38,194 nucleotides of DNA from the NCBI GenBank assembly GCA_035543055.1, contig DATKKJ010000081.1, positions 1 through 38,194 on the forward strand, in the 5' to 3' direction. This DNA is from Terriglobales bacterium. GTDB taxonomy: Bacteria; Acidobacteriota; Terriglobia; Terriglobales; Acidobacteriaceae. Numbering within the stretch: position 1 is the stretch's first letter; each line of letters opens with the position of its first letter. The notes under the pieces were generated by a model. It was not told the DNA's origin. It did not search any database and saw only the letters and a program-made list of their open reading frames with translations. The position numbers and the translations under genes are program-made. Positions 1 through 38,194 of the stretch are shown here, piece after piece.

Positions 1-972
1 GGCGTAGTCGCCACGCACGATCACGCGCCCGCGCGAGGAGAGCTGGCGGTTCAGGCCGTCGGCGTATCCGACGGGCAGCACGGCAATGCGGGCGGGGGCG
101 GGAGTGACGTAGGCGCCGCCATAGCCGACGGCGGTGTGCGCGGGCACGTCGCGCACGGCGATGACGCGGGTCTTCCAGGTCAGCACCGGAAGAACAGGCA
201 ATTCGTGCGAGGTATCGGGAGCGCCGGTGACGGCGGAGACGAACGGCAGGTGATACCCGTAGAGCGCCAGCCCGGGACGGACGAAGTTCATCCAGGTCTT
301 GGGGCGGGTGGCGAGGGCGGCAGAGTTGGCGATGTGCAGGAACTGCGGCGTCAGGCCATGTTCGACCATGGTCGCCGAAGCCTGCCCGAAGCGCGCGATC
401 TGCTGCTCGACCGAAGGCGCGTCCAGCACCTCGGCCGACGCCAGATGGCTGTAGAAGCCTTCCACCCGGAGACGGCGCGCCTGGCGCAGCGCGTCCGCGA
501 GCGCGGGAAGATCGGAGAGGTTGGCGCCCAGACGGGTCATGCCGGTATCGACCTTCAGATGGATGTTGACCTTGTCCTTGGTGAGGCGTTCGGCGGCGTC
601 TTCCAGCAGCTGGATGTGATTGCGGTCCCAGATGGTGGGCGTGAGGTTGTTCTGGACGAGGTACTCTTCCTCGCCGCGGAAGAACCCGGCCATCACCAGA
701 ATGCGTCCCTTGATGCCGGCCTCGCGCAGCAGCATGCCTTCATGGGTGGAGGTGACGCCGAACCACGCGGCGCCTTCCAGTTCAAGCGCGCGGGCACAGC
801 CTTGGGCGCCGTGACCATAGGCGTCGGCCTTCACCACGGCGCAGACCGTCGCCTGCGGGCCAACAAAGTCCTGGACGGTGCGCAGATTGTGGCGGAGGCG
901 GGAGACCGAAACCTCGGCCCAGGTGCGGCGGGAGATCGTTTGCGTTGAGGGGATAACCGAAGATGCGGCCAC
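1..972 (-). CDS. alr: Alanine racemase, 3' end cut by window edge
   Basis: PLP-dependent enzyme that interconverts L- and D-alanine for peptidoglycan synthesis in the cytosol. Reading the minus strand from a GTG at 972 gives 324 codons without a stop. The PLP-lysine motif KADAYGHG is near residue 48 (the lysine). LKVDTGMTRLG, a HIANSAA segment, FVRPGLALYG and VGYADGLNR follow in the family order. A typical Alr is about 360-390 residues, so only the end of the C-terminal beta domain is missing. The GTG start is chosen because the TWAEV segment that opens the family begins about 17 residues later, and no better start lies between it and the ndh stop. It follows ndh by 11 bp. A TATAAT box overlaps the end of ndh, so it may also have its own promoter. 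Confidence 0.93.
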   Translation of the reverse strand, partial: MAASSVIPSTQTISRRTWAEVSVSRLRHNLRTVQDFVGPQATVCAVVKADAYGHGAQGCARALELEGAAWFGVTSTHEGMLLREAGIKGRILVMAGFFRGEEEYLVQNNLTPTIWDRNHIQLLEDAAERLTKDKVNIHLKVDTGMTRLGANLSDLPALADALRQARRLRVEGFYSHLASAEVLDAPSVEQQIARFGQASATMVEHGLTPQFLHIANSAALATRPKTWMNFVRPGLALYGYHLPFVSAVTGAPDTSHELPVLPVLTWKTRVIAVRDVPAHTAVGYGGAYVTPAPARIAVLPVGYADGLNRQLSSRGRVIVRGDYA

Positions 973-982
973 GTCAGTGTTG

Positions 983-988
983 ATTATA
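983..988 (-). promoter_or_regulatory. Candidate -10 box for alr
   Basis: The minus strand reads a perfect TATAAT that overlaps the ndh TAA stop, ten bases before the alr GTG. Initiation about 7 bases downstream would give a nearly leaderless mRNA. I see no convincing -35 box, so this is a motif match only. Confidence 0.35.
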
Positions 989-2294
989 CAGTCGGCGTGC
1001 CGGCGGGGCGGCTGTCTTCGCTGGCGGGCGGTGTGGACGGCAGCAGGGGCTCGATGTCGGTGATCAGCCGGGTCCCGCGCTGCGCCGTGAAGTAGTACCA
1101 GGCCCACTCGATCATGACGAGAACGCGGTTGCGAAAACCGATCAGCCAGAAGAGGTGGATGAAAAGCCACGCTATCCAAGCCATGAAACCGGAGAGGCGG
1201 ATGCGACCGAAGTCGGCGACGGCGGCCGCGCGGCCGATGGTGGCCAGGTTGCCGCGGTCGTCATAGAGGAAGGGCCGGCGCGCCTCGCCGTGCAGGTCGC
1301 GGATGATGTTGGCCGCAGCCGCACGCCCCATCTGGATGGCCGCAGGCGCGACCCCGGGGACCATCTTGCCTTCGGTATCCTTGACCGCCGCCAGGTCGCC
1401 GATCACGAAGACCTCGGGATGGCCGCGGACGGTCAGGTCAGCCTCCACCAGCACGCGCCCGGCACGGTCGGTCGGCGCTCCGAGCAGTTTGCCCAGAGGG
1501 GATGCTGCCACTCCGGCCGCCCAAAGCGTGACCGCAGCCGGCAGACGCGTATCTCCGATACGGACCTCGCCCGGCGTGATGGCTGTGACCACCGTCCCGG
1601 TGCGGACCTCGACCCCCAGGGCCTTAAGCTGCTGTTCGGCGCTGCGGGAGAGGTCCTCAGGGTACGCTGGCAACACCCGCGAAGCGCCCTCCAGGAGAAT
1701 GATGCGGGCGCGCGCCGGATCGATGAAGCGGAAGTTACGGGGCAGGGTCTGGCGGGAGATCTCGGCGAGCGCGCCCGCCAACTCCACCCCGGTGGGGCCG
1801 GCGCCGATGATCACAAAGTTCAGAGGCCCGGGATCCTGACCGCGCGCCGCATTGCGCTCAGCCAGTTCGTACGCCGAAAGGACGCGGCGGCGGATCTCGA
1901 GCGCGTCTTCGATAGTCTTCAACCCCGGCGCGATGGTCTCCCATTCGGGATGGGCGAAGTAGGAGTGCCGCGCCCCGGTGGCGACGATGAGATAGTCGTA
2001 GGAGAGCTGGAAATCGGCCAGCCGCACGCGGCGGGCCTCCAGATCGAAACCCACGACCTCGCCCAGCAGCACCTCGACGTTGCGGGCCTTGCGCAGAATG
2101 CCGCGGATGGGGGCGGCGATATCGCCGGGCGACAGGCCGGCGGTCGCCACCTGGTAGAGCAGCGGCTGGAAGGTGTGGTGGTTCTTCTTATCGATGAGGG
2201 TGATGCGGACGGGATGGGGGCGCAGGGCCTCCGCCGCATACAGCCCACCGAAACCGCCACCGATGATGATGACGTGCGGGTGCGTTCCAGGCAT
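984..2294 (-). CDS. ndh: Type II NADH dehydrogenase (NAD(P)/FAD oxidoreductase)
   Basis: Single-subunit, non-proton-pumping NADH:quinone oxidoreductase that feeds electrons from NADH to the quinone pool at the inner face of the membrane. The 436-residue protein has an N-terminal FAD Rossmann motif IGGGFGGLYAAEAL (about residues 11-24), a second NADH-binding GAGPTGVELAGAL motif near residue 163, and a FAD-contacting VIGDLA near residue 293. The C-terminal segment FMAWIAWLFIHLFWLIGF is the amphipathic or transmembrane anchor typical of NDH-2. Length matches the family. It is on the same strand as alr and the DUF1376-like gene, which may be a loose operon. Confidence 0.9.
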   Translation of the reverse strand: MPGTHPHVIIIGGGFGGLYAAEALRPHPVRITLIDKKNHHTFQPLLYQVATAGLSPGDIAAPIRGILRKARNVEVLLGEVVGFDLEARRVRLADFQLSYDYLIVATGARHSYFAHPEWETIAPGLKTIEDALEIRRRVLSAYELAERNAARGQDPGPLNFVIIGAGPTGVELAGALAEISRQTLPRNFRFIDPARARIILLEGASRVLPAYPEDLSRSAEQQLKALGVEVRTGTVVTAITPGEVRIGDTRLPAAVTLWAAGVAASPLGKLLGAPTDRAGRVLVEADLTVRGHPEVFVIGDLAAVKDTEGKMVPGVAPAAIQMGRAAAANIIRDLHGEARRPFLYDDRGNLATIGRAAAVADFGRIRLSGFMAWIAWLFIHLFWLIGFRNRVLVMIEWAWYYFTAQRGTRLITDIEPLLPSTPPASEDSRPAGTPTV

Positions 2295-2334
2295 CGGTAT
2301 TCAGATTCCGGCGCGCACCGAACGATGCAGCCTC

Positions 2335-2766
2335 TCACGGGCCCGAAGGGGTGGTCTGGCCGCGCTCGTCGGCCGAGAGCACGTTGGCCACATTCACCGT
2401 CTCTGCCGGGATGCGGAAGATCTCTTCCGCATCGATGGCCTCGCGCATGTAGCGATAGGCGTGCAGCAGCGGCGGAAAGTAAAGCATGTGGTTGTGCTGG
2501 TCGAGCGCGAACAGCTTCAGGACCTGGGGCGGGATGGGCCTGTCCCAACTCGCGTGCCCGAAGTGCATGGCCAGGATCTGGCGAAGCTGTTCGGGGTCGT
2601 TGGGCAGATAGCAGGTGGGCACCGCGCCCCAGGAAAGGTCGAGCAGGGCGCTGAAGACCCCGCGGTCGTGAAGGCTGAGTCCGCTCAACCAGAGAGGACG
2701 AAAGGGGAGGGATTTGAAGGGACCGCCACCGAACTGCGGAACCACAGGAACGTAGGCCGTTTTCAT
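2335..2766 (-). CDS. DUF1376 (YdaU)-like hypothetical protein downstream of dnaB
   Basis: This 143-residue protein is not firmly recognised. The start is set at the ATG at 2766 because GGAGG lies 5 bases upstream on the minus strand; a longer upstream reading is poorly supported. The stretch LSLHDRGVFSALLDLSW followed by YLPNDPEQLRQIL resembles the DUF1376/YdaU signature (LSxxExGxYxxLLxxxW, then LPxDxxxLAxxLG). That family is found mainly in phage replication modules next to DnaC- or DnaD-like helicase-loading proteins. The C-terminal 30 residues look disordered. The position just after the chromosomal replicative helicase is suggestive, but a role in helicase loading is only inference. Confidence 0.6.
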   Translation of the reverse strand: MKTAYVPVVPQFGGGPFKSLPFRPLWLSGLSLHDRGVFSALLDLSWGAVPTCYLPNDPEQLRQILAMHFGHASWDRPIPPQVLKLFALDQHNHMLYFPPLLHAYRYMREAIDAEEIFRIPAETVNVANVLSADERGQTTPSGP

Positions 2767-2933
2767 CGAACCTCCGATGTACCGTTCGGGCCCCCGGGGG
2801 AGTGTTCCCAACTGCGGTCCTGCACTTGGACCGCTGTTGGCGCGAAGACGCACCAGCAGCGGTGCAGTTTGTCCGACTGGTTCTTATCGGAGGACGAGGC
2901 AGTGTACTCCCCGTCCCTCGACCTGTAAAGCCT

Positions 2934-4313
2934 TTACATCCCTTCGCCGGCAAACCCCTCGTTCGCCCGCGACTCGAAGCGGGTTGAGCGCTTCATGAAA
3001 GCCAGCGGCACCTTGCCGGTGGGACCATTGCGCTGCTTGGCGATGATCAGCTCGGCCAAGCCGTCGAGGTCGGGGTCGTCGGGCTTGTACACCTCTTCCC
3101 TAAAGATGAAGCAGACCACGTCGGCATCCTGCTCGATGGAGCCGGATTCGCGCAGGTCCGCCAGTTGCGGGCGATGGTCGCCGCCCCGGCTCTCCGGAGC
3201 GCGGCTCAACTGGGAGAGCGCCAGCACGGGCACCCGCAGCTCCTTGGCCAGCGCTTTCAGCCCGCGGGAGATGGCGGAAACTTCCTGGGTGCGGTTCTCG
3301 AAGCGCTTGCCCCCGACCGGCGCGGCGGACATCAGTTGCAGGTAGTCCACGATGAGCAGGTCGAGCCGCTGCTGCTTTTGCGCAAGCCGCCGGGCCTTGG
3401 CCCGCATCTCGTGCAGCGAGATGCCGGGGGTGTCGTCGATGAAGATAGGAGCTTCAGCCAGAGCATTGAGGGCCGTGCTCAGCTTGTCGTAGTCCTCTCG
3501 GCCCAGGAAGCCGGTGCGTAGCTTGTGCGAGTCCACCCGGGCATGCGAGCAGAGCAGGCGCAGCAGCAGCGATTCGCGCGACATCTCCAAGGAGAAGATC
3601 CCGACCGTCTTGTTGCCGATGACCGCGCAATTCTCGGCGATGTTCATGGCGAACGCGGTCTTGCCCATGGAGGGCCTGCCGGCAATGATCACCAGGTCGG
3701 AGGGCTGGAGGCCGCTGGTCAGGTTGTCGAAATCCACGAAATGGGTCTCGAGGCCGGTGATGCGCTGGCCGCGTTCATACAGCGCGTCGATGGACCCGAA
3801 CGAAGTCTTCACGATCTCGGGGATGGCGACGAAGCCCTGCCCCAGGCGCTTCTCGGAGATCTGGAAGATGGCGGATTCGGCGGAATCGAGGATGTCGTCG
3901 GCGGGGTCGCTCTGGTCGAGTGCCCGGGCAATGGCGTTGTTGGCGGCGTTGATCAGCCCGCGCAGCATCGCCTTGTCCTTAACGATGCGGACGTGGTGCT
4001 CGATGTTGGGGCGCCGCGGTACGCCGTCGGTCAGCGACGACAGGTAGGCCACGCCGCCGACCGCCTCGACCTCCTTGTGGCGGCCCAGTTCCTCGGTCAG
4101 GGTGATGATGTCGATGGGGCGGCCGGATTCGGCCAGCTCCATCATGCGGGAGAAGACGCGGCGGTGCGAATCGAGCGAGAAGTCGTCGGGAACGAGCTGC
4201 TCGGCGGCCTCGTTGTAGGAGAAGTTGTCGAGCAGGATGGCGCCCAGGATGGCGCGCTCGGCGTCAACGCTGGAGGGAAGCCCGCGTTCCAGACTGTAAT
4301 CGGTGGTGGCCAA
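2934..4313 (-). CDS. dnaB: Replicative DNA helicase DnaB
   Basis: Hexameric 5'-3' helicase of the replication fork, which also stimulates primase. The 459-residue protein has the N-terminal DnaB domain (residues about 10-110, PSSVDAERAILGAIL) and a RecA-type ATPase domain with Walker A GRPSMGKT (about 212-219), a GIFSLEMS block, Walker B LLIVDYLQLM, and the C-terminal QLADLRESGSIEQDADVV and AKQRNGPTG segments. Start is a TTG at 4313 with AGGAAA just upstream; the next in-frame ATG would remove conserved N-terminal residues. No intein or insertion is seen. It is separated from rpoD by about 800 bp and lies upstream of the DUF1376-like gene on the same strand. Confidence 0.97.
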   Translation of the reverse strand: MATTDYSLERGLPSSVDAERAILGAILLDNFSYNEAAEQLVPDDFSLDSHRRVFSRMMELAESGRPIDIITLTEELGRHKEVEAVGGVAYLSSLTDGVPRRPNIEHHVRIVKDKAMLRGLINAANNAIARALDQSDPADDILDSAESAIFQISEKRLGQGFVAIPEIVKTSFGSIDALYERGQRITGLETHFVDFDNLTSGLQPSDLVIIAGRPSMGKTAFAMNIAENCAVIGNKTVGIFSLEMSRESLLLRLLCSHARVDSHKLRTGFLGREDYDKLSTALNALAEAPIFIDDTPGISLHEMRAKARRLAQKQQRLDLLIVDYLQLMSAAPVGGKRFENRTQEVSAISRGLKALAKELRVPVLALSQLSRAPESRGGDHRPQLADLRESGSIEQDADVVCFIFREEVYKPDDPDLDGLAELIIAKQRNGPTGKVPLAFMKRSTRFESRANEGFAGEGM

Positions 4314-4559
4314 AACTTTCCTGAGGTCCCGAAACCGTTTGTTCGACTAAACACCAAGCAAGCCTGTGAATGCGATACGGAAAACCGCGCACAAATCAAA
4401 ATTCGCGGTGAAAGTTTTGCATGCACACGCCGGCGAGTGTCGCAGGTGGGAGTTTCTGCGGAGAATTCCAGTGCAGAAATTATGACATGGAAGTCAAGAA
4501 ATGGGATTCAACAGCAGGTCGCTCACGGCCAAAAAGCCGTTCGGGATGACACCGGGCAG

Positions 4560-4596
4560 AGACAACAAAGGCGGTTGCGCCAGCCACGCAACCGCC
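4560..4596 (-). terminator. Rho-independent terminator in rpoD-dnaB gap
   Basis: On the minus strand a perfect 10-bp stem (GGCGGTTGCG with CGCAACCGCC, 7-base loop) is followed directly by TTTGTTGT. This is a textbook intrinsic terminator reading toward dnaB. It lies about 515 bp beyond the rpoD stop, so it ends either an rpoD read-through transcript or an independent RNA. Confidence 0.75.
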
Positions 4597-4915
4597 CCGT
4601 TGGGTGCAAATGTCCATGTCCAACCACGGACGTTACCGCCCATGGATGCATGCGCAGGGCGCCCTCTCGCCTTCTGCCCTTATCGGTGAGCTTGCGCCCA
4701 CAAGCAGGGGCGGGACGCGTGGCGCGATCACGGATCCCCGAAGGTTCCGCGACCGTTGTCCGGGCCTTGAATCGTCCTCCGACGCATGAGCCCGTCGCCG
4801 TACCACGCACGCGGACACTGCACGCTCGCGTTGGTGGCAAGATGCCCCAGGCCCATGAAAGCAGGCAAGAGCCTGGGCGGCTCGGTCTGTGCAGAAGTTG
4901 TGACTTTCGTGGATT
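4597..4915 (-). ncRNA. Candidate structured small RNA upstream of terminator
   Basis: This is a proposal, not an identification. The stretch is GC-rich and non-coding, ends at the strong minus-strand terminator at 4560-4596, and contains several local inverted repeats (for example GCTTG with CAAGC around a hexaloop, and GAGCC with GGCTC). I looked for signature sequences of RNase P RNA, tmRNA and SRP RNA and did not find them. A 6S-type RNA cannot be excluded. The 5' end is arbitrary because no clear promoter was found. Confidence 0.25.
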
Positions 4916-5030
4916 AGCTGTGGAAAAGGGAGGAAAACGGGGAGGAAATTGGGGCCACGGATTTGCGAGCCAAACCGCAATTCCATTTTGGCCCTAACGG
5001 TGGCTGAAGCGGCACCCCTACAAAGACATA

Positions 5031-5100
5031 GAAGACGCCCTGGCAGGCGTCTGTACGGAAAAGCATCTCCGCTCGGTAGAGACGCTCGTCAGGGCGTCTC
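5031..5100. repeat. Paired REP-like element, copy 1
   Basis: Two imperfect palindromes in opposite orientation: GAAGACGCCCTGGCAGGCGT at 5031 and GGTAGAGACGCTCGTCAGGG at 5075, each ending in a GTCTC or GTCTG arm. Related pairs occur at 16551-16618 and inside pdhA at 18991-19059. The core unit is GTAGAGACGCCCGnCAGGGCGTCTC or its complement. It lies just after the rpoD stop (5111), where it could form a transcript-end structure. No transposase is nearby. Confidence 0.8.
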
Positions 5101-5110
5101 ATGATCTGGT

Positions 5111-6808
<1,698 letters not shown>

Positions 6809-6895
6809 TAGGAATCCTCTGTGCAGGCGAGGGACTGCTACGGTATGTCAAGGCAGCAGAAAGAGAGAGTAGGCCGCACGCGCCGAAACCCTTTA

Positions 6896-6904
6896 ATGTT
6901 AGCA
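6896..6904 (-). promoter_or_regulatory. Candidate extended -10 promoter for rpoD
   Basis: The minus strand reads TGCTAACAT, an extended -10 match (TGn plus TAACAT), about 88 bases before the rpoD TTG in the AT-rich dnaG-rpoD gap. The -35 region is weak. The rest of the 6809-7047 gap shows nothing else I can name. Confidence 0.35.
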
Positions 6905-7047
6905 GATTAGACTGCGTTTTCACAGAAATACCGCTGCCGACCAGTTCGTCCGTTCGCCCGCTGAATCCTGTTAACTATTAGACGATTCAATAGCTTAGAT
7001 GGTTTCACAGGTTTTCGTCCCAAAGCCGAAATTTTCTCAAGCCGAAT

Positions 7048-8949
7048 TCATTGCCGCAAGCGGGCCGCCAGTTCGCGGTCGATGCGCAGCTTCTCCTGCA
7101 CCAGGCGGTTGAGAGTAGTCGCATCGTTCTGCCGCTCCGCCTGGGCGATCTGGTGCTTCACCTCTTGCTGCTGGCGCTCAAGCCGGCGGCGACGTAGCGC
7201 CACCAGCGCTTCTTCCACCAACTCCATCGTGAGTTCCTCGGCCTCCTGCATCAGGGTGGCGGCCAGGAGCCGGCGATCGGATTCCGAAAGCTCCAGCGTC
7301 ATGGGATCGGCGCCGGCCTCGGCCTTGAGCAGTGCTTCGATGAGCGATTCGGCGGCGAGGCCGCGGTGCAGGCCCTCGCTGGTGAGGGTGAACTCGGCCT
7401 GGCGCCAGAGGTCCGGGATGCCGTCCTCGCCGGAGCGGTCGGAGTGCGGCGTCTCGCTGCTCATGGCGGTGGAAGAGGCAAGAGCGCGGATGATGATCCG
7501 CTCCGCCTGGGTAAGCTGAGCCTCGGCCGGCGCCTTCACCGACGCGGCGCGGGTCGCTGCCGCATGCTTCAAGTCCTGGCGCAGGAGCGCGGAATCGATG
7601 CCGAGCTTCTGGGCGATGTCATTGGCCAGTTCGTCACGCACGATCCGGTTGGGCACGCGCTGGATGTGGGGCAGCAGGAAGTTCAGGGCCTTCACCTTGG
7701 CCTCCGGGGACCGAGGCTGGAACTGCTTCATGGCGCGCTCCATGAGGTAGTCGAAGTACTTGGGCGCGCGTTGCAGCAAGTTCACGTAGGCTTCCCTGCC
7801 CTGCTTACGGACGTAGAGGTCAGGGTCGAAGCCCGGCTCCAGAGTCGCGACCTTGATGCTGAAGTCCTCAGCCACCAGCATGGCCAACGAGCGTTCGGCG
7901 GCGGCGGCGCCCGCGGTGTCGGGGTCAAAATTGACGATGATGCGCTTGGTGTAGCGGCCGAGCAGGCGCACCTGCGCCTCAGTGAACGCGGTGCCGGAGC
8001 TGGCGATCACGTTGTGCTGCCCCGCCATGAACACCGAGATGCAATCCATCTGGCCTTCCACCAGGATCACGCTGTCGAGCTTGCGGATGGCTTCCTTGGC
8101 GCGGTCCAGGTTGTAGAGCACCCGGCCCTTGGAGTAGATGGCGGTCTCGGGCGAGTTCAGGTACTTGGGGCCGGATTTCTCGTCCGTCGCCAGGGTGCGG
8201 CCGGTGAAGGCGATGATCTTCCCCGACTCGTTGGAGATAGGGAAGATGGCGCGGTTACGAAATTTGGAGTAGAGGGTCGCTGGTCGCTGGTCGCTAGTCG
8301 CTGGCTGAGAACCCCTGCCCCTGTCATCCTGAGCGAGGGCTTCAGCCCGAGTCGAAGGCCCCCTACTCTCTTCCGTTTGCTTCCAGGAAAACAAGCCGGA
8401 TACTTTGAGTAGCTCCTCGTCGTATTGGCCCTTCAGGCGGTCGCGCAACAGGAAGCCGGAATCCGGCGCGTAGCCGATGCGGAAGATCTTGATGGCCTCC
8501 TCGGTCAGGCCGCGGTTCTTCAGATACTCGCGCGCCTGGGCGCTTTCCGGGCGGCGCAGTTGCTCTTCGAAGAACACGCAGGCCTTCTCGTGCAGCTCGA
8601 CCAGCGCCCCGCGCAGCTTGGCTTCCTTGGCCTCGGCGGGCGAATCGTAGGTCTGCTTCGGCGGGGGGACGCCAAGCTTCTGCGCCACCAGGCGCACCGC
8701 CTCTGGGAAAGTGATGTTCTCGATCTTCTGCACGAAGCTGTACACGTCGCCGGAAACCCCGCAGCCGAAGCAGTGATAGAACTGGCGGGTCTGGTGGACG
8801 GAGAACGACGGCGTCTTCTCGTTGTGAAAGGGACAAAGCCCGGAAAAATTCTGCGCCCCGGCTTTCTTCAGCTTCACGTAATCGCCGACGATGCGGACGA
8901 TATCCGCCTGCTGTTTCAGGGTGTACGCGAAATCGCCGGGGTTAGCCAT
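7048..8949 (-). CDS. dnaG: DNA primase DnaG with an in-frame repeat insertion
   Basis: Synthesises RNA primers for lagging-strand replication and partners with DnaB. Of 633 residues, the zinc-binding domain is at 37-66 (C39, H42, C60, C63), then comes the RNA-polymerase core, and the Toprim fold has LVEGQMDC (E298) and NFDPDTAG (D342, D344). The C-terminal helicase-binding part is rich in charged helices. Between LKVSGLFSWK and YSKFRNRAIFPI, where other DnaGs have a short linker, there are about 33 extra low-complexity residues (about 193-226). They are encoded by repeat DNA at 8275-8360 (see that entry). The insertion keeps the frame and sits in a likely surface loop, so the enzyme is probably functional. 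ATG start at 8949. Confidence 0.96.
   Translation of the reverse strand: MANPGDFAYTLKQQADIVRIVGDYVKLKKAGAQNFSGLCPFHNEKTPSFSVHQTRQFYHCFGCGVSGDVYSFVQKIENITFPEAVRLVAQKLGVPPPKQTYDSPAEAKEAKLRGALVELHEKACVFFEEQLRRPESAQAREYLKNRGLTEEAIKIFRIGYAPDSGFLLRDRLKGQYDEELLKVSGLFSWKQTEESRGPSTRAEALAQDDRGRGSQPATSDQRPATLYSKFRNRAIFPISNESGKIIAFTGRTLATDEKSGPKYLNSPETAIYSKGRVLYNLDRAKEAIRKLDSVILVEGQMDCISVFMAGQHNVIASSGTAFTEAQVRLLGRYTKRIIVNFDPDTAGAAAAERSLAMLVAEDFSIKVATLEPGFDPDLYVRKQGREAYVNLLQRAPKYFDYLMERAMKQFQPRSPEAKVKALNFLLPHIQRVPNRIVRDELANDIAQKLGIDSALLRQDLKHAAATRAASVKAPAEAQLTQAERIIIRALASSTAMSSETPHSDRSGEDGIPDLWRQAEFTLTSEGLHRGLAAESLIEALLKAEAGADPMTLELSESDRRLLAATLMQEAEELTMELVEEALVALRRRRLERQQQEVKHQIAQAERQNDATTLNRLVQEKLRIDRELAARLRQ
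8275..8360. repeat. Composite repeat inside dnaG: four GGTCGCT heptamers plus half palindrome
   Basis: 8275-8302 is four tandem 7-bp units (GGTCGCT three times, then AGTCGCT). At 8323-8360 follows a GTCATCCTGAGCGAGGGCTT... palindrome related to the longer elements at 29685, 31707 and 32263. No complementary heptamer arm is present, so this looks like a one-armed or decayed copy. The frame of dnaG is preserved through it. Confidence 0.8.
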
Positions 8950-9071
8950 CGGACAGACTACTCCGTTTGGATTCTGGTCTAATGAACGGCGCCGCGCACC
9001 AGAAATCGGAATCCGGTTGTGGAATTACTGTGGATATCCGGTGCTTGCCGGTGGATGGCGGCGGAAAAACA

Positions 9072-9142
9072 AGTCAGATCGAAGAACGAAGATCGCAGAA
9101 GTGATGGTCTTCACTAGTCCTGCATTCTTACTTCTGCAATCT
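9072..9142. repeat. Heptamer hairpin between dnaG and mutS2
   Basis: Left arm 9072-9099 is four 7-bp units ending in AGA (AGTCAGA, TCGAAGA, ACGAAGA, TCGCAGA). Right arm 9122-9142 is three units ending in TCT (GCATTCT, TACTTCT, GCAATCT). The arms are complementary and could form an imperfect hairpin 17 bases after the mutS2 stop. The same heptamer set recurs at 25513-25590 in the phage cluster. The rest of the 8950-9159 gap shows nothing else recognisable. Confidence 0.8.
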
Positions 9143-9159
9143 GACCTGTCGTTGGTTTG

Positions 9160-11601
9160 TCAGATCCGAAGTTCCACCACCGTCGCTCCCCCGCCGCCTT
9201 CGTTCTGCGCTGGCTCGGTCACCGAAGCGACCTGGGGATGGTTCTTCAGGTACTGGCGCAGGGCCTTGCGCAGGATGCCCATGCCGCTGCCGTGCACGAT
9301 GCGCACCCGGGTGGCGCCGGCCAGGAAAGCTCGGTCGATGAACTTCTCCACCCGGCGGGTAGCCTCGTCCACGTTCTCACCGATGACGTTGATCTCGGTG
9401 GGCACGCCTGACTCCTCCGCCACCGACACCGAGATGCCGCGGGCCCGCGCCTGCTTGACCGGCGAATCGGAGGCGTGGATAACGATCTCGGCGATGTCGT
9501 CCTTGGGCACGCGCATCTTCATGGCGCCCATCTCGACCTCGTAGGCCTGGTCGTCGAGCTTACGCTTGATGACCGCGTTGCGGCCCAGGGACTTCAGCCT
9601 GACGGTGTCGCCCTCCGACACGTGCTTGACCTCGGAGGGGCGGGCGTGGGGATCGCCGCGGTCGGCGCCGGTGGAGTGGGCCACGATGGCGGAATCGAAT
9701 TCTTCCTTGAATTCGCGGCGCAGCTTGGCGATGCGGCGCTCGGCGTCCTTGGAGAGCTTCAGCGCCGAGGCGCGCTCCTGCACCGCCTGTACCGTCTCGC
9801 GGGCACGGTACTCGAAGTCGCGCAGCACGGCCTCGAGCTTCTTCTCCATCTCCCGGACGCGCTCGCGCTGTTCCTTCAACCCCTCGGCCTCCAGGCGCTT
9901 CTTCTCGCGCGCGACCTCTTCCTCGCGGGTCTGCAGGCGGAAGCGCTCCTGCTCGGCTTCGCGCAGCTCGGAGTGCAGCTTGTCGAGGAAGCGGGCGACG
10001 TCCTGGGCCTGCGTGCCCGCGGCCTCGCGCGCTGACTTCAGGATCTCCGGGTTGAGGCCGAGGCGCTGGGCGATGTTGATGCCCGCGGATGCCCCTGGCA
10101 CACCGATCTTCAGCTCGTAGGTGGGCTGTAAGGTGCGCTCATCGAAGCCGACCGCAGCGTTGAGCACTCCGTCGGTGTTCGCGGCGTAGACCTTCAGCGC
10201 GGTGTGGTGGGTGGAGATCACGCTGACACACCCGCGCCGACAGAAGTAATCGGCGATGGCGACCGCCAGCGCCGCGCCCTCGGCCGGATCGGTAGCCGAA
10301 CCGAGTTCGTCGAGCAGCACCAGGGAGCGCTCGGTCGCGGTACGCGAGATGCGGTCGATATTGGTAATGTGCGCCGAGAAGGTCGAGAGGTTCTGCTCGA
10401 TGGACTGGTAGTCGCCGATGTCGGCGAGGACCGCGTCGAATACAGGCAACTCGGCGCATCCCGCCGGCACCGGTACGCCGGCCTGCGCCATCAAGGTCAG
10501 GAGGCCGACCGTCTTCAATGCCACCGTCTTGCCGCCGGTGTTGGGGCCGCTGATGATGAGTTGCCGGCGGTTACTCTCGAGCTCGAGTGAGATGGGCACG
10601 ATGCGGCCGCCCTTCGGCTTGAGGTTCCGCTCGAGCAGGGGATGGCGGGCGTTGCGGAGAACCAGGCGAGGTTCGCTCGGCCGGTTCCCGTCCCCACACA
10701 AGATGGGCTCGACGCAGTCGTAGTCTTCGGCGAAGCGGGCTTTGGCGAACTGCAGCTCGAGCTCGGCGAGCACGTCCGCGGCCGCCAGGATGGCATCTGC
10801 CTGGTCGCGCACCCGGGCGGTCATCTCCAGCAGGATGCGATGGATCTCCGCCTGCTCCTCTTCCAGCAGGCGCACCAGGTCGTTGTTCTGCTCGATGGTC
10901 TCCAGGGGCTCGACGAACACGGTCTGCCCGCTCGAGCTGGCGCCGTGCACCACACCGTTGACACGGCGTTTCTGCTCCGCCTTCACCGGGATCACAAAGC
11001 GCTCGCCGCGGATGGTGATGAGCTCGTCCTGCACCGCTCCACCCTCGGCCAGGCGTCGCAGGTATCCGCGCAACGATTCCTGGATGAGGCGCTTCTGCTT
11101 CTCGACCTCGCGGCGGATGCGCGCCAGTTCGGGGGAGGCGCGGTCGTCGAGCGTGCCGTCGGGGAGAATCTTGTTGCGCAGGAAGCGGAGCAGCTCGGTG
11201 AAGCTGGCGATGCCGGCGGAGAGCTCAGCCACGGCGGCGAACTCCCGTTTCATCTGCGAAGGCGGGTGGGCAGCGATGTGCCGCCACTCGTCAGCCCGGT
11301 CCACTACCAGCAGGATGCTGCGCAGGGCCTCGGTGTCAAGGGCGGCGCCCTCGATCCTGGACTTGTTCACCAGGTCCGTGGGATCGAGCAACCCGGAGAA
11401 GTCGAAGCGCCCGCCGCAGCGCAGGTATTCACGAGTCTCGGCCGCGAGCTGCTGCTGGCGTTCGATCCAGGTGCGGTCATCGCTGGGCGCGATGCGCGCG
11501 ACGCGGTCCTTGCCCAGCGCCGATACGGCATAGCCGCGCAGCATCTCCCGCAGGGCATCGAATTCCAGCGGGCGGGCGCTGGTGTGCGCCAGGGCGGACA
11601 T
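9160..11601 (-). CDS. mutS2: MutS2 family ATPase with C-terminal Smr domain
   Basis: MutS2 proteins act in suppression of homologous recombination and/or collided-ribosome rescue rather than mismatch repair. The 813 residues contain the MutS-like core and lever, Walker A GPNTGGKTV (about 352-360), the ST-switch region and Walker B LVLLDELGSATDPAEG (about 427-442), a long charged coiled coil (about 530-640, rich in E, R, K and Q), a small beta domain with KSLGRNAVIKRKLDDQAYEV, and a C-terminal Smr domain. The Smr domain keeps VHGSGMGILR, but the usual LDLR/LDLH motif reads INVIGENVDEA. Start at the ATG at 11601 gives the normal length (about 780-810). Transcribed in the same direction as dnaG, with the heptamer hairpin between them. 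Confidence 0.95.
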   Translation of the reverse strand: MSALAHTSARPLEFDALREMLRGYAVSALGKDRVARIAPSDDRTWIERQQQLAAETREYLRCGGRFDFSGLLDPTDLVNKSRIEGAALDTEALRSILLVVDRADEWRHIAAHPPSQMKREFAAVAELSAGIASFTELLRFLRNKILPDGTLDDRASPELARIRREVEKQKRLIQESLRGYLRRLAEGGAVQDELITIRGERFVIPVKAEQKRRVNGVVHGASSSGQTVFVEPLETIEQNNDLVRLLEEEQAEIHRILLEMTARVRDQADAILAAADVLAELELQFAKARFAEDYDCVEPILCGDGNRPSEPRLVLRNARHPLLERNLKPKGGRIVPISLELESNRRQLIISGPNTGGKTVALKTVGLLTLMAQAGVPVPAGCAELPVFDAVLADIGDYQSIEQNLSTFSAHITNIDRISRTATERSLVLLDELGSATDPAEGAALAVAIADYFCRRGCVSVISTHHTALKVYAANTDGVLNAAVGFDERTLQPTYELKIGVPGASAGINIAQRLGLNPEILKSAREAAGTQAQDVARFLDKLHSELREAEQERFRLQTREEEVAREKKRLEAEGLKEQRERVREMEKKLEAVLRDFEYRARETVQAVQERASALKLSKDAERRIAKLRREFKEEFDSAIVAHSTGADRGDPHARPSEVKHVSEGDTVRLKSLGRNAVIKRKLDDQAYEVEMGAMKMRVPKDDIAEIVIHASDSPVKQARARGISVSVAEESGVPTEINVIGENVDEATRRVEKFIDRAFLAGATRVRIVHGSGMGILRKALRQYLKNHPQVASVTEPAQNEGGGGATVVELRI

Positions 11602-11674
11602 AGGGATTCATGGTATCAGGCAGTTTGCCGGTATGGTCACGCGCGGGCGATACGCCTGGCCGCGCCACAACTGG

Positions 11675-13423
11675 CTAGGGCTTAACCGAATCGAGCAGGG
11701 ATTGGGCGACCGCGGGGAACTTCATCAGGATGGTGGCCCCGCCTCCTGGGCGATTGAAGCCGGTGATCTCCCCCCGGTGTTCGCGCACGATGCCGTAGCA
11801 GGCGCTCAGCCCCAGGCCGGTGCCTTTGCCCACCGGCTTGGTGGTATAGAAGGGATCGAACATGCGCTGCGGGTCCTTGATGCCGGGCCCGCTGTCGGAG
11901 ATCTCCAGGGTGACGTCACCGTTCTGGCGGGCGGTGCGCACGATGATGGTGCCTCCGCCGGTCTCCTGCAGGGCGTCAACCGCATTGTTGATGACGTGGC
12001 AGCAGACTTGGAGCAACTGGTTGGAATCCCCCAGGATGTAGGGCTGTTCCGCCTGGCTGACGCGCTCGATGCGGATGTTGTTCTTGCCCAGGTCCATCTG
12101 GCGCAGGGTAATCGCATTGTTCACCACCGCGTCCACATTCAGCAGCGTCCGCTCGGTGTTGGACTGGCGGGCGAAGCTGAGCAGGTGACCGACCAGGGTC
12201 TTGGTGCGGCGGGCCTGCTGCCCGATCTTCTCGGCCATGCCCCGCGCCTCCTCCGGCAGACCCTTTTGCGAGCCCAGCAGTTCGGAATAACCCAGGATGG
12301 CGGCCAGGGGATTATTGATCTCGTGAGCGGCGCCGGAGACGAGCTGCCCGAGCGCGGCCATCTTCTCGGTGTGCACCAGCTGGTCCTGCAGCCGGCTCAG
12401 GTCCTCGAAGGAACGGCGCGAATCGTCGAGCAGGCGCAGCAACTCCTCGTCCATCAGGTGCTCCTTGATGAAGACCAGGGCGCCCAGCAGCAGCATGGCC
12501 GCGAGGGTAAGCACCAGCCGGAAATTGCGCACGGCCAGCGGCTGCGGCATGGTGGCGATGTCGAACATGGCGACCACCGGCATGGAGAGCACCGCCGCCA
12601 TGGCCAGCCGCGCCGGCCAGACCCCATATTGTTCGCTGATCACGGAAAGATTCTCTTCCCGCACGTCGCGGGAGCGGGCGCCCGCCGCGGCCCAGATGAA
12701 GCCCAGCACCGCGACCAGCAGCGGGATGTCGTAGACGCTGCCGGTATAGTACTTGTGAGCGTAGTCCGCGATGTTCCCCAGGGTCGAACTCAGAGAATAG
12801 AGCAGGCCGGCCAGGAAGAGCCGCTTGTACACCACCCGCCAGATCCCCGCGCTGCGACTCCAGACGATGCCGACGCCGATCACGAAAGCCACGTTCTCCA
12901 CGAACGAGAGAGTGGTGTACGCGCGCCCATACTTCATCTGATCGAGCACGATGTATTGCCAGGGGATGACCAGGAACAGGTAGAGGTACAGCCACCACAG
13001 CAGCAGGATGCTCAGGTCGAGCATGCCCACGCGCAGGAAGCGCGACCCCTGGCGCAGATGCGGTTGGACCGCCAGCGCCCCCATCAGCGGGATGATGTGC
13101 AGGAAGGAGATCACGTCGCCCCAGAACGGCTGAGGCATGGGACGGCGGATGAAGACCTCGTACGCCACCCACAGTCCCTGGGAAGCCGCCCAGAACGCGC
13201 AGCCCACGGCCATCATCACCCAGAACAGGCGGTCCCGGCCCTTGCCGCGGGGGATGTTCGCGGCCATGGCCGCGAACACAGTCAGTGCCATCACTTCCTG
13301 GGCGAGGTCGCCGAAGACGGTAAGGGCGTAACTCGGCGTGGCTGTGAGCGAAACCACAGCATAGACGCCGACCAGAACCATCGGCAGGACGAGCCACGGG
13401 TTGGCTCGTACAGACAGCGACAT
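11675..13423 (-). CDS. Membrane sensor histidine kinase
   Basis: The 582-residue protein has a large hydrophobic N-terminal half with about 8-10 predicted transmembrane segments (residues about 10-320), a short coiled linker, a HisKA domain with the phospho-accepting H367 in GAAHEINNPLAAILGYSE, and an HATPase_c domain with N box (CCHVINNAVDAL), G1 (DSGPGI), F (FDPFYTTK) and G2 (GTGLGLSACYGIV) motifs. There is no receiver domain and no adjacent response regulator, so the partner and stimulus are unknown. The N-terminal region resembles multi-helix sensor modules seen in Acidobacteriota and Deltaproteobacteria; I do not assign a ligand. Divergent from hemB, with a 120-bp shared upstream region. 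Confidence 0.9.
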   Translation of the reverse strand: MSLSVRANPWLVLPMVLVGVYAVVSLTATPSYALTVFGDLAQEVMALTVFAAMAANIPRGKGRDRLFWVMMAVGCAFWAASQGLWVAYEVFIRRPMPQPFWGDVISFLHIIPLMGALAVQPHLRQGSRFLRVGMLDLSILLLWWLYLYLFLVIPWQYIVLDQMKYGRAYTTLSFVENVAFVIGVGIVWSRSAGIWRVVYKRLFLAGLLYSLSSTLGNIADYAHKYYTGSVYDIPLLVAVLGFIWAAAGARSRDVREENLSVISEQYGVWPARLAMAAVLSMPVVAMFDIATMPQPLAVRNFRLVLTLAAMLLLGALVFIKEHLMDEELLRLLDDSRRSFEDLSRLQDQLVHTEKMAALGQLVSGAAHEINNPLAAILGYSELLGSQKGLPEEARGMAEKIGQQARRTKTLVGHLLSFARQSNTERTLLNVDAVVNNAITLRQMDLGKNNIRIERVSQAEQPYILGDSNQLLQVCCHVINNAVDALQETGGGTIIVRTARQNGDVTLEISDSGPGIKDPQRMFDPFYTTKPVGKGTGLGLSACYGIVREHRGEITGFNRPGGGATILMKFPAVAQSLLDSVKP

Positions 13424-13525
13424 TGAGCGCCATCTTACTCACAAATGCCGTCGAATCAATAGTTACAAAGGTACCTGCAAGCCGCGTGAATCGCGTCTTA
13501 GAACGCATTTCGAGGCCAAAGCCGG

Positions 13526-13534
13526 TGCTAGAAT
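13526..13534 (+). promoter_or_regulatory. Candidate extended -10 promoter for hemB
   Basis: TGCTAGAAT (extended -10, TGC plus TAGAAT) ends 9 bases before the hemB ATG. Transcription would begin about 3 bases before the start codon, giving an essentially leaderless mRNA. No Shine-Dalgarno sequence is present ahead of the ATG, which fits. Confidence 0.45.
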
Positions 13535-13543
13535 GAAGCTGCT

Positions 13544-14575
13544 ATGGCCTTTCCTATCACCAGAATGCGGCGGCTTCGGCGGACCGAGGCCATGCGGTCG
13601 TTGGTGCGCGAAACCCGCCTTACTCCCGAGGGATTCGTCTATCCCATGTTCGTCTGCCCCGGTGAGGGGGTGCGCAAAGAAGTACGCTCCATGCCCGGGG
13701 TCTTCAACCTGTCGGTCGATGAAGCGGCGAAAGAGGCCCGCGAGGTCAAGGCGCTGGGGGTTCCGGCCGTCATCCTGTTCGGCCTGCCCGAGTCGAAGGA
13801 CGAGATGGCGACGGGGGCATGGGCCGCAGACGGCATCGTGCAGCAGGCGACTCGGGCCATCAAGCGCGACGTTCCGGGGCTGATGGTCATCGGCGACGTC
13901 TGCCTGTGCGAATACATGAGCCACGGACACTGCGGCATCGTGCGCAAGAGCGGCCCCGTCCAGTCGCTGGGCGCGGCCGCGGCAGCTCCACCGGCGGTGG
14001 CGGCCGATTACGAGATCGTCAACGACGCCAGCCTGGAGATCCTGGCCAAGACCGCGGTTTCCCAGGCGCGCGCCGGCATGGACATCATCGCGCCCTCCGA
14101 CATGATGGACGGACGGGTGGCCGCCATCCGCAAGGCGCTGGACGAGAACGGATTCGTCAACATCCCCATCCTGGCGTATGCCGCCAAGTTCGCGTCCGGG
14201 TTCTACGGGCCTTTCCGCGAAGCGGCCGATTCGGCGCCGCAGTTCGGCGACCGCCGCTCCTACCAGATGGATGGGGCGAACCTGCGCGAGGCCCTGCACG
14301 AGATCGAACTCGACCTGGATGAGGGCGCAGACATGGTCATGGTGAAGCCCGCGCTTCCCTATCTGGACGTGATCCATGCCGCTCGCGAGCGCTTCGACGT
14401 GCCCATGGCCGCCTACCAGGTTTCGGGTGAGTACGCCATGATCCTGGCCGCAGCGCAGAACGGCTGGGTGGACAAGGAGCGCATCATGCTGGAGTCGCTA
14501 CAATCCATCCAGCGGGCAGGCGCCTCCATCATCCTGACGTACTTTGCCAAAGACGCAGCCCGCCTTCTTGGATAG
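13544..14575 (+). CDS. hemB: Delta-aminolevulinic acid dehydratase (porphobilinogen synthase)
   Basis: Condenses two 5-aminolevulinate molecules to porphobilinogen in tetrapyrrole (heme) synthesis. The 343 residues show the metal-binding cysteine motif [14 protein letters not shown] (about 122-135), the first active-site lysine region [19 protein letters not shown] (about 212-230), and the Schiff-base lysine in [12 protein letters not shown] (about 265-276). Length is normal (320-345). The cysteine-rich motif indicates the zinc-dependent type. It stands alone between a divergent histidine kinase and a convergent M2 peptidase. Confidence 0.97.
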
Positions 14576-14595
14576 ATCTTCCAAGAAGAAAAAGG

Positions 14596-14654
14596 CCGGC
14601 TGAAGCCGGACTCAATCGAGAATCGCGTCCGGGCGGCACGGCTGAAGCCGTGCC
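14596..14654. terminator. Tandem hairpins between convergent hemB and peptidase gene
   Basis: Two stems with the same TGAA loop: CCGGC/GCCGG at 14596-14609 and a perfect 8-bp stem GGCACGGC-TGAA-GCCGTGCC at 14635-14654. They fill the 82-bp gap between the hemB stop and the stop of the opposing gene, so they probably serve as a bidirectional transcription end. The GCTGAAGC core also looks like a dispersed repeat. Confidence 0.6.
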
Positions 14655-14657
14655 CTT

Positions 14658-16499
14658 TCACCAGCCGATCTTCTGGCCCTTGTTCTGCTCGTCGAGCCAC
14701 TGCTTGAGCGGGGCGAAGTACTCCATCATGGCGGATGCGTCAGCTTCCTTCTCGCCCGTCAATTGGAACATGACGTCCTGCCATGGATGGCTCTTGCCCA
14801 TCTCCAGCGCCTTGGCCAGCTTCTCGCCGGCGGCCTTGTTGCCGAAGAACGAGCACTTGTAGAGCGGCCCGGTGTACCCCGAGGCCTTGCACAGCGCGCG
14901 GTAGAACTGGAACTGATAGATCCGCGCCAAGAAATAGCGGGTGTAGGGTACGTTGGCGGGGACGTGGTACTTGGCGCCGGGATCGAAGTCGGCTTCGCTG
15001 CGCGGCACCGGCGCCGAGAGGCCCTGGTACTTGTTGATCATCTCCCACCAGCTCTTGTTGTAATCCTCAGGCTTGATCTGTCCGGAGAAGACCTTCCAGC
15101 GCCACTGGTCGATGCGCAGGCCGAAGGGCAGGAACGCCACCTTATCGAGCGCCTCCCTCAGCAGGTAGCCGATGTCGCTGGAGGTCTGCGGCAGCGCCGG
15201 CAGCAGTCCCACCTTCACCAGGTAGTCCGGGGTGACGGAGAGCGCGATGGTGTCGCCGATGGCCTCGTGGAAGCCGTCGTTGGCGCTGTCCTGGAAGAGA
15301 TAGGGCTGCTTGCGGTAGGCAAGCTGATAGAAGTTGTGCCCCAGTTCGTGATGGATGGTCACGAAATCCTCGTCGCGGACCTGGATGCACATCTTCAGGC
15401 GCACGTCTTGCTGGGAGTCGAGATCCCAGGCGCTGGCGTGGCAGACCACGTCGCGGTCACGCGGTTTCACGAACAGGGAGCGTTCCCAGAAGGTCTGGGG
15501 CAGGGGCGCGAAACCCAACGAAGTGAAGAAGCCCTCGCCGTATTTCACCATCTGGAGGGGCGTGGTCTGCTTCGCTTCCAGAAGCTTGGTCAGGTCGTAG
15601 CCTTTGTCGGCGCTGGCGGGCGCGACCAGGGGATAGATGTTGCCCCACTCCTGCCCCCACATGTTGCCGAGCAGGTGGGCGGGGACCATGCCATCGGGCG
15701 GCACAACGTTCGGACCGTACTTCTTGCTTAGCTGCGCGCGAACATAGGAGTGCAGCGAAAGATACAGGGGCCGAACCTGCTGCCAGAGGCGCTCCAGATC
15801 GGCGGCGAAGGCATCGGGCGGCATGTCGTAGTTAGAGCGCCACATCGCGCCGGTGTCCGCGAACCCTAGTTCGCGAGCGCCCTTATTGGAGAGTTCGACG
15901 AAGCGGGAGTAGCGCTGGCGCATGGGCGCGCCCACCTGGTGCCAGCCCACCCACAACGCTCTCAACTCGTCCGCGCTGGTCGCAGGATCGGCCATGATCT
16001 TCTCCATCTCGGGCAGGGAGAGGCACTTGTCGGGCGTGGACGGCGGGCAATACTTGCCCTTGCCGTAGTCCGACTGCATGGAGACCACGATCTTGGTGAG
16101 TTCGTCGCGCTCCTTGGCGTTGCTGGGGGCGGGCATGGGCAGCGAAAGCTTCAAGAGACGCATCTTGCGGCGCACCTGCGACGTCAACGCCAGGGCGTCG
16201 AAGCGCGGGGTTTGCGTTGCCCATTTCGTGGTCGCGCCGATCAACTGGCTGCTGTAATCGGCGGAGAGCGCTTCCGTGTCGTCGGTGATGAAGTTCTGGT
16301 TCACCCAGTCGGCGCGGCTGGACTTGATCGCCAGCTCCAGCAACTGCGTCTCGGCGTCGGTGATGAACTTCTCGGCTTCGGCCACGGTTGGAGCTGAGGC
16401 AGTCTTGGGCGCAGGCTTCCGTTCGGATGTGGCTTGGGAGAGCGATGGCATGGACAACAACAGGATGATGGCGCTGATGGCTAGGATGCGGTGACGCAT
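14658..16499 (-). CDS. M2 family zinc metallopeptidase (ACE-like dipeptidase), secreted
   Basis: Related to angiotensin-converting enzyme: a zinc peptidyl-dipeptidase, probably periplasmic here. The 613-residue protein begins with a signal peptide (MRHRILAISAIILLLSMPS, cleavage near SQA-TS). The zinc motif HELGH is at about 384-388, with the third ligand glutamate in FHEAIGD at about 412. The conserved C-terminal ARIYQFQFYRALC segment is present. The ATG at 16499 is chosen over a GTG at 16508 because GGAGG lies 8 bases before the ATG and would overlap the GTG. Length fits bacterial M2 enzymes (about 600-620). Convergent with hemB and divergent from lpdA. Confidence 0.92.
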   Translation of the reverse strand: MRHRILAISAIILLLSMPSLSQATSERKPAPKTASAPTVAEAEKFITDAETQLLELAIKSSRADWVNQNFITDDTEALSADYSSQLIGATTKWATQTPRFDALALTSQVRRKMRLLKLSLPMPAPSNAKERDELTKIVVSMQSDYGKGKYCPPSTPDKCLSLPEMEKIMADPATSADELRALWVGWHQVGAPMRQRYSRFVELSNKGARELGFADTGAMWRSNYDMPPDAFAADLERLWQQVRPLYLSLHSYVRAQLSKKYGPNVVPPDGMVPAHLLGNMWGQEWGNIYPLVAPASADKGYDLTKLLEAKQTTPLQMVKYGEGFFTSLGFAPLPQTFWERSLFVKPRDRDVVCHASAWDLDSQQDVRLKMCIQVRDEDFVTIHHELGHNFYQLAYRKQPYLFQDSANDGFHEAIGDTIALSVTPDYLVKVGLLPALPQTSSDIGYLLREALDKVAFLPFGLRIDQWRWKVFSGQIKPEDYNKSWWEMINKYQGLSAPVPRSEADFDPGAKYHVPANVPYTRYFLARIYQFQFYRALCKASGYTGPLYKCSFFGNKAAGEKLAKALEMGKSHPWQDVMFQLTGEKEADASAMMEYFAPLKQWLDEQNKGQKIGW

Positions 16500-16550
16500 G
16501 CGGTGCACCTCCGGCGCGTGATTCTAAATCCTGGGCGGCTGAATCGAATA

Positions 16551-16618
16551 GGAGACGCGCTGACGCGCTTCTCTACCCGGCTCTTTCGTAGAGACGCCCG
16601 CCAGGGCGTCTCCGGTAC
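16551..16618. repeat. Paired REP-like element, copy 2, upstream of lpdA
   Basis: Two oppositely oriented palindromes, GGAGACGCGCTGACGCGC... at 16551-16577 and GTAGAGACGCCCGCCAGGGC... at 16588-16618. They belong to the same family as 5031-5100 and 18991-19059. The terminal GGTAC of the second unit runs into a TACAAT box, so the element may have contributed part of the lpdA promoter. Confidence 0.8.
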
Positions 16619-16621
16619 AAT
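16616..16621 (+). promoter_or_regulatory. Candidate -10 box for the lpdA operon
   Basis: TACAAT lies at the end of the REP-like element, about 48 bases before the lpdA TTG. A transcript starting near 16628 would carry a leader of about 40 bases with the ribosome site GGGAG at 16658. The -35 position falls in the palindrome and is not consensus. Confidence 0.35.
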
Positions 16622-16669
16622 GACTGACTACTTATCTGACGGAATACTTTCCAGAACGGGAGCACGACC

Positions 16670-18091
16670 TTGGCTGAGACCAACTACGACGTCGCCATCA
16701 TCGGGAGCGGGCCGGCTGGATACACCAGCGCCATCCGCGCCGGGCAGTACGGCCTGAAGACGGCGCTCATCGAGAAGAACGCGAAACTGGGTGGCACCTG
16801 CCTGCACGTGGGCTGCATCCCCACCAAAGCACTCCTCTTCAATGCCGAGCTCTACGACTACCTGAAGGAAGGGAAGGAGTTCGGGCTGGTGGGCGGCGAG
16901 AACGTGAAGCTCGATTGGACGGCGATCATGCAGCGCAAGAACAAGATCGTCACCAAACACGCCAAGGGCCTCGAGTTCCTGATGAAGAAGAACAAGGTAG
17001 CGACCGTTGCCGGCTATGGGAGGCTCAGCGGGCCAGCCAAGGGCGGAACCTTCGACATCGAAGTGGACAATGGCGGGCAAAAGAGCACACTCAAGAGCAG
17101 AAACGTGATCCTGGCAACGGGTTCGGAGGCCCGCTTGCTGCCGGGGATGCAGGCCGACGACCGCATCCTAACCAACATCGAGATCCTCAGCCTGGAGAAG
17201 ATCCCGAAGTCGCTGATCATCGTGGGTGCAGGCGCCGTCGGAGTGGAGTTCGCTTCCATCTACAAGTCGTTCGGCGCCGAGGTCACCATCCTGGAGATGC
17301 TGCCGCGCTTGGTGCCGCTTGAGGACGAGGAGATCTCCAAGGAATTGGCGCGGGTCTTCAAGAAGCGCGGCATCGACTTTTATGTCGGCGTCAAGGTCGA
17401 GAAGGTCGAAAAGACAAAGGATGGCGTGGCCGTCTCCATCAGCGGCGAAGGCAAGACCCAGCAGAGGATCGAGGCGGAGAAGATCCTGATCGCGGTCGGA
17501 CGCAAGCCCAATACTGAGAATATCGGGCTGGACAAGGTGAAGAACATCCAGGTCGAGCGTGGCTTCATCCACACCGACCAGTGGATGCAAACGGGCGAGC
17601 CCGGCATCTACGCGGTGGGCGACATCGTGGCCGGCATGCCGCAACTGGCGCACGCCGGCTCCATGGAGGGCATCGTCGCCGTCTCCAGGATCGCGGGCAA
17701 GCCGGCGAAGCCGGTCAAGCGCGAACTCATCCCCGGCTGCACCTACTGCGAGCCGCAGATCGGCTCGGTGGGATTGACCGAGGCGGCCGCGCGCGAAAAG
17801 AAGCTCGACATCAAGGTGGGCAAGTTCCCCTTCGCGGGGAATTCGAAGGCGACCATCGTGGGCGCACATGAGGGATTCGTGAAGGTGGTCGCGGGCGCGA
17901 AGTACGGCGAGATCCTGGGCGTCCACATCATCGGCCCCGGAGCGACGGAGATGGTCTCCGAGGCGGTGACCGCGATGGAGAACGAGAGCACCATCGAGGA
18001 AATGATGTTCACCGTCCACGCCCATCCCACGCTCTACGAGGCGATGGGCGACGCCTTCGCTAGCGTGTACGGGATGGCAATCAACGCATAG
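16670..18091 (+). CDS. lpdA: Dihydrolipoamide dehydrogenase (E3)
   Basis: FAD enzyme that reoxidises dihydrolipoyl groups of E2 using NAD+. The 473 residues contain the FAD motif IGSGPAGYTSAIRAGQ (about 11-26), the redox-active disulfide GGTCLHVGCIPTK (C44, C49), the NAD motif IVGAGAVGVEFASIYKSFG (about 184-202), AVGDIVAGMPQLAH, and the dimer-interface catalytic pair in HAHPTLYEA (H452, E457). Start is a TTG at 16670 with GGGAG at 16658-16662; it gives the expected N terminus. It is the first gene of the 2-oxo-acid dehydrogenase operon, with lipB following after 2 bases. Confidence 0.97.
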   Translation: MAETNYDVAIIGSGPAGYTSAIRAGQYGLKTALIEKNAKLGGTCLHVGCIPTKALLFNAELYDYLKEGKEFGLVGGENVKLDWTAIMQRKNKIVTKHAKGLEFLMKKNKVATVAGYGRLSGPAKGGTFDIEVDNGGQKSTLKSRNVILATGSEARLLPGMQADDRILTNIEILSLEKIPKSLIIVGAGAVGVEFASIYKSFGAEVTILEMLPRLVPLEDEEISKELARVFKKRGIDFYVGVKVEKVEKTKDGVAVSISGEGKTQQRIEAEKILIAVGRKPNTENIGLDKVKNIQVERGFIHTDQWMQTGEPGIYAVGDIVAGMPQLAHAGSMEGIVAVSRIAGKPAKPVKRELIPGCTYCEPQIGSVGLTEAAAREKKLDIKVGKFPFAGNSKATIVGAHEGFVKVVAGAKYGEILGVHIIGPGATEMVSEAVTAMENESTIEEMMFTVHAHPTLYEAMGDAFASVYGMAINA

Positions 18092-18093
18092 AA

Positions 18094-18867
18094 GTGGTCA
18101 TCAGCATCGTCCAACTCGGCCGGGTCGATTACGCCACCGCTACCCGCTTGCAACAGACGCTGGTGGACCTGCGCAAGCAGCGGCGGATCACCGACACGCT
18201 GCTGCTGCTGGAGCATCCGCCTGTGATCACGCTGGGGCGCAACGCCACCCGCAAGAACATCACCGCATCGGATGAGCAGATGCGGCGCGCCGGCGTCGAG
18301 ATCTTTGAATGCGACCGTGGAGGCGACGTGACCTACCACGGGCCGGGACAGCTCGTCGGCTATCCCATCTTCGACCTGCGCGACCGGCTTCGGCGCATGG
18401 GCGCTGTGGATTACGTGCGCCACCTGGAAGAGGCGCTGATCCGCACCTGCGCTGACTTCGGCGTCGCCGCCAGGCGGGTCAAGGGACTGACCGGTGTGTG
18501 GACCTTCGAAGGCGAGGCGAAGATCGCCGCCATTGGGGTGCACATCTCACGCGGAGTCACCTCCCATGGATTCGCGCTGAATGTGACCACCGACCTCGAC
18601 CACTTCCAGCTGATCGTGCCCTGCGGCATCGCCGACAAGCCCGTGACTTCGCTGCACAAGGCGATCGCGGAACTCGATCCCGGGCGGGCCGTGCCAGGCA
18701 TCGACGACGTCGCCACGGTCGTGGTCCGCAATTTCGGCAAGGTATTTGAATCTCAGGTGCTGTGGGTGGATACTCTCGACGCGCTGGTGGGACGGGCGGT
18801 GGGAGTCCCGCTGCAGGAGCCCGCGGGACTCAAGGCGCTGCACGGCAACGACACTTCCCTGGCCTAG
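18094..18867 (+). CDS. lipB: Octanoyltransferase LipB
   Basis: Transfers octanoate from acyl carrier protein to lipoyl domains (the first step of lipoate assembly, before LipA). The 257 residues show PPVITLGRN, the RGGDVTYHGPGQ signature (about 75-86), the catalytic lysine region AKIAAIGVHI (K143) and the acyl-thioester cysteine in IVPCGI (C177). Start is a GTG two bases after the lpdA stop, so it is translationally linked. Its place inside the operon means lipoate attachment is produced together with the enzymes that need it. lipA is not in the window. Confidence 0.95.
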   Translation: MVISIVQLGRVDYATATRLQQTLVDLRKQRRITDTLLLLEHPPVITLGRNATRKNITASDEQMRRAGVEIFECDRGGDVTYHGPGQLVGYPIFDLRDRLRRMGAVDYVRHLEEALIRTCADFGVAARRVKGLTGVWTFEGEAKIAAIGVHISRGVTSHGFALNVTTDLDHFQLIVPCGIADKPVTSLHKAIAELDPGRAVPGIDDVATVVVRNFGKVFESQVLWVDTLDALVGRAVGVPLQEPAGLKALHGNDTSLA

Positions 18868-18873
18868 GATCCG

Positions 18874-20283
18874 ATGTCCAAGAAAACCAAGAAAGACGGG
18901 CATAAGCCGCAGAAGCCGAAGCAGAACCTGAACGACCTGAACCTGACCGCCTATCGGGCCAGCACGGTGCCGGTGCGGGCGCATAATTTCGGTAGAGAGG
19001 CCCGTCAGGACGTCTCGGTACGGAGCAATGGCGGAGACGCCCTTACGGGCGTCTCTACTGCGCCCGTCCGCACCGCTCGCTACGGCATCCCCGATTGGCG
19101 GCTGGAAGTGCCGGATTTCCAACTCCGCCAGACAACTAAGAACGGCGAGATCTGCTGGGAGGTGACCGGGAAGCTCGACGGGCCCGCGCCGCCCATCCGC
19201 GAATCGAAGTATCTGAGCCGCGAGCAGTCGATCGAGATCTACCGCTGGATGCACCTGAACCGGCGCATGGAGACCGCGCTCGAGAACCTCTACAAACAGG
19301 GCAAGGTGGTCGGCGGGGTGTACTTCGGGCTGGGGCAGGAAGCGTGCTCGTGCGCGTCGGCGTATGCGCTGAAGAAAGACGAGTGGCTGGCGCCGATGAT
19401 CCGCAACCAGGGCTCGCTGCTGGTCAGGGGTTTCGCCGCCCGCGACATCATGCGGCAGTACATGGCGAAGGCCGACTCGCCCACCTGGGGCCGCGACGCC
19501 AGCTCGCACTTCGGCGACATCAAGGAACGCAATGTCTGCGCGCCCATCTCCATGCTCGGCGACCTGATCCCGGTGATGGCCGGTGTGGCGCTGGGCGCGC
19601 GCTACCAGGGGCGCAACATCGCGGTCATGACCTACATCGGCGATGGCGGGCAATCCACCGGCGTATTCCATGAGGGGCTGAACTTCGCCGCGGTACAGAA
19701 GCTCGGGTTGGTGCTGTTCGTCGAGAACAACCTCTGGGGCTATTCAACGCCCAACGAGAGCCAGTTCGTGATCAAAGACCTGGCGGAGCGCGCCCTGGCC
19801 TACGGCGTGCCCAGCCTGATCATCGACGGCACCGACGCCTGTCAGGTGTACGACGCGGCGCACGAGGCCTGCGAACGAGCCCGCCGCGGCGAGGGCCCGA
19901 CCCTCATCGAAGCCAAGATGATGCGCATGAAGGGACATGCCATCCACGACGCGGCGCAGTACGTGCCGCGCCCGTTGTTCGAGTACTGGCAGCGGCGCGA
20001 CCCCATCGCGCGCTTCGAGAATTACCTGGTCAACGTGAAGAAGTGGCTGTCGCCTGACGAGAACAAGAAGCTGATCGCGGAAGTCGAGCAGCAGCTCGAG
20101 GCCGACCGGGACGCGGCGGTGGCGTCACCCATGCCCGACCCGGCCACCGACGCTGCGCACCAGGGCGTGTACTGCGACGGCGTCTGTCACGAGGTCAAGC
20201 CGAAGTACGGTCTGAAGAAAACGCCTGGCGGGAAGAGTGGCGCGAAACCGAAAACGACGGAAGCGGCGGTGCACTTGAAATGA
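18874..20283 (+). CDS. pdhA: 2-oxo-acid (pyruvate) dehydrogenase E1 alpha, with in-frame repeat insertion
   Basis: Thiamine-diphosphate decarboxylase subunit of the complex; works with the E1 beta encoded two genes downstream. The 469-residue protein has the TPP/Mg motif GDGGQSTGVFHEGLNFAAVQ ending in VENN (about 256-286), plus the phosphorylation-loop-like WGRDASSHFGD region. The first 60-100 residues are lysine-rich and poorly conserved. Residues 40-62 are encoded exactly by a 69-bp REP-like element (18991-19059), so the repeat was inserted in frame in the variable N terminus. The C-terminal tail is also low complexity. Pyruvate versus branched-chain substrate cannot be decided from sequence alone; E1 alpha of this length and style also fits BCKDH-type enzymes. 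Confidence 0.93.
   Translation: MSKKTKKDGHKPQKPKQNLNDLNLTAYRASTVPVRAHNFGREARQDVSVRSNGGDALTGVSTAPVRTARYGIPDWRLEVPDFQLRQTTKNGEICWEVTGKLDGPAPPIRESKYLSREQSIEIYRWMHLNRRMETALENLYKQGKVVGGVYFGLGQEACSCASAYALKKDEWLAPMIRNQGSLLVRGFAARDIMRQYMAKADSPTWGRDASSHFGDIKERNVCAPISMLGDLIPVMAGVALGARYQGRNIAVMTYIGDGGQSTGVFHEGLNFAAVQKLGLVLFVENNLWGYSTPNESQFVIKDLAERALAYGVPSLIIDGTDACQVYDAAHEACERARRGEGPTLIEAKMMRMKGHAIHDAAQYVPRPLFEYWQRRDPIARFENYLVNVKKWLSPDENKKLIAEVEQQLEADRDAAVASPMPDPATDAAHQGVYCDGVCHEVKPKYGLKKTPGGKSGAKPKTTEAAVHLK
18991..19059. repeat. Paired REP-like element, copy 3, in frame inside pdhA
   Basis: GGTAGAGAGGCCCGTCAGGA... at 18991-19021 and GGAGACGCCCTTACGGGCGT... at 19033-19059 form the same opposed pair as copies 1 and 2. 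It is 69 bp, 23 codons, starting exactly on a codon boundary of pdhA. No stop occurs in the used frame. The placement resembles Rickettsia palindromic elements, which also insert in frame in genes; a relationship is not implied. Confidence 0.85.
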
Positions 20284-20798
20284 ATGTGTTCGTTGTAGGC
20301 CTGGATCACTGGCTCCAGCCTTATGACCTGCAGGAGTATGCCGATGACGCTCGGAGGGAAGAACGTAAGATCAAGGGGCAGTTCTATGAGTTCCTCGACG
20401 ACCTAATCAAGAAGGAGAAGATCAGTTTTGTCGGAGAGGAATGCAGACCGGGCGAGAAGACGATTCCACGAGAGTTGGCTCGTGAAAACCGCTGCGAGTA
20501 CGGTGAGATTGATATGCCGCAAGATCTTCGCAGAGCCGCCAACATCCCCGAAGATTATGAGCAGCATCAGGGTGCGGTGCGCGACCGAGGCATTTCACTG
20601 CGCGAGGACTACATGGTGAAGCGCTTTCGAGAACTAAAGACTATGGATGGTCCCGGACTCGTAATCTGCGGTGCTGAGCACATCCCGGGTCTAGAGAAGC
20701 TTCTCGCATGCAATGGCGACAAGGTGTTCACCACCGATGTCCGCGCGGCAGCTTGGTATGACACGATCCTGAACAAGTTCCTACGCGGTGAGATTTAG
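20280..20798 (+). CDS. Unrecognised protein between E1 alpha and E1 beta genes
   Basis: The 172-residue product starts at an ATG that overlaps the pdhA stop (ATGA), so it is translationally coupled. Base composition is visibly less GC-rich than the flanking genes, with A- and T-ending codons more common, which suggests later acquisition. The layout is VVGLDHWLQP at the N terminus, ISFVGEE, IPRELARENRCEYGEIDMP, a RE..M..R helix, then VICGAEHIPGLEKLLA and a closing strand. The H, EE, RE and GAEH pattern is loosely like compact TraB/ChaN-type folds (possible metal-binding H and E), but I do not recognise the family with confidence. No signal peptide or membrane segment. Confidence 0.8.
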   Translation: MNVFVVGLDHWLQPYDLQEYADDARREERKIKGQFYEFLDDLIKKEKISFVGEECRPGEKTIPRELARENRCEYGEIDMPQDLRRAANIPEDYEQHQGAVRDRGISLREDYMVKRFRELKTMDGPGLVICGAEHIPGLEKLLACNGDKVFTTDVRAAAWYDTILNKFLRGEI

Positions 20799-20803
20799 AA
20801 CCT

Positions 20804-21778
20804 ATGGCACAGGTCACCTATCTCGAAGCGATTCGGCAGGGGTTGTGGGAGGAGATGGAGCGCGATCCCAGCGTCTTCTGCATCGGCGAGGACATCGGCA
20901 TCTACGGGGGCGCCTTCAAGGTCACCGACGGCTTCATCCACCACTTCGGGCCGGAGCGGGTGGTGGACACGCCCATCGCCGAGTCGGCCATCGTGGGCGC
21001 GGCCTTCGGCGCGGCCCTCACCGGGCTGCGGCCGGTCGCGGAGTTCCAGTTCATTGACTTCATCGGCTGCGCCTTCAACCAGATCACCAACATGCTGGCC
21101 AAGTCGCACTACCGCTGGGGCGCGCCCGCACCCATCGTGCTGCGTGGGCCGTGCGGGGGCGGCGTCCACGGCGGGCCGTTCCACTCGCAGAATCCCGAGA
21201 TGTATTTCGTGCACACGCCGGGGATGAAGGTGATCGCGCCCGCCACCGCCTACGACGCCAAGGGTCTCATCAAGTCGGCCATCCGCGACAACAATCCCGT
21301 GCTCTACCTGGAGCACAAGTTCCTCTACCGACGCATCAAGGAAGAGCTGCCGGAGGACGATTACACGGTGCCAATCGGAAAAGCACGGATCGCGCGCGAG
21401 GGGCGGCACGTGAGCGTCATCACCTACGCGGCTATGGTGCACACGGCGCTGGAAGCAGCGGAGACGCTGGCGAAAGGAGGTGTCGAACTCGAGGTCATCG
21501 ACCTGCGCACCCTGCTGCCACTGGACCGCGAAGCCATCGCCGAAACGGTGAAGAAGACGAATAAGGTCATCGTTCTGCACGAAGACACCAAGACCGGCGG
21601 CATCGCCGGCGAGATCGAGGCCATCATCAACGAAGAAGCCTTCGATTGGCTCGACGCGCCCATCGTGCGCATCACATCGAAAGACACGCCGGTACCCTTC
21701 TCGCCGCCTCTAGAGGACGTTTTTCTGCCCAGTGCGAAAGACGTGGTCGAGAAGGCACGCTGGCTGCGGAGCTATTGA
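20804..21778 (+). CDS. pdhB: 2-oxo-acid (pyruvate) dehydrogenase E1 beta
   Basis: Partner of E1 alpha; forms the alpha2-beta2 thiamine-dependent decarboxylase. The 324 residues include TYLEAIRQGLWEEMERDPSV, FCIGEDIGIYGGAFKVTDG (TPP-binding glutamate in the GED segment), DTPIAESAIVGAAFGAALTG, FQFIDFIGCAFNQI, APIVLRGPCGGGVHGGPFHSQ, and the C-terminal transketolase domain with DLRTLLPLDREAI and HEDTKTGGIAGEI. Length is standard. It follows the unrecognised gene by 5 bases and shares one base with the EVE gene start. Confidence 0.95.
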   Translation: MAQVTYLEAIRQGLWEEMERDPSVFCIGEDIGIYGGAFKVTDGFIHHFGPERVVDTPIAESAIVGAAFGAALTGLRPVAEFQFIDFIGCAFNQITNMLAKSHYRWGAPAPIVLRGPCGGGVHGGPFHSQNPEMYFVHTPGMKVIAPATAYDAKGLIKSAIRDNNPVLYLEHKFLYRRIKEELPEDDYTVPIGKARIAREGRHVSVITYAAMVHTALEAAETLAKGGVELEVIDLRTLLPLDREAIAETVKKTNKVIVLHEDTKTGGIAGEIEAIINEEAFDWLDAPIVRITSKDTPVPFSPPLEDVFLPSAKDVVEKARWLRSY

Positions 21779-22155
21779 TGTTCTACCTGCTGAAGACCGA
21801 GCCCTCCGAGTACAGCTTCGCCGACCTGCAACGCGACAAACAGACCGTCTGGGATGGGGTCACCAATCCTGTTGCGCTGAGGAATCTGCGCGAGATGCTG
21901 CCGGGCGCGAAGCTCGTGATCTATCACACGGGCGATGAGAAGCAGGTCGTGGGCACAGCGTCGGTCTTGTCTGTGGACGCTAGTGATCCGAAGAATCCCC
22001 GGGTCAAGATCGCCGCCGGCGCCGCGGTGAAGAAACCGACGACCCTGGCCGAGATCAAAGCCAACAAGCTTTTCAAAGATTCGCCACTGGTCCGGCAGGG
22101 GCGGCTGTCGGTCGTCCCGCTCACCGAGGCGCACTACAAGGCGATCGTGGGCTGA
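21778..22155 (+). CDS. EVE domain-containing protein
   Basis: The 125-residue protein opens with FYLLKTEPSEYSFADL and WDGVTNPVALRNLR, the signature of EVE (PUA-like, thymocyte nuclear protein 1 type) domains, and continues with GAKLVIYHTGDEKQVVGTASV. EVE domains are readers of modified bases in RNA or DNA; in bacteria they occur as stand-alone proteins near translation genes or fused to restriction enzymes. Start is the ATG that shares one base with the pdhB stop (TGATG). It in turn shares one base with the Rsm22 gene start. Slightly shorter than the usual 140-155 residues. Confidence 0.88.
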   Translation: MFYLLKTEPSEYSFADLQRDKQTVWDGVTNPVALRNLREMLPGAKLVIYHTGDEKQVVGTASVLSVDASDPKNPRVKIAAGAAVKKPTTLAEIKANKLFKDSPLVRQGRLSVVPLTEAHYKAIVG

Positions 22156-23123
22156 TGCAGCTTCCGCGCGCGCTGGCCGATGGGATCGAATCCCTCATCG
22201 AGGGCCGCGATCTCAAGACCATCCGGCGCGCCAGCGATGAACTGAGCGAGAGCTACCGGACCGATAAACCGAAGACCGCGCTGGACACTCCCGAACATCG
22301 CCTCGCCTATCTGCTGATTCGCCTGCCCGCGACCTATGCTGCGGTTTCCTCCGTTCTGAAGGAAGTACGCGCGCGGATCGGCGACGTGCGCAGCGTGCTC
22401 GACCTGGGAGCGGGGCCGGGCACGGCGGCGTGGGCGGCCACAGAAATCTTTCCGGAACTCGAGCGCGTCGCCCTGATCGAGCGTGATGTGGAAATGATGG
22501 CGGTGGGGAAAAAACTTGCGGCCGGGCACTCTCTGCTCGGCCACGCCCAGTGGATCACCGGCGACCTGCGCTCGGTGAAGTTCGAGTCCCACGATCTGGT
22601 GATTGCGGCGTATGCCTTGGGCGAACTGGACAGCAGCGACGGCCCTCAGGCCGTCACAGCCAAGGTGTGGGCTGCCTCGCAAAAGGCTCTCGCCATCCTC
22701 GAGCCGGGCACGCCGCGCGGCTTCGCTTCCCTGCTGCCTCTGCGCGAGGCCCTGCTCGCGCAAGGCCAGCACATCGCCGCTCCCTGCCCCGCCGATGCGG
22801 AATGTCCGATGCAGGATCGGCCCGGAGATTGGTGCCACTTCGCTGCGCGCCTGGAGCGCACCTCGCTGCACCGGCGTCTCAAGTCCGGAGAGCTCGGCTA
22901 CGAAGACGAGAAGTTTTCCTACGTCGTCTTCGCCCGCGACCAAGCTGCACCGCAGGCGCCGGCGCGCATCCTGCGCCATCCGGTGCATGGCAAAGGGCAC
23001 ATCAAGCTGATGCTGTGTGAGGCCCCAAAGGTCCGCGAGGTCACCGTCGCCAAGTCGGACGGCGAAGCGTTCCGGGCAGCTCGGCGGGCACGCTGGGGAG
23101 ACCCGTGGCCTCCGGCGCGCTGA
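22155..23123 (+). CDS. Rsm22/METTL17-type small-ribosomal-subunit methyltransferase-like protein
   Basis: Class I SAM-methyltransferase fold protein of the Rsm22 family, linked to small ribosomal subunit assembly. The 322 residues include the AYLLIRLPATYAAVSSVL helix, the SAM motif VLDLGAGPGTAAWAA (about 81-95), and the family cysteines: C211 and C217 in CPADAECP, C227 in DWCHF, and C288 in KLMLCEA. In METTL17, four cysteines in this arrangement bind a 4Fe-4S cluster, so the cluster is probably present here. Start ATG overlaps the EVE stop by one base. Not obviously related to pyruvate metabolism; it rides in the operon. Confidence 0.88.
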   Translation: MQLPRALADGIESLIEGRDLKTIRRASDELSESYRTDKPKTALDTPEHRLAYLLIRLPATYAAVSSVLKEVRARIGDVRSVLDLGAGPGTAAWAATEIFPELERVALIERDVEMMAVGKKLAAGHSLLGHAQWITGDLRSVKFESHDLVIAAYALGELDSSDGPQAVTAKVWAASQKALAILEPGTPRGFASLLPLREALLAQGQHIAAPCPADAECPMQDRPGDWCHFAARLERTSLHRRLKSGELGYEDEKFSYVVFARDQAAPQAPARILRHPVHGKGHIKLMLCEAPKVREVTVAKSDGEAFRAARRARWGDPWPPAR

Positions 23124-23189
23124 AATCGCGAAGCCGACCCGCCTCCGCCGGCATCACACAGGTGCGGCACGCGCTTGCGCCGAGTTATT

Positions 23190-23195
23190 TATAAT
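23190..23195 (+). promoter_or_regulatory. Candidate -10 box for the E2 gene
   Basis: A perfect TATAAT in an AT-rich patch (GAGTTATTTATAATG) between the Rsm22 gene and the E2 gene, 58 bases before the E2 ATG. A -35 box is not clear. It suggests E2 can be transcribed separately from the upstream operon. Confidence 0.45.
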
Positions 23196-23252
23196 GTCCG
23201 ATTGCGATTCCGCTGCCGGGCCATCCAGCAGCACTGTGGGGAAGGAAGAAAC

Positions 23253-24632
23253 ATGCCGACCGACGTAGTCATGCCCCAGATGGGCGAATCGATCTTTGAG
23301 GGCACGCTCACCAAGTGGCTGAAGAAGCCCGGGGAGAAGGTGCAGCGCGACGAGCCGCTGTTCGAGATCTCGACCGACAAAGTGGACGCCGAGATTCCCG
23401 CGCCCGCCAGCGGCACCCTGGGCGAGATCAAGGTGAAGGAAGGGACGACGGTGCAGGTGAACACCGTCGTGGCCACCATCGTGGCCGAGGGCGAAGCGGC
23501 CGGCGCAGGGGCGGCCAGCAAAACCCCTCCGGCGGCGAAGGCCCCGGCCCCGCCGCCGCCCACGCAGGCAGCCGAAGCGGCGGCGCCGCGCAAGGTCGAA
23601 TCCGTCGCGCCTCCGCAGCAGCAGGCGGTCGCGCAGCACAAGGAGAGCGTGATCGAGTTCCCGCACGGCGAGGGTGAAGAGGGGCGCGTGCGCTCCAGCC
23701 CGCTGGTGCGCCGCATCGCCAAGGAGCAGGGCGTGGACCTGGCGCAGGTGCAAGGCAGCGGACTGGGCGGGCGCATCACCAAGGACGACATCCAGAGCTT
23801 CATCGCGCAGCACGGTGGTGGCGCGGCGGCGCCCTCGCGCGCGGCCCCGGCGCCGCGTCCGGCCGAGGTCACGCAACGGGCCGCAGCTCCTGCGCCTGCG
23901 ATACCCGAGCGTGGGCCCATCGCCGTCCCCGGCGAGCTGGTGCCGATGTCGCAGATGCGCAAGGTCATCGCCCAGCGCATGGTGGAGTCGAAGCACACCA
24001 GCGCGCACGTGCACTCGGTGTTCGAAGTGGATGTCACCCGCATCGTGCGCCTGCGCGAACGCGAGAAAGCGAAATTCGAGCAGGTGAACGGCATCCGCCT
24101 GACCATGATGCCGTTCTTCGCGCGCGCGGTGGTGAACGCCATCCGCCAGCACCCCATCGTCAACAGCTCGGTCGAGGGCGAGGCCATCCGCTACCACCAG
24201 AACATCAACCTGGGGATCGCAGTGGCGCTCGACTGGGGGCTGATCGTGCCGGTGGTGCGCAACGCCGAGGACCTGAGCTTCGTCGGCTTGCAGCGCGCCA
24301 TCAGCGACGTGGCGGAGCGCGCTCGTGCCAAGAAACTGCGCCCCGACGACGTGCAGGGCGGCACCTTTACCATCACCAATCCCGGGGTCTTCGGACCGCT
24401 GTTCGGGATGCCCATCATCAACCAGCCGCAGGTCGCCATCCTGGGCATGGGCGGGATCTTCAAGACTCCGGTGGTGCGTACCGACGAGGACGGCAGTGAC
24501 GCCATCGTCATCCGGCACATCATCCACCTGTCGCTGGGCTACGACCACCGTATCGTGGACGGCGCCGACGCCGACCGGTTCCTGGCCACCCTGAAGAAGA
24601 TCCTGGAAGGGTGGAACGAATCGATCTACTGA
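23253..24632 (+). CDS. pdhC: Dihydrolipoamide acyltransferase (E2) of 2-oxo-acid dehydrogenase
   Basis: Core subunit carrying the lipoyl swinging arm and transferring the acyl group to CoA. The 459 residues comprise one lipoyl domain (about 1-78; lipoylated lysine K43 in ISTDKVDAEIPAP), a long Ala/Pro-rich linker, a peripheral-subunit-binding domain (SSPLVRRIAKEQGVDLAQVQ ending in GRITKDDI, about 145-180), a second linker, and the catalytic domain ending in LGYDHRIVDGADADRFL (H432, D436). ATG start at 23253 with GGAAGGA upstream; a longer upstream reading is not credible. A single lipoyl domain is compatible with PDH, BCKDH or OGDH; the neighbours favour PDH or BCKDH. Confidence 0.94.
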   Translation: MPTDVVMPQMGESIFEGTLTKWLKKPGEKVQRDEPLFEISTDKVDAEIPAPASGTLGEIKVKEGTTVQVNTVVATIVAEGEAAGAGAASKTPPAAKAPAPPPPTQAAEAAAPRKVESVAPPQQQAVAQHKESVIEFPHGEGEEGRVRSSPLVRRIAKEQGVDLAQVQGSGLGGRITKDDIQSFIAQHGGGAAAPSRAAPAPRPAEVTQRAAAPAPAIPERGPIAVPGELVPMSQMRKVIAQRMVESKHTSAHVHSVFEVDVTRIVRLREREKAKFEQVNGIRLTMMPFFARAVVNAIRQHPIVNSSVEGEAIRYHQNINLGIAVALDWGLIVPVVRNAEDLSFVGLQRAISDVAERARAKKLRPDDVQGGTFTITNPGVFGPLFGMPIINQPQVAILGMGGIFKTPVVRTDEDGSDAIVIRHIIHLSLGYDHRIVDGADADRFLATLKKILEGWNESIY

Positions 24633-24637
24633 TCAGA

Positions 24638-24710
24638 AGGCAGGCGGCAGGAAGCAGGAGGCAGGGCGAGTTGATTATGCCGCTTCCTGCCACCTGCCTA
24701 CTGCGTCCTA
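24638..24710. repeat. Heptamer hairpin (CAGG type) between E2 gene and phage cluster
   Basis: Left arm 24638-24665 has four 7-bp units (AGGCAGG, CGGCAGG, AAGCAGG, AGGCAGG). Right arm 24683-24710 has four complementary-type units (CTTCCTG, CCACCTG, CCTACTG, CGTCCTA). The last unit contains the stop codon of the leftmost phage gene. A closely similar element lies in frame in the terminase gene at 37620-37689. Confidence 0.85.
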
Positions 24711-24965
24711 CTGCTTGGCCCAGGTGCTGGCGTTCAGGCACTGTACCGTGCCGTCGATGATCTTGCCGAGGCCCTCGCGGAACTTGCCCTCATCGAGGAT
24801 CTCGCGATTGGTGATGGCCTCGGTCATGGAGATGGCAGCGCCGACGAACGACAGCACCGATTCCTTCTTCTCGGTCCCGCTCTTCGAGCCGAACAGCCCT
24901 TCGATGCCGGTGACCACGGCAGGGATGAAGGCGATACCGCGTAGCAACTTGGCGAGAAAATTCAT
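24708..24965 (-). CDS. Small phage-cluster protein with hydrophobic N terminus
   Basis: The 85-residue product, MNFLAKLLRGIAFIPAVVTG at the N terminus, then a basic turn and a charged helix, has a good ribosome site (GGAGGG four bases before the ATG). I do not recognise the family. It is the last gene of the structural cluster, after the glucosaminidase, a position often taken by lysis accessory or holin-like proteins; that role is inferred from place and from one possible membrane helix (about residues 11-24, with a second weak one near 38-50). Confidence 0.7.
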   Translation of the reverse strand: MNFLAKLLRGIAFIPAVVTGIEGLFGSKSGTEKKESVLSFVGAAISMTEAITNREILDEGKFREGLGKIIDGTVQCLNASTWAKQ

Positions 24966-24977
24966 GTGCCCTCCTGC

Positions 24978-25040
24978 GAGTACTCAGTACTCGGTACTCA
25001 GTACTCAGCAAGAGCTGGATACTGACTACTGAAGACTGGG
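24978..25040. repeat. Heptamer repeat (CAGTACT type) after glucosaminidase gene
   Basis: Nine consecutive 7-bp steps. The left part has GAGTACT, CAGTACT, CGGTACT, CAGTACT; the right part has TACTGAC, TACTGAA, GACTGGG, which pair imperfectly with the left. It starts two bases after the glucosaminidase stop (25043, minus strand) and ends shortly before the ribosome site of the 85-residue gene. Confidence 0.8.
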
Positions 25041-25042
25041 TG

Positions 25043-25495
25043 CTAGCGCTGGTCGAGGGCGCCGAGGCGGCAGTTCCGATAGAGCGCCAGGACCTTCTCT
25101 GCGTACTGCGGGTCGGTGGCCCAGTATCTGGCCAGGGCGCGGATGAAGGCTTCAGGGTCCCCAGCGCAGGCCCGGGCTTCGGCGTAGCAACTGAGCGTCG
25201 CAATCAAGTGGTCGCGATCGGCGAAGCAGGTCTGCATCGAGTCGTAACGGGCGAATCGGGCCCTGCAGCGGATCGCTTTGCCGCCCCGAACCTCGCTCGT
25301 GGGCAACTCGACGAAGGGCCCGTTCCCGTGGGCCTTGATGCCAAAATAGTTGTTGGCCTCGCGCGACAAGCGTGACTGCCCCCAGGCGCTCTCCAGCGCC
25401 GCTTGGGCGACGGTGATGCCCGCGGGAAACCCGGTCACCCGCGAGCAGGCCAGCGCCGCCTCCGTCGCAAGCGCGATGAATTCTTCTTTGGTCAT
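25043..25495 (-). CDS. Glucosaminidase/endolysin-type muramidase (FlgJ-like)
   Basis: Peptidoglycan hydrolase of the mannosyl-glycoprotein endo-beta-N-acetylglucosaminidase family, acting in cell lysis or local wall opening. The 150 residues carry the catalytic glutamate motif AQAALESAWGQS (E35) and NNYFGIKAHG, followed by FARYDSMQTCFADRDHLI and a C-terminal ARYWATDPQYAEKVLALY, all typical. The ATG at 25495 is chosen because the residues before it are encoded by a heptamer hairpin. No signal peptide, which fits a holin-dependent lysin. It follows the XhlA-like membrane protein gene, a classic lysis pairing. Confidence 0.9.
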   Translation of the reverse strand: MTKEEFIALATEAALACSRVTGFPAGITVAQAALESAWGQSRLSREANNYFGIKAHGNGPFVELPTSEVRGGKAIRCRARFARYDSMQTCFADRDHLIATLSCYAEARACAGDPEAFIRALARYWATDPQYAEKVLALYRNCRLGALDQR

Positions 25496-25512
25496 AGGAA
25501 AAGGCAGGAGCA

Positions 25513-25590
25513 ATGCAGAAGTAAGAACGAAGATTGCAGAAGTGACTCGTACCGGTGCGGGCCACTTCTGCAATCTAACTTCTGCGTTCT
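25513..25590. repeat. Heptamer hairpin (AGA/TCT type) upstream of glucosaminidase gene
   Basis: Left arm 25513-25547: ATGCAGA, AGTAAGA, ACGAAGA, TTGCAGA, AGTGACT. Right arm 25563-25590: CACTTCT, GCAATCT, AACTTCT, GCGTTCT. The arms pair with a loop of about 15 bases. Same heptamer set as 9072-9142, about 16 kb away in the host region. It lies 14 bases after the stop of the XhlA-like gene. Confidence 0.85.
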
Positions 25591-25604
25591 AACTTGGTTT
25601 TGTC

Positions 25605-25841
25605 TTACCGCCCGGCGTGGATGCGCATGTAGTCGATGGCGAAATGGATCAGCGTGAGGATCACGCCAACGGCGGCCCCGATGCCCCCGGCGCGCTGCAC
25701 GAACTTCTCGTGCTCTTCGACACGGCGCTCCAGCGCCTGGATGACGCCGGGGGTGCCGTTCCCCACCAGCCATCGCATGTGGGCTTTCAGTTCCGAAAGA
25801 TCGGCGAGTACTTTCTGTTCGAATTCGTTGATGTTGGTCAT
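25605..25841 (-). CDS. XhlA-like (hemolysin/holin-accessory) membrane protein
   Basis: The 78-residue protein has an N-terminal charged coiled helix (NEFEQKVLADLSELKAHMRW, then ALERRVEEHEKF) and a single C-terminal transmembrane segment (about 52-70, GGIGAAVGVILTLIHFAIDY). This layout is that of XhlA-type proteins, membrane-associated partners of phage lysis. Start overlaps the stop of the hub gene by four bases (ATGA), so the two are translationally coupled. Function assigned by architecture and by the following glucosaminidase gene. Confidence 0.75.
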   Translation of the reverse strand: MTNINEFEQKVLADLSELKAHMRWLVGNGTPGVIQALERRVEEHEKFVQRAGGIGAAVGVILTLIHFAIDYMRIHAGR

Positions 25842-28159
25842 AACGGGTAGTCCACATGCAGCGCCGTGGAGTAACGCGAGTAGCGGCGCGGTGTCGAGGC
25901 GTCGTACTGGCGCAGGTAGAGATCCACTTCGCGGGAGATACGGGTGACGGTGAACGTGCGCGTGGTGACTCGCCCGACCAGGTTGCGGTCTCCCTCGGCG
26001 CCCCAGACGCTGTCGCTGCGCCGCACCTCGAAGCCGCCGCCGGCGGGCGGGTCTACGCCGGCGTCGATGGTGACCGTGGTCGAAGTCACAGCCGTGACCT
26101 CGGCTGCCGGGAGGTCGGCGATACAGATATTGCCGGCGGTCTCGGTGGTCGCGCTGATCTCGGGCGGCGTGGAGAGCTGTGCGCCCGCGGTAGCGAAGGC
26201 CAGCGGGCCGGCGGCTTCGTTGGCGAAATCGATGCGATACCGGCTGAGGTCCGTCTCCAGGTCGGCCACTTCGATCAGGACCTCCCGCACGACCGCGCTG
26301 AAGCTGGCCGCGCGGGATGGAAGATCGACCGCCAGAGTATCGCCGGGCCAGAGATCGCCCGTCGCGGCCGGCAGGGCATCGCTCCAGCACGAGTACTCGC
26401 CCGACCAGGTGGCTCCGCCGTCGTCCAGGAGCGCCAGGGCCGCGTTCTCGCAGTCGGCTGAGGTGCGCGGTGCGGGCAGTTCGACGGCGCGGATCGCGGC
26501 CCGCACTCCATCGTCGCTGCCATGGGCGAGGGTGGCGATGCTGGCGGGGTCCTGCACGCGCGCCAGGGAGCGTCCCCGCGAGCGATAGCGCACCACGATC
26601 TTCTCGTTGAGCACCGGCACGTACTCGGCGTAGAAGGCGACCTCCGGCCCGTTGGTTACGGCGCATTCGCAGCCATCTGCGAAGTCGCCCACCAGGCGCG
26701 TGCGATAGCCCCCGTTGGGGACGGCGCTGCGGACCTCGGCCTCGCTCATGCGCCGCGCCCGGGTGAAGGTGAGCGAGCAGTGGAGGCTGATGGCGTTCAC
26801 CGGCGCATACACGCACCACCCCGGCGCACCGGCGATGACGCCGTCATACAGCACGGTGGAAGGCGCCGCCAGGGTCGCAGGGTCGGAAGGATTGATGTCG
26901 CGGAGCTCGAGCACCACGCGCACGTCTCCCGCCAGGCTGTCGCCGCCGCGTCCGTTGCCCGCGCCATGCACGGAGGAGTGGAAGATCTCGCGGCTGCGGA
27001 AGATCTGCGCCGAGTAGATCCGGGTCGCCAGGGCATAACGGTGCCCGGCCACGGTGGTCACGGTGGTCCCGGTCGCCGCTCCGTTGAGCAGCGCCCGGAT
27101 GGTGGACTGCGAGCCCGAGGGCGAGATGCGGAAGCCCGCCAGGCACCCGGCCGCGCTGATGGCGCCGGGATAGAGTCCGCCCAGGACACCATCGGAGGCG
27201 CCGCTGAAAGTCACTTCGCCGTGCTGCAGCAGGATCCCGCCGCCGAGTTCGACTTTTTCGACGAAGCTGAGAGTGGTCAGGCCATCGCCCTGCCCCCCGC
27301 TCACGTTCAGCTTCCCGCCGCTGACGCTGATCGCACCGGTCACATCACCCAGCGTCCAGTACAGCGGGGAGAGTGGGGCCTTGTATTCCTCGTCGAGCAA
27401 GAACGCGCCGTAGGTGGTGAAGGGCGCGTGCGAAAGTCCGAAGTAGCGGGTCAGCCCGTCGGCCAGGAAGTAGTCGTGGACGTAGCACTTCGGCTCCATC
27501 CGCCCGGTGACTGCGACGTCGTTCAGGCACACCCCATTGGACCGCAGCTTCAGCGCCGCCGGATCGAAGTCCGGCGAGCCCTCAGAAAGATCGTGCGCGA
27601 CCGCGCCGACGGGAGCGAACACGATGCGGTCATCGTGCGCGCGATAGCTGGCGCGCGCGCGCAGCGCGATCTCCGCCGCGTGCTTCGACCACTCCCGCTG
27701 CGCGTCGCAATGCACGGAGGCCAGCACGTCCAGGTCCTGGATAGCGGAGAGATCGAAGGCCCCGGGCAACAGCTCATTCGCCAGTTCCCTCAGAACGTTT
27801 CCCGCTGGGCGATGGATGAAGGGTGCGCGCCCCGGCAGCTGCTTGCGGTCGAGCAGGAACTCGTCGCCCACGGCGTGGAGTTGATAGCGAAAGACCGGAT
27901 GCTCGCCCCAGCCGAGGTATTCGGGCTCGGGCGCTGCCGGTAAGTATCCTGTGAAGACGGCGGAGCCGTCTGCCCGCACTAACGCCACCCGCGCGCCGGC
28001 CATGGGCACCAGGAAGGCGGAACTGTCACCGATCAGCGACACCTCCATCTCCGCCGGCGTGTTCAAGCGCCTCCGGATCCGCGGCGCACTCTCGGCTTCG
28101 ATGGCCGAGGTGTAGTCGAGGGCCCCCTGCCCGTCCAGGTTATCGATCAAGAGATCCAT
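25838..28159 (-). CDS. Large phage tail hub/fibre-like structural protein
   Basis: The 773-residue protein resembles tail-tip or hub proteins by its N-terminal part (RIRRRLNTPAEMEVSLIGDS, then AGARVALVRADGSAVFTGYL, followed by a long region like the gp27/Tal hub). The middle (about 290-420) is a glycine-rich beta region resembling a carbohydrate-binding or fibre insert. Near the C terminus there is a fibronectin-like module (AEVTAVTSTTVTIDAGVDPP, about 680-770). It is the largest gene of the cluster; no tape-measure gene precedes it. Exact role (hub, baseplate or fibre) is not certain. Start is the ATG at 28159. Confidence 0.7.
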   Translation of the reverse strand: MDLLIDNLDGQGALDYTSAIEAESAPRIRRRLNTPAEMEVSLIGDSSAFLVPMAGARVALVRADGSAVFTGYLPAAPEPEYLGWGEHPVFRYQLHAVGDEFLLDRKQLPGRAPFIHRPAGNVLRELANELLPGAFDLSAIQDLDVLASVHCDAQREWSKHAAEIALRARASYRAHDDRIVFAPVGAVAHDLSEGSPDFDPAALKLRSNGVCLNDVAVTGRMEPKCYVHDYFLADGLTRYFGLSHAPFTTYGAFLLDEEYKAPLSPLYWTLGDVTGAISVSGGKLNVSGGQGDGLTTLSFVEKVELGGGILLQHGEVTFSGASDGVLGGLYPGAISAAGCLAGFRISPSGSQSTIRALLNGAATGTTVTTVAGHRYALATRIYSAQIFRSREIFHSSVHGAGNGRGGDSLAGDVRVVLELRDINPSDPATLAAPSTVLYDGVIAGAPGWCVYAPVNAISLHCSLTFTRARRMSEAEVRSAVPNGGYRTRLVGDFADGCECAVTNGPEVAFYAEYVPVLNEKIVVRYRSRGRSLARVQDPASIATLAHGSDDGVRAAIRAVELPAPRTSADCENAALALLDDGGATWSGEYSCWSDALPAATGDLWPGDTLAVDLPSRAASFSAVVREVLIEVADLETDLSRYRIDFANEAAGPLAFATAGAQLSTPPEISATTETAGNICIADLPAAEVTAVTSTTVTIDAGVDPPAGGGFEVRRSDSVWGAEGDRNLVGRVTTRTFTVTRISREVDLYLRQYDASTPRRYSRYSTALHVDYPL

Positions 28160-28186
28160 AGATTTGCCTGAAGTACACGAGCGGGG

Positions 28187-28277
28187 GGCAGTGCCACCCT
28201 AGCCGCCGGCCGCCGCGCCGGGTGGTACACTGCGCCCGCATTTCCGCGTTCCGAAACCCGCTCAGGACGCGGGTTTC
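28187..28277. repeat. Two inverted repeats between tail-tube and hub genes
   Basis: An imperfect inverted repeat with arms around GGCAGTGCCACCC and GGGTGGTACACTGC (28187-28238), then a perfect 9-bp stem GAAACCCGC/GCGGGTTTC with a 7-base loop (28253-28277). They occupy most of the 160-bp gap. They have no 7-bp period, so they are a different class from the heptamer hairpins. Possible attenuator or transcript-end structures. Confidence 0.6.
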
Positions 28278-28319
28278 CGTCGAAAGCTCCGGGGACGATG
28301 GGATTCTGAAAGATTTGCC

Positions 28320-29282
28320 CTAAAAAATGCCGCACTTGCGGACCGGGGCGTGACTGCGGTAGCAGACCACCTGCTCGCCGTCGTTGGGATCGGTGACCGG
28401 CAGCGCCAGCCACGCGGCGTGCAAGGCATACGAGCGCAGCGGGTCGGCGATCTCAATGGCGGTCTCCTGCGCCGGGGCCGCCGCCTGCAAGCGCGGATAG
28501 TGGAAGCAGACGCGCCCGCCCGCCTCCTCCGGCAGCACGAACAGCGCCGACCACTCCTGGAAGAAGCTGCCGCCCTCGCGGTCCACGAAGGCGACGACCT
28601 TCTGCGCCGCGGCGCCCGCCGGCGGCACGCCGCCAAGCAGCGCCTGCTCCAAGGTCACGGTCGTGCCGGAGACGGTGGCGACGCGCCCGACGTTGAAGGT
28701 CACGCGGCGGATGTAGTCCGCCTCGTGCTGGACGTCGGTGGGATCGCGGACGAAAGCGGCCGCGATCCCAGTTCCGACGTAGCCGGTCTGGTCGGCATAA
28801 TCGATGTCCACCGCGAGCAGGTCGCCGGCGGCGAAAGGCGGCGCTGCGGCGAACACCAATTCGCCGGCGGTGGAGTCGGCGGCCAGCGGCACGGCCGACA
28901 CGGCCGTGCCACCGGAAGCACAGGCGCTTGCGTCTTCCGCTTCCTCGAGCACGTTCATGTGCTGCGAGCCGGCGGCCAGCGCCATCTGCAGCTTGCCCCA
29001 CTCGCGGAAGTCGAACTCCACCCGCGCCTCCAGGCGGCTGCGGAACTGGGCCGCGGCGGCAGCTTTGGCGCCGCGGCACACCGCTTGCACCTTGGTCGCC
29101 GGCGTGCGGCAGAAGTTGTCGATCGCGCCGAGATCGATCCAGGGCGCGCACGGTGCGTCCAGGTCGAATGCCCGGGCGGGATCGAAGACGGTCGGCGCAC
29201 CGATGGCACGGTCCACGGGCGCAAAGTAGGCGCGCACCCGTCGCGCCACCGGCGCCATCTCTTTTCTGATCTTCGTCTTCAT
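28320..29282 (-). CDS. Tail-tube/structural-like phage protein
   Basis: The 320 residues start at the ATG at 29282, one base after the stop of the upstream gene. The N-terminal third (APWIDLGAIDNFCRT, then LEARVEFDFREWGKLQMALA with GSQHMNVL) reads like the beta-rich tail-tube or major tail protein class of long-tailed phages, with an alanine-rich middle and a beta-strand-rich C terminus. I assign it by this resemblance and by position after the head-tail genes. A structural prediction would settle whether it is a tube, an adaptor or something else. Confidence 0.6.
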   Translation of the reverse strand: MKTKIRKEMAPVARRVRAYFAPVDRAIGAPTVFDPARAFDLDAPCAPWIDLGAIDNFCRTPATKVQAVCRGAKAAAAAQFRSRLEARVEFDFREWGKLQMALAAGSQHMNVLEEAEDASACASGGTAVSAVPLAADSTAGELVFAAAPPFAAGDLLAVDIDYADQTGYVGTGIAAAFVRDPTDVQHEADYIRRVTFNVGRVATVSGTTVTLEQALLGGVPPAGAAAQKVVAFVDREGGSFFQEWSALFVLPEEAGGRVCFHYPRLQAAAPAQETAIEIADPLRSYALHAAWLALPVTDPNDGEQVVCYRSHAPVRKCGIF

Positions 29283-29283
29283 G

Positions 29284-29664
29284 TCAGGCGACCAAAGTGA
29301 GGCGGTAGAGATAGGGCTCGCCGGCGAAGGTGTCCACGCCGACGGTGGCGATGCGCAGCAGAGTCTCGCCGCGCTCGAAACCGACCACCGCCTGGAAGAG
29401 CGCGTCGGCGGTCTCGAAGCCACGCACCTCCGCGATGAGGTTCGCGGTCTTGGCGCCCAGCAGCAACTCGAAGCGGTCTTCTCCGGTTGACCTGAGGACG
29501 GCAGGCGCGACCGGCACTTCTTCCAGCGCGCCGGTGCAGTCGCCGGGTTCGAGTCTCATGGGCAGCAGCATGGTGATCTCGCGGCCGCCTAGCGACCGCA
29601 GCATGGCTTCAGTCGCCTGGGCGATGGCCAGACCACGGGCAGCGGTGGGGGAATCGATGTTCAT
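29284..29664 (-). CDS. Small head-tail joining-like protein
   Basis: The 126-residue protein has an N-terminal helix (AARGLAIAQATEAMLRSLGG) and then strands (REITMLLPMRL, ELLLGAKTANLIAEVRGF, LYRLTLVA). It lies between the connector and the tail-tube-like gene, where head-closure or tail-terminator proteins sit. ATG at 29664 has GGGGTGA upstream. Family not firmly recognised. Confidence 0.6.
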   Translation of the reverse strand: MNIDSPTAARGLAIAQATEAMLRSLGGREITMLLPMRLEPGDCTGALEEVPVAPAVLRSTGEDRFELLLGAKTANLIAEVRGFETADALFQAVVGFERGETLLRIATVGVDTFAGEPYLYRLTLVA

Positions 29665-29684
29665 GGCATCACCCCAATATTGAA

Positions 29685-29794
29685 GGCGTCATCCTGAGGA
29701 CCTTTAGGTCCGAAGGATCTCGCGTGCAGCGGCAAGTACGTCGGCGGCACACGCGAGATGCTTCGGAGGCTGAAAGCCTCCTCAGCATGACGCC
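29685..29794. repeat. Long imperfect palindrome (TCATCC family), copy A
   Basis: Arms of about 42 bp start GGCGTCATCCTGAGGA and, read from the other end, GGCGTCATGCTGAGGA. They carry internal smaller hairpins (GACCTTTAGGTC and GGAGGCTGAAAGCCTCC). It fills the gap between the 126-residue gene and the connector gene. Related elements lie at 31707 and 32263, with a half copy in dnaG at 8323. Confidence 0.8.
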
Positions 29795-29803
29795 GGTTTT
29801 TGA

Positions 29804-30412
29804 CTAGAGTTTCTGTGCGACGTAGGGAGCGAGTTGCGCGCGCACCGTGTCGTCGAGCAGGGTGTCGGCAAAATAGTCGAGGCGCATGCGGTCGATGCTC
29901 CCGGCCCGCACGTTGAGCGCAGGCGCGGCCAGCGCGTTGCGCACGATCTGGGCGCAGGCGTGCTTGACCGGCTCGGGGATGGGGTCGAGGCCGCCGGTGT
30001 ACGTGACCTCGACTTCGTTGAAGGCCAGGCCCAGGGCATTGGGCGGGAACGCGAGCTCGCCGGTGGCGGCGTCGAACTCCACCTGCGCCGGGTCGAGGTC
30101 GGTCCAGGTTCCGGGCAGGCCGAAGGCCCCGGCCACCTGCAGGCCGAGTTCGTCGGGATCGCGGGGCACGCCGTAGCGGGCGCGCACGTTGACCAGGGGA
30201 CTGGTGGCGGGCGCGAGCGGCGCCAGGGGGAGGAAGCTCAGGCGGCAGCCGCCGCGCCCGCCCAGGCGCAGACGCTCCACGTACTGCGCCACGCCGAGCG
30301 TCTCCCGACGGCAGTGCGCGTCGATGAGTGAAGACGCCGCGGCCACAAACGCCGCCGGAACGGCCTTCTCCAGGCCGTAAGTCTCGTATTCGGATGGATC
30401 GAGATAGTTCAT
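29804..30412 (-). CDS. Phage head-tail connector-like protein
   Basis: The 202-residue protein opens with NYLDPSEYETYGLEKAVPAA then FVAAASSLIDAHCRRETLG, an alpha-helical start typical of gp6-like connector/adaptor proteins (position after the capsid gene is also typical). It has a beta insertion in the middle and helices at the C terminus (VKHACAQIVRNALAAPALN). Assigned by position and helix pattern. Confidence 0.6.
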   Translation of the reverse strand: MNYLDPSEYETYGLEKAVPAAFVAAASSLIDAHCRRETLGVAQYVERLRLGGRGGCRLSFLPLAPLAPATSPLVNVRARYGVPRDPDELGLQVAGAFGLPGTWTDLDPAQVEFDAATGELAFPPNALGLAFNEVEVTYTGGLDPIPEPVKHACAQIVRNALAAPALNVRAGSIDRMRLDYFADTLLDDTVRAQLAPYVAQKL

Positions 30413-30442
30413 TTTGGTTGATTCTCGGAGTACGCTAAGTAC

Positions 30443-30646
30443 ATGCGTTGGCTGCTTTTTCTGCTGCGCTTATTCGTGGCTGCCCTGCTGGTGTTGGGAG
30501 CTGCGCTCCTATTTGTCGGTGCCCTCTTCATCACGGGTCCGGAGGAAGGCACGCTGCGGTTGATCGCGCGGTGGAAACACCTTCTCTCTTGGGCGAAGGA
30601 ACCCCTTCACCCCGCTCCGCTGCTCTCCACCCCACAGATAAGGTGA
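30443..30646 (+). CDS. Small membrane protein on the opposite strand (uncertain)
   Basis: A 67-residue reading frame on the strand opposite to the phage genes. It begins MRWLLFLLRLFVAALLVLGA and has one or two hydrophobic segments (about 3-31), then a basic/amphipathic tail. It sits in the gap between the connector and capsid genes, where no other gene is on the minus strand, and the local sequence is less GC-rich. No Shine-Dalgarno is visible. It could be a real accessory gene or a spurious frame. Confidence 0.4.
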   Translation: MRWLLFLLRLFVAALLVLGAALLFVGALFITGPEEGTLRLIARWKHLLSWAKEPLHPAPLLSTPQIR

Positions 30647-30651
30647 GCGTC

Positions 30652-30707
30652 GGTCGCCAGTCGCTGCAACTCGCCGACGACCAACGACCGACGACCAACG
30701 ACTAGCG
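30652..30707. repeat. Heptamer hairpin (GGTCGCC/ACCAACG type) at capsid gene end
   Basis: Eight 7-bp units: GGTCGCC and AGTCGCT on the left, ACCAACG, ACCGACG, ACCAACG and ACTAGCG on the right, complementary in type. The final unit contains the TAG stop of the major capsid gene (minus strand). Confidence 0.8.
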
Positions 30708-31673
30708 GGTTACGGTCACCTTGTAATGCGCGTAGGCAGCGCCTTTGACCACGACGGCGCCGAACTTCACGATCACCATCTGCTGGCCGAGCGCGGCGGC
30801 GGTGCCCAGCTTGAAGACGCGCGGGCTGGGGTCGGTGAGCCAGTGGTACTCGATCATCGGCTCGCTGACAATGTAGCAGGGCAACTGCGCCGTGCCCTGG
30901 CCGGGGGTGCCGGTGTAGCTCAGCGCCCACTCCGGGATCAGCGGGATCTCGCCCGCCTGGGTGGAGAGCGTCTTCACCACCAGGCCGCCGGCGATCTGGG
31001 TGGACGACAGCACCACGTTGTAGGCCTGCTTCATCTCGCGGTCGATCAGATCTAGCAGCACCGGGTTGGAGTAGATGGCGGTGGGCCGCACCTCGTAGGA
31101 GCTGTTGGCGACCATCAGGGCAATGATCCCCTTGAGCTTGTCCACGATGGATTCCGAGACTCCGACGGTGTCGGTCTGGCCTCCGGCCGCGATCTGACCC
31201 GCGGCGCCGTAGTACTGGTTGGTGGTCGGCGTGGTCAGCGAGGTGTCGTTGCCGTTCCACAGCGCCACGTCGTGCGTGCGCAGCAGGCCTTCGACGGCGT
31301 CGGCCAAGTCCTTGGCCTGGAGGAAGGCGAACTGCGATTGCTGCGCGCCCACCTCGGTGTCGAACAGGTTGTAGTTGATCTGCGAGACCAGCGCCTTGAG
31401 CGGCACCGAGCGCTCGACGCGGGTCGGCGAGCCGACCACGGTCACGATGTTGCGCGGATCGGTGAAAGCCTGGGCGGCGGTCGGTGAGACGATTGCCGTC
31501 TGCTCGAAGAAGCGTGACGGATGCCCGGTGGCCGGCACCTGCTTGATGCGTTGCCCGAAGACGCCGCGGCGCTTCACAATGTCGGTGATCTCGGACTGGT
31601 AGCGATTGATCTCCACCGCGCCCGGGCCGAGATAGTCCGCGGCCGCGTGGATGTCGAGGAATTTTGCGGTCAT
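30702..31673 (-). CDS. Phage major capsid protein
   Basis: The 323-residue protein has an N-terminal helix-rich arm (KFLDIHAAADYLGPGAV), an ITDIVKRRGVFGQRIKQVPA block, repeated beta segments with SPTRVERSVPLKALVSQINY, the A-domain-like MVANSSYEVRPTAIYSNP, and a C terminus VKFGAVVVKGAAYAHYKVTV. Length and order are those of HK97-fold capsid proteins. AAGGA lies 8 bases before the ATG at 31673. It sits after the coiled-coil and protease genes, as in standard head modules. Confidence 0.82.
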   Translation of the reverse strand: MTAKFLDIHAAADYLGPGAVEINRYQSEITDIVKRRGVFGQRIKQVPATGHPSRFFEQTAIVSPTAAQAFTDPRNIVTVVGSPTRVERSVPLKALVSQINYNLFDTEVGAQQSQFAFLQAKDLADAVEGLLRTHDVALWNGNDTSLTTPTTNQYYGAAGQIAAGGQTDTVGVSESIVDKLKGIIALMVANSSYEVRPTAIYSNPVLLDLIDREMKQAYNVVLSSTQIAGGLVVKTLSTQAGEIPLIPEWALSYTGTPGQGTAQLPCYIVSEPMIEYHWLTDPSPRVFKLGTAAALGQQMVIVKFGAVVVKGAAYAHYKVTVTR

Positions 31674-31706
31674 GCTGTGTCCTTTCGAAAGGTGTGTTGT
31701 TTTCTT

Positions 31707-31787
31707 ACATCCCGAGCGCAGCGAGGGAACCCTACCCGACCCAAGCGTTCTCGTTCGGGTAGGGCTTCCTCGCTTCGCTCGGAATGT
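31707..31787. repeat. Long imperfect palindrome (TCATCC/CATCCCGAG family), copy B
   Basis: Arms of about 33 bp: ACATCCCGAGCGCAGCGAGG on the left and, read from the right end, ACATTCCGAGCGAAGCGAGG. The inner stem CCCTACCCGA/TTCGGGTAGGG surrounds a 14-base loop. It lies between the capsid start and the coiled-coil gene stop and would form a very stable hairpin in the transcript just upstream of the capsid gene. Confidence 0.85.
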
Positions 31788-31798
31788 CTTGCGTGCGC

Positions 31799-31826
31799 TG
31801 ACGACTGGCGACCGGCGACTGACGAC
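31799..31826. repeat. Four heptamers (TGACGAC type) after coiled-coil gene
   Basis: Units TGACGAC, TGGCGAC, CGGCGAC, TGACGAC in tandem, touching the stop codon of the coiled-coil gene. One arm only. Same class as the units inside the protease insertion at 32604-32694. Confidence 0.75.
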
Positions 31827-32224
31827 TACTCGATCAGCCCCGCCTCCGCCATCTGCGCCTTGACGGCGATGCGCTGGTCCACGGCGAGCGAGCCCAGCAT
31901 CTTGTCGAGCAGCCCCGTGTCGATGCGGGCGTGCAGGTCCTCGATGCCGTTCTTGGAGAGCAGCGCGGTCACGAGCGGCGGCAGGGTCTTGCGCTCGACC
32001 GGCCGGCGCTCCAGTTGGGCCTTGAGTTCGGTGTTGGCGCGCTCCAGGTCGGCGATGCGGGCCTCGAGCTCGTGGCGAGCGGCGGATTCGTCCACCGCGG
32101 CGACGATGCGGTCGATCTTGACCGACAGCTCGTCGCGCTGCGCGTGCACGGCGGCGACGGTGCGCTCCATCGCCTCCGCGGCCGCGGCCAGGCGGTTGAT
32201 CAGTTCGGTGAGTTGTTCGTTCAT
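31826..32224 (-). CDS. Coiled-coil protein, possible capsid scaffold
   Basis: The 132 residues are almost entirely helical with heptad character (ELINRLAAAAEAMERTVAAV, then ELEARIADLERANTELKAQL). Placement between prohead protease and capsid is the standard position for a scaffolding protein, and the size is plausible. No other signature is visible. Confidence 0.65.
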   Translation of the reverse strand: MNEQLTELINRLAAAAEAMERTVAAVHAQRDELSVKIDRIVAAVDESAARHELEARIADLERANTELKAQLERRPVERKTLPPLVTALLSKNGIEDLHARIDTGLLDKMLGSLAVDQRIAVKAQMAEAGLIE

Positions 32225-32228
32225 TCGT

Positions 32229-32263
32229 TAGCTCCTAGCTGCTAGGTCCTAGCTCCTAGCTTG
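32229..32263. repeat. Five heptamers (TAGCTCC type)
   Basis: Units TAGCTCC, TAGCTGC, TAGGTCC, TAGCTCC, TAGCTTG in direct tandem, lying 4 bases upstream (minus strand) of the coiled-coil gene ATG. TAGCTnC units are partly self-complementary (AGCT, CTAG), so the array can fold on itself. Confidence 0.8.
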
Positions 32264-32359
32264 TGTCATCCCGAGGAGGACGGCAGTACGACGAGGGACC
32301 TGCTGTTCACTGGGGCAAAAGCAGGTCCCTCGCAGGCTGAAGCCCGCTCGGGCTGACAC
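32263..32359. repeat. Long imperfect palindrome (TCATCC family), copy C
   Basis: Arms of about 45 bp: GTGTCATCCCGAGGAGG... on the left and, read from the right, GTGTCAGCCCGAGCGGG.... The inner stem is GAGGGACCTGCT with AGCAGGTCCCTC. The right half encodes the last residues of the prohead protease (up to the stop at 32307), so the repeat has extended or replaced that C terminus. Confidence 0.85.
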
Positions 32360-32966
32360 TGGATTGGGTTTCTGACGTGAGTTGCAGCTCGATCCACGTC
32401 TGCTGATACGCGGCCTTTTCACGCCGCAAAATGGCTGCGCCGGTGAAGGTGACTTCGGTCAGCGTCCAGACGGAGGCGTGCACGTCTTGCACGGTGGCGT
32501 CGGAGATCTCGTAGGACATCCCCAGCCGCGATGCGCTGCGCCGCAGTTCGCGCACGACTTCGGGAAAATCTTTGGCGAAGAGGTAGCCGCTTACTTCGAG
32601 AACAGTCGTCGGTCGCGGGTCGTGGGTCGTGGGCTGGCCACCGGCCACTGACCACTGACCACTGGCTGCCGACTGACGACTGCCGACTGCCGACTCAACC
32701 ACGTCAGCAGAAGTGATGATGCCCACCTTGCGTTTGGCATCATGCGCATCCAGCGCCGGCGAGAAGTCCAGGGCCATGCCGAGCAATGAAGGTAGGGCCT
32801 TCTCGGCGGCTTCGCGGGTGAGCAGCACGCGATGCTCGCGCGCTCCCTGCGGCGGCTGGTCGCTGGGCACGTCCACCAGGGTCAGCACCCCGCGGAAGGG
32901 CAGACGATTAGGGTGTCGAGACACCGCGGGCATCTCGATCGCCATGGATTCGAGTTCAAAGGTCAT
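32307..32966 (-). CDS. Phage prohead (capsid maturation) protease with in-frame heptamer insertion
   Basis: The 219 residues (ATG at 32966 preferred over a GTG at 32984) match the S78/U35 prohead protease layout: an LPFRGVLTLVDVPS start, the catalytic-type histidine in LDAHDAKRKVGI (H75), and the serine in LGMSYEISDATV (S151), then VTFTGAAIL. Between H75 and the LEVSGYLFAKDFP strand there are about 30 extra residues rich in S, Q, G, T and P (about 90-121), encoded by 13 tandem 7-bp units (32604-32694). The last ~20 residues come from palindrome C. Both changes keep the frame. Whether the protease still matures is open. Confidence 0.7.
   Translation of the reverse strand: MTFELESMAIEMPAVSRHPNRLPFRGVLTLVDVPSDQPPQGAREHRVLLTREAAEKALPSLLGMALDFSPALDAHDAKRKVGIITSADVVESAVGSRQSAASGQWSVAGGQPTTHDPRPTTVLEVSGYLFAKDFPEVVRELRRSASRLGMSYEISDATVQDVHASVWTLTEVTFTGAAILRREKAAYQQTWIELQLTSETQSSVSPSGLQPARDLLLPQ
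32604..32694. repeat. Thirteen-unit heptamer hairpin inside prohead protease gene
   Basis: 91 bp divides exactly into 13 steps of 7: AGTCGTC, GGTCGCG, GGTCGTG twice, GGCTGGC, CACCGGC, CACTGAC twice, CACTGGC, TGCCGAC, TGACGAC, TGCCGAC twice. The central GGCTGGC/CACCGGC region pairs on itself and the flanking units pair partly (GGTCGTG with CACTGAC; AGTCGTC with TGACGAC). This is the longest array in the window and lies inside an open reading frame. Confidence 0.9.
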
Positions 32967-33016
32967 AAGTTTTTCGGATTCCACCGCCGAGACCGCCGAG
33001 GTGCTAAGATTTGCGC

Positions 33017-33376
33017 ATGCTCGGGTTGCGGCGCTGGCACGTGAACTTGCTGGTATCAGAGGCGATTGCCACCGCCATAGTGCTATGGGCTTACAACGAT
33101 GTCATCAAGGGAAGAGAAGGGCCGCACGTTTGGGCTAATCTTTTGGCCGGTTTCGGGGGTTCGATCGTGCTGTCGCCCGGTTCGGGCCTCATGTCGTGGA
33201 TGAAGGACCCGCCGCTTTGGGCCGTTTGCCTGGCTGCCGCAGTCGTGTATTCACTCTTTTTCTTCTTGGTAGCCACGACTATCACCCACCTCATCGACGT
33301 CGGTCGCTTCTCCGCCTTGAAGTCCATGCGGATCCGTGGAGGTGAACAACAAGATCTACATCGTTATCTCCGGTAG
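33017..33376 (+). CDS. Small multi-span membrane protein, opposite strand
   Basis: A 119-residue protein with about three hydrophobic segments (SEAIATAIVLWAYN, ANLLAGFGGSIVLS, WAVCLAAAVVYSLFFFLVAT). The start is taken as the ATG at 33017; a TTG at 33011 would add two residues. TGCTAAGAT (extended -10) ends 6 bases before the ATG, so the message may be leaderless. The last 20 bp overlap the end of the portal gene on the other strand. Lower GC than neighbours. Unknown function; it looks like a separately expressed passenger gene in the cluster. Confidence 0.6.
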   Translation: MLGLRRWHVNLLVSEAIATAIVLWAYNDVIKGREGPHVWANLLAGFGGSIVLSPGSGLMSWMKDPPLWAVCLAAAVVYSLFFFLVATTITHLIDVGRFSALKSMRIRGGEQQDLHRYLR

Positions 33377-34555
33377 CCCCCGCATCCTTCTCACCTCGTT
33401 CACCGTCATCACTCCGCTGCGCAGAAGGATCTCCTGGATCTCGGCCTCTTCGCGTTCGTTGCGGACCTCGGTGTCGGTGAAGACGAACTCCAGGTCGTGC
33501 CAGCCGAGCTTCTTGCCGATGGCGTCGCGCGTGAGGTGCTCGGCCAGCAGGCGCGCAGTGGGCACGATGGCCTGGCGGAAGGCGAGCTCCGAGAGTTCGC
33601 CGGCGGTAGAGCGGTTGACGTCGTGCTCCAAGCCGAGGAAGAACGGCGGAATATCGAAGGCGTCGGCGATGACGCGCAGCAGGAACTCCTGCCAGGAGAG
33701 GCGCAGGTCGGCGTCGGTGCCGCCGCCGAAGCGCAGCACCTCCGGCTTGTGCTCCACCGACAGGATGGGCACGCGGCCCGTGCCCTCGATCTCGTCCTGC
33801 CACCAGCGGATGAGCCGCTCGTGGTGCGCCGGCGTCAGGTCCTGGAGCCAGAGCGCGTACTGCACCACCGAGTTCGACGCCAGGCGCGCGGCGTAACGGT
33901 GCGCGCCCAGGAAGGCGTTGATGGTCTCGAACGCGACCTCCAGCCGCCCCAGCCCGAAGGGCGTGTGGGTGCGCGGGTTCAGCCGGATGTAGATGAGCTC
34001 GTCGTCGTTGAGCACGATCCGCCCCTCGGGCCCGGCGCGGCCGGTGTCCTGGGTGTAACGCGGCGATTCGGGACGCCCGTCCCAGTCGGCGCGCATGCGG
34101 ATGGTGGAGCCGTCCACCGGCCAGAGCGCCAGCGGACGGTCCGGCTCGTCGGTGAGCTGGACCTCGACGGCGCCGAAACCGCCCACGATCACGTCCTCGA
34201 GCACTTGCTCAGCCAGCGAGCGGAAACTGTCGTCGGAGTTGGGAGCGTCGAAGTTGTCGGTGAGCACGCGGATGCGCTCGGCGCCCTCAGGCAGCTCCTC
34301 GAGCGCCCGGCCGTTCTTCGGCTGGATGCGCCAGCGCATCCCGGCCACCCGGTCCTTGATAGTGTTGAGGGCCTTGCGTGCGATGGGCGTCTCGGCGAAT
34401 TTTCGGAGGTTGTAGGGCGTGCACTTGGGCAGCGCGCCCTCGGCGCCCCGTGGCGCGTAGGTGCTCAGGATGGAGGGCAGCGGCAGCGTGCGCCGCTTGG
34501 GCACACTCGCCCCCAGGCGCTTGAGAGCGCTCAACAACGTCTCTTTGATTTTCAT
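33356..34555 (-). CDS. Phage portal protein (HK97-type)
   Basis: Dodecameric portal through which DNA is packaged. 399 residues from the ATG at 34555; a longer upstream reading is encoded by a heptamer hairpin and is rejected. Seen: TPIARKALNTIKDRVAGMRW, LEDVIVGGFGAVEV, LALWPVDGSTIRM, GLGRLEVAFETINAFLGAHRY, GTDADLRLSWQEFLLRVIAD AFDIPPFFLG (two adjacent segments) and a C-terminal EIQEILLRSGVMTVNEVRRM RGLPEI region typical of HK97-family portals (DP and NE(A/V)R motifs). It is separated from terminase by three accessory genes, which is unusual. Confidence 0.88.
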   Translation of the reverse strand: MKIKETLLSALKRLGASVPKRRTLPLPSILSTYAPRGAEGALPKCTPYNLRKFAETPIARKALNTIKDRVAGMRWRIQPKNGRALEELPEGAERIRVLTDNFDAPNSDDSFRSLAEQVLEDVIVGGFGAVEVQLTDEPDRPLALWPVDGSTIRMRADWDGRPESPRYTQDTGRAGPEGRIVLNDDELIYIRLNPRTHTPFGLGRLEVAFETINAFLGAHRYAARLASNSVVQYALWLQDLTPAHHERLIRWWQDEIEGTGRVPILSVEHKPEVLRFGGGTDADLRLSWQEFLLRVIADAFDIPPFFLGLEHDVNRSTAGELSELAFRQAIVPTARLLAEHLTRDAIGKKLGWHDLEFVFTDTEVRNEREEAEIQEILLRSGVMTVNEVRRMRGLPEITM

Positions 34556-34587
34556 AAGGATTCTTTTCCGCGGATGAACGCGGAATC

Positions 34588-34661
34588 TGTGATTTGTGAT
34601 TGGTGATTGGTGATTTGCGATTTGTCTGACGTCCTCCACTCACCAATCACAAATCGCAAAT
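34588..34661. repeat. Heptamer hairpin (TGTGATT type) between DUF3037 and portal genes
   Basis: Left arm 34588-34622: TGTGATT, TGTGATT, GGTGATT, GGTGATT, TGCGATT. Right arm 34641-34661: CACCAAT, CACAAAT, CGCAAAT, complementary to the left. The loop is 18 bases. It ends six bases from the DUF3037 stop. This locus is AT-rich while others are GC-rich; only the 7-bp period and arm complementarity are shared. Confidence 0.9.
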
Positions 34662-34667
34662 CCGGTC

Positions 34668-35468
34668 TTACAATCGCAACTCGGCGCGCACTCCATCGAC
34701 GATGCGGGGCAGGTCGGCCGTCATCGCGGTGGCGATACGCGCCTGTTCCAGCGTCGCTAGCGCGAAGGCCACCTGCTCGTCGCCGCGGTCGAGGTCGTCT
34801 TCGACGATGGCGGTCAGCGAGGCTTTGGCCTGCTCGGCTTTCATTATCCCCGCTTCGATCTGGGGGAAGGAGAAAGCCAGAATCTTGGCCGTCTCCGGCT
34901 CGGTCGCGAGCGAGACGGCGTGGAACATCTTGACCTCGCCGTTGGGCCGGTAGCCGCAGTCGATGCGCAGCGGGTCGCCCCTGTGGGTGTACTGCGCGAC
35001 TGCGATACGGTGGCGCACCAGCCTCCACACACCCGCCTGCTCGAAGGCGTCGCGCATGCGGACGAAGATCGCCTGCCGCGCCGACAGTTCGCGCTTCCCT
35101 GCCGGACGCCGCGTCTCCAGGTACATCTGCGCCAGGTTCTCGATCTCGACCGCCGGGTCCTCCGCCAGCACCGCCTTGGCGGGCGTGAGCTGGATGGCGT
35201 TGGAGAACGAATCCTGCAGCTTGCTGAGCAGCCGCTCGCGGTCGGAGTCGGCAAGCATCGTCCGCAGATCGCTCTCCAGCCCTTCGAGGAGCTCGATATC
35301 GGCCGACGGATCCAGGCACTTCACGCGCCGCCAGTCGTGGGTGATGCGGACATCGGCGGCGCCCTCAGGATCCACCACCGCCACCCCGACATTGACGAAC
35401 TCGTTCTTCACCGCATCGGGCGCGTACCGGATCAGGAAGAACTCGCATTGTTTCAAGTCGTCAGCCAT
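34668..35468 (-). CDS. DUF3037 family protein
   Basis: The 266-residue protein starts KQCEFFLIRYAPDAVKNEFV and NVGVAVVDPEG, the signature of DUF3037. Function is unknown. DUF3037 genes frequently neighbour HipA-like kinase genes, as here. Its ATG lies inside a heptamer repeat unit (35467-35473 region), so the repeat itself provides the start codon. The IVP-type gene stop lies 13 bases before it. Confidence 0.88.
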   Translation of the reverse strand: MADDLKQCEFFLIRYAPDAVKNEFVNVGVAVVDPEGAADVRITHDWRRVKCLDPSADIELLEGLESDLRTMLADSDRERLLSKLQDSFSNAIQLTPAKAVLAEDPAVEIENLAQMYLETRRPAGKRELSARQAIFVRMRDAFEQAGVWRLVRHRIAVAQYTHRGDPLRIDCGYRPNGEVKMFHAVSLATEPETAKILAFSFPQIEAGIMKAEQAKASLTAIVEDDLDRGDEQVAFALATLEQARIATAMTADLPRIVDGVRAELRL

Positions 35469-35488
35469 CAGCCATCAGCCGTCAGGAA
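35460..35488. repeat. Inverted repeat, left copy, of the IVP-gene cassette (heptamers)
   Basis: Four 7-bp units (GTCAGCC, ATCAGCC twice, GTCAGGA) plus one base. The 29 bp are a perfect reverse complement of 35868-35896. It contains the stop codon of the IVP-type gene and the start codon of the DUF3037 gene. Confidence 0.92.
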
Positions 35489-35853
35489 GACGCCGCCACC
35501 GGCTGCTCCAAATACTGGAGAAACCCAGTCAGCATACGCTTGATCTCGACGACTGCCTCATTCATGCGTGCGTAGTCTGTCTCGTTCAGGTAATGCAAGT
35601 CTTTCGCCAACAAGAGCTCGTATTCAAGTTCGCTCGCAGAACCCTTCGCGATCTGCAGGAACCGGCCGAAGTCGCGACGGCTGTCCTTACCCGCCCCCTC
35701 GGCTATGTTCTCGGGAATGGATTGAGCCGCTCGCCGCAGTTGGCTTGTCAGCAAGTATTGCTCCTGTTTCGGGAAGTTTTGTGTCGCCCTGTACACGTCC
35801 AACGTCAGGGCGTGGGATTTCTCCCAAACCTTCAGCTCACGGAAATTTCTCAC
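35482..35853 (-). CDS. Four-helix-bundle protein, 23S rRNA intervening-sequence (IVP/S23) type
   Basis: The 123-residue protein has the family pattern NFRELKVWEKSHALTLDVYR, then FPKQEQYLLTSQLRRAAQSI and PENIAEGAG, FGRFLQIAKGSASELEYELL, and a C-terminal helix IKRMLTGFLQYLE. Relatives include proteins encoded in 23S rRNA intervening sequences and the Avd accessory protein of diversity-generating retroelements; they bind nucleic acid or RT. Start is a GTG overlapping the HipA-like stop (GTGA), so it is translationally coupled. The gene is enclosed by perfect 29-bp inverted repeats made of heptamers. No reverse transcriptase is present. Confidence 0.92.
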   Translation of the reverse strand: MRNFRELKVWEKSHALTLDVYRATQNFPKQEQYLLTSQLRRAAQSIPENIAEGAGKDSRRDFGRFLQIAKGSASELEYELLLAKDLHYLNETDYARMNEAVVEIKRMLTGFLQYLEQPVAASS

Positions 35854-36743
35854 TGGATCACCGGCCTTTCCTGACGGCTGATGGCTGATGGCTGACGGCT
35901 CCCTCCCCAGTTCGGGAACGGCGCTCGGGAACTGTCCCGGAACGATTCGATCAGCTCGCGCACCCGCGTACGCCGTTTCAGCAGCATCTCGCACAGGCGC
36001 TCCAGCGCCTCCCAATCCGCTCCGTACCACTCCGGCGGGATGCCTTCCGCGCACTGCCAGAGGGTCTTCTCACCGAACTCCTCGATGCGCTCCAGCCACG
36101 GCTCGAACGACGCCCAGCCACTCACGCCGGCATAGACGGCGTTGCGCATGTACACGCCGCGCAGCGGAGAGTCGGGGAAGGTCCACTCGCCGGCGTTGAA
36201 GCAGTATCCCTGGTCGATAAAGGCCGCGGCATACCGGCGTTCCCGCGACTTGCGCCAGAACGCCGCCTGCCGCCCGTTGGCGTTGCAGGTCCACTTGTCG
36301 AAGGCCAGGACGCCGGCGAAAGCGTCCATGTTCTTCACCCGCTCGAGCAGCTCGTCGGGGATGTAATCGAAGACCTGGCCAGCCAGCGGGTCCACCAGGT
36401 ACCGCGACCCGAACTGCAGCCCGGGCACGCACCGCAGTGATTGCCCCGCGAGTTCGACGCGCAGCTCCGGGGTGTGCTCGATGAGCCATCCGCCGACCTC
36501 AACCACTTCGGGCACGGCGACCGGCAGCCCGATGCATTCCGCCAGTCTGGTTGCGAGCAACTCATTGGCCAGAACCCGCACGTGCTGCGGATTGTTCTGG
36601 AACTTCACGACGTAGTAATTCCCGTCGTCGGCGCGCATCATTTGCGATTGGGCGCCACCGCGCATACGCCGCACGTGTTGGACGGCCGTGACCAACCGCG
36701 CATCGTACGTCCGGCGTGTACATCCGTCTGTGACGCCCGACAC
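35850..36743 (-). CDS. HipA-like kinase domain protein (HipA_2 type)
   Basis: The 297-residue reading begins at a GTG (36743); the true start may be slightly downstream. Seen: MRADDGNYYVVKFQNNPQHV (ATP-site lysine K47), ELLATRLAECIGLPVAVPEV, the catalytic loop FDKWTCNANGRQ (D149, N154, N156), and AAFIDQGYCFN (metal-binding D177). HipA-fold kinases phosphorylate protein targets; this subfamily is paired with DUF3037 but has no established substrate. The last ~15 residues (after NWGG) are encoded by the right inverted repeat of the IVP cassette, so the original C terminus was altered. No HipB-like antitoxin is visible. Confidence 0.85.
   Translation of the reverse strand: MSGVTDGCTRRTYDARLVTAVQHVRRMRGGAQSQMMRADDGNYYVVKFQNNPQHVRVLANELLATRLAECIGLPVAVPEVVEVGGWLIEHTPELRVELAGQSLRCVPGLQFGSRYLVDPLAGQVFDYIPDELLERVKNMDAFAGVLAFDKWTCNANGRQAAFWRKSRERRYAAAFIDQGYCFNAGEWTFPDSPLRGVYMRNAVYAGVSGWASFEPWLERIEEFGEKTLWQCAEGIPPEWYGADWEALERLCEMLLKRRTRVRELIESFRDSSRAPFPNWGGSRQPSAISRQERPVIQ
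35868..35899. repeat. Inverted repeat, right copy, of the IVP-gene cassette (heptamers)
   Basis: TTCC followed by four 7-bp units (TGACGGC, TGATGGC twice, TGACGGC). 35868-35896 is the exact reverse complement of 35460-35488. It lies inside the C-terminal codons of the HipA-like gene and upstream of the IVP-type start. Confidence 0.92.
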
Positions 36744-36754
36744 ACGGGAAAGTC

Positions 36755-36819
36755 AGATCGGGCCATCGGGTCATCGGGCCAGGTGAAGATGACGCGATGG
36801 CTCGATCGCTCGATGGCTC
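36755..36819. repeat. Octamer-type hairpin repeat after terminase gene
   Basis: Left arm with 8-bp units AGATCGGG, CCATCGGG, TCATCGGG (36755-36778); right arm with GATGGCTC, GATCGCTC, GATGGCTC (36796-36819). The arms are complementary. Same architecture as the heptamer elements but with period 8. Ends two bases from the terminase stop. Confidence 0.8.
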
Positions 36820-36821
36820 GA

Positions 36822-38194
36822 TCACCGCAGGGGCAGCGTGGCCAGCTGCAGCCCCGGGCGGTCGTCCACCATCTCCTGGCGGACGGCCAGGGCGATGGCC
36901 ATGGCCAGCACGCAATCGTCATGGGCGCCGCCGGCGGCGGACGAGGTGCCGTCCGGGTGCCGCACGAAGGTCCGGCACTCCTCCAGCAGCGCCCGGCTGG
37001 AGAACAGTTGCGGCGCATCGGTCAGGACGGCGGCGAAGTTGGCCAGCATCGCCGGGCGAGTGACCGCCGAGGTCAGCCAGCCGAGTTGTCCGCCGTGCTC
37101 ATACAGCCGCTCGTACTTGTCGCCGCGGGCCAGGTGGGCCAGCACGGCGTGGCCGTGGTTGTTGCGCTCGACGGCCACCAGCGCGTGGTTGTATTCGTGC
37201 GCCAGAGCCGCCACCCGGGCAGCCAGCTCCTGGGGCGTGAAGTGCCCGCGCAGCTCGGCGCATTGCATCGCGGTCGTGCGCTCGATCACCGCGGCGCAGG
37301 CGTAGTCGCCCTCGCTGCCGCCGCCCGCCGGGTCCACTCCGACGATGTACTGGTGCCCGTTGGCAGGCAGCCAGAGTCTGAGGCGGCCGTTGTCGCGCAC
37401 CTCGTAGGGCTCGCCGCACTCCGCCAGCCGGGCCTCGATCTTCTCCAGGTCGAAGACGCACTCGCCGCTGGCCAGGAAACAGTGGGTATCGTCCTCGGCG
37501 TACTCCTGCGGCGCCAGCCCGCGGAACTCGGACTGCAGGTGGCGGCGGAAGGCGATCTGGCCGAGGGTCAGGCCTTCACGATCGACGAGCTCTCGCTCGT
37601 CGCTTGTAAGGTCAGTTTGCAGGAGGCAGGAGGCAGGGAGCAGTAGACCTCCTCCTGCGTCCTGCCGTCTGCTTCCTGCGTCCTCCGCCGTGTAGGATTC
37701 CTCGAACCACCAGGGGAAGAAGTGCTTCACGTAGCCGGACTCGTCGGCGCGCTGCCACTCTTCGTAGAAGACGCCGCCGGCGCCGCAGGGCGTGGACTCC
37801 AGCACGATCTCCCCGTTGCCGGGGACAGCGGCGCGCAGCGATGCCAGGGTCGCGGCGGCGTCGCGCGGCCAGCGGGCCACCTCGGAACAATGCAGGTTCT
37901 GGATGGTCATGCCCCGGCCGGCGCTGGAGTCGGCCGCCGATTCGATGCGGTACTCCGAGTCCAGCCGGGCAAAGACGATCTGGCCCACGTTGTCGCGCGA
38001 CGTCGCCAGCGCCCCGGTCTGCAACCGCTCCGGCAGGTTCTCCAGGAAGCGGTGCACGATACGGAAGATCTGCTCGGCCGACGCCCGGTCGTGCGCCACC
38101 TGCACGGTCAGCGTGCCCGGCCGGGTGATGGTCGAGATGAAGAAACGCGCGGCCACGTAGGTGGTGACGCCCAGTTGCCGCGCCTTGAGCACGA
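36822..38194 (-). CDS. Phage terminase large subunit, 5' end off window, with in-frame repeat insertion
   Basis: ATP-driven DNA packaging motor and nuclease. The visible 457 codons start inside the ATPase domain at KARQLGVTT (Walker A-like, KxRQxGxTT). HCSEVARWP is the Walker B region and ESTPCG the coupling motif. The nuclease domain begins near VGVDPAGGGSEGDYACAAVI and contains HALVAVERNNHG. Between WWFEESYTAE and LTSDERELVDREGL there are about 25 extra residues (about 170-194 of the visible part), encoded by a two-armed heptamer hairpin at 37620-37689. Frame is preserved. It heads the visible cluster. Confidence 0.88.
   Translation of the reverse strand, partial: VLKARQLGVTTYVAARFFISTITRPGTLTVQVAHDRASAEQIFRIVHRFLENLPERLQTGALATSRDNVGQIVFARLDSEYRIESAADSSAGRGMTIQNLHCSEVARWPRDAAATLASLRAAVPGNGEIVLESTPCGAGGVFYEEWQRADESGYVKHFFPWWFEESYTAEDAGSRRQDAGGGLLLPASCLLQTDLTSDERELVDREGLTLGQIAFRRHLQSEFRGLAPQEYAEDDTHCFLASGECVFDLEKIEARLAECGEPYEVRDNGRLRLWLPANGHQYIVGVDPAGGGSEGDYACAAVIERTTAMQCAELRGHFTPQELAARVAALAHEYNHALVAVERNNHGHAVLAHLARGDKYERLYEHGGQLGWLTSAVTRPAMLANFAAVLTDAPQLFSSRALLEECRTFVRHPDGTSSAAGGAHDDCVLAMAIALAVRQEMVDDRPGLQLATLPLR
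37620..37689. repeat. Heptamer hairpin (CAGG type) in frame inside terminase gene
   Basis: Left arm 37620-37647: CAGGAGG twice, CAGGGAG, CAGTAGA. Right arm 37655-37689: CTGCGTC, CTGCCGT, CTGCTTC, CTGCGTC, CTCCGCC. The arms are complementary in type with a 7-base loop. It belongs to the same sequence group as 24638-24710 at the other end of the cluster. Confidence 0.88.

Follow-up and report, generated by a model that had tools for sequence, protein, structure and literature searches.

An S23/IVP gene between inverted heptamer arrays is probably one copy of a widespread selfish mobile cassette

Introduction

The closest described relatives of the locus studied here are the intervening sequences (IVS) of 23S rRNA genes. 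In Coxiella, tandem GACAGAT heptamers precede the S23p ORF of the IVS, which has a 28-bp terminal stem; the available part of its description reports processing by RNase III and discusses a mobile origin (PMC4990558). The protein family concerned is called S23, IVP, 23S_rRNA_IVP or PF05635, and these names are used interchangeably below. To our knowledge, there is no agreed function for PF05635 proteins. Structures of S23 relatives are present in the PDB: 2GSC (XCC0516), which by its name we take to be a Xanthomonas campestris protein, and 2RLD.

Two further kinds of element deserve mention. The STRR of cyanobacteria are short tandem heptamer repeats, and REP elements occur as gene-less copies in the same genome as the RAYT gene. 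Elsewhere, TAACTGA heptamer repeats have been described in Beggiatoaceae (PMC4679880), and inverted GGGAATC pairs in Xanthomonas, in a paper on Xanthomonas and Nostoc whose available part finds no general link to mobile elements (PMC4692102). In Geobacter metallireducens, paired octa- and heptanucleotide arrays are annotated as global regulator sites, according to the available part of that report (PMC2700814). The term S23 is absent from the main text of all three papers. In searches of open-licence papers, preprints excluded, a link between S23 genes and inverted repeats made of tandem repeats was met only in the available part of PMC4990558.

Here we analyse a stretch of 38,194 nucleotides from a Terriglobales bacterium (contig DATKKJ010000081.1), hereafter the window, in which an S23 gene lies between inverted heptamer arrays. 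We conclude that this feature is probably one copy of a widespread selfish mobile single-gene cassette.

Results

A single S23 gene between inverted heptamer arrays

A first-pass annotation of the window had pointed to perfect 29-bp inverted repeats around a lone IVP-type gene, and both statements were accurate. The segments 35460-35488 and 35868-35896 of the window sequence are exact reverse complements over 29 nt; with a repeat finder, the arms extend to 33 nt at 97% (35456-35488 and 35868-35900, 379 nt apart). Both arms consist of tandem heptamers with the unit TCAGCCA (period runs at 35461-35485 and 35871-35900), and they enclose a single minus-strand ORF matching PF05635 with an E value of 8e-41 in a profile search. 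The score of 139 bits over the full length, against a cut-off of 33.8, places the protein within the family. As read from the sequence, the stop codon lies at 35482, within the left arm, and the start is likely the GTG at 35853, overlapping the HipA_2 stop (GTGA). The HipA_2-S23-DUF3037 block, all three genes on the minus strand, is flanked by phage-type terminase and portal genes. The features are as follows.

34588..34662, no strand: gene-less TGATTTG-type heptamer hairpin in the portal-DUF3037 interval, some 0.8 kb away from the cassette (from sequence)
34668..35468, minus strand: DUF3037 (PF11236), downstream host gene, adjoining HipA_2 at 21 empty sites (profile match)
35460..35488, no strand: left arm, tandem TCAGCCA heptamers, with the S23 stop and DUF3037 start codons (sequence, repeat finder)
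35482..35853, minus strand: S23/IVP four-helix-bundle gene (PF05635), about 123 aa (E 8e-41; likely start, from sequence)
35868..35896, no strand: right arm, inverted heptamer array, 5' of S23 in the sense direction, within the 3' end of the HipA_2 ORF (sequence, repeat finder)
35850..36743, minus strand: HipA_2-like kinase (PF20613), upstream host gene, its final codons traversing the right arm (profile match)

No transposase, nuclease or reverse transcriptase was found within the cassette, and an Rfam search gave no rRNA match in the window. In our flank test, the cassette scored 30 for the inverted repeat and 32 for period 7. At random positions of a sister species of the same genus (G001; the window's own genome, of 3.32 Mb, is G000), an inverted-repeat score of at least 12 was reached at 9 of 400 and a period-7 score of at least 16 at none. 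The inverted arms of the window are beyond chance.

Heptamer arms are the rule around S23 genes

Profile searches gave 11 PF05635 matches in G000 and 8 in G001. The G000 arrays are inverted and differ in their units (AGTCAGG, TCAGCCA, AGTAGCT, GTACCAG, GTAGGAG, GCAGGAG, GTCAGAG and others). Inverted-repeat scores of at least 12 were obtained at 17 of the 18 testable loci of the two genomes (L009, at a contig end, was left out), the sole miss being L029, with a score of 11 and a 9-nt unit. The best period was 7 or 14 at 15 of the 18 loci, 8 at L011 and 9 at L027 and L029.

We then surveyed the best 80 of at least 584 confirmed S23 loci from a genome scan. Selection was by resemblance to four S23 proteins from G000 and G001, and the share with arms may not hold family-wide. 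They came from about a dozen phylum-level groups, among them Acidobacteria, Planctomycetes, Bacteroidetes, Proteobacteria, Verrucomicrobia, Clostridia, Chloroflexi, Cyanobacteria, Gemmatimonadetes and SAR324. An inverted-repeat score of at least 12 was found at 64 of the 79 testable loci among these best 80 of at least 584 (L081 was dropped for a short flank), compared to 18 of 400 cross-locus flank pairings. A stricter test required an inverted repeat together with a tandem period of 7, 8, 9 or 14. It was passed by 57 of 78 S23 loci (from the best 80 of at least 584; two dropped for a flank under 100 nt) and failed by the other 21, against 4 of 397 other ORFs of 95-200 aa at the same loci (Fisher p 8e-51). 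On plasmids, 8 of the 12 S23 loci examined (28 records found) passed the inverted-repeat test; visual inspection of the four misses revealed, in three of them (L294, L296, L299), a TCAGAAG-type array upstream and a matching end near or inside the gene end. The check on other IVP genes suggested in the first-pass annotation thus came out in favour of its idea, and packaging in heptamer arms is the rule for the S23 family.

These counts also bear on the simplest alternative, that in a genome rich in repeats an inverted pair fell around the window gene by chance. The window alone does contain a dozen heptamer runs; however, the comparison with ORFs of the same loci and the 17 of 18 loci in two genomes refute it, and we consider a coincidence next to impossible.

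No Rfam family was matched by the hairpins at the gathering threshold, either in the window with eight stretches or in the 80 survey loci. Elsewhere in the survey loci, Rfam matches were to tRNA (three), RNase P, a group II intron and two small RNAs.

Occupied and empty sites

According to the first-pass annotation, the cassette splits a HipA_2/DUF3037 pair, and the orthologous sites agree with this. The window's 4.9-kb neighbourhood matches something in 45 of 60 family genomes, and G001 has the neighbourhood genes at 81-88% identity. Twenty of these genomes, each matching both genes, were taken and, together with G001, provide 21 orthologous junctions. HipA_2 adjoins DUF3037 in all 21, with a spacing of -61 to 287 nt, and no S23 was detectable at these junctions with the window protein or any of 98 S23 proteins. 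Because all of them are empty, the window copy is most simply read, by sequence comparison, as a gain in its own lineage. The G004 junction has a heptamer array without S23, hence arrays may precede the gene or exist without it; at the G056 junction there is no period-7 run.

The same sites qualify the view that the arms had reshaped the ends of the host genes. The left arm does hold the S23 stop and the DUF3037 start, but G001 has the outermost HipA-side unit, GCCGTCAGCC, at its empty junction as well, and the G056 junction, likewise empty, has the DUF3037 start ATGGCTGA. These ends are therefore not simply a product of the arms.

For six further cassettes, the sister species has an empty site: L001, L003, L005 and L006 of G000, and L027 and L029 of G001. 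The sister species retains 26, 21, 63, 44, 0 and 114 nt there, respectively, compared to about 430 nt, and none of the 98 S23 proteins detects an S23 gene at the six sites. One site is common to both genomes (L010/L028, recognised by common neighbours). The empty-site comparison covers 7 of the 19 S23 loci of G000 and G001; two more make up the shared site and ten were left out.

More distant genomes hold traces of some of these insertions. In G005, the L003 site has a truncated S23 (30 aa, 73% identity, E 1e-10) beside an AGTCGGG array, and the L001 site has a hairpin without S23; both sites may perhaps be old insertions lost in G001. At the L006 site of G026, S23 is present, with L006 as its best match among the 98 (55% identity) and no clear period-7 run; instead of a recent gain, this site may represent an old insertion that was once shared and that G001 has lost. 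Cassette remnants thus exist in two forms, an internally deleted S23 between arms and a hairpin without a gene. Judging from these comparisons, both gains and losses of cassettes appear to occur, and which of the two is not always separable outside the window site. Cassette copies within one genome are diverged, and no recent jump was caught. No clean target-site duplication was seen at the seven empty sites, whose boundaries are replaced or diverged. Had the native target sequence seeded the arms, the two might have words in common; the longest such words are 9 nt at the window site, 7 nt at L001 and 5 nt at L003, the others being near control.

This turnover can be set against the proposal that the arrays are binding sites of S23 acting as a host regulator, with repeats and gene kept by ordinary selection. 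A precedent would be the paired arrays of G. metallireducens, taken as global regulator sites in the available part of PMC2700814. Yet all seven of the compared cassette sites are occupied in only one of two congeneric species, and one further site is common to both; a host regulon would be expected to be less fluid. Moreover, the cassettes of one genome have different units. We find this proposal very unlikely.

The unit has a polarity and covaries with the protein

Usable arms were obtained from 77 of 98 loci; three arms longer than 60 nt were skipped, and the remainder scored below 13 or had short flanks. The unit is 7 nt long, in some cassettes 8 or 9; period-7 arms account for 61 of the 77, and only these 61 entered the covariation test. 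AG is found on the sense strand of the upstream arm in 56 of the 61 period-7 heptamers, mostly as TAG or CAG and often followed by T, while a hand calculation gives about 36% for a random circular heptamer. The Coxiella heptamer GACAGAT, as given in the available part of PMC4990558, contains the same AG step.

S23 proteins that resemble each other have similar heptamers, also when they come from different phyla. At least 6 of 7 heptamer positions are common to 22% of 65 cross-phylum pairs with a protein identity of at least 60% (phylum labels taken from record titles), compared to 2.4% of 614 pairs below 50% identity. When heptamers were shuffled among loci, 0 of 2000 shufflings reached the observed sharing (p 0.0005), a statistic that ignores phylogeny. 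For example, L053 (Gammaproteobacteria) and L092 (Syntrophomonadaceae) both have GGGGTGA, and their proteins are 65% identical. The link between IVP proteins and heptamers, put forward as a testable idea from the window alone, gains support from this covariation. The S23 tree, which is poorly resolved, requires 31 changes of phylum label, against 50.9 when shuffled and a minimum of 11, so some phylum signal is kept.

The gene neighbourhood is also oriented. Among the best 80 of at least 584 loci, 17 lacked usable flanking ORFs; in the other 63, the upstream gene is co-oriented with S23 in 55 and both neighbours are in 43. Because the upstream gene is mostly on the S23 strand, these counts suggest that S23 is expressed by read-through from it.

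Such co-orientation would also be compatible with selection on the arms to form a double-stranded RNA stem that RNase III cuts, freeing operon transcripts of the S23 message in the way seen with 23S rRNA; the first-pass annotation had likewise imagined a 29-bp RNA stem around the IVP message. The overlap of the window S23 with the HipA_2 stop fits this explanation, as do the same protein family and the similar stem length of the Coxiella IVS in the available part of its description. Against it, mismatches between the arms, scored on the sense strand, show no G-U bias (53 compatible, 69 not), and selection on an RNA stem was accordingly not detected; moreover, none of the 80 survey loci has an rRNA match, and tandem periodicity is unnecessary for an RNase III stem. 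We hold the RNA-stem explanation to be distinctly unlikely.

Arrays without an S23 gene

Heptamer arrays are not confined to S23 cassettes. An unbiased 400-kb sample of G001 contains 37 tandem arrays (units of 5-12 nt), compared to 3 in a Markov control, and 12 of the 37 have an inverted partner 19-101 nt away, a distance too short for an S23 gene. The dimer of AGTACTC, the unit of the G001 cassette L023, gave 60 matches in G001, 25 in G000, 2 in G004 and 0 in nine other family genomes, and its reversed control 0; overlapping matches in long arrays are counted repeatedly and cassette arms are included, so these are not site numbers. G000 has its 25 matches without an exact AGTACTC cassette. 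The window unit recurs at five further places in G000 (reversed control, one). One AGTACTC inverted pair in G000 holds a small membrane-protein-like ORF without S23, and the arms are therefore not strictly tied to S23.

Gene-less arrays were also compared with resident cassettes: in G001, 13 of 21 match a resident cassette heptamer at 6 or more of 7 positions, where 5.4 are expected (p 0.0065). Exact matches to acidobacterial heptamers were found at 5 of 16 gene-less sites, against 0.33 expected; all involve one heptamer, AGTACTC, and so count as one observation.

Two other gene families were compared. PDDEXK_3 (GxxExxY) genes have tandem arms with units of 8-11 nt (about 9) at 8 of 8 loci from family genomes (a ninth match, L291, was left out as a second fragment) but at only 3 of 8 loci on plasmids, and so they partly share the cassette design. 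Y1_Tnp as a mover with the same arms was not supported: repeats are inverted at 22 of the 24 loci tested (48 matches listed), without a strong tandem period.

On this material one may argue that the heptamer hairpins are themselves the element, spreading alone by slippage or template switching at palindromes, with S23 as a passenger, caught or homing. The excess of arrays and close inverted partners in G001, the S23-less array at the G004 junction, the unrelated ORF inside a G000 hairpin and the similar arms of PDDEXK_3 genes all favour this possibility. But only 4 of 397 other small ORFs are flanked in this way, and capture would need a high selectivity for S23; the covariation of protein and heptamer across phyla and the polarity of the unit relative to the gene also speak against it. 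We regard hairpins spreading alone as an unlikely explanation.

Discussion

The mobility first suspected from a single locus is supported, and extended far beyond that locus, by the flank survey and the empty sites. The architecture common in the family, the empty sites, the remnants, the polarity of the unit and its covariation with the protein are observations, and a selfish mobile cassette is our preferred reading of them. In such a cassette, an S23/IVP gene would be bounded by terminal inverted repeats, each built from several tandem units that are 7 nt long or, in some cassettes, 8 or 9 nt. We propose that each S23 protein binds the heptamer array of its own cassette, in DNA or RNA form, and that recognition of this array underlies movement or protection of the cassette. 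Binding may then drive or protect the spread of the cassette itself and also, in trans, that of hairpins which carry the same heptamer but no gene; such hairpins would arise by deletion or move in trans. The S23 gene itself probably depends on read-through from the upstream gene, strand transfer could be done by a host or resident enzyme, and the intervening sequences of 23S rRNA might be cassette copies that landed in rRNA.

More tentatively, S23 cassettes could constitute a distinct, unrecognised class of mobile elements in about a dozen phylum-level groups. Period, polarity and AG step would be conserved, the other positions of the unit would co-evolve with an array-binding four-helix-bundle protein that lacks catalytic activity, and IVS, gene-less hairpins and perhaps PDDEXK_3 genes would be related. 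For this broader proposal we see the balance as close to even, tilting slightly against.

PF05635 proteins are common, and cassette ends that covary with the protein give them a testable function, recognition of the cognate heptamer array. A common origin also becomes possible for 23S rRNA intervening sequences, the scattered heptamer repeats of bacteria and their inverted pairing. Finally, a mechanistic question is posed: how an element spreads while its ends change sequence, keep their period and stay matched between the two arms.

Comparison with known systems

With RAYT (Y1_Tnp) and REP elements, the cassette shares a single gene between inverted elements. However, the gene inside belongs to PF05635 and not to the Y1_Tnp HUH transposases, S23 being no transposase; the arms are tandem heptamers that vary from cassette to cassette, and the window's period-7 score of 32 contrasts with a best periodicity of 12 or less in 24 Y1_Tnp loci. 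The STRR, TAACTGA, GGGAATC and Geobacter arrays resemble the cassette arms in their tandem units of 7 (or 8) nt, which are often intergenic and partly in inverted pairs.

A likeness also exists to Avd of the diversity-generating retroelements, which is of a related fold family; the resemblance of PF05635 to Avd is mentioned in the available part of PMC10053308. The bAvd model matches the window S23 weakly, with 27.3 bits against a cut-off of 40, which leaves the protein outside Avd, and no reverse transcriptase was found among the four neighbours scanned (portal, DUF3037, HipA_2 and terminase).

The 23S rRNA IVS come closest. As far as the available part of the Coxiella description goes (PMC4990558), the IVS encodes a member of the same protein family in a single small ORF, measures about 430 nt, ends in inverted repeats of about 28 bp and has tandem heptamers adjoining the ORF, and IVS are proposed there to be selfish and horizontally acquired. 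The window cassette likewise has an S23-type ORF between terminal inverted repeats. Unlike an IVS, which lies inside 23S rRNA and is excised by RNase III, it is intergenic, between HipA_2 and DUF3037; location within 23S rRNA was found neither in the window nor, by rRNA match, at any of the survey loci (0 of the best 80 of at least 584). The IVS has thus already been described as a selfish element with the same gene, and the mobile-cassette reading would extend that description to cassettes outside rRNA.

Conservation of the gene neighbourhood

The S23 cassette lies within a cluster whose gene order is common to the sister-species genome (G001) and to many family genomes:

33356-38192, portal, DUF3037, HipA_2 and terminase genes

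Some match to this neighbourhood was found in 45 of 60 family genomes, and DUF3037 adjoined HipA_2 in all fetched junctions (21/21). The cluster is phage-like and seems to be vertically inherited; it is perhaps a gene transfer agent.

At the site of a different cassette of the window's genome (L006 in G000), an S23 gene was also found in G026, a family genome of another genus:

L220, 373-687 (contig C13 of G026), S23 gene, 55% identical to that of L006

In the arms of L220, a clear period of 7 is no longer visible. The presence of S23 at this site in both genomes may reflect either an old shared insertion or an insertion hot spot.

Other repeats and enclosed genes

The window contains dispersed REP-like palindromes, detected by a repeat finder, and further arrays:

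5033-5100, 16580-16614 and 18989-19063, palindromes of the form GTAGAGACGCCC..GGGCGTCTC
8275, 24639, 24979, 30677, 31798, 32229, 32611, 34588 and 37619, other heptamer arrays, part of which are hairpins without a gene
36757-36822, two tandem arrays with units of 8 nt, one of the ATCGGGCC type and one of the GATGGCTC type, between the HipA_2 and terminase genes

Elsewhere in the same genome, a small ORF lies between inverted AGTACTC arrays (L316, ~907-1283, contig C204 of G000); this ORF is membrane-protein-like and does not encode S23.

Inverted tandem arrays with units of 8-11 nt surround PDDEXK_3 (GxxExxY) genes at 8/8 family-genome loci (L283-L290), and such inverted arrays enclose three of the eight plasmid loci (L304-L311). 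On a Sphingomonas plasmid, a PDDEXK_3 gene sits between fabD and fabG; no arms were detected at this locus.

S23 genes also occur in CRISPR operons of cyanobacterial plasmids (L292, L298, L295), twice between cas6 and cas4 and once between cas10 and the Cmr3 gene.
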